Below are positions 1-64,000 of a stretch of DNA of 64,000 nucleotides, in pieces. Position 1 is the first letter of the stretch; each line of letters begins with the position of its first letter. Source of the DNA: Serpentinicella alkaliphila. Lineage in GTDB: Bacteria > Bacillota > Clostridia > Peptostreptococcales > Natronincolaceae. The stretch covers positions 2,309,001 to 2,373,000 of the forward strand of contig NZ_CP058648.1 in the NCBI RefSeq assembly GCF_018141405.1. The letters are read 5' to 3'. Under the pieces are notes generated by a model. It ran no database searches, was not told the origin of the DNA, and saw only the letters and a program-made list of their open reading frames with translations. Both the position numbers and the translations under genes were made by a program.

Positions 1-73
1 TATTCCAAGCAAAGAGGCACGATAACAATTATAAGCATATTACTATATATAAGAATAGAAGGGAATACAAAAA

Positions 74-1420
74 ATGAAATTATCAATATATGTTGAATCA
101 CTAGGATGTTCAAAAAATTTAGTTGACGCAGAATTTATGTTAGGTATTTTAAACAAACATGGTTATAAGCTTACTAATAATGAAGATAATGCAGATGTAG
201 TAATTATAAATACATGTGGCTTTATCGAATCAGCAAAGCAGGAATCAATAAACAAAATTATTGAGTTAGGTCAGCTAAAAGAAAACAAACTAAAGCTATT
301 AGTTGTTTCAGGCTGCTTGGCTGAAAGGTATCATGAAGAGCTAGTAAGGGAACTACCAGAAGTAGATGCAGTAGTAGGTACTGGAAATTATAATGAAATC
401 ATTGAAATAATTAACGAGGGACTTGCTGATCAGAGTAAGAAGATAATAAAGATAGGGAATGTTGACAGCTTGTATGACGAATCATTGCCTAGATATCAAA
501 CAACTCCAAGTCATATGGCTTATGTAAAAATAGCAGATGGCTGTGATAATCACTGTACTTATTGTATTATTCCAAAGTTAAGAGGCAAATATAGAAGTAG
601 GAAGATTGAGCATATTGAAAAAGAAGTAAAAGAGCTGGCGGAAAAGGGCGTAAAGGAAATAATTTTAATTGCACAAGATACTACCCAATATGGAATAGAT
701 TTATATAATGATTATAAGCTATATGAATTACTAAATCTTTTATCGAAAATTGAAGGGATAGAATGGATTAGACTTCTTTATTCTTATCCTGAAAGGATTA
801 CTGATGAACTAATTGATGTGTTAGCAAATAATCCAAAGGTTTGTAAATATCTAGACTTACCAATTCAGCATTGTAGTGATCCTGTTCTTAAAAAGATGAA
901 TAGAAGAACCACTAAACAGGATTTAACAAATTTAATGAACAAACTTAAAAAAGAAGTTCCTGGAATAGTGTTAAGAACTACATTAATAGTTGGTTTCCCA
1001 GGAGAAGAAGAAAAGCATTTTGAAGAGCTCCTTGAGTTCGTTGAAACTATTAAATTTGATAAGCTAGGAGTGTTTACCTATTCTCAGGAAGAGGATACCC
1101 CAGCAGCTAAGCTTCCAGACCAAATAGATGAGGAAGTTAAAATAGAGAGACAAAGAATAATAATGGAGAAGCAACAACTTATATCATTAGAAAGAAATCA
1201 AGAGAAAATAGGGTTTATAATAGATGTTTTAATTGAAGAGAAGTTTAGTGATAATAATGAATTCATCGGAAGGTCTCAGGGGGACGCACCAGAAATTGAT
1301 GGATTAGTATATGTTAATGCTAAAGACGAATTAAAAATTGGAGATATCTATAGAGTAAAAATAACCCAGGCGTTAGAATATGATTTAATGGGAGAGGTTG
1401 TAGATGAATTTAGCAAATAA
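74..1420 (+). CDS. rimO: Ribosomal protein S12 methylthiotransferase RimO
   Basis: Radical SAM methylthiotransferase that adds a methylthio group to an aspartate of ribosomal protein S12. The 448-residue protein has the three-part family layout. The N-terminal domain carries C12 (SLGCSKN), C48 (NTCGF) and C81 (SGCLAER), ligands of the auxiliary cluster. The radical SAM motif CDNHCTYC has C157, C161 and C164. A C-terminal TRAM domain follows from about residue 375. The TRAM text [12 protein letters not shown] is the RimO type, not the MiaB type, which separates it from the second methylthiotransferase at 20150. The start ATG follows a GAAGGG ribosome binding site. Its last 17 bases overlap the start of pgsA, so the two are probably translated as an operon. 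Confidence 0.96.
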
Positions 1421-1946
1421 GTTAACAGTTTTAAGGATTTTTTTAATTCCTGTTTTTATGATTTTTCTTTTAAATAGGCTAGAGATTCCATATGGTGCAA
1501 GTATAGCAGCAGGTATTTTTATAATCGCTGCAATCACAGACGCTTTAGATGGATATATAGCTAGAAAAAAGAATCAAATAACTACACTAGGTAAGTTTAT
1601 GGATCCATTGGCTGATAAACTTTTAGTTTCTTCTGCTTTAATTTCATTAGTTCAAATGGGTAAGATTTCTGTTATAGCTGTAGTAATTATTATTGCCCGT
1701 GAATTTACTATTAGTATTCTAAGGGCAGTTGCAGCATCAGAAGGTATAGTGATTTCTGCAAGCTGGTGGGGAAAGGGAAAAACTATTACTCAAATAGTTG
1801 CTATAGTTGCATTACTAATTAATAACTTCCCATTTTCTTATATTAACTTTCCGTTTGACATAATAATGACATGGGTAGCTGTACTATTTACAGTTGTTTC
1901 AGGTGTAGACTATATAAGAATTAATAAACATATTTTACGAGGATAA
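1404..1946 (+). CDS. pgsA: CDP-diacylglycerol-glycerol-3-phosphate 3-phosphatidyltransferase
   Basis: Membrane enzyme that makes phosphatidylglycerol phosphate from CDP-diacylglycerol and glycerol 3-phosphate. The 180-residue protein has the CDP-alcohol phosphotransferase signature at residues ~46-70 ([10 protein letters not shown] then [10 protein letters not shown], i.e. DG-AR-G-D-D) and several hydrophobic helices, the usual size for the family. It starts inside the end of rimO. The last 63 codons lie in a 207-base stretch that is repeated on the far side of an insertion sequence. This left copy retains the stop codon, so the gene is complete. In many clostridia cinA sits between pgsA and recA. 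It is absent here. Confidence 0.95.
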
Positions 1947-1963
1947 ATTATACTTGCCTATAT
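1757..1963. repeat. 207-bp direct repeat, left copy (IS target duplication)
   Basis: Identical by eye to 3911-4117. The two copies bracket the insertion element at 1964-3910, so this is most simply an exceptionally long target duplication. This copy includes the 3' end of pgsA with its stop codon. Confidence 0.9.
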
Positions 1964-3910
1964 CCCATCTTTGACAGTTAATAAAGAAAAAAAGCTTGTA
2001 ACCTGTTATAAATAGTAGGTTACAAGCTTTATATATTTGTCCAAAAAGTGCGTAATTTTTTTATCTTTTCGTATCTTTAAAAATATTTTTCATATGTGTG
2101 TTTTTTATTATTTGATAATCCGTTCTGAAGCCAAAAGCCTCATGAAGTGCATCTGTAAAATCTGTGCGTGTGTAAGTTGGAATATAGCCATCGCCAAGGA
2201 TTTCATAAAAATTCATACCCCTTAACTCTCGTATGATTTCAGTACAGGTGAACTTGTTATCTAAGTGTTTTTCAAGATATCTATAAAGCACCATTGCCAA
2301 GAAACAAGTTGTAAAGTGTGCTTCTATACGATCATCTCTTGTTAAGTACACTGGTCTTGCCTTAAATTCACTTTTCATAATTCTAAAGCATTCTTCAATC
2401 TCCCAACGTTTATGATTAACTTTAATAATTTCAGAAGCTTCATCTTCTAAATTTGTGCATACAAAGATAAAAACCATCATATGCCTCTTCTTTTGATATA
2501 ATATCTGAATCCAGTCGATAGAGGTCCTTTTCTGCCACCTCACCATCTGATGTAACGCTTGTTTTTCCTATAAATCTTTTGTAATCGTTCTGATTACACT
2601 TGTTGAGTTTTGATGGATTGTTTTCTATTACCTTAACAAAGACGCTCAATTTGTTTATTTCGAATTTTTCTTTGATAGTCTCTATATTTAATTGAATAAG
2701 TTACAATTAGCTTTTGTTCCAAACCATTTTCTTTAATCCATCGCTCTTTATAAAAAGTAATATCTGCAAAATTGTCTTCTTCAATATCAGAGATATCGAA
2801 AACCTTACTACTACCACTTAAACTCCATCCTTCGCTAGAAAGTGCCCATTCTTTAAGATGTTTTTAAGTTTTTGATTGACTGAGTGGTTATAAAAGCACG
2901 TCCACCTTGATCATTAAATTTCCTATTGTCATTTGACGCTAGTCCAAAGATCTGTGCATACGACAAACTTTGAGAGTTTGAAATCATTAAGTATCTTCTG
3001 TTCTAAAGGCTTTAAAGTGAGTTTGTTCATTAGTATTACCTTTAGTAATGCTAAATGCTAGTGGAATACCATCCCCATCCATAAAAAGACCCATTTGTAC
3101 GATAGGATTAGGTTTGTGTTCCTTTGAATACCCATACTGTTTTAAGCCTTGCTCTTGCTCAATCTCAAAGAAGTAATTCGTACAGTCATAATAAAGAATT
3201 CCTGAATTACGCTTAGAAAGTTTATAACTATTATTATAAAGCTCCGATTGAATATAATCAGTTTCCTTAGAAATAACTTCAAGTGCTCTATAAATATGTT
3301 GAATATCAAAATCAGGTTTTTCTAAAAATCTAGTAGATAGGTTATAGGTGGAAAGCTTAGAACCAGGAAAGATAATCCTACCATATAAAAGTCTAGATAG
3401 TATGGAGTCAAGATTAAAAGTGAATTTATGGCGATTGGAAATCTCTTTACAGATTTTGTGAATTCCTAGATCATGATAAATCTTTTGAAGAAATAGATAG
3501 CCTCCATTAAAAGACTGTTGCTTATCTTTACCAATAAGTTTTGTAGGCGAGTATTGAACCATGATTGTACTATTTTCTTCTTTTTCTTTTTTATTAAGTT
3601 CATCGATATATTTCTTAGCCCATTCAATAGGGTCTTCCCCGTTTAATTTGTTAAGAAGCTCATCATATGTACCTAGTTTTTCAACAATTTTAGTAGTACG
3701 CTTATTTTTTTCAATTATATCCTTTATCACATAAAGTGAAGTAGCATTTTTAGATTTAGAAAGTGATAATCTCATAATAACACCCCCAGTTATCTATATT
3801 ATAACACAATACGATAAAATACGAAAGGAATATTTGAGAAAATTTACAAAAAAATAAAGCCTTTTCAAAGCTTTAGCGATTTTTTTTATTATTCAACTGT
3901 CAAAGACCCG
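1964..3910 (-). mobile_element. IS1634-type insertion sequence, degraded copy (element A)
   Basis: About 1.95 kb between two 207-bp direct repeats. The ends are inverted repeats: TCTTTGACAGTT at 1968-1979 and its complement AACTGTCAAAGA near 3895-3906, preceded by CCCA on one side and CGGG on the other. Just inside the left end a 14-bp stem hairpin (1991-2004 with 2017-2030) followed by AT-rich DNA looks like the transposase terminator. It carries a broken transposase on the minus strand. Long, variable direct repeats are documented for IS1634 (Mycoplasma) and IS1549 (Mycobacterium), which supports the family assignment. It differs from the two near-identical elements at 21695 and 46444. Confidence 0.85.
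2061..3775 (-). pseudogene. IS1634-family transposase, multiple frameshifts
   Basis: Remnant of a DDE transposase. The N-terminal part (about 262 residues, ATG at 3775) contains the first catalytic region (YYDCTNYFFE) and ends at a premature stop at 2987. The middle can be followed only by switching frames between about 2986 and 2650. The C-terminal part (2061-2546) holds the conserved block KRWEIEECFRIMKSEF with the catalytic glutamate region, then RPVYLTRDDRIEAHF. At least three frame changes are needed to read it through, so no active enzyme is expected. The first 60 residues are a KxGxxD/E-rich N-terminus like that in the other IS1634-type copies here, but the overall sequence is clearly divergent from them. 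Confidence 0.9.
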
Positions 3911-4117
3911 TGCAAGCTGGTGGGGAAAGGGAAAAACTATTACTCAAATAGTTGCTATAGTTGCATTACTAATTAATAACTTCCCATTTTCTTATATTAA
4001 CTTTCCGTTTGACATAATAATGACATGGGTAGCTGTACTATTTACAGTTGTTTCAGGTGTAGACTATATAAGAATTAATAAACATATTTTACGAGGATAA
4101 ATTATACTTGCCTATAT
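3911..4117. repeat. 207-bp direct repeat, right copy (IS target duplication)
   Basis: Second copy of 1757-1963. It contains a 5'-truncated duplicate of the pgsA end (not a gene) and ends with TTGCCT, the -35 box of the recA promoter, so the duplication restores the recA promoter downstream of the element. Confidence 0.9.
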
Positions 4118-4136
4118 TAATTATATGAGATATAAT
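4108..4136 (+). promoter_or_regulatory. recA promoter
   Basis: TTGCCT (4108-4113) and TATAAT (4131-4136) are separated by 17 bases, a good vegetative promoter. The -35 box lies inside the duplicated target sequence and the -10 box lies outside it. Confidence 0.7.
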
Positions 4137-4144
4137 AAATTCAA

Positions 4145-4156
4145 GAACATCTGTTC
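4145..4156. promoter_or_regulatory. LexA (SOS) operator upstream of recA
   Basis: GAACATCTGTTC matches the Gram-positive LexA/DinR box GAAC-N4-GTTC exactly. It sits just downstream of the -10 box, where a bound repressor would block transcription. SOS control of recA is therefore expected. Confidence 0.85.
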
Positions 4157-4178
4157 GGAAAATTGAAAGGTAGGTGAG

Positions 4179-4193
4179 CCAGACACTGTCTGG
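4179..4193 (+). promoter_or_regulatory. Hairpin between Shine-Dalgarno and recA start codon
   Basis: CCAGACACTGTCTGG can fold as a 6-bp stem with a three-base loop. Directly 5' lies GAAAGGTAGGTGAG (4165-4178), which resembles a Shine-Dalgarno sequence. Directly 3' there are seven bases and then ATG 4201. Folding would bring the distant ribosome binding site to normal distance from the start codon. Confidence 0.45.
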
Positions 4194-4200
4194 GTTTATA

Positions 4201-5226
4201 ATGGAAAAGAAAAAAGCGCTAGAGATGGCTATTAGTCAAATTGAAAAGCAATTTGGTAAAGGCTCTATAATGAAACTTGGTGAAGAAACTAAGCTTAATC
4301 TAGATTGTATATCATCAGGATCAATAGATTTAAATGTTGCATTAGGTGTTGGAGGAGTACCGAGGGGAAGAATCGTAGAGATTTATGGACCGGAATCCTC
4401 AGGTAAAACTACTATCGCCCTGCATATAATAGCGGAAGCCCAAAAAAATGGGGGCACCGCCGCATTCGTAGATGCAGAACATGCCCTAGATCCTTCTTAT
4501 GCTAAAAATCTTGGAGTTGATATAGATAATTTAATAGTATCCCAACCAGACACTGGTGAGCAAGGTTTAGAAATAGCTGAAGCTTTAGTTAGAAGTGGTG
4601 CAGTTGATGTAATTGTTGTAGATTCAGTAGCTGCTCTTGTTCCAAAGGCTGAAATTGAAGGAGAAATGGGCGATAGTCATGTTGGTCTTCAAGCTAGATT
4701 GATGTCCCAAGCTCTAAGAAAGTTAGCTGGTGCAGTCAATAAATCTAGAACTACATGTATTTTCATTAACCAATTAAGAGAAAAAGTCGGAATTATGTTT
4801 GGTAGTCCAGAAACAACACCTGGGGGAAGGGCGCTTAAATTCTATGCTACAATACGGTTAGATGTTCGAAAAGTTGATATTATTAAGCAAGGAAACGATA
4901 TAATGGGTAACAGAACTAGAGTAAAGGTAGTAAAAAATAAAGTTGCTCCACCATTTAGAGTTGCTGAGTTTGACATTATGTATGGTGAAGGAATCTCCTT
5001 AGAGGGAGATATACTTGATGTAGGTAGTAATCTAGATATCGTTAAAAAATCAGGGGCTTGGTATAGCTATAACGATGCTAAACTTGGTCAAGGAAGAGAA
5101 AACTCTAAGCAGTTTTTGAAAGAAAATCCAGATATTTGCTTAGAGATAGAAAATAAAATTAGAGAATATCATAAACTGCCTTTAGTTAATCCAAAAACAA
5201 ACAGTTCTGATATAACTACTGCGTAA
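4201..5226 (+). CDS. recA: Recombinase RecA
   Basis: DNA strand-exchange ATPase and LexA co-protease. From ATG 4201 the protein is 341 residues, beginning [20 protein letters not shown] as in other clostridial RecA proteins. It has Walker [10 protein letters not shown], Walker [11 protein letters not shown] and the loop-2 region ([22 protein letters not shown]). A GTG at 4174 would add nine residues (SQTLSGFI...) that do not look like RecA and has its ribosome site only three bases away, so ATG is preferred. The odd leader hairpin at 4179-4193 may explain how ATG is chosen. Promoter, SOS box and a downstream hairpin terminator make this a single-gene unit. Confidence 0.97.
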
Positions 5227-5238
5227 ATATATTAGGTC

Positions 5239-5268
5239 AAAGCAGGATGTTTACCATCCTGCTTTACT
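5239..5268 (+). terminator. recA terminator
   Basis: Perfect 11-bp stem AAAGCAGGATG / CATCCTGCTTT with a five-base loop shortly after the recA stop. The following T-run is weak (ACTTATT). Confidence 0.75.
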
Positions 5269-5299
5269 TATTATGTTCGAATATCAGACATTATAGAAC

Positions 5300-5328
5300 T
5301 TGACACTTGTTGAAAAAAGTTATAAAAT
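5300..5328 (+). promoter_or_regulatory. Probable rny promoter
   Basis: TTGACA (5300-5305), 17 bases, TAAAAT (5323-5328). It predicts a leader of about 110 bases before rny. Confidence 0.55.
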
Positions 5329-5443
5329 AATATAGACAAACCATTATATGGTTGAGTTTTTATTTATGTTTGAATTACAAATGATATTAAAAGGATTTGT
5401 GAAAACTTGTAATTTGAAAATTAAATAGGGGAGGTGTCCACAC

Positions 5444-6985
5444 ATCGATAATATTCTTGTAGTAATAATAGTTGCAATTACAGCCTTGGTAGGATGCCTT
5501 ATCGGCTACTTTATTAGAAAAAACATTGCAGAAGGAAAAATGAATAGTGCTGAAGAAATAGCAAAAAAACTAGTTGAAGAGGCTGAAAAAGATGCCGAAA
5601 CAGCTAAAAAAGAAATACTGCTAGAAGCAAAAGAAGAAGTTCATAAACTTCGCAGTGAGTTTGAACGAGAAAGCAGAGAAAGGCGAAACGAACTACAGAG
5701 GGTAGAAAGAAGATTAATTCAAAAAGAGGAATCTTTAGATAAAAAATCAGAGACCCTAGAACAAAAAGACGAAAAATTATCAAAAATGATAAAAGACGTC
5801 GAAGACAAGCAATCAGAGATTCAGGAAGTATTTGAAAAAGAGGTTTTAAAGTTAGAAGAAATATCAGGTTTAACTTGTGATGAAGCAAAAGACATAATTT
5901 TGAGCAAGGTAGAAAAAGAAGTTACACACGAAACAGCGGTAATGATAAGAGAAATAGAAGCTAGAGCAAAAGATACTGCTGACAAGAAAGCAAGAGAAAT
6001 TATTGCCTATTCAATTCAAAAGTGTGCTGCTGACCATGTGGCAGAAACAACAGTTACAGTTGTAGCATTACCAAACGATGAAATGAAGGGTAGAATTATC
6101 GGAAGAGAAGGTCGTAACATTAGAACCCTAGAGACATTGACAGGTATTGACCTAATAATCGATGACACACCAGAAGCAGTAATTTTATCAGGATTTGACC
6201 CGATCAGAAGAGAAATTGCAAGAATAGCTTTAGAGAAGCTAATAATAGACGGAAGAATTCATCCTGCTAGAATCGAAGAAATGGTTGAAAAAGCTAAAAA
6301 AGAAGTTGAAAATATCATTAAAGAAGAAGGGGAGCAGGCTACCTTTGAAACAGGAGTACATGGTCTTCACCCTGAGTTAATTAAACTTTTAGGTAGATTA
6401 AAATACAGAACTAGCTATGGGCAAAATATGCTTAAGCATTCTATGGAAGTATCTTACTTATGTGGTATAATGGCAGCTGAACTAGGTGTTGATGTAAAAA
6501 TAGCTAAAAGAGCTGGTCTGTTACATGACATAGGTAAAGCTGTAGACCATGAGGTTGAGGGAACACATGTTGAAATAGGTATGGAATTACTTAGAAAGTA
6601 TAGGGAATCAAAAGATGTAATACATGCAATGTCTACTCACCATGGGGATTATGAACCTAATTCAATTGAGGCAGTTTTAGTAACAGCAGCAGATGCAATA
6701 TCAGCTGCAAGACCTGGAGCAAGAAGAGAAACTTTAGAGTCATATATTAAGAGATTAGAGAAACTTGAAGAAATTGCAAATGCATACGAAGGTATTGAAA
6801 AATCATTTGCTATTCAAGCTGGTAGAGAAATTAGAATTCTAGTCAAGCCAGAGTCATATAATGACGACGAAACAGTTTTACTTGCAAGGGAAATTACTAA
6901 GAAGATAGAAAGCGAATTAGAGTATCCTGGTCAAATTAAAGTTAATGTTATTAGGGAAACACGAGCTATTGAATACGCTAAATAA
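5444..6985 (+). CDS. rny: Ribonuclease Y
   Basis: Membrane-anchored endoribonuclease that starts mRNA decay in Firmicutes. Order of parts: N-terminal membrane helix ([19 protein letters not shown]), long charged coiled coil (~40-200), KH domain with [12 protein letters not shown], and an HD domain with [12 protein letters not shown]. The start is unusual: no ATG, GTG or TTG lies in frame near the strong GGGGAGG at 5428-5434. AUC at 5444, nine bases downstream, gives the expected 513-residue protein with a whole membrane helix. TTG at 5486 (499 residues) has no ribosome binding site and cuts into the helix. The AUC start is my inference; a sequencing error or point mutation of ATG is the alternative. 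Confidence 0.93.
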
Positions 6986-6993
6986 GTAAATAC

Positions 6994-7035
6994 CAGAAAC
7001 AGAGAGTTCTAAATTGAACTTTTTGTTTCTTTTTT
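6994..7035 (+). terminator. Probable rny terminator
   Basis: Imperfect stem AGAAACAGAGAGTTC / GAACTTTTTGTTTCT followed by a run of T. Confidence 0.5.
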
Positions 7036-7121
7036 TATATAAATAATCATGTTGCAAATCATTAATTTTTTATAAGTATACATGTTTTTTTTATAAATTT
7101 TGTATATTTTATTAAAAAATT

Positions 7122-7148
7122 AAAGGTATTTTTAATATTAGATAGAAT
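7122..7148 (+). promoter_or_regulatory. Sigma-H-like promoter of spoVS
   Basis: AAAGGTATT (7122-7130), 14 bases, GAAT (7145-7148) resembles the sigma-H pattern (RnAGGAwwT / GAAT). spoVS of Bacillus subtilis is a sigma-H gene, which fits, but the match is imperfect. Confidence 0.4.
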
Positions 7149-7211
7149 AATATAAATAAGTACGAAAGTACTAAATATTGGTAGCATTTATATTAAAGGG
7201 GGCTAAATTAC

Positions 7212-7472
7212 ATGGAAGTATTAAAAGTATCAGCAAAATCAAATCCAAATTCTGTAGCTGGAGCATTAGCTGGCGTATTAAGAGAACGTGGCGGAGCTGA
7301 AATACAGGCTATCGGCGCCGGAGCTTTAAACCAAGCAGTTAAAGCAGTAGCGATTGCAAGAGGGTTTGTAGCACCAAGTGGTTTAGATTTAATTTGTATA
7401 CCTGCTTTTACAGATGTCCAAATAGATGGCGAAGAAAGAACTGCCATTAAATTGATTGTTGAGCCTCGATAA
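7212..7472 (+). CDS. spoVS: Stage V sporulation protein S
   Basis: Small 86-residue Alba-like protein needed for normal septation and coat formation in spore formers. The sequence (MEVLKVSAKSNPNSVAGALA... IQAIGAGALNQAVKAVAIAR) is highly conserved and full length. It follows rny, as in most clostridia. A GGGGG ribosome site precedes the ATG and a strong terminator follows, so it is its own transcription unit. Confidence 0.97.
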   Translation: MEVLKVSAKSNPNSVAGALAGVLRERGGAEIQAIGAGALNQAVKAVAIARGFVAPSGLDLICIPAFTDVQIDGEERTAIKLIVEPR

Positions 7473-7480
7473 TAGAGATA

Positions 7481-7508
7481 AAAAATCTGCTAATAAGCAG
7501 ATTTTTTT
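7481..7508 (+). terminator. spoVS terminator
   Basis: AAAAATCTGCT / AGCAGATTTTT with a four-base loop and a T-run, immediately after the spoVS stop. Confidence 0.9.
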
Positions 7509-7612
7509 ATATTATATAGGATATAAAATAAATATGCTCTTATATAAAAACTTTATATATAACATAATAATAGAGTAAATATTAATAAAGATTTTTAAGG
7601 AGTCGTTAACTA

Positions 7613-8434
7613 ATGAAATATATTGATATGCATTGTCATACTATTGCATCTGATGGATCATTAAATCCAACAGAATTAGTAAATTATGCTTTAGAAAAAG
7701 GGTTAAATGGTATTGCTGTTACAGATCACGATACTGTTGGTGGCATAAAAGAGGCTGTTGAATATTCAAAGTCAATAAAGGATTTCTATTGTATACCTGG
7801 TATAGAGATAAGTTCTGAGTTCTTAGGTCAAGAGGTCCACATTTTAGGATATGCAATAAATCCGGACTTTGAAGAACTAAATACATTGTTAGAGGAAATG
7901 AGAGTAAACAGAGAATCTCGTTCAGTTAAAATGATACAAAAACTCAATGATATAGGGTTTGAAATTACATATGAAGAAGTTAGGTCTTTAGCTAAAGGCG
8001 TGGTGGGTAGACCACATATTGGACAGGTTTTAATCCAAAAAGGCTATGTGAAAAACATGCATGAGGTATTTAGTAAATACTTGAAATTGGGAGGAGTAGC
8101 TTATGTACCTAGATTTAAAATAACTCCTTTAGAGGCTATTACAATTATTAAAAAATCTGGGGGTGTTCCAGTCTTAGCTCACCCAGGCTATATTAAAAAT
8201 AAAGAAATTATTGAGAAAGTTATATCCTATGGGATAGGTGGAATAGAGGTATACTATCCAACCCATGAGGAGTCACAAATAGATTATTTTAATACCCTAG
8301 CAATGGAGAACAACATAATTGTTACAGGTGGATCAGATTTTCATAGCATACCTAATGAAAAAAACAATAGGTATGATTTAGGTACAAGTAAAATATTATT
8401 AAATAGCATTGCAAAAATTTTAGAGTTAGTCTAA
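7613..8434 (+). CDS. PHP-domain metal-dependent phosphatase (YciV/TrpH-like)
   Basis: 273-residue polymerase-and-histidinol-phosphatase-domain protein. Metal-binding motifs are present: DMHCHTIASDG (residues 5-15), VTDHDT (~37-42), a histidine in HILGY, HPGY (~190) and GGSDFH (~243-248). Family members hydrolyse nucleoside 3',5'-bisphosphates or trim RNA 5' ends. The exact substrate cannot be read from the sequence. It has its own GGAG ribosome site, sits after spoVS and before an aminotransferase, and has no obvious partner. Confidence 0.85.
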   Translation: MKYIDMHCHTIASDGSLNPTELVNYALEKGLNGIAVTDHDTVGGIKEAVEYSKSIKDFYCIPGIEISSEFLGQEVHILGYAINPDFEELNTLLEEMRVNRESRSVKMIQKLNDIGFEITYEEVRSLAKGVVGRPHIGQVLIQKGYVKNMHEVFSKYLKLGGVAYVPRFKITPLEAITIIKKSGGVPVLAHPGYIKNKEIIEKVISYGIGGIEVYYPTHEESQIDYFNTLAMENNIIVTGGSDFHSIPNEKNNRYDLGTSKILLNSIAKILELV

Positions 8435-8543
8435 TAAATTAATAAAATTTGCTATGATTTATAAACAAATATAGTATAATAGAGTAAATTATTAAATACT
8501 GGAATTATGTATTATTAATAACAAATATTTTGGAGGTAGGTTT

Positions 8544-9743
8544 ATGAATATTCAACTATCAAGAAAGCATAATGATATTGCACCTTCAGTGACACTTTTT
8601 GTAGATGCGAAGGCTAAGGAAATGCAAGCAAAAGGCATTAACGTTATAGGGTTTGGAGTAGGGGAACCAGATTTTAGAACACCAGAGAATATAAGAAAAC
8701 GTGCTATATACTCTATAGAGAACGAAAATTTAGGATATACACCGGCATCTGGGTTACAAAAGCTTAAAGAGGCTATATGTGATAAACTAAAACTAGATAA
8801 TGGATTAGAATATAAGATGGAACATATTATAGTATCAAATGGTGCAAAGCACTCCCTATATAATGCATTTCAAGCTATATGTAATCCTGGGGATGAGGTA
8901 ATAATACCTTCACCATATTGGGTTAGTTATCCAGAAATGGTTAAAATGGCTGATGCTATTCCTGTGTTTATTGACTGTCCAGAAGAAAAAGAATTTAAAT
9001 TAGATATTAAGGATTTAAAAAATGCAATTACTAGTAAAACAAAAGCTATGATATTAAATAGTCCATCAAATCCAACAGGATCCGTTTATACAAAAGAAGA
9101 ATTAGAAGAAATAGCAAAGGTAGCAGTTGAAAAAAATATTATAGTTATTTCTGATGAAATCTATGAAAAATTAATATATGATGATGCTACTCATGTTAGT
9201 ATAGCTAGCTTGAATGATAGAATAAAGGATTTAACTATAGTAGTTAATGGAATGGCAAAGGCTTATGCTATGACCGGATGGCGAATTGGATATACAGCAT
9301 CTAATGCACAAATAGCAAAAATAATGGGTAATATTCAAAGTCATGCGACTTCAAATCCAAATACAATTGCTCAATATGCAAGTATTGAGGCTCTTTCAGG
9401 AGATCAAACTGCTATAGAAAATATGAGATTAGCTTTTGATGAAAGAAGAAAATACATGGTTGATAGAATAAATAAAATCCCTGGACTATCATGTATTGTT
9501 CCAAAGGGAGCGTTTTACATAATGATGAACATATCCCAATATATTGGTAAAGAGTTTAATGGTAATAAAATAAAGGGTTCATTAGATTTTGCAGACTTGT
9601 TACTAGAACATGCCCATGTAGCAATTGTTCCTGGAGCAGCCTTTGGAGTGGATCAGTTAATGAGAATTTCATATGCTAATTCTATGGATAATATTAAAGA
9701 GGGTTTAACAAGACTTGAAAATTTTCTTCCTCAGTTAAAATAA
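8544..9743 (+). CDS. Class I pyridoxal-phosphate aminotransferase (aspartate aminotransferase-like)
   Basis: 399-residue fold-type I aminotransferase. Visible residues include FGVGEPDF near the start, the substrate-binding SPSNPTG (~173-179), SDEIYEKL with the cofactor aspartate/tyrosine, and the Schiff-base lysine in MAKAYAMTGWRIGY. This is the AspC/PatA subgroup usually acting on aspartate, glutamate or aromatic 2-oxo acids. The commonest first residue before the lysine is Ser; here it is Ala. A GGAGG site precedes ATG. It is directly upstream of purB, which consumes aspartate-derived succinylo intermediates. Confidence 0.9.
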   Translation: MNIQLSRKHNDIAPSVTLFVDAKAKEMQAKGINVIGFGVGEPDFRTPENIRKRAIYSIENENLGYTPASGLQKLKEAICDKLKLDNGLEYKMEHIIVSNGAKHSLYNAFQAICNPGDEVIIPSPYWVSYPEMVKMADAIPVFIDCPEEKEFKLDIKDLKNAITSKTKAMILNSPSNPTGSVYTKEELEEIAKVAVEKNIIVISDEIYEKLIYDDATHVSIASLNDRIKDLTIVVNGMAKAYAMTGWRIGYTASNAQIAKIMGNIQSHATSNPNTIAQYASIEALSGDQTAIENMRLAFDERRKYMVDRINKIPGLSCIVPKGAFYIMMNISQYIGKEFNGNKIKGSLDFADLLLEHAHVAIVPGAAFGVDQLMRISYANSMDNIKEGLTRLENFLPQLK

Positions 9744-9803
9744 CTAGTAAAAACTTAAATTACAATAATATAACGAATGAAAAAGAGAAGGGAGTACTAA
9801 AAA

Positions 9804-11237
9804 TTGAATAATTCTATGTATCAAAATCCGTTAATACAACGATATACAAGTAAAGAAATGGCAGCTATATTTTCCCCGGATAAAAAGTTTAAAACTTGGA
9901 GAGAGCTATGGATAGCTTTAGCTAAAGCAGAAAAAGAATTGGGACTTCCAATTTCAGATGAGCAAATTACTGAGTTAGAAGCTAACAAAAATGATATTAA
10001 TTATGATGTTGCAATAAAGCGAGAAAAAGAAACAAGACATGACGTAATGTCTCATGTATATGCATACGGGGTACAATGTCCTAAAGCAAAGGGAATTATC
10101 CACTTAGGCGCTACTAGTGCCTATGTAGGAGATAATACAGATATTATAGTTATTAGAGAGGCCCTTGAACTTGTTAAGGTGAAAATGGTTAATTTAATAT
10201 CTGTACTGTCTAAATTTTGCTTAGACTATAAGGATATGCCTACCTTAGGATTCACACATTTTCAGCCAGCACAGCTTACAACAGTAGGTAAAAGAGGAAC
10301 ACTTTGGTTACAGGACTTATTAATGGATTTTGAAAATGTTGTTAACCAAATCGAAAGAATGAAGTTTTTAGGTGTTAAGGGTACTACAGGCACACAAGCA
10401 AGCTTTTTGAACCTTTTTAATGATGATCATGATAAGGTTAAACAGCTTGATGTTAGAGTAGCTGGTTTAATGGGCTTTGATAAAATATTCCCTGTAAGCG
10501 GCCAAACCTATACAAGAAAACTAGATTTCGAAGTATTAAGTGTTTTAAGTGGGATTGCCCAATCAACTCATAAAATGACTAATGACCTAAGACTACTTCA
10601 AAATTTAAAGGAAATTGAAGAGCCATTCGAGAAAAATCAAATTGGATCCTCTGCCATGGCATATAAAAGAAATCCAATGAGAAGCGAAAGAATTTCATCC
10701 TTAGCAAGATTCGTAATTGCATCATTACAAAATACAGCAATGACCTCTTCAACTCAATGGTTTGAAAGAACTTTAGATGATTCTGCAAATAGAAGGATTG
10801 TAATTCCAGAAACCTTTATGGCAATAGATGCAGTCTTAGAGATTGCAATTAATGTTTGTGACGGATTAGTAGTATACGAAAAAGTAATAACTAAGCACAT
10901 ACTAGATGAACTTCCATTTATGGCTACTGAAAACATATTAATGGAGGCCGTGAAAAATGGCGGAGATAGACAGGAGCTACATGAAACTATTAGGGTATAC
11001 TCTATGGAAGCAGGTAGACAAGTAAAAGAGTTTGGTTTAAAAAATGATTTAATTGAAAGAATTATTGGTGACAGTTCCTTTAACTTATCTGCAGATGATA
11101 TAGAGCAGCTTCTTCAACCAAAAAATTACGTAGGAAGAGCACCGCAGCAGGTTGTAGAGTTTATTGATGAGTATATTAAACCTATTTTAGAGGAAAATAA
11201 AAATCTAATAGGTTTAGAAATTGAATTAAAGGTATAA
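9804..11237 (+). CDS. purB: Adenylosuccinate lyase
   Basis: Catalyses two fumarate-releasing steps of purine synthesis (SAICAR to AICAR, adenylosuccinate to AMP). The 477-residue protein belongs to the aspartase/fumarase superfamily, with the signature GSSAMAYKRNPMRSER at about residues 283-298 and the catalytic histidines in KETRHDVMSH and GFTHFQPAQ. It starts with TTG nine bases after AAGGGAG. This length and motif set is the longer PurB subfamily found in many clostridia and in animals. A clear terminator follows. Confidence 0.95.
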   Translation: MNNSMYQNPLIQRYTSKEMAAIFSPDKKFKTWRELWIALAKAEKELGLPISDEQITELEANKNDINYDVAIKREKETRHDVMSHVYAYGVQCPKAKGIIHLGATSAYVGDNTDIIVIREALELVKVKMVNLISVLSKFCLDYKDMPTLGFTHFQPAQLTTVGKRGTLWLQDLLMDFENVVNQIERMKFLGVKGTTGTQASFLNLFNDDHDKVKQLDVRVAGLMGFDKIFPVSGQTYTRKLDFEVLSVLSGIAQSTHKMTNDLRLLQNLKEIEEPFEKNQIGSSAMAYKRNPMRSERISSLARFVIASLQNTAMTSSTQWFERTLDDSANRRIVIPETFMAIDAVLEIAINVCDGLVVYEKVITKHILDELPFMATENILMEAVKNGGDRQELHETIRVYSMEAGRQVKEFGLKNDLIERIIGDSSFNLSADDIEQLLQPKNYVGRAPQQVVEFIDEYIKPILEENKNLIGLEIELKV

Positions 11238-11241
11238 TAAT

Positions 11242-11278
11242 AAAAAAACTAATTGTGTAGAGGCACAATTAGTTTTTT
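11242..11278 (+). terminator. purB terminator
   Basis: Stem AACTAATTGTG / CACAATTAGTT flanked by A- and T-runs, directly after purB. Confidence 0.9.
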
Positions 11279-11306
11279 AGTCATATTTGAAGGTAGGAGA
11301 GAGTTA

Positions 11307-12011
11307 ATGAGATTACAAAAATTCATAGCTTCCTGTGGCATTGCTTCAAGAAGAAAAAGCGAAGAAATTATTAAACTAGGAGAAATTAAAGTTAATGATA
11401 TTGCAATAAGTGAAATGGGCCATATCGTAGACCCTGACAAGGATATTGTTACATATAAGGGTAAAAGGATAACGCTAGAAAATAAGAGTGTGTATGTTTT
11501 GTTGAATAAACCAATTGGGTATATAACAACAGTATCTGAACAATTCAACAGAAAAAAGGTAACGGATTTGGTTGATCTTAAAGAAAGACTATTTCCTGTA
11601 GGAAGATTGGATTACAATACATCAGGGCTTTTAATATTAACAAATGATGGGGAATTAACCTATAGGCTCACACATCCTAAACATAAGGTAGAGAAAAAAT
11701 ATGTAGCAAAAATAAAAGGACATCCTAGTCGAGAGACTATAAATAAATTTGAGAAAGGATTAAAAATTGAGGACTATATTACTGCTCCTGCAAAATTTAA
11801 GTTGTTAAAAAAGGAGTCTAATACATCTATAGTCGAAATAATTATAACAGAGGGTAGAAATAGGCAGATTAGAAAAATGTGTGATACAATCGGTCATCCA
11901 GTTATTGATTTAGAAAGAAAAGCTATAGGTAAAATAACCATAGGCAATTTACCTTTAGGTAAGTGGCGATATTTAACAAGCGAAGAAGTAGAATATCTTA
12001 AAAAGCTGTAG
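11307..12011 (+). CDS. rluB: 23S rRNA pseudouridine synthase, RluB/RsuA family
   Basis: Converts a specific uridine in 23S rRNA (RluB type) to pseudouridine. From ATG 11307, preceded by GGTAGGAGAG, the protein has an N-terminal S4 RNA-binding domain (MRLQKFIASCGIASRRKSEE) and a catalytic domain with GRLDYNTSGLLILTNDG, where the aspartate is the nucleophile, then EGRNRQIRKM. An upstream in-frame start would add 18 residues that overlap the purB terminator, so it is rejected. RluB and RsuA targets cannot be distinguished with certainty. Next gene starts within a few bases. Confidence 0.9.
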   Translation: MRLQKFIASCGIASRRKSEEIIKLGEIKVNDIAISEMGHIVDPDKDIVTYKGKRITLENKSVYVLLNKPIGYITTVSEQFNRKKVTDLVDLKERLFPVGRLDYNTSGLLILTNDGELTYRLTHPKHKVEKKYVAKIKGHPSRETINKFEKGLKIEDYITAPAKFKLLKKESNTSIVEIIITEGRNRQIRKMCDTIGHPVIDLERKAIGKITIGNLPLGKWRYLTSEEVEYLKKL

Positions 12012-12020
12012 GTGGAAAAG

Positions 12021-12458
12021 ATGATTACAATTAGAAGGCTAGAAGGCAAGGATTATGATATTCTAGAAAAATACATTAAGACTAATGGATTAGACAAATA
12101 TAGTGGTTTCAAAGATAATTTCATTTATATAGCAGTAATCGAAGATAGGTCTATTTTAGGAATTTCTGAAATTGAAATAGCAGGTATTAAAACAGCCCAA
12201 ATTAACCTTATTTTCATTAATCAAGAAAATAGAAAAGAAGGCCTAGGTGATGGACTATTTAGATCTACTCTTTATTATTTATTAACAAATGGTTATGAAA
12301 ATGTATTAATTCAGTCATGTAAAGAAATTGAACATTTTTTATTTAAAAGAAGCCAAGGACTTACAGAGTTTAATGTTAATGAATTAGTCGGAAAAAGTTC
12401 TAAGAAAATATATTTATGTAATATAAGTATTTTATTAGAATCCAAATGTAGGGTATAA
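12021..12458 (+). CDS. GNAT-like acetyltransferase
   Basis: 145-residue protein with weak but visible acetyltransferase features: a beta-strand pattern ending in INLIFINQENRKEGLGDGLF, the RxxGxG-type acetyl-CoA loop (RKEGLG), and a following helix. Substrate unknown. The start is ATG 12021 with AGGTGG five bases upstream, nearly touching the rluB stop, so it is probably cotranscribed with rluB and the methyltransferase that follows. A GTG nine bases earlier is possible. A C-terminal segment after residue ~110 lacks recognisable family motifs. Confidence 0.6.
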   Translation: MITIRRLEGKDYDILEKYIKTNGLDKYSGFKDNFIYIAVIEDRSILGISEIEIAGIKTAQINLIFINQENRKEGLGDGLFRSTLYYLLTNGYENVLIQSCKEIEHFLFKRSQGLTEFNVNELVGKSSKKIYLCNISILLESKCRV

Positions 12459-12473
12459 TGGAGGAAATAGACA

Positions 12474-13046
12474 GTGAGTGTTTTGAAAGCAACAAATCTT
12501 GTGCAATATATTATAGAAAATAGGGTAGGGGATATAACCGACTGTGTAGCCATTGATGCGACTATGGGAAATGGAAATGATACCTTATTTCTTACTAAAT
12601 TACTTGGATCAAAGGGAAAGATATATTCCTTTGATATACAAATTCAGGCAATTGATAAAACAAAAAAATTACTTGAAGAAAATAATTTTATCGAAACAGA
12701 AAATGCAAATCTAATACTAGATAGTCATGGGAATATAGGTAGCTATGTAAAAGAAGAAATTGACATAGCAATGTTTAATCTAGGATATCTTCCTGGCGGT
12801 GATCATACGGTAGTAACTAATGGGGAGATAACATTAAAGGCTCTTAAATATATTTTAAGCCTTTTAAAAAAGAGTGGCATCATTTCATTAATTATTTACT
12901 ATGGGCATGAAGGTGGTAAAGAGGAAAAAGACAGTATTATATCATTCACTAATAGTCTTGATTCCCGGAGCTATAGGGTGCTGAGATGTGACTACACAAA
13001 TCAAGGTAATAATCCACCAATTGTTTTATTTATCGAAAAAAAATAA
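12474..13046 (+). CDS. mnmM: tRNA (mnm5s2U34)-methyltransferase-like SAM enzyme (MnmM/YtqB)
   Basis: 190-residue class I methyltransferase. The SAM loop is IDATMGNGNDTLFL (~28-41), followed by an acidic strand end (SFDIQ) and the NLGYLPGGDH block typical of the YtqB group. Bacillus YtqB completes the 5-methylaminomethyl-2-thiouridine modification at the tRNA wobble base. Start is GTG 12474 with GGAGG nine bases upstream. It is 15 bases downstream of the acetyltransferase gene and likely in the same operon. Confidence 0.85.
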   Translation: MSVLKATNLVQYIIENRVGDITDCVAIDATMGNGNDTLFLTKLLGSKGKIYSFDIQIQAIDKTKKLLEENNFIETENANLILDSHGNIGSYVKEEIDIAMFNLGYLPGGDHTVVTNGEITLKALKYILSLLKKSGIISLIIYYGHEGGKEEKDSIISFTNSLDSRSYRVLRCDYTNQGNNPPIVLFIEKK

Positions 13047-13103
13047 TAAATTTATTATGTTTTAGAATATTCGATTAAATCATAATGTTATGGAGGGTAA
13101 ATT

Positions 13104-14501
13104 ATGACTAAATTAAGAATTACGGAAACAGTACTAAGGGATGCACATCAATCTTTATTAGCTACAAGAATGACAACTCAGGAAATGCTTCCAATAATAG
13201 ATGCTATGGATAAAGTAGGATATCATTCTTTAGAAATGTGGGGCGGCGCAACCTTTGACTCATGTTTAAGATTTCTTAATGAGGACCCTTGGGAAAGATT
13301 AAGGTTAATTAGAAAGCATGCACCAAATACAAAGCTTCAAATGCTCCTACGGGGACAAAATATTTTAGGATATAAGCATTATGCAGATGATGTGGTGAGA
13401 GAGTTTGTAAAAAAGGCTATTTTTAACGGAATTGATATAATTAGAATATTTGATGCACTAAATGACGTAAGAAATTTAGCAACAGCGGTGGATGAAACTA
13501 AAAAGCAAGGTGGTCACGCCCAATGTGCCCTATCCTATACATTAAGTCCAGTTCATAATGTTGAGCATTATGTAGGCAAAGCTAAAGAGATGGAAAATTT
13601 AGGTGCAGATTCCATATGTATAAAAGACATGTCTGGTATACTAACTCCATTTGCTGCCTATGAATTAGTAACAGAGTTAAAAAAATCTACTAAACTACCA
13701 ATAATAGTACATACTCATTATACTAGTGGTATTGCATCTATGACTTATTTAAAGGCTATTGAAGCAGGGGCTGATATAGTGGATACTGCCATTTCGCCTC
13801 TTGCAATGGGAACGTCTCAGCCACCAACGGAGCCATTAGTAGCAGCACTGAAGGATACGCCATATGACACAGGACTTGATTTAAAGGCGCTTAATGAGGT
13901 AGCTGAGTACTTTAAACCATTAAGAGATAAATATTTAGAATCGGGTTTAATAGATCCTAAGGTTTTAGGTGTGGATGCAAATACGTTAATCTATCAGGTT
14001 CCAGGTGGAATGATATCTAATTTAATTTCTCAGCTGAAACAATCAGGTAAGGCTGAAAAATTTGATGAAGTTCTTGCGGAGGTCCCTAGAGTAAGAGAGG
14101 ATTTAGGATACCCTCCTCTAGTTACTCCAACTAGCCAAATAGTTGGTACTCAAGCCGTATTTAACGTCATTACAGAGGAAAGGTATAAAATGACGCCTAA
14201 AGAGGTAAAGGACTTAGTTAAAGGCCTATATGGTAAAACAACAGTGCCAATAAAAGAGGAAGTTAAACAAAAAATCATTGGAAATGATGAGGTTATTACT
14301 TGCAGACCAGCGGATTTAATTGAACCACAGCTAGATATTTTAAGGGAAGAAATAAAGGAATATATTGAGCAGGATGAAGATGTACTTTCTTATGCACTAT
14401 TCCCACAGATTGCATTAAGCTTTTTTAAAGAAAGATGGGCAACTAAAAATAAAATTGAATTAACAATGTATGACGAGAAACATAAAGTCCATCCAGTATA
14501 A
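13104..14501 (+). CDS. oadA: Oxaloacetate decarboxylase/pyruvate carboxylase-type carboxyltransferase subunit
   Basis: 465-residue carboxyltransferase: ITETVLRDAHQSLLATRM at the N-terminus, the RIFDALND metal site region, a central KDMSG lysine, and HTHYTSG metal histidines. It ends after the conserved carboxyltransferase domain (PQIALSFFKERW) and has no biotinyl domain with its MKM motif. It must therefore act with a separate biotin carrier protein that is not in this window, as in the 5S subunit of transcarboxylase or multi-subunit decarboxylases. Which acceptor is used cannot be told. GGAGG precedes ATG. Confidence 0.88.
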   Translation: MTKLRITETVLRDAHQSLLATRMTTQEMLPIIDAMDKVGYHSLEMWGGATFDSCLRFLNEDPWERLRLIRKHAPNTKLQMLLRGQNILGYKHYADDVVREFVKKAIFNGIDIIRIFDALNDVRNLATAVDETKKQGGHAQCALSYTLSPVHNVEHYVGKAKEMENLGADSICIKDMSGILTPFAAYELVTELKKSTKLPIIVHTHYTSGIASMTYLKAIEAGADIVDTAISPLAMGTSQPPTEPLVAALKDTPYDTGLDLKALNEVAEYFKPLRDKYLESGLIDPKVLGVDANTLIYQVPGGMISNLISQLKQSGKAEKFDEVLAEVPRVREDLGYPPLVTPTSQIVGTQAVFNVITEERYKMTPKEVKDLVKGLYGKTTVPIKEEVKQKIIGNDEVITCRPADLIEPQLDILREEIKEYIEQDEDVLSYALFPQIALSFFKERWATKNKIELTMYDEKHKVHPV

Positions 14502-14508
14502 TAAGTAG

Positions 14509-14536
14509 TAGCTCCTAGAAAACTAGGAGCTATTTA
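14509..14536. terminator. Bidirectional terminator between convergent genes
   Basis: TAGCTCCTAG / CTAGGAGCTA with an AAAA loop. It sits between the carboxyltransferase gene and the converging gene at 14534. Confidence 0.8.
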
Positions 14537-15175
14537 AATACAATAATCATGCAAATATATTTTATTTATCCGATTACTTTCATATACTTTTACTAGGGCA
14601 TTTGAGTTTTGTTCTATTGGATTATTACACTTTAAACACACTAAATTTTTACTCTTTATAGTTTCTTGTGTATGATCAATTTGCAGATTACTATATTTTT
14701 TCCAACTTTTCCAACCTTTTTTACATAAGTGATGTCTATTCTCATAATCAGCATAAACCCATTTTAAAATTCTATGAAAGTGAAATGGATATTTAGTATA
14801 CACTATAAAACTTTCTGGTAGTCCTAAACTAATAGTGTATTCTTCAAAGGCTTTCTCAATTTTTGTTTGTAGAGGGTCCTTTATTTCTGTACTAATATAT
14901 CTATAATTATTTTGATCAAACCATTGCTTTAGTTTATCAAACATATATCCTCTACAGACTTGAATTTCTTCGTATTTTTGTACCTTCAGATTTTGAAAAA
15001 TTTTATCAACTATGTTTACAACGTAATTTAGATACTCTTTATTAACAAAACTTTCCTCATGATATAGATTTAGTGGTATAATATCATAATGGAATTCTTT
15101 GGTTTCTACTCTAAGAACTCCAATTATTGTGCCGCCTAATAGGCTTCCACTCCCTGCGTCGTCTATTTGTATCAA
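14534..15175 (-). CDS. Conserved hypothetical protein, possible RNase H-like fold
   Basis: 213 residues, not recognised as a characterised family. It begins MIQIDDAGSGSLLGG, a strand with two aspartates followed by a Gly/Ser loop that recalls RNase H-type nuclease starts. The C-terminal third has HHLCKKGWKSW and a paired CxxC (VCLKCN) near residue 180 with a late HDYC, a possible metal site. ATG is preceded by GAGGTGAT. It converges on the carboxyltransferase gene and is divergent from surE. A nuclease role is a guess from the first motif only. Confidence 0.6.
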   Translation of the reverse strand: MIQIDDAGSGSLLGGTIIGVLRVETKEFHYDIIPLNLYHEESFVNKEYLNYVVNIVDKIFQNLKVQKYEEIQVCRGYMFDKLKQWFDQNNYRYISTEIKDPLQTKIEKAFEEYTISLGLPESFIVYTKYPFHFHRILKWVYADYENRHHLCKKGWKSWKKYSNLQIDHTQETIKSKNLVCLKCNNPIEQNSNALVKVYESNRINKIYLHDYCI

Positions 15176-15293
15176 ATTATCACCTCATATTCATATTAAT
15201 ATTATGTATTAATATAAACGTAAAAATGCAATATAAACTTAGTGTGTAAATAATAACAATTATTATATATCTGATTTTAAGGAGGCGTATTTT

Positions 15294-16079
15294 ATGAGAA
15301 TTTTAATTTCAAACGATGATGGGATATTTTCTGAAGGAATATATGTATTAGCAAAAAGTCTTATAAATCTAGGTGAAGTTATAGTTATTGCACCGGACTC
15401 TGAAAAAAGTGCGACTGGCCATGCAATTACTATGCATCATCCACTTAGAGTTTCCAGAACAAAATTTTTTGATTTAGATATTGAAGCATATTCAGTTAGT
15501 GGAACTCCAGCTGACTGTGTTAAACTTGCGGTAGAGGCGATATTAAAAGATAGAAGACCTGATATTGTTGTATCTGGTATTAATAATGGACCGAATTTAG
15601 GTACAGATGTTATATACTCAGGAACTGTATCAGCAGCGGTAGAGGCAGCGATATTAGAGATACCTTCAATTGCAATTTCTATGGCGAGAAGTAAGTTTGA
15701 AACATTTGAACATGCAGGAAATTTTGTTACTAAACTAGTTGAAGATATATTTGAAAAAGGGCTATATAACAATAAAGAGCTTAATGAAACAATAATTAAT
15801 GTAAATTATCCAACTGTGTCAGAAGAAGAGATAAGGGGAGTAAAGGTTACAACACTTGGTATTAGAAAATATCAAAATGCATTTGTTGAGAGAAAAGATC
15901 CAAGAGGAAATTCATATTACTGGATGTCAGGAGAAGTTATGGATCTTGAGCAAAATGAGAGTAGCGATGTAGTTGCTTTAAGAAACAACTATATTTCTGT
16001 AACTCCGATACATTTCGATTTAACAAACTTCAAAACATATGAATATCTTAAAAAATTAGACTTAGAAAAAACTAGATAA
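15294..16079 (+). CDS. surE: 5'/3'-nucleotidase SurE
   Basis: Metal-dependent phosphatase acting on nucleoside 5'- and 3'-monophosphates. The 261-residue protein begins with the metal site ISNDDGIFSEG, has the conserved APDSEKSATGHAIT loop and VSGINNGPNLGTDVIYSGTVSAA, all diagnostic. A strong GGAGG site precedes ATG. The region between the divergent gene at 14534 and this one (about 120 bases) presumably holds both promoters. Confidence 0.96.
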   Translation: MRILISNDDGIFSEGIYVLAKSLINLGEVIVIAPDSEKSATGHAITMHHPLRVSRTKFFDLDIEAYSVSGTPADCVKLAVEAILKDRRPDIVVSGINNGPNLGTDVIYSGTVSAAVEAAILEIPSIAISMARSKFETFEHAGNFVTKLVEDIFEKGLYNNKELNETIINVNYPTVSEEEIRGVKVTTLGIRKYQNAFVERKDPRGNSYYWMSGEVMDLEQNESSDVVALRNNYISVTPIHFDLTNFKTYEYLKKLDLEKTR

Positions 16080-16135
16080 TTATGATGTTCTATTGTAGAC
16101 TTATATAAGAGCCTATAAAATGATATAAGGTTGGG

Positions 16136-17035
16136 ATGAGTTTAATGATGAAAAAGAGTGATAAAAAAGATTTGTTAACAATTATACAAAATACTATGCC
16201 TAGTTTAAGTAAAAGTCATAAGCTTATTGGTAGCTATATAATTAATAATTATGACAAGGCGGCTTTTTCAACTGCAGCTAAGCTAGCTACTAATGTAGGG
16301 GTTAGCGAGTCAACAGTAGTAAGATTTGCCAATGCTTTAGGATTTGAAGGCTATCCTGAGCTTCAACAAGAGCTTATGGAAATTGTGAAAATTAAGCTTA
16401 CAACAGTACAACGAGTGGAGATGTCTCCAGAATATAAAAATAGGTCAGAAACTTTAAAGAGAGTATTGAAATCAGATATAGAAAATATTAGAGATACTTT
16501 TGAAAGTATGGACCATGAAGTTTTTGAAAAAGTAGTAGATGAAATTTTAAAAGCAGAGAAAATATATGTTATTGGTAGCAGAAGTTCTACCGCTTTAGCT
16601 GAATATTTTGGCTTCTATTTAAATTTAGTATTAGATAATGTTAAAATTGTAGGTCATGGAATAAGTGACATGTTTGAACAAATACTAAGGGTATCAAATA
16701 AAGACTTAGTGATTGGTTTTAGTTATCCTAGATATTCTACTAAAACCCTTGATTTAGCTAAGTATGCAAAAGAGCAAGGTGCGAAGGTAGTTGGAATCAC
16801 TGATAGCTACTCCTCTCCAATTAATAATATTTCAGATTATACTTTGATTGCTAGAACAAATATGATGTCGTTTGTTGATTCTTTAGTAGCACCACTAAGT
16901 CTAATAAATGCTTTAATAGTTTCTGTAGGTGCAAGTGAGAAAGAAGAAATTACAAACTATTTTAAAAAGCTAGAAAATATATGGGATAAACATAATGTAT
17001 ACAATTCAAGAGAAAATAAAGAAGAAAATGAGTAG
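16136..17035 (+). CDS. MurR/RpiR-family transcriptional regulator
   Basis: 299 residues: an N-terminal RpiR helix-turn-helix domain (about 15-90, with STAAKLATNVGVSESTVVRFANALGF) and a C-terminal SIS sugar-phosphate-binding domain (about 135-265, YVIGSRSSTALAEYFG). These proteins sense phosphosugars. No sugar operon is adjacent, so the target is unknown. The start ATG at 16136 is preceded by ATAAGG; a second ATG nine bases on is also possible. Confidence 0.9.
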   Translation: MSLMMKKSDKKDLLTIIQNTMPSLSKSHKLIGSYIINNYDKAAFSTAAKLATNVGVSESTVVRFANALGFEGYPELQQELMEIVKIKLTTVQRVEMSPEYKNRSETLKRVLKSDIENIRDTFESMDHEVFEKVVDEILKAEKIYVIGSRSSTALAEYFGFYLNLVLDNVKIVGHGISDMFEQILRVSNKDLVIGFSYPRYSTKTLDLAKYAKEQGAKVVGITDSYSSPINNISDYTLIARTNMMSFVDSLVAPLSLINALIVSVGASEKEEITNYFKKLENIWDKHNVYNSRENKEENE

Positions 17036-17063
17036 TGTTAAATACATATAGTAAGGAATGCAT

Positions 17064-17684
17064 ATGAAAATGAATAAAATCTATTTAATAAGGCATGGCC
17101 AAACTGATTGGAATTTGGAGGGTAGAACCCAAGGTATTCAGGATTCGAATCTTACTGAAAAAGGTATTGAAGATACTAAGCTATTAGCTAAAAGATTGAG
17201 AGAAGAAGAAATTCACGTAATATACTCAAGTACTTTAAATAGAGCTAAGAGAACTGCAAAAATAATCTCTGAAGAATTACATATACCGGTAAAATATAAT
17301 GATAATTTAGTTGAATTAAACTATGGTTCATGGGAAGGATTAACCATTGAGGAGATAAGAAATAAATATCCTGAGCAGTTAGATAACTGGTTTACAAGAC
17401 CACACCTTACAATTTTTCCAGATGGAGAAGACTTAGCTAAAGCACAGGAGCGGGTTGTTACTGCTTTTAATAATATATTAAATGAAAATAAAGGTAAAAA
17501 CATTTTAATTGTAAGTCATAGTACAATGATTAGGCTACTTTTATTAAATATTTTAGATATGAATTTATCTAGCTATAACCGGTTAAAACAAAATAATTGT
17601 GCTATAAATGTAATAGGAATTCGTAGAAATGAACCTGTTCTATTACAATATAACGATACTTGCTATATGCATAAGGGAGAATAA
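17064..17684 (+). CDS. Histidine phosphatase family protein (phosphoglycerate mutase-like)
   Basis: Branch 1 histidine phosphatase with the catalytic LIRHGQTDWNLEGRTQG at the N-terminus, a second conserved YGSWEGLT region with an acidic residue, and IVSHSTMIRLLL holding the second histidine. Substrate not predictable; broad-specificity PhoE and cobalamin CobC types look alike. The start is ATG 17064, six bases after AAGGA. The stop is one base from the ATG of the next gene, implying coupled translation. Confidence 0.88.
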   Translation: MKMNKIYLIRHGQTDWNLEGRTQGIQDSNLTEKGIEDTKLLAKRLREEEIHVIYSSTLNRAKRTAKIISEELHIPVKYNDNLVELNYGSWEGLTIEEIRNKYPEQLDNWFTRPHLTIFPDGEDLAKAQERVVTAFNNILNENKGKNILIVSHSTMIRLLLLNILDMNLSSYNRLKQNNCAINVIGIRRNEPVLLQYNDTCYMHKGE

Positions 17685-17685
17685 T

Positions 17686-18942
17686 ATGAAGGAAAGAACC
17701 ATAGTAGTAGTTGGAGCGGGACCTGCAGGCTTGATGGCTGCAATTTCTGCTAGTCAAAATAACAATAATAATCGAGTTATTGTATTGGAGAAGAATAGTG
17801 AGGCAGGGAAAAAGCTTCTTTTAACTGGTGGGGGAAGATGTAATGTTACAAATAATTGTAATGTTGATCAGTTAATAAAAAATACAGTTACAAATGGAAA
17901 ATTTCTTTTTTCTTGCTTTAATATTTTTAACAATGATGATTTAATGAAATTTTTTGAGAACTATGGTTTAAAACTTAAAATAGAAGAGGGCGGAAAGGTT
18001 TTTCCTACTTCAGATAAAGCAAGAGATGTACTATACATTTTATTAGAGACACTGGAATCAAATGGTGTAAAAATATGGTATGATTCTGAGGTCGAAAAAA
18101 TAAATATTAATGAAAATGGCATTTCTGAAATAACATTAAGGAATAAAAATATTATTAAAGCAGATAGTGTAATAATTGCAACTGGTGGAATGTCCTATCC
18201 GAAAACAGGAAGTACAGGGGATGGATATAGAATAGTTAAAGAATTAGGACACGCTGTTGTGGATATTAAGCCAGGACTTGTTCCTATAGAAATTAAAGAG
18301 GGATGGATTAAGTCTCTAATGGGTATTTCTCTAGAGTCTACAAATATTGTATGTAATGTAAAGGATATAGAAAAGCCTAATAAAAAGCCTAAAACAATAA
18401 AATGGACAGGCCCTTTAATATTTACCCACTATGGTATATCTGGGCCAGCAGTTCTTAATATTTCATCTTATTTAAATAAGCATATAAATAATAGTATAAT
18501 AGATATAATTATCGATATAGTGCCAAATGTTTCGGAACAGGAACTAGAAAATATATTAGTTTCAAAAGAGTTCGAGAAAAATGAAACTATTTTTAAAACT
18601 CTTTCAAAAATTCTACCTAAGAACCTTGTTACAGCTTTACTCGATGTTCTTGAACTAAATAAAGATAAGAAATTAAGTGATATTAGTAAAGAGGAAAGTA
18701 ATAAAATAATAACTAACTTAAAAACTCTTAAGTTAACGCCAAAGGACCTAAGAAGCATTAGTGAGGCTATAATAACCTCAGGTGGCATATCCACGAAGGA
18801 GATAGACCCAAAAACAATGGCTTCCAAACTAGTGGAAGGTTTATATTTTGCTGGTGAAATAATTGACGTGGATGCTATCACTGGTGGCTATAACTTACAG
18901 ATTGCTTTCACTACTGGTTATGTCGCAGGATTAAATGCCTAA
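17686..18942 (+). CDS. HI0933-family NAD(P)/FAD-dependent oxidoreductase (BaiN/YhiN-like)
   Basis: 418-residue flavoprotein. The dinucleotide site is VVVGAGPAGLMAAISA, followed by the family-specific LLTGGGRCNVTNN, IIATGGMSYPKTGSTGDGY and a C-terminal GGYNLQIAFTTGYVAG. Members are of mostly unknown physiological substrate; one homologue is implicated in bile-acid conversion in gut clostridia. Start is ATG 17686 right after the preceding stop, with AAGGGAG upstream. It is followed by cmk, a common neighbour in clostridia. Confidence 0.9.
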   Translation: MKERTIVVVGAGPAGLMAAISASQNNNNNRVIVLEKNSEAGKKLLLTGGGRCNVTNNCNVDQLIKNTVTNGKFLFSCFNIFNNDDLMKFFENYGLKLKIEEGGKVFPTSDKARDVLYILLETLESNGVKIWYDSEVEKININENGISEITLRNKNIIKADSVIIATGGMSYPKTGSTGDGYRIVKELGHAVVDIKPGLVPIEIKEGWIKSLMGISLESTNIVCNVKDIEKPNKKPKTIKWTGPLIFTHYGISGPAVLNISSYLNKHINNSIIDIIIDIVPNVSEQELENILVSKEFEKNETIFKTLSKILPKNLVTALLDVLELNKDKKLSDISKEESNKIITNLKTLKLTPKDLRSISEAIITSGGISTKEIDPKTMASKLVEGLYFAGEIIDVDAITGGYNLQIAFTTGYVAGLNA

Positions 18943-18989
18943 TATAATGGACGTATATTATTTTTTTCATATAGAGGAGTGAAAATTTA

Positions 18990-19697
18990 ATGCACTATAT
19001 TCAAATAGCCATAGATGGGCCCGCAGGGGCTGGAAAAAGCACAATAGCAAAAAAAATCGCTAAAAAACTAGGTATACTATATATTGATACTGGAGCCATG
19101 TATAGGGCTTTAACTTATAAAGTTGTTAAACTAAAGGTAGATATTAATAATATAGAAAAGATTAATGAAATTGCTAAAGAAACTAATATAGAGTTTCGTA
19201 ATGGGATAATTTTTTTAGATGGAATAGATGTAAGTCTGGAAATTCGAAGTCAGGAAGTTACTAAGCTAGTTTCTTTTGTAGCACAAATTCCTGAGGTTAG
19301 GGTTATCTTAGTTGAACTGCAAAAAAAGGTTGCTAATAACAATCATGTTGTAATGGATGGGAGGGATATTGGCTCTAATGTATTGCCTAATGCTGATGTT
19401 AAAGTATTTCTAACGGCTTCTGTTTCAGAAAGGGCAAAAAGAAGATACTTAGAAATGCTTGAAAAAAATAGTGACTTAACATTAGCTGTTGAAGATATCG
19501 AAAAAGATATAAAGCTTAGAGATAAGATGGATAGTGAAAGAGAAGCTTCCCCTCTAATAAAAGCTAAGGACGCTATCGTATTAGATACAACCCTATTTAC
19601 AATTGATCAAGTTGTAGAGGAAATTCTAAATATACTCAGCAAAAAAAATATTATTGACTATTTGACAGATACATGTATAATCGAGAACAGGGCATAA
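18990..19697 (+). CDS. cmk: Cytidylate kinase
   Basis: Phosphorylates CMP and dCMP. The 235-residue protein has the P-loop IDGPAGAGKSTIAKKIAKKLG, the IDTGAMYRALTYK site, VMDGRDIGSNVLPNADVKVFLTAS and RRYLEM. The last roughly 15 residues (DTCIIENRA) extend past the usual end. AGAGGAGTG precedes the ATG. It lies 45 bases after the oxidoreductase gene. Confidence 0.96.
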   Translation: MHYIQIAIDGPAGAGKSTIAKKIAKKLGILYIDTGAMYRALTYKVVKLKVDINNIEKINEIAKETNIEFRNGIIFLDGIDVSLEIRSQEVTKLVSFVAQIPEVRVILVELQKKVANNNHVVMDGRDIGSNVLPNADVKVFLTASVSERAKRRYLEMLEKNSDLTLAVEDIEKDIKLRDKMDSEREASPLIKAKDAIVLDTTLFTIDQVVEEILNILSKKNIIDYLTDTCIIENRA

Positions 19698-19779
19698 TAC
19701 TATAACTATAGTGTTGGACGTAGGAGCATTTGCAGTTTAGTAGCAATAAAATAATTAGAAGGGGATTGAGTTATATATA

Positions 19780-19944
19780 ATGAGAAAAGAAAAAATCGAA
19801 GAATTAAGAAAACAGATAGAGATTATGAGGAAAGAATTAGTACAACTTTATAGTGAAGGCATGAACCAAGAGGAGATTCTTAAACTCAGTAGAGAGATGG
19901 ACAAGCTAATTGTTGAATTCCAGAAGATTCTAAAAAGTGAGTAA
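19780..19944 (+). CDS. Spo0E-like sporulation regulatory protein
   Basis: A 54-residue ORF: two helices with the family pattern, first IEELRKQIEIMRKEL, then GMNQEEILKLSREMDKLIVEF. SREMD matches the S-Q-E-L-D signature of aspartyl-phosphate phosphatases that remove phosphate from Spo0A. Length is right for the family. AGAAGGGG lies about 14 bases upstream, a little far. Between cmk and miaB, on the same strand. By family knowledge it would delay sporulation. Confidence 0.8.
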   Translation: MRKEKIEELRKQIEIMRKELVQLYSEGMNQEEILKLSREMDKLIVEFQKILKSE

Positions 19945-20149
19945 TAATATAACAAACATACATAAAATAGCATGTTATTATGAATAACTCATAAGACGTG
20001 CTTTTATTTTTATACTAGAAATTATTTCATATTTTATACTAACTAGTGTATAATAAGATGTTGTATTTTTAACAGAAAATACTTATACTAATTATTAATG
20101 TATATTTTTAATTGAAAAATTTTGTTTTAACATATAGGAGGTAAATAAC

Positions 20150-21589
20150 TTGAGTAAATCTGAAAGGAAAAAAAGTGTTGAGCTTGATCCACAAGAACTA
20201 CAGGTTCAAAGGCAAATTATTGCAAAGATGAACGAAAAGAACCTATATAATATGCAACAATCTGGAAAACAAAAAAAAGCAATGATTGTAACCTATGGTT
20301 GTCAAATGAATGAGCATGATTCGGAAAAGTTATTAGGAATGCTTAAACAAATGGCATACGAGGAAACGGACAAAAGAGAAGATGCGGATTTAATAATTTT
20401 TAATACATGTTGTGTTAGAGAGAATGCAGAACTAAAAGTCTACGGGAATATTGGAGCATTAAAGAACCTAAAAAAGAAAAACAATGATTTAAATATAGCG
20501 GTATGTGGCTGTATGATGCAACAACCTGAAATTGTTAGTTCTATAAAAAAGAAATACCCATTTGTGGACTTAGTATTTGGAACACATAATATTCATAGGT
20601 TCCCTGAGCTTCTTGCTAACTCGCAAACTTCTAATAATATGCTAGTTGAAGTTTGGGAGGAAGAGGGAGAAATTATTGAGGGTGTCCCATCCATGAGAAA
20701 ATATGGACTTAAGGCCTTTGTAAATATAATGTTTGGATGTAATAACTTCTGTACTTATTGTATAGTTCCATATACAAGAGGTAGAGAACGAAGCAGAAAT
20801 ATGGATGATATTATAGAGGAAGTAAAAAATCTTGCTGAAAATGGTACAAAAGAGATTACTCTTTTAGGGCAAAATGTAAATTCCTATGGCAAAACATTAG
20901 AAGGAAATATACAGTTTGCAGATTTATTGTTAGAACTAAATAAGGTGGAAGGCATTGAGAGAATAAGATTCATGACTTCACATCCAAAGGATTTATCAGA
21001 ACCTTTAATAGATGCAATTGCAAGTGGAGATAAGCTTTGTGAGCATATTCATTTACCATTCCAAGCAGGAAGTAATAATGTATTAAAAACTATGAATAGA
21101 GGATATACAAAAGAAAGCTACTTAGCTCTAGTTGAGAAAATTAAATCAAAGATACCTGGTGTTACATTAACAACTGATATAATTGTAGGGTTCCCCGGGG
21201 AAAGTGACGAAGACTTTGAGGATACATTAGACTTAGTTAGAAAAGTTAGATTTGATTCAGCTTTTACGTTCCTTTACTCAATAAGAAAAGGTACTCCAGC
21301 AGCGGAAATGAAAGAGCAAGTAGATGATAAAGTAAAGCATGAAAGATTTAATCGATTAGTGGATGAGGTTAATAAAATAAGTGCAGAAATTAATCAAGGC
21401 TATATTGGTAAAGTGGTAGAGGTGCTAGTAGAAGACAGAAGTAAGACAAATACAGATAAACTTATGGGAAGAACTAGACAAAACAAACTTGTTAATTTTA
21501 ATGGGGATGAATCATTAATAGGCCAAATAGTAAAGGTAAAAATAATAGAATCAAAAACATTCTCTTTAAATGGAGAAGTAACTAAATAG
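20150..21589 (+). CDS. miaB: tRNA-2-methylthio-N6-dimethylallyladenosine synthase MiaB
   Basis: Radical SAM enzyme that methylthiolates i6A37 of tRNA. The 479-residue protein has auxiliary-cluster cysteines C51 ([13 protein letters not shown]), C87 ([10 protein letters not shown]) and C121 ([10 protein letters not shown]), the radical SAM motif C197-x3-C201-x2-C204 and a C-terminal TRAM domain reading [12 protein letters not shown], the MiaB type. Start is TTG 20150 after a strong AGGAGG. An N-terminal extension of about 40 residues before the first motif is common in clostridial MiaB. mutS, a frequent next gene, is not present; an insertion element follows. Confidence 0.96.
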
Positions 21590-21603
21590 TTATGAATAGC
21601 TAG

Positions 21604-21627
21604 AAACCGATAGTAATATCGGTTTTT
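21604..21627 (+). terminator. miaB terminator
   Basis: AAACCGATA / TATCGGTTTTT with a four-base loop and a T-run just after miaB. Most of it falls in the direct repeat, so a partial second copy exists at 23591. Confidence 0.85.
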
Positions 21628-21694
21628 ATTATGTAGAAAATTAAAACTTAGTAAAACACTATGATAACCACTCTCGATAAATAGGACTTTATAC
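21608..21694. repeat. 87-bp direct repeat, left copy (IS target duplication)
   Basis: Same sequence as 23591-23677, bracketing element B. One further C can be assigned to either the repeat or the element end, so the duplication is 87 or 88 bp. Confidence 0.92.
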
Positions 21695-23590
21695 CCTGAG
21701 TTTATAGGTTCAAAAACTAAAAAGATAATAAAACACTTGAATTTCAGGTGTTTTTTTATTGGAAATTTTGGAAATAATCGTTGTGTACTTCGATGTACTG
21801 TGATATAATAAAAGAGGGTGATTTTATGTTTATTAGAGTGACTAAGAGTCCTACAGCTAAGTATAAAAAAGTATATCTTGTTGAAGGCTACCGTGACGAA
21901 AATGGTAAATCTAAACAAAGAATTATTAAATGCTATGGCAATCTTGAAGAATTAGAGGCTAATGATCCGGATATTCTACAAAAGCTAAAAGATTCTGCTA
22001 AATTGATAACTAAAAACCAAGTAAATCTAACATTGAACCTTAGTGATAGTAACGATGATATGGAAATTGATAAGAACTATGGCTACTTTTTTCTTGAAAG
22101 ACTCTATAATGAGCTTAGTTTACCTCAGTTTTTTAAATCACAAATGCGTAAAAGAAAGCATGTTTTTGACTTGAATGAAGTTTTTCAATTGCTTCTATAT
22201 GGAAGAATTCTGAAACCTGCTAGTAAAAAATCAACATTTGAAAATAAAGATGAGTATTTCGAATCTTTTAAAGTAACTATAAATTCTATTTACGAGTCTC
22301 TCTCTCTAATGAAGGATATTAAAGAAGACCTACAACAACATCTTCATGAACAAGTTTCACAGATCCACGGTAGAGATACTTCACTTGTTTTCTTTGATGT
22401 AACTAACTATTACTTTGAATCAGACTTAGAAAATAATCTTAAAAAAGTTGGTATCTCTAAACAAAAAAGAACAACGCCAATCGTACAAATGAGTCTAGCA
22501 ATTGATAGAGCAGGCCTACCTGTTGGGTATGATCTTTTTTCTGGTAATACCCATGATAGTACAATGCTTATTCCTGCCTTAAAGAATATGAAAAATAGAT
22601 ATGCTCTTGAGAGAGTAATTCTAACAGCAGACAAAGCTCTAAATAGTGGTAAAAACCTAGCTTTTCTTGTAGAAAACAATGATGGTTACATAGTTTCACA
22701 AAAGGTAAGATAAGGCTCTAAGACATTTATAAAAGAAATTCTTAAAGATGAAGGCTACGTTTATAACTCTACTAAAACTTTTAAGATTAAATCTTTCTTC
22801 AGGGAAAGAAAAACTAATAACGAAAATGGTGAGGAAATTACACTCAAAGAAAAAGTTGTATCTTTCTGGGGCTTGATTATGATGCTAGAGAAAAACACAA
22901 AAGAGAAAAATTAGAAGAAAAAATTCAAGAGTATCTTGAAAATCCTTCGAAATATAAAGCTTCTAATCGTTATGGTGTAAAAAAGTATTTAAAAGAAATA
23001 GAGATAGATACTTTTACAGGTGAAGTGGAAGATAAAAAAACGCTCTTAGAGTTTGAAGTCGCTAAGTACGAAAGAGATGTGGCCTTAGATGGGTATTATG
23101 CTCTTGTTACCAGTGAGCTTGAAATGCCTGATGAAGAAATAATTGAAAGGTATAGAGGTCTTTGGAAGATAGAAGAATCTTTTAAAGTTTTAAAGTCAGA
23201 TTTAGAAGGTCGTCCTGTCTATGTTCGAAGAGAGGATAGAATAGAAGGACATTTTCTTATTTGTTTCGTAGCATTATTAATTTCGAGAATTTTAGAGAAT
23301 AAACTCAAAAACAAATACTCTATTAAACGAATACAAGAGTCTCTTAGAAATGCGACGTGTAGATTTATTACCAATGGAATCTACTCACTTAATAAACAAG
23401 ATGAAATTTATAGAGATATCGAAAAATTATTTGGTGTTTCTCTAAATTACAGAAATATAAGAATCGAGCAAATTCGTTCTTATAGGAAAGAAATAGTTCA
23501 CAACATAAAAAAATAAAAACAAATCAGCTATGACCTAGTATTTTTAAGGTGTTTAGCTGATTTTTTGTTCTTGCAACCTATAAACTCAGG
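21695..23590 (+). mobile_element. IS1634-type insertion sequence (element B)
   Basis: 1896 bp with perfect terminal inverted repeats CCTGAGTTTATAGGTT / AACCTATAAACTCAGG. A hairpin with AAAACACTTG / CAGGTGTTTT near the left end should stop incoming transcription, and another (AAATCAGCTA / TAGCTGATTTT) near the right end follows the transposase. About 99 percent identical by eye to the element at 46444, so both moved recently. It lies downstream of miaB and interrupts no gene. Confidence 0.93.
21826..23516 (+). pseudogene. IS1634-family transposase, stop codon plus frameshift
   Basis: DDE transposase that would be 563 residues if intact (deduced by comparison with the copy at 46575). ATG 21826 follows AGAGGGTG. 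Catalytic regions: LVFFDVTNYYFE, ILTADKALNSG and YRGLWKIEESFKVLKSD. Two lesions: GGTGCC in the other copy is TAAGGC here, giving a TAA at 22711, and one base is missing near 22870 (CTGGGGCTTGA against CTGGGCTGCTGA). The C-terminal 163 residues remain open. The lesions are not shared with the sister copy. Confidence 0.93.
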
Positions 23591-23677
23591 CGATAGTAAT
23601 ATCGGTTTTTATTATGTAGAAAATTAAAACTTAGTAAAACACTATGATAACCACTCTCGATAAATAGGACTTTATAC
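23591..23677. repeat. 87-bp direct repeat, right copy (IS target duplication)
   Basis: Matches 21608-21694 base for base, immediately right of element B. Contains part of the miaB terminator. Confidence 0.92.
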
Positions 23678-23747
23678 CTATAAAAATTTGACAAATAATT
23701 ACAAAATTCGACATTTTATCCTATGTTTATATTATATAATCTATAAT

Positions 23748-23771
23748 AATGTTGCGTAAAAACACAACATT
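23748..23771. promoter_or_regulatory. Inverted repeat upstream of XRE-PAS gene
   Basis: AATGTTG and CAACATT arms (7 bp) spaced by ten bases, between a TATAAT-like box (23742-23747) and the start codon. A possible operator for the regulator it precedes. Confidence 0.35.
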
Positions 23772-23791
23772 AATAATTGAGGAGATATTAT

Positions 23792-24457
23792 ATGACCTTT
23801 GGAAAATATCTTAAAAGAATAAGAAAAGGATTAATGAGCCAGAGAGAACTGGCAGAAAAAGTCGGTGTAGGTTATCCTTATATAAGTAAATTAGAGAATG
23901 ATGTAGAACCACCTCCTAGTGATGATTTACTGATAAAGTTATCTGAAGCTTTATCAGTAGATGAAGAAGAAGTCTTTTCAATGGCAAACAAACTACCCCC
24001 TAATATAAGAGAGTATTTAATACAAGATATATCTGTCGTTAAAGTTGTTGAAAAGCTTAAGGAAGATCTTTTAATGAAGTTTTTAATTAGTCATTATGAT
24101 GAAATATTAGAGGATAAGGAAAATCTATTTTGGTATTTTTTTAATACTAATAAAAGAACAATGCTTTTAGTTGATCCAGAAACATTACAAATTGTTAATG
24201 CCAATGATGCAGCGACTATATTTTACAATTACTCAAAATCTGAGTTAATGAACATGAAAATTTCAGAAATTAATACATTACCAAAGGAAGAAATAATTCA
24301 AGAAATAAAAAAAGCTAAACTTCAAGAACGGAACTTCTTTAATTTTAGACATAAACTTAACAATAATATTATTGTTGATGTAAAAGTTAAAAGTACCCCA
24401 ATTGTTTTAGATAAAAGAATTTATCTTTGTTCAGTTATCGAAGAGGTTAAACGCTGA
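23792..24457 (+). CDS. XRE-family HTH regulator with PAS domain
   Basis: 221 residues. The N-terminal XRE helix-turn-helix spans about 1-60 (MTFGKYLKRIRKGLMSQRELAEKVGV... YISKLENDVEPPP). A linker with PNIREYLIQ follows, then a C-terminal PAS fold from about residue 115 (MLLVDPETLQIVNANDAATIFYNYSKSELMNM), ending near the last residue. PAS domains sense small ligands or redox state. No target is evident; a chemoreceptor lies downstream. Start is ATG 23792 with GGAGA eight bases upstream. An upstream TTG would add five residues but overlaps the ribosome site. Confidence 0.85.
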   Translation: MTFGKYLKRIRKGLMSQRELAEKVGVGYPYISKLENDVEPPPSDDLLIKLSEALSVDEEEVFSMANKLPPNIREYLIQDISVVKVVEKLKEDLLMKFLISHYDEILEDKENLFWYFFNTNKRTMLLVDPETLQIVNANDAATIFYNYSKSELMNMKISEINTLPKEEIIQEIKKAKLQERNFFNFRHKLNNNIIVDVKVKSTPIVLDKRIYLCSVIEEVKR

Positions 24458-24791
24458 TTATATGTACATGCATATTGTTGATTTTTTAGCACAATAAAAA
24501 CTAGCTATACCCTTGGGATTTTATTTTTAACTCAATGATGAGTATATTATTTTGTTGATAATTATATTTTACTGGCTAGTGTAATATCTTTAGGAGTGCA
24601 TGCATTATACTGAACAACCTTTATGCAGGCTAAAATAGACTAAGTAATAATTAAAATAAAGTAAGAATCGCAAAACCAATAATCTACTGGGAGTGATGAA
24701 AAAGTATTAATAAGGCGGCGAAAAGCGACTGTTTAAGAAAAGACACAGGGTAGAAGTAAAACAATTTATTATGACTAATGGGGGGTACTCA
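24458..24791. other. Intergenic region, no gene recognised
   Basis: 334 bases before the chemoreceptor gene. It contains a GC-richer patch near 24712-24735 (GGCGGCGAAAAGCGAC) and purine-rich leader sequence, which could be a structured 5' UTR. I could not match it to a c-di-GMP or any other known riboswitch. Confidence 0.4.
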
Positions 24792-26774
24792 ATGAAAAGC
24801 GTAAAAACTAAACTAATAGCCTATTTCTCAATAATTATTTTATTAGGATCAATGTCTATAGGCATACTATCTTTACAAAGGGCCAGTAGAGCATTAACTA
24901 ATGAGGCTGAAACAGCATTGAAGTCTATAGCTGAGGAAGGTTCTAAACTGACTGCTAGTAGAATTGAAACACAAATGAGAACTTTAGAAATGATAGCTGG
25001 TAGACTTGATATACAAGGTATGGATTTAGATACTCAACTACCTATTCTAAATATGCAACAACAAAGAACTAATTTTTTATCTCTTGGAATTGTACAGCCG
25101 GATGGTACTACATATTATAATGATGGGACTGTAGAACAATTAGGGGATAGAGATTATATTAAAAGAGCGTTTAATGGAGAAAAAAATGTTTCTGATCTTC
25201 TGCACGAGGGCAATTCAATTTTTCTGATGTATTCTGCTCCTGTTGAGAAAGATGGGAAAATTGTTGGGGTTTTAGTAGGAAGAAGAGATGGTAATGCCTT
25301 AACTAATGTAGTAAGTACAATGGGCTATGGTAATAGTGGATATGCCTATATGATTAATAGTAAGGGGATAGTGGTAGGTCATCCGAATAAAGATTTAGTA
25401 ATAAACAAATTTGATCCTATTGAGCAGTCAAAAGTAGACCAATCAGTAGCTCCAGTAGCCAATTTATTTACTAAAATACTTAATGAAAAATATGGTGTAC
25501 AAGATTATTCCTTTAACGGTAATGACTTATATGCAGGCTATGCGCCTGTAAATGGATCTGACTGGTATATAGTCATTACAGCGAACCAAAGTGAAGTATT
25601 AAGAGCAATTCCTTTGTTAAGAAATGGGATTACTTTAACTGTTTTGGCTATTCTATTAATAAGTATCGTAGCAACTTATATGGTTGGTGTGTCAATTGTT
25701 AATCCGATAATTAAAATTAAGGAAAAGGCTAATAAACTAGCACAGCTAGATATTACAGAAAATGTTGAACAAAAGCTACTTGAGGGTAAAGATGAAATAG
25801 GGGATTTAGCAAGATCACTTCAAATAGTAACTGATAGCTTCAGAGGGATAATAAGTGAAATAAGAAATACAGCTGACCAAGTAGCTGCATCTTCAGAAGA
25901 ACTTACAGCTTCTTCACAACAATCCACAGTAGCTACTGACGAGGTATCTAGGACGATAGAAGAAATAGCCAGGGGAGCATCGTCTCAAGCTAAGAGTACT
26001 GAAGAAGGAACATTTAAGGCTATAGAACTAGGCACTATTATTGAAAAAGACCAAAATTTCCTTAAAAACTTAAATAACGCTTCTCAAAGTGTAACTGATG
26101 TTGTATCTGAGGGATTAAGGGAAATTGAAAAGTTAGCTAAAATATCAGATGAGAGCAATAAAGAAACTCAAGAGGTTTATAAAGGAATTGTTAGAACTAA
26201 TGAAAGTGCAGATAGAATAGGTCAGGCTAGTAACGTAATTGCTACAATAGCTGCTCAAACAAACTTATTAGCATTAAATGCTGCCATAGAAGCTGCTAGA
26301 GCTGGTGAACATGGAAAAGGATTCTCAGTTGTAGCTGAAGAAATTAGAAAATTGGCTGAACAGTCAACTGAATCTACTAAGACGATAGATTATGTAGTAC
26401 AAGAACTTCAAATGAATTCAAAATCAGCCGTTGCTATAATGGAGAAAGTCTCTGAAATATTGAAAGAACAAACTGAGAGTGTTCAGAATAGTAAGATAAA
26501 ATATTTGGCAATAGCAGATGCTATAAAGGAAGCTGAGCTAGCGGTAACGCAATTAAATGTTTCAGGAAAAGAAATTGAAAAAATGAAAGGTGAGATTCTT
26601 GAAACTATACAACACCTTGCATCGATTGCTGAAGAGAATTCAGCATCAACTCAGGAAGTTTCTTCTTCAATGGAAGAACAGAGTGCTTCAATGGAAGAAA
26701 TATCTAGTGCCAGTGAAGGTCTATCTGAACTTGCAGTTAACCTACAGTCAGTTATTATGAGATTTAAAGTATAG
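24792..26774 (+). CDS. Methyl-accepting chemotaxis protein
   Basis: 660-residue transmembrane chemoreceptor. Order: short cytoplasmic start, membrane helix (~8-28), extracellular dCache sensor (~35-275; [47 protein letters not shown]), second membrane helix (~282-303), HAMP (~305-357) and the signalling domain with the hairpin tip [21 protein letters not shown]. The dCache type often binds amino acids. Start ATG 24792 has GGGGGG nine bases upstream. No flagellar or che genes are in the window. Confidence 0.95.
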
Positions 26775-26807
26775 AAATTATAGATAGAAAAGCTAGTTAT
26801 AAATAAT

Positions 26808-26847
26808 GAAAATGCCCCTAGGTAATTATTTACCTGAGGGTATTTTC
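26808..26847 (+). terminator. Chemoreceptor gene terminator
   Basis: Stem GAAAAT-CCCCTAGGTAA / TTACCTGAGGG-ATTTTC, slightly imperfect, shortly after the stop. Confidence 0.75.
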
Positions 26848-26993
26848 AATTAATCAAAAGTATATTAATGTGAATTATGACAAATTATACTATAGTTGGT
26901 AATAAGATATAATTTATAGAATAAATCAAAGTGCTACCAATAGTGTTGATTAATGATAAATGAAGATAAAAATTAAAATTATATGGAGGGAAT

Positions 26994-27428
26994 ATGTTAG
27001 TTAAGATTTATGAACTTGGAGAAATTGAAGATAATAAATTAGAATTTGCAGCAATAAGTGCTCTTTACATGAATAAATATGTATTCGTCAAACATAAAAA
27101 AAGAGAAACCTGGGAAATACCCGGTGGGCGTAGGGAAAAAGGGGAAACTATTTGTGAAACAGGCAAGAGAGAATTGCAAGAGGAGACAGGAGCAGAGGAA
27201 TTTGAAATAGAAGAAATTTGTGATTATTCTGTAACAATTGCAGACAAAACAACTTATGGAAGATTATTTTATTCTAATATTTATAAATTAGGGGAACTTC
27301 CGGACTTAGAGATAGGAGAAGTCGAACTTTTTGATAGTGTTCCTAATAAATTAACTTATCCTAAAATACAACCACTACTTCAGAAAAAAGCAATTGAAAT
27401 GTGTAACAAATTAAAATTAAAGGAGTAA
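26994..27428 (+). CDS. NUDIX hydrolase
   Basis: 144-residue pyrophosphohydrolase with a complete Nudix box at about residues 42-64: GGRREKGETICETGKRELQ followed by EETGAE (GX5EX7REUXEEXGU). The substrate (oxidised nucleotides, dinucleotides, nucleotide sugars) cannot be inferred. Good GGAGGG site before ATG. The next gene starts three bases after its stop, so they form an operon. Confidence 0.9.
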   Translation: MLVKIYELGEIEDNKLEFAAISALYMNKYVFVKHKKRETWEIPGGRREKGETICETGKRELQEETGAEEFEIEEICDYSVTIADKTTYGRLFYSNIYKLGELPDLEIGEVELFDSVPNKLTYPKIQPLLQKKAIEMCNKLKLKE

Positions 27429-27431
27429 AAA

Positions 27432-27920
27432 ATGAGTGAGGAATTGCATGAGAAATTAAATGGTTTTTCGAAGGAGTTTTATAATAGGTTCAAGGATACA
27501 TTTAATAATATTAATGCATCCTATGAGTATATTAATAATGAATTATTAATTAAAATTAATGCTCAAAATGAGAGTTTTGGATCTATGTCGATATATTGTT
27601 CAAATGAGGAGGCCATAGTTTTTTTAGGAGAGTATTTTCATACTCACTTTAATGTGTATTTAGATAATGATGATGATTATCAAAAGCTTAGAGACGAAGT
27701 AATCTCTGAAACTTTGAATTTCGTCAAAGATGTTTTTGATGATAAAGTCGTCTTGGAGGTACAGACGTCAAAAAATAAACTGATCTGTTCATCAGTTAGA
27801 TATACAGATGAGAACGAAGCATACACAAGTGTTATGCCGGTTAATGGGATACTTAGAAGAATATTTTCGATTAATGTTAAAAAATCTATAAATTTTTGGT
27901 CAAGACCATATATTAAATGA
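27432..27920 (+). CDS. Hypothetical protein downstream of NUDIX gene
   Basis: 162 residues, acidic and soluble, no family recognised. Composition is mixed alpha/beta with a FLGEYFHTHFNVYLDNDDDYQKLRDEVISETLNF stretch (split here only for description, about residues 65-98) that looks like strands followed by an amphipathic helix. It has no signal peptide, membrane helix or cysteine pairs. Its start is three bases after the NUDIX stop, with AAAGGAG overlapping the end of that gene, so the two are translationally linked and may act together. Confidence 0.65.
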   Translation: MSEELHEKLNGFSKEFYNRFKDTFNNINASYEYINNELLIKINAQNESFGSMSIYCSNEEAIVFLGEYFHTHFNVYLDNDDDYQKLRDEVISETLNFVKDVFDDKVVLEVQTSKNKLICSSVRYTDENEAYTSVMPVNGILRRIFSINVKKSINFWSRPYIK

Positions 27921-28072
27921 TAATTTGGTATTAAGGATAATATAAACATTTGAATCCTAAGAATAAATATATTTATTTTGATAAACTACTGCTTCCTATT
28001 GGCTAGGGTGTAGTTTAGATTAATTTAAAATGAATAAAACTAATAAACTAAGTAGTATTATTATTAAGCTAC

Positions 28073-29215
28073 TTAGTTTATCAATCTCTTTTCTTTTCTC
28101 TGTTTATCTGCTAGTGTATAGTATAGCCATTCATCTATAGCAAATAGGTCAATTGTATGACTATTATTTACACGTTCATTTTGTTGCCCATTTAGCTTTA
28201 TTCTGTATAAGTAACCACCATGTGAATAATTACTATAATATATCCAGTCTCCAACTTGTGTAATAAAATAAGATCTAAAATCATTGAGTTTCCTATTTTG
28301 TGAGCCATCTAAATTCATTCTATATAATCTATCTCTATCCTTAGCATTGCTATAGTAAAGTACATTATTAAATGTAATCGCCGTATCGGCTGAGTGAAAA
28401 TATGAGTACTTATTACTCGTAGATTTAGGGTAGTTATTTCTTTCCCAACTATGGGTTTTAGATAAATAATTATCATTTACTAAAAAATAATTATATGAAA
28501 TATTTCCTATCCTATCTGGTTGGGGATCATTCCATGTCATATCTAAGTGATACCATTCATTATCTATTCTAACTAAATTCCATGCATGGTCATCGGTAGT
28601 TTTTCCTACTACATACATTACTTCAAACCCAAGCTCACTAAGCATTTTGTATCCTAATAGAGCATATGCTTGACAAACACCCATACCTTCTTTAAAAATG
28701 GTATATGGTGAATGTGGGCTATTTATAGTTTCGAGACTATATGAGGTATTAAGAACAATGTAATCGTTAACCGCTTTTACCTTCTCTAAAGAGCTCATAT
28801 TTGGAGTAATAATTGTATTTAAAATTCTATTAATTTCAGAATTATATACATATTGTTCTTCCTTTGTAGAGTTGTAATCAACGGTAAAGTCAATAGTAAC
28901 GTTATTTTTATACCCTTTATAGCCAAATTGTATATTAGATATAAAATAATATATATATGGATTTTCATTAGATATTTTATCAAAGATAAGATTTAATTCT
29001 TCATTTAGATTATTGGCAGATGAACGGTAGCCAACGTTAAATGATGTGTTGTGGCTACTAAGCTGGTCTGTTATATATGCCTGTAAGTCATCGAGATTTT
29101 CAACTGTATATGTTTCTAATCTATTTAATAGCGTAAATGAAGGCAAAGGGATAAAGGATTGAAAATTAAATGTAAATAATAATAATAGTGTAGTTAATAA
29201 AAGAAGTTTTCTCAC
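28073..29215 (-). CDS. Secreted transglutaminase-like protein with DUF5050-type repeats
   Basis: 380 residues. An N-terminal hydrophobic segment (RKLLLLTTLLLLFTFNF) acts as signal or anchor. The transglutaminase-like/cysteine protease core lies around 145-235: GVCQAYALLGYKML with the catalytic Cys, TTDDHAWNLV with His and YHLDMTWNDP with Asp. The C-terminal third contains repeats of the type LYYSNAKDRDRLYRMNLDGS and IYYSNYSHGGYLYRIKLNGQ, as in DUF5050 beta-propeller-like surface proteins. Probable role: cell-envelope proteolysis or crosslinking. Starts with GTG after GGAGG. Confidence 0.85.
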   Translation of the reverse strand: MRKLLLLTTLLLLFTFNFQSFIPLPSFTLLNRLETYTVENLDDLQAYITDQLSSHNTSFNVGYRSSANNLNEELNLIFDKISNENPYIYYFISNIQFGYKGYKNNVTIDFTVDYNSTKEEQYVYNSEINRILNTIITPNMSSLEKVKAVNDYIVLNTSYSLETINSPHSPYTIFKEGMGVCQAYALLGYKMLSELGFEVMYVVGKTTDDHAWNLVRIDNEWYHLDMTWNDPQPDRIGNISYNYFLVNDNYLSKTHSWERNNYPKSTSNKYSYFHSADTAITFNNVLYYSNAKDRDRLYRMNLDGSQNRKLNDFRSYFITQVGDWIYYSNYSHGGYLYRIKLNGQQNERVNNSHTIDLFAIDEWLYYTLADKQRKEKRLIN

Positions 29216-29434
29216 GGTTAACCTCCAGGTAGTAAGTCTGAAAAAACAAATTTATTTCCTTAGTAGTTTAAGACCCTTTCTTTTCAATTATAGATAAAAT
29301 AGTATATAATAACAACATAATGCTTTTTTTAATTTTGTATATATTTTAAAGTTTATACTATTTTTTCCACCTAATAAAATGCATAGTATAAATAATATAT
29401 GTTCTAACTTAAAGTTTTAGAAAGGATGACTGTA

Positions 29435-31174
29435 ATGCTAAGGAGATTTATAAAATACTATAAACCACATCTTCCTTTATTTATTTTGGATTTTGGTTGT
29501 GCTTTTATAATGGCAGGAATGGATTTAATATTTCCATTTGTAGTAGGTTTGATGATAGACGATATTTTACCCAATAAAGACTTAAATACAATTCTATTAG
29601 TAGGGGTTGGAATGCTATTTCTTTATATAATTCGCAGTGTTCTTCAGTATATTGTTGATTATTATGGTCATGTTTTAGGGACAAGAATGGAATTTGATAT
29701 GAGAAAGGATTTGTTTGATCATTTACACAACTTATCCTTTAACTACTTTGACAATACTAAGACAGGTCACATAATGTCTAGATTGGTAAATGACTTAAAT
29801 GAAATTTCAGAATTAGCTCACCATGGACCTGAGGATCTTTTCATAATAATAGTGACCTTAATTGGTGCATTTTTTATTATGTTTTTTACTCATTGGCCTT
29901 TAACACTAATAACTTTTTCAATATTACCAGTTGTCTTACTATTTGCAGTTATTAAAAACAAAAAGATGCAGGAGGCCTTTAGAAACTTAAGGTCAAAGCT
30001 AGCTGATATTAACTCACAGGTTGAAGATAGTATAGCCGGTGTTCGTGTAGTAAAATCCTTTACAAACGAAGTATATGAAGCAGATAAGTTTAAATCTGGA
30101 AACGAAAATTTTAAGAATTCCAAAGAAGATACCTTTAAAGTTATGGCAGAATTTTATGCAGGAGTCACTTATTTTGCAAACTTTATCCATCTAGTAGTTT
30201 TAATATTTGGTGGTTATTTTATATACCAGGGTACGATGACTACTGGGGCATTAATTAAGTTTTTACTTTATGTCTCTATATTCCTTCAACCAATTAAAAA
30301 ACTAACAATTTTAATGGAAAATTATCAGAAGGGAATGGCCTGTTTCCATAGATTTGTAGAGACTTTGGAAATAGAACCTGAAATATTGGATAAACCTGAG
30401 GCAAAGGAAATAACCTCTGTAATTGGAGAGTTAGCATTTAATGATGTTACATTTAGCTATAATAATAGGAAATCTGTTTTACAAAACATAAGCTTTAAGG
30501 TTAAACCAGGTGAGACAGTAGCAATAGTAGGTCCTTCAGGAGCAGGAAAGACTACTTTGTGTAGCTTAATACCTAGGTTTTATGAAATAGATGGGGGTTC
30601 AATTAAGATTGACCAAGTTGATATTAAAGATATCACTCAAAAATCCTTAAGACAAAATATTGGAATAGTACAGCAAGATGTTTTCTTATTTTCTGGATCA
30701 GTCAGGGAGAATATTGCCTATGGAAAAATAGATGCAACTGATGAAGAGATAATTGTTGCGGCTAAAAGAGCAAATGCCCATAGTTTTATAATGAATTTAG
30801 AAAAAGGATATGATACGTATATTGGAGAAAGAGGAATAAAGCTTTCTGGTGGCCAGAAACAACGTCTATCAATTGCTCGTATATTTTTAAAGAATCCTCA
30901 AATTCTAATTTTAGACGAGGCTACTTCTGCCCTAGATAACGAAACAGAAAAAGTGATTCAGGAATCCTTAGCTGAACTTTCTCAAAATAGAACGACATTA
31001 ATTATAGCTCATCGTCTAGCTACAATTAAAATGGCAGATAGAATCATGGTTTTAACAGAGGAAGGTATAGTTGAAGAGGGAAGTCATGATTATCTCTTAG
31101 AAAAAGATAATATATATGCTAGACTATATAAAGCCCAGTTTAGTGATATAACACAGGATATAGTATTAAGCTAG
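29435..31174 (+). CDS. ABC transporter, fused permease and ATPase (MsbA/MdlB-like)
   Basis: 579-residue half-transporter. Six membrane helices occupy about 15-310, followed by the nucleotide-binding domain: Walker A VGPSGAGKTT, Q-loop IVQQDVFLFSG, signature LSGGQKQRLSIAR, Walker B ILILDEATSALD and H-loop IIAHRL. Exporter type, probably for lipid or drug; it would function as a homodimer because no partner half-transporter is adjacent. Start is ATG 29435, eight bases after AAAGGA; an earlier ATG overlaps the ribosome site. Confidence 0.93.
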   Translation: MLRRFIKYYKPHLPLFILDFGCAFIMAGMDLIFPFVVGLMIDDILPNKDLNTILLVGVGMLFLYIIRSVLQYIVDYYGHVLGTRMEFDMRKDLFDHLHNLSFNYFDNTKTGHIMSRLVNDLNEISELAHHGPEDLFIIIVTLIGAFFIMFFTHWPLTLITFSILPVVLLFAVIKNKKMQEAFRNLRSKLADINSQVEDSIAGVRVVKSFTNEVYEADKFKSGNENFKNSKEDTFKVMAEFYAGVTYFANFIHLVVLIFGGYFIYQGTMTTGALIKFLLYVSIFLQPIKKLTILMENYQKGMACFHRFVETLEIEPEILDKPEAKEITSVIGELAFNDVTFSYNNRKSVLQNISFKVKPGETVAIVGPSGAGKTTLCSLIPRFYEIDGGSIKIDQVDIKDITQKSLRQNIGIVQQDVFLFSGSVRENIAYGKIDATDEEIIVAAKRANAHSFIMNLEKGYDTYIGERGIKLSGGQKQRLSIARIFLKNPQILILDEATSALDNETEKVIQESLAELSQNRTTLIIAHRLATIKMADRIMVLTEEGIVEEGSHDYLLEKDNIYARLYKAQFSDITQDIVLS

Positions 31175-31201
31175 AGGGTTGTTAATAACTTAGCTTTAAT
31201 A

Positions 31202-31238
31202 GAAAAGAGCCTTAGAAAAAATCTAAGAGCTCTTTTTA
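31202..31238. terminator. Terminator between ABC transporter and truA
   Basis: AAAAGAGC-CTTAGA / TCTAAG-AGCTCTTTTT stem with a T-run, between convergent genes. Confidence 0.85.
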
Positions 31239-31266
31239 TATATACAGCACATATGATATTAATTAA

Positions 31267-32004
31267 TTAGTAGGTAACTTCTTCTAGAAAAAGGCCTTGG
31301 GCAGGAGCAGTTTTACCAGCTATAGACCTTGTCTTACTCTCGAAGATTTCATTTATATATGAAACTTTTTTCTCTTTTAGCCCTATCTCTAAAAGAGTAC
31401 CTACAATAATTCTAACCATATTATGTAAGAATCCATCACCAACAAAGACAATCTTCAAAACTTTATCTTCTTTTATGAAAGATATTTCCTCTATAGTTCT
31501 TACAGTAGATTTATTTGATTTTTTTACTGATGAAAATCCAATAAAGTCATGGGTCCCAATCAAGAGATTTGCAGCCTCTTCCATTAGTTCAATATTTAAA
31601 TGCTCAGGAACATTATAGCTATATTTTCTATTGAAAGCCGAGGGTATCCAATGATTCCATATGCAATAAACATATTTTTTCTTTTTTACATTGTATTGGC
31701 TATGGAATCTCTCTGGTGCTTCAGAAACTTCCTTTACTACTATGTCCTGTGGTAAATAATGATTTAAATATTTATGTATTTCTAATAAAGACTTTTCAGT
31801 CTTAACAGTGAAATTAGCTACTTGTCCCCTTGCATGAACCCCTGCATCTGTTCGTCCAGACCCAATTATTTCAATTGGTCTGCTAAATAATTCCGTAAGG
31901 ACACTTTCTATTTTACCTTGGATTGTCATATCAGAATCCTTAAGTCTTTGCCACCCTTTGTATCTACTACCATCATACTCAATTAATAGTTTTATATTTT
32001 TCAA
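31267..32004 (-). CDS. truA: tRNA pseudouridine(38-40) synthase TruA
   Basis: Makes pseudouridine at positions 38-40 in the tRNA anticodon arm. The 245-residue protein has the catalytic-aspartate motif GSGRTDAGVHARGQVANF (~50-67), the N-terminal IEYDGSRYKGWQ and the RIIVGTLLEIG motif near the end. Usual length. It stands alone here, not next to the ribosomal protein or energy-coupling-factor genes that often precede truA in Firmicutes. Confidence 0.95.
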   Translation of the reverse strand: MKNIKLLIEYDGSRYKGWQRLKDSDMTIQGKIESVLTELFSRPIEIIGSGRTDAGVHARGQVANFTVKTEKSLLEIHKYLNHYLPQDIVVKEVSEAPERFHSQYNVKKKKYVYCIWNHWIPSAFNRKYSYNVPEHLNIELMEEAANLLIGTHDFIGFSSVKKSNKSTVRTIEEISFIKEDKVLKIVFVGDGFLHNMVRIIVGTLLEIGLKEKKVSYINEIFESKTRSIAGKTAPAQGLFLEEVTY

Positions 32005-32141
32005 TTTATCACTCCCTTGTCAATATATATGATAACATTTAATTGGGAATATATACAATTAAAGATAACAATAAATAGACTGAAATTGGATAAATTAGTA
32101 TAATATATATACTGTAACTTAATAGCCTGGAGGTAGATAAA

Positions 32142-32630
32142 TTGAAATATAAGATAAGACAAAGAATACTTAGTTTTGGAGATAATTTTACAATAAAAAA
32201 TGAATTTGAAGAGGACAAGTATATAGTTAGAGGAAAGGTCTTTGCTATCGGAGATAAACTAAGAATTTATGATTTAGTTGGTAACGAATTAGTATATATT
32301 GAACAAAAAGTTTTAAGATTTATCCCAGAGTATAATTTATATTCAGGAGGTAGACATTTAGCTACCGTGAAAAAAGAATTCACATTATTAAAACCCAGGT
32401 TCAATATAACTAGTTCAATCGGAAATTACACAATAAATGGTGGTTTCTTCGGATATGATTTTGAAATCATTAAGGATGGTCGTGCTGTTGCATCTGTAAA
32501 TAAAAAATGGATTTCCTTTGCTGATACCTATATAGCAGAAATAATGGAAGGTGAAGATCAGCCATTTATGCTAGCTTTAGTAATTGTAATCGATCAAGTA
32601 TTACATGATAGAAACCATAATAAAAAATAA
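32142..32630 (+). CDS. LURP-one-related family protein
   Basis: 162 residues of mainly beta structure matching the LOR/YxjI family (tubby-like, scramblase-like fold): MKYKIRQRILSFGDNFTI, GKVFAIGDKLRIYDLVGNEL, then a late single helix (FMLALVIVIDQVLHD). The function of bacterial members is unknown. TTG start nine bases after GGAGG. No cysteine or catalytic pattern. It is followed 30 bases later by a flavoprotein gene. Confidence 0.8.
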   Translation: MKYKIRQRILSFGDNFTIKNEFEEDKYIVRGKVFAIGDKLRIYDLVGNELVYIEQKVLRFIPEYNLYSGGRHLATVKKEFTLLKPRFNITSSIGNYTINGGFFGYDFEIIKDGRAVASVNKKWISFADTYIAEIMEGEDQPFMLALVIVIDQVLHDRNHNKK

Positions 32631-32659
32631 GGTTAGTATTTAAAAAAGGAGGAAAATTT

Positions 32660-33292
32660 ATGAAGGTTGTTGCAATTAATGGAAGTCCAAAAAAAGAAGG
32701 AAATACATATCATGCAATCAATATAGTTGGAGAAGAGTTAAAAAAACAAGGTATTGAATTAGAGGTAATTAATGTAGGAATTACTTCTGTAAGAGGTTGT
32801 TTAGCCTGTGGAAAATGTGCAGAGAATCAAAATGAGAAGTGTATTATAGATGATGCTGCCAATGAGTGGATTCAAAAAATGAAAGAAGCTGAGGGAATTT
32901 TACTGGCTTCACCTGTGTATTATTCTTCAATTGCTGGGAATTTAAAAGGTTTTTTAGATAGAGCTTTTTTTGTTTCAAGTGCAAATGGTAATTTATTTAG
33001 ACATAAAGTCGGGGCAGCAATTGTTGCCGTAAGACGTGCTGGTGGAATTCCAACATTTCATCAATTAAATAATTATTTAATGTACTCAGAAATGTTAGTA
33101 CCTACATCAAATTATTGGAATGTAATCTATGGTAGAATGCCAGGTGAAGTTCATCAAGATGAAGAGGGCGTTCAAATAATGAAAGTTCTAGGTAAAAACA
33201 TGGCATGGTTAATGAAATTAGTGAAAAATGGAAAAAGTGAAATTGAACCACCTGAAAAAGAAGTAAAAAAAGTAACAAATTTTATACGATAG
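32660..33292 (+). CDS. Iron-sulfur flavoprotein, NADPH-dependent FMN reductase family
   Basis: 210 residues with a flavodoxin-like start (VVAINGSPKKEGNTYHAI) and the compact cysteine motif CLACGKCAENQNEKC (C-x2-C-x2-C-x7-C, about residues 46-60) that binds a [4Fe-4S] cluster in archaeal and clostridial iron-sulfur flavoproteins. SPVYYSS contacts FMN. Such proteins shuttle electrons or reduce oxygen and peroxide in anaerobes. GGAGG precedes ATG. A terminator follows. Confidence 0.88.
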   Translation: MKVVAINGSPKKEGNTYHAINIVGEELKKQGIELEVINVGITSVRGCLACGKCAENQNEKCIIDDAANEWIQKMKEAEGILLASPVYYSSIAGNLKGFLDRAFFVSSANGNLFRHKVGAAIVAVRRAGGIPTFHQLNNYLMYSEMLVPTSNYWNVIYGRMPGEVHQDEEGVQIMKVLGKNMAWLMKLVKNGKSEIEPPEKEVKKVTNFIR

Positions 33293-33297
33293 GAAAA

Positions 33298-33337
33298 CGC
33301 CGTTTAATCAGATTATGATTAGACGGTTTATTTTTTG
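33298..33337 (+). terminator. Terminator after the iron-sulfur flavoprotein gene
   Basis: CCGTTTAATCA / TGATTAGACGG stem (one U-G pair) followed by TTTATTTTTT. Confidence 0.8.
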
Positions 33338-33346
33338 AAAATGAGG

Positions 33347-33427
33347 TTGACATTGTATAATAAATGGAATAATATAGAAGCGTAGATTTACTAATTTAGT
33401 AATATACTAAACTAGTAAATTAGTAAA
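33347..33427 (+). promoter_or_regulatory. Promoter and long palindrome upstream of DUF6530-like gene
   Basis: TTGACA (33347-33352), 17 bases, TAATAT (33370-33375). Just downstream is an AT-rich palindrome with 12-bp perfect arms TTTACTAATTTA (33387-33398) and TAAATTAGTAAA (33416-33427) and partly symmetric centre. It could be a repressor operator or a leader hairpin. Confidence 0.6.
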
Positions 33428-33455
33428 TATATTTGTAATTAAGGAGGTTTTTTTA

Positions 33456-33935
33456 ATGAAAATACCAACTACTTTAAAGCATAAACCAGTTATTGTGTCT
33501 GAAAACTATGAAAATGTAGATGGAAGATATGCGTACAATTCAGATGCTAAAGGACTTTCTCTAGGATTAGCCCAATGGAATGATAGAGGTAAAGTCGAGG
33601 TATCAGCTAAAGTTTGGCGATATACTGGTGAAAAATGGTCTAGACAGTCAGAGGAACTACCTTTTCATAGAGTAATTGATCTTGCAATTTTAATTTGCAG
33701 AGCAAAACTTCACTTTAAAGAAGCATATCGATATAGTAACTTATATGATGTTGATAAACCAGTTATTGATAGAGTAGGTCTACAAGGAGACGCTATGACA
33801 GTTGCTGTTTGCACTGAAAATGATAAAATAAATGAAGATATTAAATTGTTTAATCAAGCTTTAAGTGAGGATGATGAATTGCTTTCAGAAAGATTACACA
33901 CTTTATCAGCTATTCTTAAGGAAATGGGTTATTAA
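33456..33935 (+). CDS. DUF6530-like hypothetical protein
   Basis: 159 residues, soluble. Sequence pattern KIPTTLKHKPVIVSENYENVDGRYAYNSDAKGLSLG at the start (split as residues 1-36) and AQWNDRGKVEVSAKVWR resembles a family of small uncharacterised Firmicute proteins that I associate with DUF6530; that name is from memory. No catalytic motif is evident. GGAGG precedes ATG. The next gene starts on the last base of this stop codon, so both are cotranscribed from the promoter at 33347. Confidence 0.65.
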   Translation: MKIPTTLKHKPVIVSENYENVDGRYAYNSDAKGLSLGLAQWNDRGKVEVSAKVWRYTGEKWSRQSEELPFHRVIDLAILICRAKLHFKEAYRYSNLYDVDKPVIDRVGLQGDAMTVAVCTENDKINEDIKLFNQALSEDDELLSERLHTLSAILKEMGY

Positions 33936-34435
33936 TGTATAGAAAGGACTGTTTTAACGTGATTAATATTGATTATAGCAAGATATCATTTTCAAGAATA
34001 GAATCTATTATACCAATACAACCAATTCACAGTAATTCTATGGGTAATGCCCATGGTGGCGAACTAATGAAAATTATGGATAATACAGGGGGCCTTTCTG
34101 CATATAAGCATGCTAAAGGTAAAGTTGTTACTGCTCGAGTTGATGATATAGTTTTTCATAGGCCTGTTCATATAGGTAATGTTCTTAATTGTATTGGCCA
34201 GGTAATATATGTAGGAAATTCTTCTATCTTATCTTATGTAGCATTATATATCTATAATGTTAAGGATGGCACTAATACTTTAGCATTATCTGGGTATACG
34301 ACCATGATTCATATTGCAGATGATAAGCCTTCAAAAGTACCTGGGCTAGTTTCGACAACTGAAGAAGAAAAAGAGTTATATAAGTTTGGGGAAAAGAAAT
34401 ACTATGAAATAAAAGAAAGGACAAAAAACATGTAG
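33935..34435 (+). CDS. Hotdog-fold acyl-CoA thioesterase (YciA/BACH type)
   Basis: 166 residues. The hotdog core has HSNSMGNAHGGELMKIMDNTGGLSAYKHA, where N-x-H-G-G and the acidic residue are characteristic of YciA-type acyl-CoA thioesterases, then VDDIVFHRPVHIGN. It hydrolyses acyl-CoA to acid and CoA; chain length is not predictable. The start ATG overlaps the stop of the preceding gene. An alternative internal GTG lies a little downstream, but the whole ORF is consistent with family length. Confidence 0.87.
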   Translation: MYRKDCFNVINIDYSKISFSRIESIIPIQPIHSNSMGNAHGGELMKIMDNTGGLSAYKHAKGKVVTARVDDIVFHRPVHIGNVLNCIGQVIYVGNSSILSYVALYIYNVKDGTNTLALSGYTTMIHIADDKPSKVPGLVSTTEEEKELYKFGEKKYYEIKERTKNM

Positions 34436-34495
34436 TATATGCAAGCTATAAAAATAGAAAAATATAATCAAGTTAACGGATGAGGAGTGTTTTAT

Positions 34496-34849
34496 TTGAG
34501 CTATTTATTTATTGAGTACCCACGCTGTACTACTTGTAAAAAAGCTAAACGTTGGCTAATAGAAAACAATGTTGATTTTAAAGGTAGACATATAGTCGAA
34601 GAAAACCCAAATATAGAAGAGTTAAAAAAGTGGATTGATGAAAGTGGTCTGCCTATTAAGAAGTTTTTCAACACTAGTGGAGTAAAATATAAAGAGTTGA
34701 ATTTAAAGGATAAGTTACCTAATTTGACAGAGGATGAGCAAATGAATTTATTAGCTTCTGATGGCATGTTAGTGAAGCGACCAATTATTGTCGGAAATAA
34801 TAAGATTTTAGTTGGATTCAAAGAAGAGGACTGGGAAAAATTGAAGTAA
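34496..34849 (+). CDS. ArsC/Spx family protein (YusI-like)
   Basis: 117 residues with a thioredoxin-like fold start FIEYPRCTTCKKAKRWL (CxxC at about 11-14) and the family's KKFFNTSGVKYKELNLKDKLP and VKRPIIVG blocks. YusI/Spx/ArsC-like proteins of this size are common in Firmicutes; most are not arsenate reductases and lack the RNA polymerase contacts of Spx. TTG start eight bases after GAGGAG. A terminator follows closely. Confidence 0.87.
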   Translation: MSYLFIEYPRCTTCKKAKRWLIENNVDFKGRHIVEENPNIEELKKWIDESGLPIKKFFNTSGVKYKELNLKDKLPNLTEDEQMNLLASDGMLVKRPIIVGNNKILVGFKEEDWEKLK

Positions 34850-34854
34850 TAAAA

Positions 34855-34890
34855 ATACCCTTCTATAAACACTATATAGAAGGGTAATAT
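34855..34890 (+). terminator. Terminator after the ArsC-like gene
   Basis: TACCCTTCTATA / TATAGAAGGGTA, a perfect 12-bp stem with a short T-containing tail. Confidence 0.75.
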
Positions 34891-34913
34891 ATTTATGAAG
34901 ATTGGTGATAAGT

Positions 34914-35339
34914 ATGAGGATGAATAAAAGAAGAATAATTACTATGGTTTTACTTGTATATACCCTAATTTTAGCCTATTGGATGTTATTTGCTTTTGGT
35001 AGGGGTACTAACCCTAATTATATGTACAATTTAAGGCCATTCCTTACTATTAGAAGGTTCTTGAGATTTTCAAATTTCAGTTTTCATGTATGGGTAATTA
35101 ATTTAATAGGCAACGTAGCTGTTTTTATCCCATTTGGAATTTTTATTCCTATATCTTTTTCTAGTAAGTTTATAAAAACACAAATTATATTTCTAAGCGG
35201 ATTATTTATATTAGAAGTACTACAGCTTGTTACCCGCAGAGGCAGCTTTGATATTGATGATTTTATTTTAAATACATTAGGTGTTACAATAGGATATTTA
35301 ACATACAAAATATTACTTAAACTTAATGTAGTTAATTAG
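34914..35339 (+). CDS. VanZ-like membrane protein
   Basis: 141 residues with four hydrophobic segments. The VanZ pattern is visible: NLRPFLTIRRF, NLIGNVAVFIPFGIFIP and EVLQLVTRRGSFDIDDFILNTLG. Function of such isolated proteins is unknown; VanZ itself gives low-level teicoplanin resistance. Start is taken as ATG 34914 with GGTGAT upstream; TTG 34902 would add four residues. Confidence 0.85.
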   Translation: MRMNKRRIITMVLLVYTLILAYWMLFAFGRGTNPNYMYNLRPFLTIRRFLRFSNFSFHVWVINLIGNVAVFIPFGIFIPISFSSKFIKTQIIFLSGLFILEVLQLVTRRGSFDIDDFILNTLGVTIGYLTYKILLKLNVVN

Positions 35340-35349
35340 TCATTAGAGC

Positions 35350-36003
35350 TTATTTTAGCACATAATCTAAAATAACTATTACTGAAATATGAACGGGATA
35401 GAATGCATAGAAAAAATATTTGTTTAATTTAATAATACTTTTAAACTTAAAATAAAATAGTGGTATTGCTAATAATGAGTACATTTGAACATAATAATTA
35501 GCTTCAATACAATATAGTAAAGTAATACCAATGAAGCTTAATATTAGATTTTTATAATCATCAAAATATAAGTAAAATATTAGAATGAGTACTACCCCAT
35601 ACAAGCCATAATCAAAGTAAATGCCAAGATAGGTTAGCCCTATTATGCCAATAAATAAGATATAAATTAAGCTCCTATTGTTTTCATAAAGATATATTGC
35701 TATTATGCCAATTAATAGTGTAACAAAAATATTTAGGCCTCTACCAAAAAATGTGAAGGGTACTTGAGAAATCAACGCAAATAGACCTAACCTCATTGCA
35801 TAATTTTTTAGGTTAGAGGTATTTTTATAGCCAATAACTAAATGAAATGCAAATATAGGGAAGGCAATTCTTCCAATTATTCTAAATACAATTATGTGTG
35901 GAAAAAATTTATAACCAATATGATCTATTAGCATTGAAACAATAGCAATTATTTTTAAAATATCAGTCCTTTTTTCTTCTCTAATCGATTGTTCAGTTTC
36001 CAT
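35350..36003 (-). CDS. TraX-family membrane protein
   Basis: 217 residues with about seven membrane helices. The family hallmark DILKIIAIVSMLIDHIGYKFFP at the N-terminus is followed by RIIGRIAFPIFAFHLVIGY and, near the end, YAFYPVHISVI. TraX acetylates F-pilin in Escherichia coli; chromosomal clostridial members are likely membrane acyltransferases of unknown substrate. Preceded by GGAGAAT. It converges with the VanZ-like gene and is followed at 36074 by a second minus-strand gene. Confidence 0.87.
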   Translation of the reverse strand: METEQSIREEKRTDILKIIAIVSMLIDHIGYKFFPHIIVFRIIGRIAFPIFAFHLVIGYKNTSNLKNYAMRLGLFALISQVPFTFFGRGLNIFVTLLIGIIAIYLYENNRSLIYILFIGIIGLTYLGIYFDYGLYGVVLILIFYLYFDDYKNLILSFIGITLLYCIEANYYVQMYSLLAIPLFYFKFKSIIKLNKYFFYAFYPVHISVIVILDYVLK

Positions 36004-36073
36004 GCTTATTCTCCTTAGATTAAATTAAGATATCAACAATATGAGGAAATTAATAGTCAAATAAAAAGGTAAC

Positions 36074-37306
36074 CTAATGGTCACCTTGTAAAACAGTTGT
36101 TTTAAGTGGTATAGGAGATGTTTTTAATTTAAAAGTAATGAGCAGTGATATTGTTAGTAAAATAAAGGCAATTAAATATGAGGAACTATAGCTTTTTGTT
36201 AAGTCAAAAATATATGCACCAGTCATTGGTCCAATAATCCCTCCAAATCCCCAACCAGTAAATAGCAAACCATAATTGATTCCAAAGCTTTTAGTTCCAT
36301 AAAGGTCTGAGCAAGTGGCTGGAAACACAGAGAAAGTTGCCCCATAGCAAAGACCTGCTATAGCAACGCCTATAGCTAGAGTAGTTATGCTACTATATTT
36401 TGAAAATATGAGCATGTTAATGGCTTGAGCTATAAAAATTGTTCTCATCAAATTTATTCTTCCAATTTTATCAGAGATACTTCCCCCTAGAAATCTACCT
36501 AAAGTGTTAAATATTGCAAGTAGTATAACTAATATGAAACCGCCCTCCCAGTTGATTTGAACTATTGCAATGTTAGTTGCATGCCCGATAATCATAAGTC
36601 CAGCCGAAGCAGAAAAAGCTAGCATAACCCATAATTTATAGAAGCTTACTGTACTAAGCATTTCCTTCCATGTAAAATCAATACTATTACTTATAGCTAA
36701 ATTATTATTGGAATTACCTTTTATTGTGTAGCCTTTTGGTGGTGTACGTAGTAATTGAGAAAGTGAACAAGCAATAATTAATGCAAATGTTCCAATATAT
36801 ATAAAAGTTTTTGAACTTCCGATTGTAATAATCAAATAGTTTGATAAAGGGGAATAAAGTACTGAAGATAAACCTACTCCCGCAACAACTGTACCTGTAA
36901 TCATACCTTTTTTGCTAGCACTAAACCATTTAGAGGGGGCAGATATAGTAGACAAGTTTAATATACCCATGCCAGAGCCAGTCATTATGCCAAAAGTAAC
37001 AACCATGATTAATGGACTTCTAGTAAATCCTGATAAAATGAAGCCTGTGCCTAATAGTAAACTTCCAATAGTTGCAGTGAACCTTGGCCCCTTAACATCT
37101 TGCACTTTACCAAGAAGAACCATAGCAATAACCATAGATACTGTAGCTATAGTATATGGAAGAGAAGCTTCTTTGCTGGTCCAGTTTAACTCTCTCACTA
37201 AGCTTTTGCTTATAACACTCCAAATATATAGTAAGCCAGAGACTAGATTAATCCCTGTTGCAGCAAATAGTACTTGTAAACCTTTTCGTTCAGACACACT
37301 ATGCAT
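36074..37306 (-). CDS. OFA-family MFS transporter (oxalate/formate antiporter-like)
   Basis: 410 residues with 12 predicted membrane helices. The N-terminus (GLQVLFAATGINLVSGLLYIWSVISKSL) and GSGMGILNLSTISAPSKWF, GFGGIIGPMTGAYIFD are OFA-type features. Carries a small carboxylate; substrate not predictable. The start is ATG 37306 with AGGGAGA upstream. Extending to an earlier ATG would add 24 residues that have no hydrophobic or conserved character and is rejected. Confidence 0.88.
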   Translation of the reverse strand: MHSVSERKGLQVLFAATGINLVSGLLYIWSVISKSLVRELNWTSKEASLPYTIATVSMVIAMVLLGKVQDVKGPRFTATIGSLLLGTGFILSGFTRSPLIMVVTFGIMTGSGMGILNLSTISAPSKWFSASKKGMITGTVVAGVGLSSVLYSPLSNYLIITIGSSKTFIYIGTFALIIACSLSQLLRTPPKGYTIKGNSNNNLAISNSIDFTWKEMLSTVSFYKLWVMLAFSASAGLMIIGHATNIAIVQINWEGGFILVILLAIFNTLGRFLGGSISDKIGRINLMRTIFIAQAINMLIFSKYSSITTLAIGVAIAGLCYGATFSVFPATCSDLYGTKSFGINYGLLFTGWGFGGIIGPMTGAYIFDLTKSYSSSYLIAFILLTISLLITFKLKTSPIPLKTTVLQGDH

Positions 37307-37497
37307 ATAGAATCTCTCCCTACAATTATGAAATTTTGTATCTATGGTAATTATATCATCTTGAATATATCCATACAATTCTACTGGAAATATAAGAATT
37401 AAAATATTGTTTTTGATATTATATAATGTATTATATATATATCTTATTATAGATATATGGTATTGTAATTAGTAATACTACTTTTGCGGAGGTAAAT

Positions 37498-38007
37498 ATG
37501 AAAGGTGCGAAGCTAATCAGTCATATATTTAGTATAGTTGCTCTTCCTTTTAATGTTTTAGTTACAATCCCCTTTATTTTATTGTATGTAGAAAAGAGTG
37601 ACTTAAGCTTTGAGTACATAACTGATAAATATACATTAATATATTTAGGTATAATTCTCTGTCTCATAGGATTAGTACTATTAATAACGACAGTAAGACT
37701 TTTTATAAATATAGGAAAAGGCACTCTAGCACCTTGGGATCCTACCAAAAAACTTGTTATAGAAGGTCCATATAAATATGTGAGAAATCCTATGATTAGT
37801 GGAGTAATATTTATCCTCCTAGGAGAATCGATTTTATTTAGATCTAAATATATTCTTATCTGGGTAACAGTGTTTTTTATAATTAACAATATATATTTCA
37901 TAACTAAAGAAGAACCAGGATTAGTTAAACGATTTGGAAAAGAATATGAATTATACAGAGAAAATGTTCCAAGATGGATACCTAGATTAAAGCCCTGGAA
38001 GGTTTGA
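37498..38007 (+). CDS. Isoprenylcysteine methyltransferase / phospholipid methyltransferase-like membrane protein
   Basis: 169 residues, four to five membrane helices and the SAM-binding C-terminal pattern LVIEGPYKYVRNPMISGVI followed by EEPGLVKRFGKEYELYRENVPRWIPR (in two pieces), diagnostic of the ICMT/PEMT superfamily. The bacterial substrate is usually unknown. GGAGG precedes the ATG. Next gene follows within about 45 bases. Confidence 0.88.
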   Translation: MKGAKLISHIFSIVALPFNVLVTIPFILLYVEKSDLSFEYITDKYTLIYLGIILCLIGLVLLITTVRLFINIGKGTLAPWDPTKKLVIEGPYKYVRNPMISGVIFILLGESILFRSKYILIWVTVFFIINNIYFITKEEPGLVKRFGKEYELYRENVPRWIPRLKPWKV

Positions 38008-38051
38008 ATGGTAGATGTAATCTCTAATAAATATTGGAGGGAAGATATACA

Positions 38052-38795
38052 TTGGAATTTGAGACTATAAGAAAGCGATTAATTTCTTTTGCAGTTACTT
38101 TACTATTAATATCAGGGCATATATATTTAAAAGATTACTATATTCCTCAGTACTCGCCCTATGAAAATGTAAAATATGTTGAAATAGCAGAAAAAAGTGA
38201 TAAGTTAATAGAATTTATTAATTCTAAATTAGAAGAACCAACAGTAGATAATTTTTTTGTTATTAGAAAAGAAATTAGAGAAATAATTAAGGAATATTAT
38301 GCATTAAAAGATCGTCAAACCATTATTACTAAACTAGTAAAAAATGAAGATACTTTAACTAGAAGCCAAACAGAATTATTACAAGAAAAATATAATAACA
38401 TATTTATATTTGAGGAAAGGTACGTTACTCGGATACTAGAGAATACTTTTAAATTAAAAGACTTTAATATTATTCTAAGGGAGAGTAGATTAAATAATGA
38501 GTACAAGTCTGAAACCTTGGATATAAAATTTAAAAATAAGGAGTTTGATGTTGACTTAAAGGAAGGACAAATAATTATTTATGAAAATGTGTCAGATGGC
38601 CTGAATCTTGAAAATATTATAGCTAGAACACATTTTTTAATTAAAACTGGCGAACAAGATTATTACTTTAGGAGGCCTTCGGAGGGTACTATGAGTATTA
38701 CTAATAGACTTATTACTATTAGGACTAATGAAGTTTCTCTCAAAATAAGTGGGGATATAGTTTACATCGATGACTATGTGACACCTTATAAATAA
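38052..38795 (+). CDS. Hypothetical membrane-anchored protein
   Basis: 247 residues, not recognised. A single N-terminal hydrophobic helix (LISFAVTLLLISGHIYL) suggests a membrane anchor or uncleaved signal, followed by an extracytoplasmic region with an alpha-helical, Lys/Glu-rich stretch (~35-130) and a beta-rich C-terminus (TSGEQDYYFRR-like strands). TTG 38052 lies ten bases after GGAGGG; an in-frame TTG at 38034 overlaps that ribosome site. Probably cotranscribed with the methyltransferase-like gene. Confidence 0.65.
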   Translation: MEFETIRKRLISFAVTLLLISGHIYLKDYYIPQYSPYENVKYVEIAEKSDKLIEFINSKLEEPTVDNFFVIRKEIREIIKEYYALKDRQTIITKLVKNEDTLTRSQTELLQEKYNNIFIFEERYVTRILENTFKLKDFNIILRESRLNNEYKSETLDIKFKNKEFDVDLKEGQIIIYENVSDGLNLENIIARTHFLIKTGEQDYYFRRPSEGTMSITNRLITIRTNEVSLKISGDIVYIDDYVTPYK

Positions 38796-38867
38796 CCTAA
38801 GAATAGCTTATGGTAACTCATACAGCTATTTTTTTATGCTATTAGATATATTATCTAGTCATAAATA

Positions 38868-38918
38868 TTGACTAATATAATAGAATGTAATATACTACAT
38901 TACATAAGTAATGTAGTA
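38868..38918 (+). promoter_or_regulatory. Promoter with GntR operator
   Basis: TTGACT (38868-38873), 17 bases, TATACT (38891-38896). A perfect 11-bp inverted repeat, TACTACATTAC-ATAA-GTAATGTAGTA (38893-38918), overlaps the -10 box and start of transcription. The regulator encoded directly downstream likely represses itself here. Confidence 0.75.
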
Positions 38919-38935
38919 TGTAGGAGGTGGATTTG

Positions 38936-39298
38936 GTGCAAATAAAATTCGATAGCGTTAAGCCTATATACGTTCAAATAGCTGAAGCTATTGAAGATGA
39001 GATAATTACTGGTAACCTTAAGGAAGGTCAGCAGTGCTACTCTCAGCTAATTATTTCAAGAGAATTGAACGTAAATCCAGCAACAGCTGCTAAAGGTATA
39101 AATCTCCTTGTCACTGAAGGAATATTACTAAAACAAAGAGGCCTAGCTATGATAGTAGCAAATGGTGCTAGAGAACAAATATTAGAAAAAAGAAAGACGG
39201 AGGGCTTTGATGCTTTGGGTAGGGAACTGGTTAATGAAGCTAAGAAGCTTGGCCTTAAATATGAACAGGTTATTGAAATAATTAAAAGATACTTTTAG
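38936..39298 (+). CDS. GntR-family regulator, YtrA subfamily
   Basis: 120 residues: an N-terminal winged helix (KPIYVQIAEAIEDEIITGNLKEG ... ISRELNVNPATAAKGINLL, in two pieces) and a short C-terminal helical tail of about 45 residues, the compact YtrA layout. Such regulators control adjacent ABC transporters and often respond to cell-envelope stress. GTG start eight bases after AGGAGG. The operator at 38893 and the ABC genes immediately downstream support this. Confidence 0.9.
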   Translation: MQIKFDSVKPIYVQIAEAIEDEIITGNLKEGQQCYSQLIISRELNVNPATAAKGINLLVTEGILLKQRGLAMIVANGAREQILEKRKTEGFDALGRELVNEAKKLGLKYEQVIEIIKRYF

Positions 39299-39320
39299 TT
39301 ATAGGAGAGGAGTGGGTAGG

Positions 39321-40223
39321 ATGACGGATTATGTAATTAATACTAAAGGTCTTATGAAGTCCTATGGAAGTAATTTAGCTATTAATAATATTTCAATTGA
39401 TATAAAAAAAGAAGGCATAATTGGTTTAATTGGAAGAAATGGTTCAGGTAAGACTACTTTTATGAGAATGTGTGCGGGACTACTTAATAAGACAGATGGT
39501 GATCTACAGGTTTTAGGTGGAAAACCTATGGACAATTTAGAAATAGTGGATAGACTTGTGTATACATATCATAATATGGCATATGACAATAACTTAAAGC
39601 TAATTGATATAATAAACTCATTTCAAATTATGTATAAGGGTTTTGATGTAAGTTTTGCATTGAAGCTATTAAAATATTTTGAATTAAATGAGAAACAAAA
39701 ATACAAATCACTATCACAAGGGATGGCAAGTGTTTTTAACTTTATCTGTGCAATTTCAACTAGAGCAGAATTGACAATGCTGGATGAACCTGTTCTAGGT
39801 ATGGATATAACTGTTAGACGTTCAGTATATGAAGTTCTTTTAAGAGATTATACTGAAAATCCTAGAACAATTATAATTTCAAGTCATTTACTATCAGAAC
39901 TAGAGGGAATTTTATCTGAAATTATATTAATTAATAAAGGGCAACTATTGCTTTATAAAGATATTGATGAAATGAAAGAGATAGCATATAGGGTTGATGG
40001 AAATGCAGACAGTATACTTAATTTTACTAGGGATAAGAAAGTTATATATTCTAGAACCGGTCTATTATATTCCTTTAGTATAGTATTTGGAAATCTCAAG
40101 GATGAAATGTCAATAGCTACCAAAAGCAACATAACACTCTCTACATTGAGGCCAGAGGATTTATGTATGTATCTGACACAAGAAAATAAAGAGGAGGAGC
40201 TTAAATGTTTATGGGAAGAATAG
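39321..40223 (+). CDS. ABC transporter ATP-binding protein
   Basis: 300 residues. Walker A GRNGSGKTT, Q-loop around LVYTYHN, signature LSQGMASVFNF (a divergent LSGGQ), Walker B LTMLDEPVLGMD and a switch histidine in SSHLLSELE. The C-terminal part is a regulatory extension. It pairs with the permease whose start overlaps its end. ATG 39321 preferred over GTG 39312, which touches the ribosome site. Confidence 0.92.
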   Translation: MTDYVINTKGLMKSYGSNLAINNISIDIKKEGIIGLIGRNGSGKTTFMRMCAGLLNKTDGDLQVLGGKPMDNLEIVDRLVYTYHNMAYDNNLKLIDIINSFQIMYKGFDVSFALKLLKYFELNEKQKYKSLSQGMASVFNFICAISTRAELTMLDEPVLGMDITVRRSVYEVLLRDYTENPRTIIISSHLLSELEGILSEIILINKGQLLLYKDIDEMKEIAYRVDGNADSILNFTRDKKVIYSRTGLLYSFSIVFGNLKDEMSIATKSNITLSTLRPEDLCMYLTQENKEEELKCLWEE

Positions 40224-41503
40224 ATATAGATAATACAATTAAGCTTACTAAAGTTAAATATATAGTCTTTAAAAGGAATATGCTTAGGGGATTAGTAATA
40301 GCTTTATTTTTGCTACTAGTAAACTCAATATTGTCCTTAAGTTTAGTATTTACTGAATCAAGAAATGTAAGCGCAATAAGTCTTCAAAATTTCTCATTTG
40401 CCTTTTTTCTAGCTGGTGTAATGTTATCATTATTTATGTCTATTTCATATAAAACAATCAATAAACAATATTCAATATTTCCACAAAATAATACTAGTAG
40501 ATTTTTATCATCACAACTAATTAATTACTCGTTTATACTATTTTTATCAATAGCATCACTTATTGCATATTTGTTTCAATATTTAGTTTTTAAAACTATT
40601 GCTACAAATTATAACAATGTATTTCTAGCATATAAGTTCAATTTTGAGTTTTTAATTGTGGGCTTTCTCGTGTTCATAATGTATTTGTCTCTTATTTCAG
40701 CAGTTATGACTTTTGTAGGTACACTATTTAGAAAACATGCTGTATATACTTTTGTAGTTTTAGGAGTGTTATTTTCTCTAATAATGTATAATGATATTTT
40801 AAAAGGGCTAGTTGCTAATGTTTTAGAGTTTATAATCTATGAAAATAGTCTATCTATATTCTTCATTAAAGGTGCAATAACTTGGTTCATATTAATGTTC
40901 TTATCTTTAGTAATAAATAAATATACTGAATTTTATAAGGAAGAAAAGACCTTCTCAAAAGCAGTAGTAATTGGAATAACATTAATTTTAATATTCACTA
41001 TATTTATAGTACCCCAAATGATAATTACAGATTATAGTTCAAATGTTAGAGTTACTGAGCATCATGAAAGTATTTATAAGCATAACAGTGTTGAAATAGA
41101 AGTTGATATTTCTCAAATAGAAGAAGGCTCTTTAATAGAAGTTTACACTAATAGCGAAGACAGTACTTATTACGCATATGTTGATGAGATGACAGAAGGA
41201 GAAAAGGGGAAGATAATAATTAGTGCTGTACTTCCTTTAAATCAGAAGGACGGGATAAACTTAATAGAGTTTACAGACCCTAAGGTGTTTGCTGAATTGA
41301 AAGAGAATAATTTATATATTAACTACCAATATAATGAGAATATAAAAGTTGTTTTTTTATCTCCATGGTTGGTTATGAATCAGTTTAATAGATATATAGG
41401 AGAGGGGATTTTTAAAGAAAATCCAGGTAGCTACTCATCAAGGGGAAGTGGGCATATGAGAATAATTCATCCAGATAATGTTAGGTGTATTGTGATTAAT
41501 TAA
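40205..41503 (+). CDS. ABC transporter permease
   Basis: 432 residues with about six to seven hydrophobic segments (for example ALFLLLVNSILSLSLVF near 35-51 and FVVLGVLFSLIMY near 180) and an extracytoplasmic C-terminal region of ~150 residues. No sequence-level family name can be assigned; it is defined by context. It starts 19 bases inside the ATPase gene after GGAGGAG. The set regulator-ATPase-permease is the arrangement of Ytr/bacitracin-type export or self-defence modules. A terminator follows. Confidence 0.8.
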   Translation: MFMGRIDIDNTIKLTKVKYIVFKRNMLRGLVIALFLLLVNSILSLSLVFTESRNVSAISLQNFSFAFFLAGVMLSLFMSISYKTINKQYSIFPQNNTSRFLSSQLINYSFILFLSIASLIAYLFQYLVFKTIATNYNNVFLAYKFNFEFLIVGFLVFIMYLSLISAVMTFVGTLFRKHAVYTFVVLGVLFSLIMYNDILKGLVANVLEFIIYENSLSIFFIKGAITWFILMFLSLVINKYTEFYKEEKTFSKAVVIGITLILIFTIFIVPQMIITDYSSNVRVTEHHESIYKHNSVEIEVDISQIEEGSLIEVYTNSEDSTYYAYVDEMTEGEKGKIIISAVLPLNQKDGINLIEFTDPKVFAELKENNLYINYQYNENIKVVFLSPWLVMNQFNRYIGEGIFKENPGSYSSRGSGHMRIIHPDNVRCIVIN

Positions 41504-41570
41504 TCTGATTTTTAAGAACTTTGAAAATGTATAAAGCAACAAGTATTTTTAAAATATAATACTTTAATTA

Positions 41571-41600
41571 AAATCCGGTAAGAAACTACCGGTTTTTTTT
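41571..41600 (+). terminator. Terminator of the YtrA-ABC operon
   Basis: CCGGTA / TACCGG stem with six-base loop followed by eight T. Confidence 0.85.
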
Positions 41601-41740
41601 GTTTAGTATCATAAATAGAAAAGTAGAACAATACTTATATAAATATACTACCTAAGAATAGATTGGAAAGAACAAAAAAACAATAGTAAAATTTATTATT
41701 CTTAATCAATGAATAACAAGTGATTAGGAGGGATTAACTG

Positions 41741-42037
41741 ATGGGGTATAAGAAAATTAGTGATCAGGATATTAGTTTTCTAAAAGTTATATGTGGTGAG
41801 AAACATGTGTTTATTAAAGAAAAAAATATTCATGAATTTGCCGGAGAAGATCTAACTAATGTAATCTTTATACCTGAAGTAGTAGTTGAGCCACGGACTT
41901 CAGAGGCGGTTTCAGATATTTTAAGGTATGCTTACGAAAATAATATATCTGTAACACCTAGATATAAAGGTAAGGGGCTTAGTTGGGGGATAATGATTAA
42001 TATGAGCAAGGTAAATATGAATAGAAGGGTTAGATAG
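41741..42037 (+). CDS. Short GlcD-like (FAD-binding type 4) N-terminal protein, paralogue 1
   Basis: 98 residues. It matches only the first ~100 residues of GlcD-type glycolate/lactate dehydrogenases: ISDQDISFLKVICGEKHVF, then VVVEPRTSEAVSDILRYAYENNISVTPR. The sequence then departs with KGKGLSWGIMINMSK, where the FAD-binding GxGTGLSGG motif would begin. There is no room for the rest of the enzyme. It has its own AGGAGG and its own terminator that includes the last codons, so it looks like a deliberate small gene or a stable remnant. A paralogue follows at 42130. Confidence 0.7.
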   Translation: MGYKKISDQDISFLKVICGEKHVFIKEKNIHEFAGEDLTNVIFIPEVVVEPRTSEAVSDILRYAYENNISVTPRYKGKGLSWGIMINMSKVNMNRRVR

Positions 42038-42055
42038 AAAAATCTAACCTTTTTG
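42025..42055 (+). terminator. Terminator overlapping end of mini-GlcD gene 1
   Basis: GGTTAGAT / ATCTAACC with a T-run; the stop codon lies in the stem. Confidence 0.8.
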
Positions 42056-42129
42056 TGTATTAGGTATATAAAAATAGCTTCAGATCTATTTTATATATAA
42101 AGAAAAAGATTGAATGGGGGATTGGGTGA

Positions 42130-42453
42130 ATGAACTACAAAAATATTACTGAACAGGATATTAATTTTTTAAAAGGAATTTGTGGTGAAAATAATGTATT
42201 CTTCGGGGAAAAAATAAATATCGATTTATTCCAAAAACAGCTTCCTAAAAATTTATTTATGCATAAAGTTATAGTCGAACCCAAGACAAATAAGGCTGTC
42301 TCAGATATTATAAAGTATGCCTGTGATAATAATATACCAATAAACCCTAGACAACTAAAGACAGGTGCAGTAGGTGGAATATATATTGATATGAACAACA
42401 TCAATAAGGGAATAGAGCTAGATGATGAAAAACTCAATCTATGGTTTAGATAG
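42130..42453 (+). CDS. Short GlcD-like (FAD-binding type 4) N-terminal protein, paralogue 2
   Basis: 107 residues, clearly paralogous to the preceding small gene: ITEQDINFLKGICGENNVFF aligns with its start and VIVEPKTNKAVSDIIKYACDNNIPINPR with its middle. The flavin-binding glycine run is replaced by QLKTGAVGGIYIDMNN. The tail GIELDDEKLNLWFR is not seen in the first copy. GGGGGAT precedes the ATG. Whether it binds FAD or has a new role cannot be told. Confidence 0.68.
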   Translation: MNYKNITEQDINFLKGICGENNVFFGEKINIDLFQKQLPKNLFMHKVIVEPKTNKAVSDIIKYACDNNIPINPRQLKTGAVGGIYIDMNNINKGIELDDEKLNLWFR

Positions 42454-42777
42454 TTTTTAAAAATTAAGCTTGATAATTAGCTATAGTATAAACTAATATA
42501 ATATTCGGAGTTAGAGCACTTCTAAAACAATATATGAGTCCAGGGATACGAATAATTGCAAAATTTAATAAAGAGAAATATAAGCCGACACCATGTGCCG
42601 GTTTTTCTTATGTTTTTTTATATATATTTTATAAGATTTTTTTATTTATACTTAAATATTGTGATATGGGTCACAGAGCAAATGGGTATAATTAAATAAA
42701 CTTATATATAACAAGAGTTAAATGATTTGCATACCTATTAATGTTATTGTGTAATATTAGGGAGGAATGGTTGAGTT
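42454..42777. other. Intergenic region with terminator, otherwise unassigned
   Basis: 324 bases before the DUF438 gene. A hairpin GCCGACACCATGTGCCGG followed by TTTTTC (42582-42608) probably terminates the mini-GlcD gene. No other gene or known RNA was recognised. Confidence 0.5.
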
Positions 42778-44544
42778 ATGAAGAAAAATATTAAGTATAT
42801 TACAATTGATGGTAGGGGAGAGCATGAAAGCTTTAAGGATTGTATAACTAAGGCAATAAAAGATTTAGGTTCAGAGGAAGGAATACATATAATTAAAGAC
42901 TTTGAACCATCTCCAATGTATAAAATGATGGAAGAAAAGGGTTTTGATAAGTATATAAATAAAGTAAGTGATACGGAATATCATGTATACTTTACTCCTA
43001 AGGATTCAATAGAAAAAATTAAAATGGGTGAATTTTTAGATTTAGATGATAAAAAAATTGAAAAAATCATGAAAATCAAACTAAATTACTTAAGGGGAAG
43101 TATCTCTTTAGAGACTGCTAAAAGTCAAATGAAAGAGTCCTTTGATAAAGTTACTGCACAGGAGTTTGCAATTTGTGAACAATATCTACAGCAGTATGGA
43201 ATAACAGATGAAGAGTTAGCAGAAAGAATGGACGAAATATTAGAGATTTTTGATGGTATATTAGTAAGTAATAAAATAGAATTACCTTTAGGTCATCCAG
43301 TTAGAACATATCTTGATGAAGTTGAAGCTATAAGAGCAGTGCTGGAAGAAATGAGAAAGTTAAAAGATAAGAAATTTATTAAAAATCAATGGGATGAACT
43401 TTACGAAAAACTAAGTGAAATTAAAATACACTTTTCTAGAAAGCAAAATCAATTGTACCCAGCTCTGGAAGAGAAGGGATTCGATAAACCTTCTAAGGTA
43501 ATGTGGACTTTAGAAAATAATATTAAAGACATAATTAGAAGGGCTAAAGACTTTTTAGAAAAGAACCAGGATAAGGAGTTTATAAATCTGCAAGATGATG
43601 TTATTGAAATGGTCGAAGATATGATGGTAAAGGAAGTTGAAATACTTTATCCCACTTCGATTGATCTTCTCTCCAATGAAGATTTCGTTAAAATGAGAAT
43701 AGGCGATGACGAAATTGGTTATTGTTTAATCCCTGCTCCAATACCATTTGGAATTGAAGAGGATAAAACAGACAAGATATTTTTAAATAATGAGTTGCTA
43801 AAGGACTTAGCGAATGTTCTACATAAACATGGTGTACTTGAAAACACTGGCAGAGGAGAAGTTTTGGATGTTAGCCAAGGCAAATTAACTTTGGAGCAAA
43901 TAAATCTAATATTTAAACATTTACAAGTTGACCTATCCTATGTAGATGAAAATGAAATAGTTAAATTTTATAGTGACACAAAACATAGGGTATTTCCAAG
44001 AAGTGCAGGTGTAATTGGAAGAAAAGTTCAAAACTGCCATCCTAGGGAAAGTGTCCATACAGTAGAGGAAATTATTGAGGCCTTTAGATCTGGAGAACAA
44101 GATATGGCTGAGTTTTGGTTAGAGGTTGGTGGAAAGTTTATTTATATAATTTACAATGCTGTAAGGGATGAAAAGGGCAAATTCAGAGGAGTACTAGAAA
44201 TGATGCAGGATGTAACCCGTATTAGAAGTTTGGAAGGAAGTCAAAGATTGCTAACATGGGAGAATAAAAAGAATAATGATGATGGACCGGTTGAGGAAAA
44301 TAAGGACGAGTTAAATCCTTATGGTATAACTAAAGATACTGTAATCGGTGAACTAATTAAGAAATATCCATTTATTAAAGAGTATATGTTTAATTTATCA
44401 CCAAAATATAGCAAACTTAAAAACCCAGTTATATTCAGAACTATGTCGTCGATTGCAACGATTGAAATGATAAGTGAAAAAGGTGGATTTGAAGTTCATG
44501 AGTTAATCAGAATAATTACTGAAGAAATAAATAATAGTCTATAA
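42778..44544 (+). CDS. DUF438/hemerythrin/PAS multi-domain protein
   Basis: 588 residues. In order: DUF2249-like start (YITIDGRGEHESFKDCI, ~1-75), DUF438 (~80-150), hemerythrin-like HHE domain with iron-ligand candidates in LGHPVRTYLDEVE and IKIHFSRKQNQLYPALEEKG (~165-300), a PAS domain (~360-485; PRSAGVIGRKVQNCHP and EMMQDVTRIRSLEG), and a C-terminal DUF1858 (GITKDTVIGELIKKYPFIKEY, ~515-588). A soluble oxygen, nitric oxide or redox sensor is likely from the domains. GGGAGG precedes the ATG. Confidence 0.88.
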   Translation: MKKNIKYITIDGRGEHESFKDCITKAIKDLGSEEGIHIIKDFEPSPMYKMMEEKGFDKYINKVSDTEYHVYFTPKDSIEKIKMGEFLDLDDKKIEKIMKIKLNYLRGSISLETAKSQMKESFDKVTAQEFAICEQYLQQYGITDEELAERMDEILEIFDGILVSNKIELPLGHPVRTYLDEVEAIRAVLEEMRKLKDKKFIKNQWDELYEKLSEIKIHFSRKQNQLYPALEEKGFDKPSKVMWTLENNIKDIIRRAKDFLEKNQDKEFINLQDDVIEMVEDMMVKEVEILYPTSIDLLSNEDFVKMRIGDDEIGYCLIPAPIPFGIEEDKTDKIFLNNELLKDLANVLHKHGVLENTGRGEVLDVSQGKLTLEQINLIFKHLQVDLSYVDENEIVKFYSDTKHRVFPRSAGVIGRKVQNCHPRESVHTVEEIIEAFRSGEQDMAEFWLEVGGKFIYIIYNAVRDEKGKFRGVLEMMQDVTRIRSLEGSQRLLTWENKKNNDDGPVEENKDELNPYGITKDTVIGELIKKYPFIKEYMFNLSPKYSKLKNPVIFRTMSSIATIEMISEKGGFEVHELIRIITEEINNSL

Positions 44545-44550
44545 TTCTTG

Positions 44551-44576
44551 CTCCCTCAATTTTTTTTGAGGGAGTA
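44551..44576 (+). terminator. DUF438 gene terminator
   Basis: CTCCCTCAA / TTGAGGGAG with a T-rich loop. Confidence 0.75.
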
Positions 44577-44689
44577 TTTAAATTAGATATTTGTTAATAA
44601 CTATAATTCTTTCTAATATCCTAATCTGGTATAATATACATATAATAATAAGTTTTTAGTGCTCATATATGTTCTAGGAGGAATGAAAT

Positions 44690-45568
44690 TTGAGGTTTAA
44701 AAAGGCTATTACAATACTTGTTTTAATAATAACTGTACTATCAACTATAGCAGCATTAGTAGGTGTTTTTTCAAACAATACTAGTGAAATATCAGAATTT
44801 AAATCTATTCATGGAGAGCAAGTGGAAATCTATGGCAAAGGAATATATAAGAATGACTCAATAGCAATCGTTGCCCAAGGAAGAGCACAGGATGTAGTAA
44901 CCTTAGTATTAGGTATTCCAATATTATTAATATCCCTAGGTATGTATAGAAAAAAATCATTGAAAGGTAAGCTATTATTAACTGGTACTCTAGCCTTCTT
45001 TTTATATACTTATGTCTCTTATACTTTTCTATGGATGTATAATTCTTTTTTTCTAATCTATGTAATAATTATGTCAGCTAGCTTCTTTGCTTTTACTTTA
45101 TGTATGATGTCCTTTGATTTAGACCAATTAAGAAATTCTTTTAATACAAAGCTTCCAATTAAAACTTTAGCAATATTTCAGATTGTAATCGGATTATTTT
45201 TGGCCTTTAATTGGTTAGGAATGATTTTACCTGCAGTAATTAATAACTCAGTTCCTTTAATTATAGAACATTATACTGCTTTAGTTATACAAGGTTTAGA
45301 TTTAGGATTTATATTTCCTGTATCTATACTATCAGCGGTTCTCCTATTAAAAAGGAACCCATATGGTTATCTTTTATCATCTATAGTAATTATAAAGGGT
45401 ATTACTTTAGGAACATCGGTAACAGCAATGGTTATAGGACAATTATTAGCGGGAGTAAAACTAAATATAGCTGAAATAGTTATGTTTCCATTATTATCTA
45501 TAGGTACGATATATCTATTCTTTATTCTTTTAAATAATATTTCAGAGCCTCTGCAAAAAAACATCTAA
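44690..45568 (+). CDS. Hypothetical polytopic membrane protein
   Basis: 292 residues, about eight hydrophobic segments, one large extracytoplasmic loop after the first helix (~30-70). No family recognised with certainty. Start is TTG 44690, nine bases after AGGAGG; an ATG seven bases earlier is in another frame and stops at once. It stands alone between two terminators and faces the Cys-Ala protein gene. Confidence 0.7.
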   Translation: MRFKKAITILVLIITVLSTIAALVGVFSNNTSEISEFKSIHGEQVEIYGKGIYKNDSIAIVAQGRAQDVVTLVLGIPILLISLGMYRKKSLKGKLLLTGTLAFFLYTYVSYTFLWMYNSFFLIYVIIMSASFFAFTLCMMSFDLDQLRNSFNTKLPIKTLAIFQIVIGLFLAFNWLGMILPAVINNSVPLIIEHYTALVIQGLDLGFIFPVSILSAVLLLKRNPYGYLLSSIVIIKGITLGTSVTAMVIGQLLAGVKLNIAEIVMFPLLSIGTIYLFFILLNNISEPLQKNI

Positions 45569-45634
45569 AATATATGATAATGCTAAAATAGGATCTAAGT
45601 TAAATAAATGGAAACCATAATATAAATTAACAGA

Positions 45635-45660
45635 AGAGACTCCAAAATGGAGTCTCTATT
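45635..45660. terminator. Bidirectional terminator
   Basis: AGAGACTCC / GGAGTCTCT with an AAAAT loop between convergent genes. Confidence 0.8.
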
Positions 45661-46349
45661 ACTTACTATTATTCTTTATTAACCAATGTAGAACTTGGTA
45701 TCCCCGTTCGGAACAGCCTACACGACCACCAACGGCGCAAGCACAGGCACAAGCACAGGCGCAGGCGCATCCCCCTGTTCCACCTCGATGAAGAGAACTA
45801 CTTCCAGCAATAAAAGCTCCACCTCTATACCCGCCACCATATCTTCCTGAATTATAATTATTAGGGCCGGAGGGTTTAATGAGGATGAATAGAATAATTA
45901 CTATAACTAATATAAATATAGCAGTAATAATAAAACTGCCAATAGAAGTATTATTCTTTAAACTATTTAGCTCAGGAAATGAATCACTTTTATAAATAAC
46001 AGTAACAATGTCAGCTTTTTGATTTGTTCTCATATTTTTTGTTATCCAGGATACCTCAGTATGAGCTGTTTCTGAAGGTTGAACCTTAAAGTCTATAGGG
46101 GAAATGTTTTCAGTATTTAAAATAACTTTAAGCTCATTTATTACTGCAAAATCGAACCACCCAGGTCTAAACTGTAGTGATACAGTATCGTCTCCAGCCT
46201 TATATAACATGGAACGTTGATTGATAGTAAAGCTGAAATTAAATCTATCTCCTTGCTTTGGTAATCTATGAAAGTCCAGTTGAACTTGTGATGTTGCTGA
46301 TTTCAATTCCTTCCCATTAGATATTAATGAAGAAGGGGAATATTCTAAA

Positions 46350-46443
46350 AGAGTAAAATCACTATTTGCTACACCTATTTGTAAATATTGAATGTTAGGT
46401 GGGAAATCTGTCGTAGCCTCATAGTCAAATTCATAGCTTATAT
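46350..46443. repeat. 94-bp direct repeat, left copy (IS target duplication)
   Basis: Same as 48341-48434. Coding sequence of the Cys-Ala protein. Confidence 0.93.
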
Positions 46444-48340
46444 CCTGAGTTTATAGGTTCAAAAACTAAAAAGATGATAAAACACTTGAATTTCAGGTGT
46501 TTTTTTATTGGAAATTTTGGAAATAATTGTTGTGTACTTCGATGTACTGTGATATAATAAAAGAGGGTGATTTTATGTTTATTAGAGTGACTAAGAGTCC
46601 TACAGCTAAGTATAAAAAAGTATATCTTGTTGAAGGCTACCGTGACGAAAATGGTAAATCTAAACAAAGAATTATTAAATGCTATGGCAATCTTGAAGAA
46701 TTAGAGGCTAATGATCCGGATATTCTACAAAAGCTAAAAGATTCTGCTAAATTGATAACTAAAAACCAAGTAAATCTAACATTGAACCTTAGTGATAGTA
46801 ACGATGATATGGAAATTGATAAGAACTATGGCTACTTTTTTCTTGAAAGACTCTATAATGAGCTTAGTTTGCCTCAGTTTTTTAAATCACAAATGCGTAA
46901 AAGAAAGCATGTTTTTGACTTGAATGAAGTTTTTCAATTGCTTCTATATGGAAGAATTCTGAAACCTGCTAGTAAAAAATCAACATTTGAAAATAAAGAT
47001 GAGTATTTCGAATCTTTTAAAGTAACTATAAATTCTATTTACGAGTCTCTCTCTCTAATGAAGGATATTAAAGAAGACCTACAACAACATCTTCATGAGC
47101 AAGTTTCACAGATCCACGGTAGAGATACTTCACTTGTTTTCTTTGATGTAACTAACTATTACTTTGAATCAGACTTAGAAAATAATCTTAAAAAAGTTGG
47201 TATCTCTAAACAAAAAAGAACAACGCCAATCGTACAAATGAGTCTAGCAATTGATAGAGCAGGCCTACCTGTTGGGTATGATCTTTTTCTGGTAATACCC
47301 ATGATAGTACAATGCTTATTCCTGCCTTAAAGAATATGAAAAATAGATATGCTCTTGAGAGAGTAATTCTAACAGCAGACAAAGCTCTAAATAGTGGTAA
47401 AAACCTAGCTTTTCTTGTAGAAAACAATGATGGTTACATAGTTTCACAAAAGGTAAGAGGTGCCTCTAAGACATTTATAAAAGAAATTCTTAAAGATGAA
47501 GGCTACGTTTATAACTCTACTAAAACTTTTAAGATTAAATCTTTCTTCAGGGAAAGAAAAACTAATAACGAAAATGGTGAGGAAATTACACTCAAAGAAA
47601 AAGTTGTATCTTTCTGGGCTGCTGATTATGATGCTAGAGAAAAACACAAAAGAGAAAAATTAGAAGAAAAAAATTCAAGAGTATCTTGAAAATCCTTCGA
47701 AATATAAAGCTTCTAATCGTTATGGTGTAAAAAAGTATTTAAAAGAAATAGAGATAGATACTTATACAGGTGAAGTGGAAGATAAAAAAACGCTCTTAGA
47801 GTTTGAAGCTGCTAAGTACGAAAGAGATGTGGCCTTAGATGGGTATTATGCTCTTGTTACCAGTGAGCTTGAAATGCCTGATGAAGAAATAATTGAAAGG
47901 TATAGAGGTCTTTGGAAGATAGAAGAATCTTTTAAAGTTTTAAAGTCAGATTTAGAAGGTCGTCCTGTCTATGTTCGAAGAGAGGATAGAATAGAAGGAC
48001 ATTTTCTTATTTGTTTCGTAGCATTATTAATTTCGAGAATTCTAGAGAATAAACTCAAAAACAAATACTCTATTAAACGAATACAAGAGTCTCTTAGAAA
48101 TGCAACGTGTAGATTTATTACCAATGGAATCTACTCACTTAATAAACAAGATGAAATTTATAGAGATATCGAAAAATTATTTGGTGTTTCTCTAAATTAC
48201 AGAAATATAAGAATCGAGCAAATTCGTTCTTATAGGAAAGAAATAGTTCACAACATAAAAAAATAAAAACAAATCAGCTATGACCTAGTATTTTTAAGGT
48301 GTTTAGCTGATTTTTTGTTCTTGCAACCTATAAACTCAGG
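46444..48340 (+). mobile_element. IS1634-type insertion sequence (element C)
   Basis: 1897 bp with the same 16-bp terminal inverted repeats as element B and roughly 99 percent identity to it by eye (scattered single changes such as A/G at 46475 region and GTC/CTG near 47806). It is inserted in, and opposite in strand to, the Cys-Ala membrane protein gene, with a 94-bp target duplication. Confidence 0.93.
46575..48266 (+). pseudogene. IS1634-family transposase, two compensating frameshifts
   Basis: Same 563-residue transposase as in element B, with different damage. A T-run is five long at 47284-47288 where element B has six, shifting frame after VGYDLF. Later an A-run (47667-47673) has one extra base. 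Between these the catalytic ILTADKALNSG and the block read correctly in the second frame, and the end (163 residues with YRGLWKIEESFKVLK) in a third. VRGASK is intact here where element B has a stop. Real decay or homopolymer sequencing error are both possible. Confidence 0.92.
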
Positions 48341-48434
48341 AGAGTAAAATCACTATTTGCTACACCTATTTGTAAATATTGAATGTTAGGTGGGAAATCT
48401 GTCGTAGCCTCATAGTCAAATTCATAGCTTATAT
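48341..48434. repeat. 94-bp direct repeat, right copy (IS target duplication)
   Basis: Matches 46350-46443, directly right of element C. Confidence 0.93.
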
Positions 48435-48569
48435 TTAAGCTTCCATCTGTATTAGGTGTTATTTTAACTAACATTTCATGAATAATATCAGGTGGTGTCG
48501 CTGACACGACCTGTAGAGTTAAAAGCAAAAAAACAAATATAGTTATTAATAAACGTTTAATTTTCATAA

Positions 48570-49949
48570 TCAGGCCTCCTTCAATGGACAACTTCCTTTA
48601 GTAGCAAAGTCTTTACGTATTTCTTTACAGGTTTTACTATTCCATATTTTATCCCAAGATTGGGCACGAATGTCCCCAAGAGATGGGCCTTTTAACCAAC
48701 TTTGACATGGTACAACCTCCCCAGTAGGTGTAATAGCCATGTTAGAGAGACAGGCACCACAAACAGGAGCACTTGGTAGGCCTAATTCAATTAGTTCCTC
48801 AGAGGATAACCAGCCTGGTGATGTAAATGAAATTTCCATTATTAGCTCCTTACATACAGAAACAGCTTCGCTTAAGATATCTTTAAGCTCAGTTTTATTC
48901 AAGGCTTTTCCAGTTCTTATTTGTTCTACAGCATTTCCAGTAGGAATTAGACTGGAACAACCAACACAATAAACTCCTAATTCATGAACAAATCGTATTA
49001 GACTTATATAATCTTTATTTCTAGAAACTAAAGGAGTATTGATACTTACGCTTAGGCCTACATCCATTGCATTTTTTATTCCCTGAATAGTTTTCTCCCA
49101 CGCACCCACTTTGCCAACTAAATCATCATGTATTTTAGGGTCATCAGAATAAAGTGTGATTTGTATTCCATCTAGACTTGCACTATGTAACTCATTAGCA
49201 AGCTCTTTAGTTAAATTATATCCACTTGTATTTAGTCTAGTTACAAACCAGGAAGAGTATTTTACCAATTCCACAATATCTGGACTTGTTAATGGCTCTC
49301 CACCTGTAAATGTAAGCATAGGAATCCCTGCATCTTTACATCTATCTATTATCTGTTTCCATTCTGAAGTTTCTAAAGGCTTTTCGATATCCATAAAATC
49401 ACCATAGTCAGCATAGCAGCAAACACATTCTAGAGGACAAGCTCGTTTACTATTTAGAGACATTGGGGCTAGAATAAGATCCATACGATGGGGTGCAGTC
49501 ATATATTGACTGTATTCTTCTAAATTCATTCCTATATTAGTTTCTGGAGGTATATATCCGTTGGTAGCTATGTTTACACCTAAAGTAATTATTTCTCTAA
49601 GATCAGATAAAATTAAGTTTTCTTCTGTTTTAGGATATAGCTCAAGTACTTTTGTAACAACAGTTTTTTCTATTAAATCAGTTTCATGTTCACTAATATG
49701 ACGCTTGTTCTTACAATGATTCTGTAACTCTTTAAAGAATATACGCAGAACTGTAGCCCATGAAGGACCAATAGGTAAGAACCATGTACCGTTAATAATA
49801 AGTTGACTAGGAGGGTCCTTAAGAATTAGTGGTTTGGGTGGTACTAAATGCATTCTTGCTGAGCCTGGCCCATCTGGATCTAGGGTTGCATGGGCAACAC
49901 CATCAAGCCAAGCTTTTCTTTTTCTATCATAATTTTTAAATAAACTCAT
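48570..49949 (-). CDS. Radical SAM protein with SPASM-like C-terminus, putative Cys-Ala protein maturase
   Basis: 459 residues. An N-terminal extension of ~165 residues (MHLVPPKPLILKDPPSQLII, then WFLPIGPSWATVLRIFF) precedes the radical SAM core: CPLECVCC (~173-180) gives C-x3-C-x2-C, and FTGGEP is the SAM-contact motif. The C-terminus holds a cysteine cluster (CGACLSNMAITPTGEVVPC, later CKEIRK and CPLKEA) like SPASM or twitch domains that bind extra clusters. Many peptide-modifying enzymes have this layout. It is immediately upstream of, and coupled to, the Cys-Ala protein gene, so that protein is the obvious substrate candidate. The reaction (thioether, other Cys chemistry, or something else) is not known. 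Confidence 0.85.
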   Translation of the reverse strand: MSLFKNYDRKRKAWLDGVAHATLDPDGPGSARMHLVPPKPLILKDPPSQLIINGTWFLPIGPSWATVLRIFFKELQNHCKNKRHISEHETDLIEKTVVTKVLELYPKTEENLILSDLREIITLGVNIATNGYIPPETNIGMNLEEYSQYMTAPHRMDLILAPMSLNSKRACPLECVCCYADYGDFMDIEKPLETSEWKQIIDRCKDAGIPMLTFTGGEPLTSPDIVELVKYSSWFVTRLNTSGYNLTKELANELHSASLDGIQITLYSDDPKIHDDLVGKVGAWEKTIQGIKNAMDVGLSVSINTPLVSRNKDYISLIRFVHELGVYCVGCSSLIPTGNAVEQIRTGKALNKTELKDILSEAVSVCKELIMEISFTSPGWLSSEELIELGLPSAPVCGACLSNMAITPTGEVVPCQSWLKGPSLGDIRAQSWDKIWNSKTCKEIRKDFATKGSCPLKEA

Positions 49950-50226
49950 TGTTTACCTCACTTTGTAAATGACATTATATATCTATATTTTACCATTTAT
50001 ACAAAAGATTTGAATGCCTTTTACGACATTTATTCATTTTTTTATTTGGTTAAAGCATAGTAAAAAGTGTACTAGATGTCTAAGACAAGCAATATAATTT
50101 AATAGATAGATAAGAATTAAATAATCTTATCTGATAGATTTTATTATTTATTTTCATTTCAAACTAGTTTTTATCATCGTTATAGTTAAACAAAATACTA
50201 TAATGATGAAAAAATAAAAGGGGAGG
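49950..50226. other. Divergent intergenic region
   Basis: 277 AT-rich bases between the radical SAM operon (minus) and the flavin lipoprotein cassette (plus). Both sets presumably have promoters here. No clear operator or RNA seen. Confidence 0.4.
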
Positions 50227-51003
50227 ATGATGAAAATTATGAAGAGGTATAAACCTGTTTCAATTGTACTTGTGGTATTACTTATGGTAACTATGATGAC
50301 TGGGTGTGTTAACACGACTCCAAGTAATAACAGTACACCTAGTACTCCAGAAGTTATTTTTGATGCAGCTCAATTTCCTAATTGGGTAGAAACTGAAGGT
50401 GTTTGGAGAACAGTTAATAATGGATCATTTAAAGAGGGAGCAGCATATGCACCAACACCTGAGGACTTAGCATCAATTATGAAACTTACAAGTCTAACTC
50501 CTACATCAAGAGGGTTTAACGATTACTTAATGGTAGTTCTTAAGGATGTAGATCAACAAGTAGATGTTGTTGGTGAAGGTAATGCACATGATGGAACAGT
50601 AACCGTTCTAGTATTTGGAGATAGACTTCTTCCTAAAGAAGAAAGTTTAGGAGGACATGATCAATCATTAGATAGAGGTTATTATAACGTGGGGATTGCA
50701 ACGGGATACTTAAATCTTGGAGCGATTAGTTATGGATATGGAACACATATGTTTATGACTACTGAATACACTAGAGGCGGGTCTACAAGAGAGTTAACAA
50801 CAGAGGAAGTATATTTAAAAGATAAGGGATATAAATATGTATTAGGATATGATCCATTAAAACGTGGGGACGAAAATCGTGCAGTAGAAGCCTATGGAAA
50901 TCTAAAATTTGTTTGTGCAGTTGTAATAGGAACGATGGATGAGACTGCTGAAACTAAGGTAACTGATAAGATATATCACGAGAACTGGGTCGTTGCTGAA
51001 TAA
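50227..51003 (+). CDS. Nitroreductase-like lipoprotein
   Basis: 258 residues with a lipoprotein signal (VVLLMVTMMTGC, lipobox MTGC). The mature part resembles the nitroreductase fold: TPTSRGFNDYLMVVL, TVLVFGDRLLP, DRGYYNVGIATGYLNLGAISYGYGTHMF. These recall SRRxxR-type FMN binding and the GxAxxxxxLxAxxxGxG helix of the family, with the classic N-terminal SRRSIR replaced by TPTSRG. It is the first gene of a three-lipoprotein set with ApbE and an FMN-binding protein, so an extracytoplasmic FMN-linked reductase is plausible. GGGAGG precedes ATG. Confidence 0.75.
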   Translation: MMKIMKRYKPVSIVLVVLLMVTMMTGCVNTTPSNNSTPSTPEVIFDAAQFPNWVETEGVWRTVNNGSFKEGAAYAPTPEDLASIMKLTSLTPTSRGFNDYLMVVLKDVDQQVDVVGEGNAHDGTVTVLVFGDRLLPKEESLGGHDQSLDRGYYNVGIATGYLNLGAISYGYGTHMFMTTEYTRGGSTRELTTEEVYLKDKGYKYVLGYDPLKRGDENRAVEAYGNLKFVCAVVIGTMDETAETKVTDKIYHENWVVAE

Positions 51004-51019
51004 TCTTAGTTAGAAAAAT

Positions 51020-51054
51020 ATAAGCACCGACTTTTGTAGGTGCTTATCCTTTTT
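51020..51054 (+). terminator. Hairpin after nitroreductase-like gene
   Basis: TAAGCACC / GGTGCTTA stem followed by CCTTTTT, a probable partial terminator inside the cassette. Confidence 0.65.
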
Positions 51055-51071
51055 AAGGGGGTAACTTTAGG

Positions 51072-52232
51072 ATGAAAAAGATTTCTGCTATATTATTTTG
51101 TATTATATTTATTATGATGGGATGTAATATAGGTAATAAAAGTACTGGGGAACTTACATCCAGAAGAAAAATAAGCTATGATCACTTTGGTACAGTAAGT
51201 TCAGTTATAGTATTTGACGATTTTTCAGCTCCCAAAGCTATAGAACGCTTTGAATCTACATGGCAGGAAATCAACAATATGCTTGAAGAATTAGATAAGG
51301 CAGCTAGTGTTAGTATTCCAGAAAGTGATATATATAGATTTAATATGATTAGATATGAGGAAAGTATTGAAATAAGCCCATTGACTGCGGAACTAATAAA
51401 GATATCTAAGGAAATGTATGAATTTACAAATGGAAAGTATAACCCCGCAGTATATAATTTAGTAGATTTATGGGGATTTACACCAAGATTTAATTATGTA
51501 AATCAAGTTAACGGGATGCCATATGATCGAAATAGAAATGATAATGGTAGTTTTAATCTCCCAGATAATAAATATATTGAGGCATTTCGAGAGCTCTCTG
51601 ACTTCGCAGGAGTAATTTTAAGTGGAAATGATAGTAGTGGTTATATACTTACTAAAAATATAAATGACATAGAAATTGACGGAGTCCTATACTCACTTAA
51701 AATCGATTTAGGTGGAATTGCTAAAGGTTACGCAGCAGATAAAGCGATAGAAATTTTAAAAATGAATGGCTATGAATATGGTTTTGTAAATGTTGGTCTT
51801 AGTAGCTTACAGTTATTGAAGCGAAATGTTTCTAATAAAGGTGCACCAGATGATAATATGTGGGGCATAACTGTTTCAAATCCAAATAATAAAACAGAAA
51901 AATACTTAACTATATTTGATAAAAATACTGGGATTTCTACTAGTGGCACCTATGATTTAAGCTATTTCTTAGATGGGAGAGAATACAGCCATATCATTAA
52001 TCCGTATACTGGAGAGCCTACTACTAGCAGTATCTTAGCTGTATCTATATTAGGTAATAAGTCCAGCGAGGCAGATGCAATCTCAACAGCACTATGTACT
52101 ATGGCAGAAGAGGAAGCTATAGATTTTATGAATACATATTTAGATCATTATAAAGTTGCTTTAATAATAATGGATGGTAAGGATCTTAAGCTAGTGACAA
52201 ATATGAAGGAAGAGGATTATATAGTACATTAA
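51072..52232 (+). CDS. apbE: FAD:protein FMN transferase (ApbE), lipoprotein
   Basis: 386 residues with a lipobox (FIIMMGC). ApbE attaches FMN through a phosphoester bond to Ser/Thr of target proteins outside the membrane. Motifs: NPAVYNLVDLWGF, the metal-binding KIDLGGIAKGYAADKAIEIL, GFVNVGL in place of the usual GNVGGD-type site, HIINPYTGEPTT and AVSILGNKSSEADAISTAL. The glycine-rich VNVGLSSL is slightly atypical. The gene is directly upstream of an FMN-binding lipoprotein that carries the target motif. Confidence 0.92.
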   Translation: MKKISAILFCIIFIMMGCNIGNKSTGELTSRRKISYDHFGTVSSVIVFDDFSAPKAIERFESTWQEINNMLEELDKAASVSIPESDIYRFNMIRYEESIEISPLTAELIKISKEMYEFTNGKYNPAVYNLVDLWGFTPRFNYVNQVNGMPYDRNRNDNGSFNLPDNKYIEAFRELSDFAGVILSGNDSSGYILTKNINDIEIDGVLYSLKIDLGGIAKGYAADKAIEILKMNGYEYGFVNVGLSSLQLLKRNVSNKGAPDDNMWGITVSNPNNKTEKYLTIFDKNTGISTSGTYDLSYFLDGREYSHIINPYTGEPTTSSILAVSILGNKSSEADAISTALCTMAEEEAIDFMNTYLDHYKVALIIMDGKDLKLVTNMKEEDYIVH

Positions 52233-52275
52233 CTTTAAATATAACTCTAGTTCGGTAAATTATCAGGGAGGAGTA

Positions 52276-52671
52276 ATGATGAAAAGTATCTATGGAATTA
52301 AAGGGATAGCATTAATAATTATACTTTTGTTGTTATTAACAGCTTGTTCTTCAGGGGATAAAAAAGAAGTTTTTGTACCGTCATATACAGCAGGTACATA
52401 TACTTCTGAACAACTAGGTTTTAATGGTCCTGTAGTAATTGAAGTAACTTTTACAGAAGATTCCATAGCGGAGATAGTAGTTGTAAGTAATGTTGAAACA
52501 GATTATATTGCAGGACCAGCTCTAGAGGGAATACCTGCAGCTATTATAGAAAATCAGAGATTAAAAGTTGATACTGTATCAGGTGCAACATATACAAGTA
52601 AAGCAATTTTGAAAGCTGTGGAAGACTGTATAATACAAGCAGGGGAAAATGCTGAAGAGTTATCTAAGTAA
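52276..52671 (+). CDS. FMN-binding-domain lipoprotein, ApbE target
   Basis: 131 residues, lipobox LTAC, then an FMN-bind domain. VDTVSGATYTSKAIL contains the SGATxTS flavinylation motif, whose threonine (in SGAT) receives FMN from ApbE. Together with the two preceding lipoproteins it forms an extracytoplasmic electron-transfer unit. No membrane-spanning electron donor (Rnf- or PplAB-like) lies in the window, so the source of electrons is unclear. GGGAGG precedes ATG. Confidence 0.92.
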   Translation: MMKSIYGIKGIALIIILLLLLTACSSGDKKEVFVPSYTAGTYTSEQLGFNGPVVIEVTFTEDSIAEIVVVSNVETDYIAGPALEGIPAAIIENQRLKVDTVSGATYTSKAILKAVEDCIIQAGENAEELSK

Positions 52672-52978
52672 ATATGAATTAGTATTGATTTGATTAATTA
52701 TAGTTCAAATTTTAATATTAAGGTTTGTAGAGTTAAGTATATTCTACAGACCTTATTTTATTTTGTATATTAAGTCTTAATAAATTAATAAACAAATTGA
52801 ATTATATAGTTTTAAAATACATATGATAAGGTAAATCTGTGTATGAAGTGAATTTGAATTATTTATAAATATACACTTGCGCGAAATAATATTCAAAAAG
52901 AAGTAGCATATTTAAAATTAACCTGCTATAATTATTTAAAATATATTATATTTATTCATTTGAAAAGGAGAATGATAA
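52672..52978. other. Intergenic region, includes terminator
   Basis: 307 bases before carB. AAGGTTTGTAGA / TCTACAGACCTT followed by ATTTTATTTT (52719-52760) terminates the lipoprotein cassette. The rest is AT-rich with no recognisable PyrR site or riboswitch. Confidence 0.6.
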
Positions 52979-55900
52979 ATGCCAAAACGTACAGATATCA
53001 ACAAAATAATGATCATTGGATCGGGACCTATTATAATCGGACAGGCTTGTGAATTTGATTATTCTGGAACTCAAGCTTGTAAAGCCCTAAGAAACTTAGG
53101 CTATAAAATAGTACTAGTAAATTCAAATCCTGCAACAATTATGACAGATCCAGGCATGGCTGATGCTACATATATAGAACCACTAAATGTAAAAAGATTA
53201 ACTGAAATTATTGAAAAAGAAAGACCAGATGCACTACTTCCTAATTTAGGTGGTCAATCTGCTCTTAATCTTTGTGTAGAGCTTTTTAAGGCAGGAGTAT
53301 TAGAAAAGTTTGCAGTACAAGTAATTGGAGTGCAAGTCGATGCTATCGAAAGAGGAGAAGATAGAATCGCTTTTAAAGAGACTATGAATAAACTAGGCAT
53401 AGAAATGGCTAGAAGCTTTCCTGCATATAGTGTAGAAGAAGCTGAAAATATAGTTAAAGAGCTAGGTTTCCCAGTTGTAATTAGACCTGCATACACAATG
53501 GGTGGAACAGGTGGAGGTTTAGTTTATAACACCGAAGAGTTAATTAACATAGTTAAAAGAGGGATAGCTGCTTCCATAGTAGGTCAGGTACTAATAGAAG
53601 AGTCGGTTTTAGGATGGGAAGAACTAGAATTAGAGGTAGTAAGAGATTCTAAAAACCAAATGATAACCGTATGTTTTATAGAAAATGTTGACGCTGTAGG
53701 AGTACATACAGGTGACTCATTTTGTACAGCTCCTATGCTAACAATAAGTGAAGAGCTACAACAAAAACTACAGAAACATGCCCATGATATAGTAGAAGCA
53801 ATTGGTGTAATTGGAGGTACTAATGTACAATTTGCTCATGATCCTAAAACAGGTAGGGTGGTTGTTATTGAAATTAACCCTAGGGCCTCAAGATCATCTG
53901 CACTAGCTTCTAAGGCTACAGGTTTCCCAATAGCTTTAGTATCATCAATGTTGGCTTCGGGTTTAACTTTAGATGAAATTCCTTATTGGAGAGATGGTAC
54001 TTTAGAGAAATATACACCATCAGGAGATTATGTAGTAGTTAAATTCGCTAGGTGGGCATTTGAAAAGTTCAAAGAAGCTCATGATAAACTAGGAACACAA
54101 ATGAAGGCTGTTGGAGAGGTAATGAGTATAGGTAAAAACTATAAGGAGGCTTTCCAAAAAGCCATCCGTTCTTTAGAAACTAATCGACACGGGTTAGGTT
54201 TTGTTAAAAACTACAACTCAAAGTCTTTAGAAGAGCTATTAGGGATGTTAGTAGAACCTTCAAGTGAACGTCAATTTATTATGTATGAGGCCTTAAGAAA
54301 AGGGGCTACAGTTGAAGAACTTCATAAATTAACATATATTAAAGCATGGTTTATTCAGCAAATGAAGGAGTTAGTAGAGTTAGAGGAGGAAATGTTAAAG
54401 TATAAAAACAATAGTCTACCTGATGATTTACTAATTCAGGCCAAAAAAGATGGATTTGCAGATAAATATATTGCTAAGTTATTAAACCAACCAGAAGATA
54501 AAATAAGAAGTCAAAGAATTGGTCTAGGAATCTCTGAGGCGTGGGAACCAGTTCCTGTGAGTGGAGTTGACAATGCAGCTTACTATTATTCAACCTATAA
54601 TGCTGAGGATAAAACTACAGCTACAGATAAACAAAAGGTAATGATTTTAGGTGGTGGGCCTAATAGAATAGGTCAGGGTATAGAGTTTGACTATTGTTGC
54701 GTGCATACAGCTCTTACACTAAGAGAATTAGGATATGAAACAATTATCGTTAACTGTAACCCAGAAACTGTTTCAACGGACTATGACACTTCAGATAAAC
54801 TATATTTTGAGCCTCTGACAGTAGAGGATGTATTAAGTATATACCATAAAGAAAAGCCATTAGGAGTTATTGTTCAGTTTGGTGGTCAAACCCCATTAAA
54901 TATTGCAGGGGAGCTTGAAAAGGCAGGAGTTAATATTTTAGGAACCTCACTTGAAACAATTAATTTAGCTGAGGATAGAGATCAGTTTAGATTAATGATG
55001 GAAAAATTAGAAATCCCTATGCCAGAATCAGGTATGGCTAGTGATTTAGAACAAGCAATAACAGTAGCTAATAAAATTGGATATCCATTAATGGTTAGAC
55101 CTTCATTCGTTCTTGGTGGAAGAGGTATGGAAATTATATATGACGAGGAAATGTTAAAAACATATATAAATAACTCAACAGATATAGCTCCAGAGTCACC
55201 AATATTAATAGATAAATTTTTAGATAATGCCATAGAGGCAGAGGCAGATGCTATTTCAGACGGAAGTAATGTTTTCGTTCCTGCAGTAATGGAGCATATT
55301 GAATATGCAGGAGTACATTCAGGAGACTCTGCATGTGTTATTCCACCGATTACTATACCAGAGGAGCATATAAAAACTATTAATGAGTATACGAAAAAAA
55401 TTGCCCGGGAACTAAATGTAATAGGTCTTATGAATATACAATATGCCATTGCAGATGGTAAAGTATACGTATTAGAGGCGAATCCAAGAGCTTCTAGAAC
55501 AGTTCCTCTAGTTTCAAAAATCTGCAATATTTCAATGGCAAAAATTGCGACAGAAATTATTATGGATAAAGTAACTAACTCAAACAAAGAAATCGTAGCT
55601 AATTTAAAAGAAGTAAAAGTTCCATACTATGGAGTAAAGGAAGCAGTATTCCCATTTAATATGTTCCCGGAAATCGATCCACTACTAGGACCGGAAATGA
55701 AATCTACTGGGGAAGTATTAGGTATGGGTGATTCCTTCGGATTTGCTTTCTATAAGGCACAGGAAGGAACTCAGGTTTCATTACCTACTCAGGGATCTGT
55801 ATTAATTACAGTAAGAGAAGAGGATAGAGAAGCAATATTAGAAGCAGCGCAAAAGTTTGCTCAAATTGGATTTGAAATTAAGGCTACAGAGGGAACAAGT

Positions 55901-56209
55901 AAGTTCTTAGCTGATAAGGGAATCCAATCAACTGTTGTTAAAAAGCTTCATGAGGGAAGACCAAACATTTTAGATATAATAACCAATAAAGAGGTAAACT
56001 TAGTTATAAATACACCTCTTGAAAGTAAGGATAGTAATGAGGATGACTCATACATTAGAAAGGCTGCTATTAGACATAAAATTCCATACATTACAACAAC
56101 TGCTGCAGCAATTGCAAGTGCAAAAGGAATTGAGTCATACATTGAAAACAGCAAAGGAAACAAACAAATTAAGAATCTTCAAGAATATCACCAAAGCATA
56201 CAATTTTAA
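52979..56209 (+). CDS. carB: Carbamoyl-phosphate synthase large subunit
   Basis: 1076 residues, the full length. Two tandem ATP-grasp halves (PIIIGQACEFDYSGTQACKAL and GPNRIGQGIEFDYCCVHTAL mark them), INPRASRSSALASKATGFP and ANPRASRTVPLVSKICN near each half's end, then the C-terminal allosteric MGS-like domain (DKGIQSTVVKKLHEGRPNI). It makes carbamoyl phosphate for pyrimidines and arginine using ammonia from CarA. No carA is adjacent, nor any pyr or arg gene. AAAGGAGAATGATAA precedes the start. Confidence 0.97.
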   Translation: MPKRTDINKIMIIGSGPIIIGQACEFDYSGTQACKALRNLGYKIVLVNSNPATIMTDPGMADATYIEPLNVKRLTEIIEKERPDALLPNLGGQSALNLCVELFKAGVLEKFAVQVIGVQVDAIERGEDRIAFKETMNKLGIEMARSFPAYSVEEAENIVKELGFPVVIRPAYTMGGTGGGLVYNTEELINIVKRGIAASIVGQVLIEESVLGWEELELEVVRDSKNQMITVCFIENVDAVGVHTGDSFCTAPMLTISEELQQKLQKHAHDIVEAIGVIGGTNVQFAHDPKTGRVVVIEINPRASRSSALASKATGFPIALVSSMLASGLTLDEIPYWRDGTLEKYTPSGDYVVVKFARWAFEKFKEAHDKLGTQMKAVGEVMSIGKNYKEAFQKAIRSLETNRHGLGFVKNYNSKSLEELLGMLVEPSSERQFIMYEALRKGATVEELHKLTYIKAWFIQQMKELVELEEEMLKYKNNSLPDDLLIQAKKDGFADKYIAKLLNQPEDKIRSQRIGLGISEAWEPVPVSGVDNAAYYYSTYNAEDKTTATDKQKVMILGGGPNRIGQGIEFDYCCVHTALTLRELGYETIIVNCNPETVSTDYDTSDKLYFEPLTVEDVLSIYHKEKPLGVIVQFGGQTPLNIAGELEKAGVNILGTSLETINLAEDRDQFRLMMEKLEIPMPESGMASDLEQAITVANKIGYPLMVRPSFVLGGRGMEIIYDEEMLKTYINNSTDIAPESPILIDKFLDNAIEAEADAISDGSNVFVPAVMEHIEYAGVHSGDSACVIPPITIPEEHIKTINEYTKKIARELNVIGLMNIQYAIADGKVYVLEANPRASRTVPLVSKICNISMAKIATEIIMDKVTNSNKEIVANLKEVKVPYYGVKEAVFPFNMFPEIDPLLGPEMKSTGEVLGMGDSFGFAFYKAQEGTQVSLPTQGSVLITVREEDREAILEAAQKFAQIGFEIKATEGTSKFLADKGIQSTVVKKLHEGRPNILDIITNKEVNLVINTPLESKDSNEDDSYIRKAAIRHKIPYITTTAAAIASAKGIESYIENSKGNKQIKNLQEYHQSIQF

Positions 56210-56262
56210 AAATCCTTTGTTAAAGAAAAAGTAATAAAGTAAAATATAAGTTATAAATAAAG

Positions 56263-56302
56263 AAAGATAGAGCCCTTAGAAAATAAGGGTTCTATCTTTT
56301 AA
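56263..56302. terminator. Terminator between carB and MaoC-like gene
   Basis: GATAGAGCCCTTA / TAAGGGTTCTATC stem with T-run on both strands, between convergent genes. Confidence 0.85.
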
Positions 56303-56305
56303 AAC

Positions 56306-56725
56306 TTACTCATGCATTACTATTCCATATCCTTCAGTTACTAGCTTCCCATCTTGATTATGTACTTCCATTTTAACTTTAATTCTTCTCTTTTCTTCAT
56401 TTTTTTCAACTATTTCACCTGAGGCTGTGAGCGTGTCACCAATGAAAACTGGTGCAAGAAATTTTAGTTCTTGAGACACATATATAGAACCAACCCCCAT
56501 TAACTTATTGCCAACTAATGCAGAAATAATACCAGCGCTAATTACTCCATGGGCAATTCTTTTTTTGAAACGAGTAGTACCAGCGTACTCTTCATTCATA
56601 TGTACCGGATTAACATCACCTGTAAGTTCAGAAAACTTTTGGACATCCTCTTCATTTATTTGCTTTGTAAAGCTATCTTTATAACCTATTTGAAAAATAT
56701 CAAAGTTAGTCTTTTCGAAAGCCAT
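56306..56725 (-). CDS. MaoC-like (R)-specific enoyl-CoA hydratase
   Basis: 139-residue single hotdog protein with the hydratase signature FSELTGDVNPVHMNEEYAG (D and H catalytic) and IAHGVISAGIISALVG. It hydrates enoyl-CoA to (R)-3-hydroxyacyl-CoA. ATG 56725 follows GAGGGGG by nine bases; an ATG upstream is separated by that ribosome site and is not used. Monocistronic here. Confidence 0.9.
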   Translation of the reverse strand: MAFEKTNFDIFQIGYKDSFTKQINEEDVQKFSELTGDVNPVHMNEEYAGTTRFKKRIAHGVISAGIISALVGNKLMGVGSIYVSQELKFLAPVFIGDTLTASGEIVEKNEEKRRIKVKMEVHNQDGKLVTEGYGIVMHE

Positions 56726-56801
56726 AATAATCCCCCTCATAAATATAGTTAACTTAAATATATTGTTAATTATACCATATATTACAAATAGAATTTTGGG
56801 T

Positions 56802-58592
56802 CTAATCTTCTAAACCAATCATTTTCATTAAATACAGGGCATTTCTTGTTGTAGAAATTCCTTTTCTTAATTTGTAATCAAAGTATATTTTACCTTCTTT
56901 ATAATGCTCTTGAAAATGATAGTTAACTATATTTCCATTTGTACTCTGCTCTAGTTCTCCAAGTTCTAAGTCATGGGTAGAGACTAATCCAACTGCATTT
57001 TGTTTGTATAACTTTGCAATTAAAATCTTTGCACCTAAATGCCTATCATGGGAATTAGTACCCTTAAATATTTCGTCTAGTAAGAAAAATACCTGCTGAC
57101 TCTCCTCGGTAGCCCTAAGGATTTCTTTAATTCGCAGCAATTCAGCATAAAAGGAAGATATACTTTTTTCAAGATTATCACTAACTCTCATACAGGTGAT
57201 AATTCTCATAAAAGAGCATTGGAATTCTTTAGCACAAACAGGGGCGCCAGCATAGGCAAGGACAAGGTTTATACCAATGGTTCTTAATAACGTACTTTTA
57301 CCAGACATATTAGATCCAGTAATTAGTAAAATATTTTTAGGTTTCTCAATTATTAAATCATTATATACCTGTTTATTAGTCAGGAGGGGATGTCCTATAC
57401 CCTTGGATCTAACAACCGATGATTCTTTTGTAAAAACAGGCATTGTCCATTCCGGATAATCAAAGCTAATAATTGCTAGACTAGATAAAGCTTCCATTTC
57501 ACCTAATGCAGTTAGCCAGTTATTTACTAAATGGCCAGAGTTTCTTTTCCATTTTTCTAAGGAGACCATACACTGATAATCCCATAGGAGAAAAATATTA
57601 ATTGGTAGAAACATTAGATTACCCCTATTTGAAATGCTATCAACAATCTTTTCTAATTCAGCTAATTGCTTATAGGCCGATAAACCATCTTTACTTTTAA
57701 TTATTTCCATTAAATTATTGATATAGAGAGATTTAAAATTTACTTTTTCAAAACGCTTAAGCATATTTTTATATACTCTAATATTTCTTTGATAAGTATA
57801 TACAGTATTCAAGTCAATATTTCTTTGTTTAACACCTACAAGAAGCATTACTATTTGTATTATTAGCGCAAGAATAGGAATAAATCTAGGGATTACGCTA
57901 AATCCGTATCCTAATAAGAAGGTTGAAATTGTTACGAATGGTGATAAACGAATTAAAATAACTATATCTTTTCTAGCATAAAAATTATTTTTAGTTTCAA
58001 ACCATTTTATTAGGCGTTCATCTTCTCTTATTTCATTAGCAATTTCAAAACCTTCAGCTTGAAACCTTTGACGCCACCATCGTTTTTTAGCAAGTTCAAT
58101 TATAGCAGTCTGTCTATCATATAAAAGCTTCTCTGAATAACATGATTTAGTTAAAAAATCCTTAAGTTTAGCTCTTCCTAAATAAGTATTAGTAGTATTA
58201 ATCCATTGGAAAAGAGAACCTCTACCGAATATATCAAGATCACTGGAATAATCATGATTTTCATTTTTTAATTCTTCTCCAACATCTTCAAATTCAACCC
58301 AAGTACCATTTAATCGTTTAGCAGAGTCACCATTAATCTTAAGCATTGATTTTCCATACTCTAGTACCTTTTTTAGCTTATTATATTCAATTACTAAATA
58401 TATGAACAAAGAAGTGAAGATAAGGATAGAACTCCAAAACAAATAATATAACCCGAACCTATCAGCTCCAGCAGAAATAATAATACCACTAACAGCAGTT
58501 AATAATCTCCAATTACCAACAGAATGTAATCTTTTCTCTAAGTGACTAACTAGTTTCTCATATTTAGTCACTCGTTTTTCATATATACTCAA
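56802..58592 (-). CDS. Membrane-anchored MutS-like ATPase
   Basis: 596 residues. It is not canonical MutS: it lacks the mismatch-recognition domain. Two hydrophobic pairs lie near 28-65 and 225-270, suggesting membrane anchoring. The C-terminal ATPase has Walker A TGSNMSGKSTLLRTIG and Walker B FFLLDEIFKGTNSHDR followed by STHDLELGELE. This group of MutS-related proteins is found in Firmicutes and Bacteroidetes and has no assigned function. Start ATG at 58592 with GGTGGT nearby. It is not close to mutL. Confidence 0.82.
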   Translation of the reverse strand: MSIYEKRVTKYEKLVSHLEKRLHSVGNWRLLTAVSGIIISAGADRFGLYYLFWSSILIFTSLFIYLVIEYNKLKKVLEYGKSMLKINGDSAKRLNGTWVEFEDVGEELKNENHDYSSDLDIFGRGSLFQWINTTNTYLGRAKLKDFLTKSCYSEKLLYDRQTAIIELAKKRWWRQRFQAEGFEIANEIREDERLIKWFETKNNFYARKDIVILIRLSPFVTISTFLLGYGFSVIPRFIPILALIIQIVMLLVGVKQRNIDLNTVYTYQRNIRVYKNMLKRFEKVNFKSLYINNLMEIIKSKDGLSAYKQLAELEKIVDSISNRGNLMFLPINIFLLWDYQCMVSLEKWKRNSGHLVNNWLTALGEMEALSSLAIISFDYPEWTMPVFTKESSVVRSKGIGHPLLTNKQVYNDLIIEKPKNILLITGSNMSGKSTLLRTIGINLVLAYAGAPVCAKEFQCSFMRIITCMRVSDNLEKSISSFYAELLRIKEILRATEESQQVFFLLDEIFKGTNSHDRHLGAKILIAKLYKQNAVGLVSTHDLELGELEQSTNGNIVNYHFQEHYKEGKIYFDYKLRKGISTTRNALYLMKMIGLED

Positions 58593-58641
58593 TTAACCAC
58601 CACCTATATAATTGTAATAAATTACCTTAACTATATATGTT

Positions 58642-60330
58642 ACATGAGTTATGCAGTTCGTGTAAATAAATGTAAATAAGACTGATGTATCGTATATTAT
58701 AATATACTAAAAAATATTTTTGTTTTATATGTCTTGAAATAGCAAAAAAGACTTGACTTTTTAAACCCGCCCCAATAATCAAAGTGAATGGTATTAATAG
58801 CCATTACTCTTGATGAATGGGTGATAAATATGACTCTTGGGAAACCGAAATATAGAAATTTACAACAAGGAAATGGGGGCGGAACGCCAGTTTTAAAAGC
58901 AATTTGGGATAAATTTGATTTTTCACTTCTGCTTACGCAATCGGGTATTGTAAAACGTAATGGTGTACCCACTTGGCTTATTGCTTTTGCTTATGTGGTA
59001 GGACTTATTGCTAATAAAAATTCTGTCTCACGTATTTCTGATTATGCTACTAAGGATAGCTTATTACAACCGATGTTTCGGAATCTTAAAATGGCTCAAT
59101 ATACCTTTAGCCGCTTTTTTACAACTGATTATAATTGGGGTTTATTTAGTTTTAAAAGAGTACAAAGACTACAACAAGAAGAAGAAACTGCATTTACTGA
59201 AGGAGATGTTATTGTACTTGATGATACAAAGGTGGCTCATGCCCATGGAAAGAAAATCCCTTTCCTTTGTTGGTTATATGATAGCTCCATTAAAATAAAT
59301 ATCTGGTGTATGAATATAGTTGCTACAACTGTTGTATTAAAGAACGGACTTAAATATCCATTGTTTTGGCGTATTTGGCGTAAGGTAGAAAATAGCGATG
59401 AAAAACAGACAAAAATAGATCTTTCAAAAGAAATGCTAATGGATATTCGCCGGATTTACACAGGGGTACTATGGGTTGCCATGGACCGCCGGTTTTTATG
59501 CAAAGACTTTTTTAATTGGCTCACAGATCATCAATATGATTGGGTTACTAAGGCAAAACGTAATACTGAGACTTTATCGAAAAGAAATTGAGAATATTAC
59601 AGGCCGAGAACGCTTTATCCCTGTAAAGCCTTCAATGCTTATTAAAGAAGTTTTTTTCAAACTTCTTATTAGTGGTCTAAAGATAAAGTAAGTGCTATAT
59701 CCATACCTAATATTTATATCAAGTTACCCTACCGTTTAGTTGGAAAGCAGGGTAAAGTAGTAACTAAGTATCGTTATACGCCTATTGCAAAAGCAGTTGT
59801 AGCTACAAGACTCAAAGAAGATACTGAAATGATGAAGGATGAATTTGAGAAAAACAAAGAGGTTGCAGCTACATATCGTGGGGCTTACCTTTTGATTAGT
59901 AATAGGGTCGATAATCCTGAAGAAGCTTTAGATGCATATATTAAGCGTTGGAGCATTGAGGTTTTTTTTAGAACTGCAAAACAAGAACTGGGGTTGAATT
60001 CTTGCCACTCAACGTCGGAAAGTCATCATTACGCCCATATTGAGCTCATTTTTACAGCAGAAACTTTACTTGTCTATGCAAGATGGGAACTCAATAATAA
60101 AGGCGCTGAAGAAGGCTTCACCCACGGCGAAATGGTCCGAAACTTTTTCAACGCCACATACCGTATCGTTATAAAAGCACAGCAATGCTTTCAAACTATA
60201 CAAGTACATTTTGACACAGAAGTTAGGCAATTTGCAAGACTTATTGATAAATTTTGGCCGAAGAATTTATTGTTAGGTTGGTTTACTGTGCAAAATTCCC
60301 AGTATATGGAGTCAACTGCATAACTCATGT
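58642..60330 (+). mobile_element. IS4-family insertion sequence, degraded
   Basis: 1689 bp with 17-bp inverted ends ACATGAGTTATGCAGTT / AACTGCATAACTCATGT and a possible 5-bp direct duplication ATGTT (58637-58641 and 60331-60335). It carries one transposase gene with frameshifts. It lies between the MutS-like gene and the integrase remnant. Confidence 0.8.
58830..60323 (+). pseudogene. IS4-family transposase, two frameshifts
   Basis: From ATG 58830 (MTLGKPKYRNLQQGNGGG) the frame runs to LSKRN at 59591, shifts, continues ALYRKEIENITGRERFIPVKP to about 59690, shifts again and finishes with YRGAYLLISNRVDNPEEALDAYIKRWSIEVFFRTAKQE. The last block fits the IS4 signature Y-x2-R-x3-E-x6-K. VIVLDDTKVAHAHG contains the first catalytic Asp. 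Without the shifts the enzyme would be nearly 500 residues. Confidence 0.88.
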
Positions 60331-60480
60331 ATGTTATTATGGGAATTTTCAAGTTTTTGATACTTTCATATATGTGAGCAAAAGTGAGAGGTTTCCCTAT
60401 ATGGCTCATGTGGAGTATGTCGCTAAAATATCTAGGATTAAGAAGAGTTTCAGCGATTTAAAATCATATATTTTGCCACC

Positions 60481-60519
60481 TGCCACCCATTTACCAACGC
60501 TTTTTCTAAATGGGTGGCA
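60481..60519. terminator. Hairpin downstream of integrase remnant
   Basis: Perfect 13-bp stem TGCCACCCATTTA / TAAATGGGTGGCA. No T-run in the integrase direction, so termination is uncertain. Confidence 0.45.
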
Positions 60520-60521
60520 AC

Positions 60522-61207
60522 TCATTTAATCATACTTTCAAAACGATCCACACTATCCTGTTTAAGTTTACTGGTAATATGAGAGTAGGTATCCATAGTA
60601 GTGGAAAGTTTACTATGGCCTAAACGCCCTTGAATTTCTTTAATATTTGCTCCAGCCTCTAGTAGCATCGTAGTATCGGTATGTCCAATGGAGTGGAATT
60701 TAAAGGGAATTATCAGCTCATAATTCACCAAACGACTTATATGCTTTAGAGTGTCTGGAGAAACCAATTCTCCATTTTCCTTAGTACGTACAAAGTCACT
60801 ATCAATACAATGCCTACCATCGGCCAATTTGTTTCCATTTGGGCTTTACGATGTCTTTTTAAAATGTTGACTAGGGTAATACCAATTAAAATCTCCCGAT
60901 TATAGGATCGGGTCTTAGGGGTTACAAATACCCATTCCCTTTTCTTTTTTATTATGATCTTATCCACCTTAATAGACATTTTCTCAAGATTTACGCAATG
61001 CGAGGTGAGACCACAGACCTCAGATACCCGCATGCCCGTATGCATATGCTGACTATTGGGGCTACACCCAACCCTTTGATTGTGAGCTTGAGTACGATAT
61101 CCTGATGTAATGTTTACAGGACCACCTACCATATACCTAATCTGTTGTAGTTTTTCAAGTAAACGATGATCCAGTTGAACCAGCTGAGTACCCCCTATAC
61201 ATTGGAA
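60522..61207 (-). pseudogene. Chimeric remnant: M15-type lysin fragment joined to tyrosine integrase
   Basis: The upstream part (61207 down to about 61040) reads FQCIGGTQLVQLDHRLLEKL and ITSGYRTQAHNQRVGCSPNS, typical of a peptidase M15-type phage lysin. It joins at QHMHTGMRVSEVCGL, which is the start of a tyrosine integrase catalytic domain. The integrase then shifts frame near 60830-60740 and ends with LEAGANIKEIQGRLGHSKL, TTMDTYSHITSKL. The catalytic HxxR is HSIG instead of HSLR, so Arg is lost. The joined reading frame seems to be a deletion at the shared HMHTG-like sequence. No function is expected. Confidence 0.85.
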
Positions 61208-61631
61208 TTACCATAGCTGAAAATTCTTAGCAATTGAATTTTGTTCAAGATCATCCTCCTTCCTTATTTTTTCTTTATTATAAGAGAGATTTTGAAAATT
61301 CAGCAAACAAAGAGGATTGAAGAAAAATAGTAAAGAATAAACGTCAAACCAGTAAAGCCTAAATACATCTAATGTAGATTAAAAGAATTAATCTTGAAAA
61401 AATAAGTTAAAGATTAAAGCTATTGCGCATATTTAAATTGTCATTTTTTGTCGTTTGATAATAATTAAAATTTATACTTTTTTTACAGGGATTTGTTTAA
61501 AAGGAATAGAAGCTATAAGGATAAAAAAGTCGAGTATGCAGTATACGAAGCAATATGGAATTTTATAAGGATAATTTAGACTAGGGTAATTAGTATTTAG
61601 GTACATTAGCTTTTATTGGGGGTGTAGATTT
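61208..61631. other. Intergenic AT-rich region, no gene seen
   Basis: About 420 bases upstream of the gene at 61632. Poor coding potential and no recognised RNA. Boundary between mobile debris and the two following genes. Confidence 0.5.
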
Positions 61632-62702
61632 TTGAATCTTTGTGGTGAAATAGTTATTCATAAAGCTTTCGGTAAGGGAAAAATTGTAAAGTGTGAACAA
61701 AATTATGTAGTAATATTATTTGATGAAACTATGGAAGAAAAGAAGTTTGTTTACCCAGCGGCTTTTGGACAGTTTTTACAATTAGAAAATACAGCCTTAT
61801 TAAAAGATATTGAAGAAGAAAAAATAAAAATTGTACAGAAAGAAGCAGAGAATAAGAAAGCTACTGAGGAACGTGCTAATGTTATGAAGAGCAAAAAAAA
61901 CTTAGGTAATTCCGGTAATGCAAAGGTATATACTACAAAATCTACTGATAAGAATAATATTGCCTTTAAGTGTAATTATTGTGATGGTGGGAAAAGCAAC
62001 AAAGTAGTTGGTTATAAAGGTGTATGTACTGACGAAATAATTAAATACAATATTAAAGTAGCAAAACATATTTGGTGTAGCCAACCAGAAAACAAGTGCT
62101 TCAAATATTTAAGTGGTGAAATATCAAGAGATGAAATAACTAAGTTTTACAATGAAACAAAATTTGAATTCAGCAAGTCTGTTTGTTATGAGAGCCAAAT
62201 GTTTGAAATATGGACTGCTGGTGCAGGGGTTACTCAGAATGGTGATGATAAAGGAAAACCTATGTCGCTGAGAAATGTAAAACCAAATAGTTTAGCATTA
62301 CTAACCTCTAAACTTCCCTATGCTGATGATAGCGAGAGATTTATTTTTGCTGTATTTCTAATTAATGAAAATTATGAAGGGGATAGTCGAGAAGAAGGAC
62401 ATGTAGGAGCAAACCCAAAATATAGATTACATCTATCTCTTGATGAAGCCAAAAAGTTGAAGTTCTGGGATTATTACTTCAATCCTAATAAGCCAGAAAA
62501 GATTGTATTTGGAAGTGGATTACATAGATACATAACAGATATACAGGCATCCCAAGTACTAAATAAAATTTGTGAAATAAAGAAAGGGACTTCGGAAGAG
62601 AAATTTGCAAAAGAGTTCCTGGAACATTACTGTTTCATCAAAGAATTAGATATTAAAAATATACCAACACCAAATGGTGCATTACAAAGGACGATGGGGT
62701 GA
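61632..62702 (+). CDS. Uncharacterised protein, tudor-like N-terminus and Cys motif
   Basis: 356 residues, not recognised. Residues 1-50 (EIVIHKAFGKGKIVKCEQNYVVILFDE) look like a small SH3/tudor-like fold seen at the start of some DNA-repair and helicase proteins. A Lys/Glu coiled stretch follows (~55-90). Around 112-160 there are CNYCDGGKSNKVV, GVCTDE, HIWCSQPENKCF: spaced cysteines that could bind zinc. The C-terminal half has conserved-looking aromatic/charged blocks (SERFIFAVFLINENY, KKLKFWDYYFNPNKPEK, RYITDIQASQVLNKI). TTG start after GGGGG. Eight bases separate its stop from the next start, so the two form a pair. Confidence 0.55.
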   Translation: MNLCGEIVIHKAFGKGKIVKCEQNYVVILFDETMEEKKFVYPAAFGQFLQLENTALLKDIEEEKIKIVQKEAENKKATEERANVMKSKKNLGNSGNAKVYTTKSTDKNNIAFKCNYCDGGKSNKVVGYKGVCTDEIIKYNIKVAKHIWCSQPENKCFKYLSGEISRDEITKFYNETKFEFSKSVCYESQMFEIWTAGAGVTQNGDDKGKPMSLRNVKPNSLALLTSKLPYADDSERFIFAVFLINENYEGDSREEGHVGANPKYRLHLSLDEAKKLKFWDYYFNPNKPEKIVFGSGLHRYITDIQASQVLNKICEIKKGTSEEKFAKEFLEHYCFIKELDIKNIPTPNGALQRTMG

Positions 62703-62709
62703 TATTGAT

Positions 62710-63327
62710 ATGCCGAAGAAAAAATGCCCAGCATGTGGATCAACAGAAACGGTTAAAATTTTATATGGAATGCCATCATATGAAGCTTTCGAATTAATGA
62801 AACGTGGAGAAATAGTGTTAGGGGGGTGTTGTGTTTCAGACAATGATCCAACCAGACAATGTAAAACATGTGGACAAGATTTTGGATTTGTCGATACATT
62901 TAAGATACTTGGAATGACATCCTTAGAATTCTATGTAGGGGGATATTTTGGAGATTCCCACTTTGTGTATATTAATGGGAAGAGAAAAAATAAATTAATA
63001 AGGTATGGTAAGACTCCAGGTGGAATGTCGGTAGATTTGAAACATCCCAAAAATGAAGTTAACTTTCATCCAGATATTTTATTAAAGGAAATTACACTAA
63101 TACCAGAACAATGGATTACTTTTGCAGAGGAAATAGCTGCTTTGGAAGTATCATGTTGGAAGGATAGTTACTTTGATGATTACGTATGTGATGGAACTCA
63201 GTGGCGCCTAACTATTAGATTTCCTAATCGTGAAAAGATTAGTAAGAATGGAAGCAATGATTACCCACCATACTGGAATAGATTTATAAAAATTATGAAA
63301 AAGTACATAGGTGAAGATATAGGTTAA
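62710..63327 (+). CDS. Uncharacterised zinc-ribbon protein
   Basis: 205 residues. An N-terminal zinc ribbon CPACGSTETVKILYGMPSY, then CCVSDNDPTRQCKTCG, has CxxC pairs about 45 residues apart. Such openings occur in many small bacterial hypothetical proteins. The rest is a beta-rich domain (FYVGGYFGDSHFVYINGKRK, WITFAEEIAALEVSCWKDSYF, TQWRLTIRFPNREK) of unknown fold. ATG 62710 with GGGGTGAT seven bases upstream; a longer start inside the preceding gene adds no motif. Context suggests a joint role with its neighbour. Confidence 0.6.
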   Translation: MPKKKCPACGSTETVKILYGMPSYEAFELMKRGEIVLGGCCVSDNDPTRQCKTCGQDFGFVDTFKILGMTSLEFYVGGYFGDSHFVYINGKRKNKLIRYGKTPGGMSVDLKHPKNEVNFHPDILLKEITLIPEQWITFAEEIAALEVSCWKDSYFDDYVCDGTQWRLTIRFPNREKISKNGSNDYPPYWNRFIKIMKKYIGEDIG

Positions 63328-63357
63328 TAGTAATGTAGAGAAATACCATATAATCAG

Positions 63358-63402
63358 AAGATAGAGGAGATTACATAAAGTCAATCACCTCTATCTTTTA
63401 TT
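63358..63402 (+). terminator. Terminator of the two-gene unit
   Basis: AAGATAGAGGAGATT / AATCACCTCTATCTT, near-perfect 15-bp stem followed by TTATT. Confidence 0.8.
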
Positions 63403-63489
63403 GTATTCCCACCACCCACCCTAGAAATACTGGGGTCAACAACCTTTTGTCTATACCTAATCATCCACTAAGGGATAAATTTTAATTTT

Positions 63490-63645
63490 CTAATGTAATT
63501 CTATCATTTCATTCACTATACAAAAGATCGTATCTTTCGGGTCATTGTATACGCTCCTTCCACAGACTGCAGCTGATTTCTTAATGGGTATAGGAGAAGG
63601 ACCAAAGTGATATGGCTTGTTATTACCTACGTCCATAAAAGCCAT
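63490..63645 (-). CDS. Possible small protein or remnant end
   Basis: 51-residue ORF MAFMDVGNNKPYHFGPSPIP, IKKSAAVCGRSVYNDPKD, ending MIELH. No ribosome binding site before the ATG. Upstream the same frame continues past a TAA with recognisable repeats (see the repeat at 63563), so this is probably the end of a broken gene, or the whole region is non-coding. Confidence 0.25.
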   Translation of the reverse strand: MAFMDVGNNKPYHFGPSPIPIKKSAAVCGRSVYNDPKDTIFCIVNEMIELH

Positions 63646-63850
63646 CTTTTTTGCAGGGACTTATATTAACTCAATGGGCTGCAGACTGTTGCAGTCGAGT
63701 GCTATTGCTACCGCACCTTTACAGACTGAAGCACTATAGGGATAAGGTTTAGGGAGCTACAGACTGTTACGGTGGCTAAGGAAGGCTCCGTAGGTCTAGT
63801 CTTCACAGACTGCCTACTTATAGGGGCGCTTCGAGGGAAGAGGCAGACTG
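63563..63850. repeat. Six copies of CAGACTG in a GC-richer stretch
   Basis: CAGACTG starts at 63563, 63682, 63722, 63760, 63806 and 63844; the last five are 38-46 bases apart. The stretch is visibly richer in G and C than the flanks. On the minus strand one frame reads NSL-x-LP-x-K-PY...AVC blocks three times, interrupted by stops. Nature unresolved: degraded repeat gene, structured RNA or regulatory array. The last 150 bases of the window (63851-64000) show nothing I recognise. Confidence 0.5.
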
Positions 63851-64000
63851 TTCCGATTAGGTGTCCACCTTAAGAATCCAATCCCTCAACTAACGTTACA
63901 TAGAGTTAGGAGTATCTAGGGTAAGTTTTTATAGAAGCTGCTCCAACCACTATTTCACTTTCCCTAAATGTCTTGTTTGGGAAACAGTTTTTAGAACTGA

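Follow-up and report, generated by a model that had tools for sequence, protein, structure and literature searches.

A radical SAM/SPASM enzyme strictly paired with a membrane protein bearing a Cys-Ala repeat tail, its putative substrate

What does a radical SAM enzyme act on when the adjacent gene encodes a membrane protein ending in a run of Cys-Ala units? The known targets of radical SAM modification are chiefly small secreted peptides, cofactors and RNA. The window, that is, the whole stretch of 64,000 nucleotides analyzed here, holds such a pair of genes (Table 1), and a preliminary description had proposed that the tail is a membrane-anchored substrate of its neighbor. Strict pairing of the two in surveys of 391 and 398 genomes supports this proposal. 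We consider the substrate relationship between enzyme and tail well supported; for the chemistry of the modification and the function of the pair, the reading developed below is one that we infer from relatives and gene context.

Table 1. Features of the enzyme/tail locus, in window positions.
Feature	Position	Strand	Basis
Radical SAM/SPASM(Twitch) enzyme, 459 aa, intact, putative maturase	48570..49949	-	Pfam, invariant Cys
N-terminal domain, residues ~15-135, RRE-like by predicted fold	49545..49907	-	AlphaFold2 model, structural alignments
C-terminal auxiliary Fe-S (SPASM/Twitch-like) region, residues 397-454	48588..48761	-	Pfam SPASM, conserved Cys
Tail gene, 5' part: ATG, signal peptide, start of ectodomain	48341..48567	-	sequence; intact-tail-protein profile E 1.8e-7
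Tail gene, 3' part: remaining ectodomain, membrane helix, Cys-Ala tail, stop	45659..46443	-	intact-tail-protein profile E 2e-19
Single transmembrane helix FIITAIFILVIVIILFILI	45878..45934	-	hydropathy (Kyte-Doolittle) averaging 3.67 across 19 residues
(Cys-Ala)6 repeat, proposed substrate region	45734..45769	-	sequence; conserved in relatives
VGGRVGC motif 3' of repeat; family consensus [GS][GS]GR[AV]GC	45713..45733	-	relatives' alignment
IS1634-type insertion sequence, 1,897 bp, ends CCTGAGTTTATAGGTT, transposase frame broken	46444..48340	+	size, ends, long target duplication
Target-site duplication, 94 bp, copy 1	46350..46443	.	exact match to 48341-48434
Target-site duplication, 94 bp, copy 2	48341..48434	.	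exact match to 46350-46443

The enzyme bears all the hallmarks first ascribed to it, namely a C-x3-C-x2-C motif, FTGGEP and a C-terminal Cys cluster. It matches the Pfam families Radical_SAM (PF04055, 1.3e-19) and SPASM (PF13186, 6.4e-11), and both domains occur in 52 of 52 relatives. Eight cysteines are invariant in the family alignment: C171, C175 and C178, which form the CX3CX2C motif of the radical SAM superfamily, and C331, C397, C400, C415 and C454. The C-terminal auxiliary cluster region is of the SPASM/Twitch kind, with the full seven-Cys motif reduced in the group of the window enzyme and retained in a sister group (L109-L118). In an AlphaFold2 model, the N-terminal domain consists of beta strands followed by three helices. 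The best solved-structure matches of the model are the RiPP maturases SkfB (6efn, aligned to model residues 33-457, Z 23.9) and SuiB (5v1t, residues 14-459, Z 22.5), each alignment reaching into the RRE domain of the known enzyme (PMC6231123). Epimerases such as EpeE were also among the structural matches. The predicted fold alone thus suggests that the N-terminal domain is RRE-like; a sequence-profile comparison of this domain with PqqD returned no significant match.

The partner gene follows closely: its ATG (48565-48567) starts 2 bases after the enzyme stop codon (48570-48572), rather than the three given earlier, and its Shine-Dalgarno sequence, AAGGAGG, lies in the last codons of the enzyme gene, just as had been reported. 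The tail reads GGCACACACACACAVGGRVGCSE, with exactly six Cys-Ala units placed after one strong membrane helix. Repeat and helix are thus as described, but in the window they do not belong to a single reading frame spanning the membrane protein, the gene being split in two by an insertion sequence. The preliminary description called for intact relatives but made no mention of this element.

Partners in 78 relatives are membrane proteins of 311-466 aa with a signal peptide; intact pairs are present, for example, in Sarcina sp. DSM 11001 (L046) and in the close relative at locus L005. In the alignment of relatives, the motif after the repeat keeps its G, R, G and C at 100%, and conservation of Cys and Ala reaches 99-100% in the last four repeats. 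Tail length and the sequence that follows (KDFY plus ~20 residues) differ between groups. The residues near the repeat cysteines are mainly Ala, Gly and Ser, with no obvious acceptor residues. In a fold search the ectodomain matched the N-terminal beta domain of ribophorin/OST1 (Z 15.6) and M1 aminopeptidases (Z ~11-12), matches that indicate fold, not function. In this layout the tail proteins resemble DUF2207 proteins, which have an extracellular N-terminal domain and an intracellular C terminus rich in low-complexity sequence; in S. mutans, stress tolerance is affected when a DUF2207 gene is deleted (PMC10457818). The Pfam match to DUF2207 (PF09972) is weak, being found in 31 of 45 tail-protein relatives with a best E of 0.0012 and, for the member shown, 16.5 bits against a gathering score of 24.4, and there was none in the membrane proteins of the sister groups. 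Ordinary DUF2207 proteins differ in having Gly/Ser-rich tails, and no radical SAM partner has been described for them. In most relatives the helix is followed by a zinc-ribbon-like segment of the Cys4 kind. Given this segment and the intracellular C terminus of DUF2207 proteins, the Cys-Ala tail most likely faces the cytosol, where the enzyme is.

Tail and enzyme were found in the identical 10 of 391 genomes of the class, when the occurrence of Cys-Ala tails was compared with that of enzyme homologs as the preliminary description had suggested; the reversed control pattern occurred in 0 of 391, and the chance of two identical sets is ~5e-20 if the sets are taken as independent and the genomes as unrelated. 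Among 398 genomes of the phylum, every membrane-protein tail with (CA)4 adjoins a related enzyme. Tails without the enzyme, or enzymes mostly without the tail, had been named as speaking against a substrate relationship; neither pattern appeared in the 391 and 398 genomes, and the apparent tail-less loci are those in which the start of the tail gene runs off the contig end. A scan of genome contigs with a two-sequence alignment yielded >546 relatives, whereas a scan with the single window protein yielded none, because its clade is divergent; a plasmid search under a strict limit gave no match. The pair is adjacent and on the same strand in ~80 further loci, mostly with the enzyme first, from Lachnospiraceae, Oscillospiraceae, Coriobacteriia and Solobacterium. 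Similar Cys-Ala tails on other clostridial membrane proteins, as mentioned in the preliminary description, do occur. The two-gene cassette is present in hundreds of gut and rumen bacteria (Firmicutes and Coriobacteriia). There is no third conserved neighbor: the pair is present in 75-76 loci, and the next-ranked cluster, in only 9 loci, comprises reading frames that overlap the pair on the opposite strand. Comparison of these neighborhoods revealed no conserved protease or exporter of the kind found in RiPP clusters, and no structured RNA was detected near the locus at Rfam thresholds.

Three sister groups of enzymes, likewise radical SAM/SPASM proteins, adjoin membrane proteins with other Cys tails, namely CVSCACACVSCACACACAGGRGAGC, a tail with a SSCACACACACASSGGCT end, and (CHSA)n; gene order is reversed in two of the three. 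The tail-protein profile detects two of the three sister membrane-protein groups (E 1.7e-42 and 4.6e-14). Mapped on the enzyme tree, tail type requires 5 changes, the minimum possible, compared with a mean of 39 after shuffling. Tail type follows the enzyme tree, and the four tail designs track enzyme clades.

On this basis we think it likely that the membrane-anchored partner presents its Cys-Ala tail in the cytosol to the enzyme, which binds the tail and modifies it, probably by thioether crosslinking. As its sequence anatomy and conservation show, the partner runs from a signal peptide through an extracytoplasmic beta domain with distant resemblance to DUF2207 and a single membrane helix to a linker, most likely cytosolic, that ends in the repeat with its [GS][GS]GR[AV]GC motif. 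Translated just ahead of the partner, the enzyme could bind the tail as it emerges or once it is held at the membrane, and 5'-deoxyadenosyl radicals would then abstract hydrogen from residues of the repeat. The most likely outcome would be a series of thioethers linking Cys sulfurs to carbons of the backbone or of side chains, a proposal that we base on the SkfB/SuiB/CteB-type relatives and the Cys-rich target. With no conserved protease or exporter in the neighborhood, the modified tail is probably not released as a peptide but remains membrane-bound as a rigid, capped rod in the cytosol, and such a rod may serve the partner's own sensing or scaffolding role. We would give about an even chance to a broader proposal, in which this is a widespread kind of modification in anaerobes, with radical SAM enzymes building crosslinked, never-released cytosolic rods from Cys repeats, in at least four parallel enzyme/tail designs, for a resident membrane sensor or scaffold.

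The closest known systems are the sactipeptide and other RRE-SPASM maturases (SkfB, AlbA, CteB and SuiB), which share with the window enzyme the CX3CX2C core, a SPASM/Twitch-like Fe-S region, an RRE-like domain (here by predicted fold) and a gene that adjoins a Cys-rich target. In contrast to the small leader-core precursors of sactipeptides and ranthipeptides, the target here is a membrane protein of 300-460 aa with a C-terminal repeat, and no gene for a protease, an exporter or immunity is conserved in the pair loci. Distinct acceptor residues are usual in sactionine and ranthipeptide substrates but are not obvious in the Cys-Ala alternation. Targets built of short repeated motifs beside a radical SAM enzyme are known from the His-Xaa-Ser system (HxsA/B/C), TvgA/TvgB and Asp-Cys repeat peptides (PMC9062424), but both repeat and enzymes differ: HxsC scores 44.8 bits against a cut-off of 267.9, and TvgA belongs to a multi-gene cluster with a dioxygenase and transporters.

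The tail could be a substrate and yet undergo a change other than thioether formation, either epimerization to alternating L-Cys/D-Ala or, as with TvgB, C-C or methyl modification at Ala. EpeE-like epimerases among the structural matches, the modification by TvgB of repeats with unactivated side chains (PMC9062424), and an Ala as strictly conserved as Cys would fit such chemistry. The (CHSA)n and CVSC tails of the sister groups, however, keep Cys without strict Cys-Ala alternation, suggesting that the reactive residue shared by all is Cys, and the nearest solved relative of the enzyme is a sactisynthase; we regard this possibility as unlikely. Many proteins bind metals through Cys-x-Cys repeats, and the zinc-ribbon-like segment in most relatives is in keeping with a tail that binds metal or Fe-S clusters and works alongside the enzyme, whether to donate clusters, carry electrons or act as a sensor, with no covalent change to itself. 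For metal-binding tails a dedicated radical SAM neighbor and strict pairing are rarely necessary, the domain layout of the enzyme is that of peptide-modifying enzymes, and the four tail designs follow enzyme clades, all of which makes this rather improbable. Co-occurrence by itself would also be expected of two proteins that cooperate with neither modifying the other.

Two further readings were rejected. NirJ2 and the heme enzymes AhbC/AhbD are the closest NCBIfam models by score, as expected if the enzyme worked on heme or another cofactor and the membrane protein were an unrelated neighbor. The best of them, NirJ2 (TIGR04055), reaches only 134.2 bits against a cut-off of 500; the window enzyme has an additional N-terminal domain and is strictly linked to the tail protein across many lineages and in both gene orders, whereas the shorter NirJ2-like matches of the phylum scan lack both this domain and such neighbors, and we consider a heme or cofactor role very improbable. 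It is scarcely credible that the repeat is a functionless expansion of simple-sequence DNA. Simple (TGYGCN)n repeats do exist in four genomes that match the pattern alone (G776, G794, G818 and G873), but the frames that contain them are unrelated and encode no membrane protein. True tails combine conserved amino acids and a fixed downstream motif with synonymous variation (146 TGC and 91 TGT, with all four Ala codons in use), and the window copy itself mixes TGC with TGT and GCC with GCT, so the repeat is not a pure DNA repeat.

Pfam and NCBIfam contain no model naming the enzyme/tail pair, and we found no paper on it in the literature on Cys-Ala repeats with radical SAM, on CACACA, or on DUF2207 with radical SAM. 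If the proposed modification is correct, it would extend radical SAM chemistry to resident membrane proteins by way of a cytosolic tail and would offer a handle on the uncharacterized DUF2207-like proteins. It would also provide bench work with a compact combination of enzyme and repeat substrate. With four tail designs to compare, the rules of substrate choice can be tested directly.

In the window strain, the two-gene system is probably inactive, since its tail gene is interrupted. Members of the IS1634 family measure 1500-2000 bp, have ends starting with C and, in some cases, generate unusually long target duplications (PMC2266710). By its size, its CCTGAG ends and its long target duplication, the interrupting element appears to be of this type. 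Two copies of the element are present within the window, with target duplications of 94 and 87 bp.

The enzyme gene encodes the 459-residue protein of the preliminary description, with its C-x3-C-x2-C motif, FTGGEP and Cys-rich C-terminus borne out in the sequence, and is separated from the next gene by two bases rather than the three first counted (stop codon 48570-48572; ATG 48565-48567). The ribosome site AAGGAGG does lie within the last codons of the enzyme gene, and together with the two-base gap it makes the proposed translational coupling plausible. The second gene opens with a signal peptide, MKIKRLLITIFVFLLLTLQVVSA, and the reported membrane helix and Cys-Ala tail are present; however, the gene is split by an insertion sequence that had been overlooked. 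Because the full tail pattern occurs at one place only in the Serpentinicella alkaliphila genome and the gene there is broken by this IS1634-type element, the enzyme, itself intact, has probably been orphaned in this organism. The closest intact pair seen is at locus L005, whose enzyme is 71% identical to that in the window.

Coordinates of features in the window
Feature	Position	Strand	Remarks
Enzyme ORF, 459 aa	48570-49949	-	C171-x3-C175-x2-C178, FTGGEP, Cys-rich C-terminus
Insertion sequence, 1,897 bp	46444-48340		splits tail-protein gene; flanked by exact 94-bp duplication
3' part of tail-protein gene	45659-46443		remaining ectodomain, one membrane helix, tail GGCACACACACACAVGGRVGCSERGYQVLHWLIKNNSK
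Second copy of the insertion sequence	21695-23590		exact 87-bp target duplication
Transposase remnants	2061-3775; 58788-60323		one IS1634-type-like, one IS4-like, by eye
Two short ORFs	41741-42453		resemble repeated N-terminal fragments of FAD-linked oxidase; probably remains of a duplicated gene that has decayed
Three genes adjoining enzyme	50227-52671		lipoprotein, ApbE-type flavin transferase, FMN-binding-domain protein (by eye)

Of 391 class genomes, 10 matched the enzyme profile at E <= 1e-50 and 10 a DNA pattern for the tail; these were the identical 10, spread over seven genera. The reversed tail pattern matched none of the 391. The chance of such identity would be ~5e-20 were the genomes independent, which in fact they are not. 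At least 546 enzyme relatives emerged when 84,980 species genomes were scanned, the best 80 loci coming from Lachnospiraceae, Oscillospiraceae, Eggerthellaceae/Coriobacteriia and one Solobacterium. In nearly all of these 80 the tail gene directly follows the enzyme gene on the same strand; it lies upstream in L011 and L092. Seven loci besides the window appeared to be tail-less (L006, L008, L015, L033, L040, L056 and L089), but at each the tail-protein profile found the start of the tail gene, running to the contig end. The co-occurrence anticipated in the preliminary description is thus upheld, neither partner being regularly found alone. No other conserved neighbour of the pair was found across the loci compared.

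The 78 intact tail proteins (311-466 aa) comprise a signal peptide, an ectodomain with a P-x-W-F-D motif, a membrane helix, a Ser/Gly linker and the tail, most with a zinc-ribbon-like Cys4 segment between helix and linker. Tails mostly contain 5-9 Cys, spaced chiefly by Ala (a single Ala in 354 of 533 gaps), and terminate in [GS][GS]GR[AV]GC, usually followed by KDF[YF] and about 20 residues. A weak DUF2207 match covers the ectodomain in 31 of 45 members, falling short of the cut-off in the member shown; the ectodomain model is similar to beta domains found in ribophorin and in M1 aminopeptidases. For L014 (model residues 37-210) the likeness is to beta domains from ribophorin I/OST1 (Z 15.6 over 171 residues, rmsd 3.0) and may be informative on the fold of DUF2207. 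In the published description of DUF2207 proteins the N-terminus is extracellular and the Gly/Ser-rich C-terminus intracellular (PMC10457818), so the Cys-Ala tail most likely lies in the cytosol, in the same compartment as the enzyme.

The enzyme contains Radical_SAM and SPASM domains (Pfam); no NCBIfam model reached its cut-off, the top score being that of the heme-type NirJ2 (134 vs 500 bits), and the closest solved relative by sequence is the RiPP maturase SkfB. An AlphaFold2 model built from 52 relatives (mean pLDDT 79.7) shows N-terminal beta strands followed by three helices, a barrel and an auxiliary-cluster region. It aligns with SkfB (Z 23.9 over 340 residues) and with SuiB (Z 22.2-23.3 over as many as 356) into their RRE domains, and with RRE-less enzymes from the barrel onwards only. 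These alignments support an RRE-like N-terminal domain, an assignment made by fold only, since sequence-profile comparison with PqqD proteins gave no significant match. C171, C175, C178, C331, C397, C400, C415 and C454 are invariant among relatives.

Three further enzyme groups were found in 398 genomes of the phylum. Group 2 (L109-L118) shares the main-group N-terminal domain (profile match E 1.7e-19), has the full SPASM Cys motif and adjoins a membrane protein ending ...CVSCACACVSCACACACAGGRGAGCAQKF. In group 3 (L119-L122) the gene for a larger membrane protein, with the exact end ...SSCACACACACASSGGCT (or GGGGCT), precedes the enzyme gene, overlapping or abutting its start. Group 4 (L123) has upstream of its enzyme a membrane protein with a CHSA-repeat end (...CHSACVSGGAR). 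The main-group tail-protein profile also recognises the membrane partners in groups 2 and 3. The (CA)4 DNA pattern occurs in 17 of the 398 genomes, 13 with the enzyme; the other four hold simple DNA repeats in unrelated frames, not tails, and in the two enzyme genomes lacking the pattern the tail is masked or cut. On a tree of 101 enzymes, six tail labels need five changes, the minimum possible (shuffled mean 39); the long-branched sister rows are of uncertain placement in this tree. Tail labels thus track enzyme clades, which fits joint evolution of enzyme and tail, much of it as expected from linked inheritance alone. In the SSGGCT group, at L119-L121, two genes for secreted proteins, one beta-repeat-like and the other small, lie downstream of the enzyme, possibly as an extended operon. 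At L123 / L140:4655-6334 (-), a membrane protein carrying a run of CHSA repeats adjoins a radical SAM enzyme whose N-terminus looks PqqD-like by eye; this different design merits separate study.

Going beyond the anatomy, linkage, conservation and enzyme architecture shown above, we propose that the RRE-like domain would hold the tail or its follower, that a radical generated at the first cluster would abstract hydrogen from the repeat, and that thioethers would form from the Cys sulfurs, perhaps at an auxiliary cluster with an open site like that of CteB (PMC6231123). The main alternative is other chemistry on the tail, namely epimerisation or carbon-carbon bonds. The product would remain on the membrane, as the pair is accompanied by no conserved protease or exporter. 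Radical SAM enzymes adjoining repeat-bearing targets are already known in Hxs and TvgAB (PMC9062424). The libraries and literature searched gave no match to the combination seen here, in which the apparent target is anchored in the membrane and has a cytosolic Cys-Ala tail, the cassette consists of just two genes and several designs exist in parallel; an earlier mention is possible.

The genes adjoining the enzyme at its other side likely form an extracytoplasmic flavin redox set, which is not conserved beside the pair in other loci. Additional transposase remnants mark the region as rich in insertion sequences. The target duplications of the two IS1634-type copies are unusually long; those of IS1549/IS1634 span 8-514 bp and are without a mechanistic model (PMC2266710), for which a genome carrying recently inserted copies could be useful.
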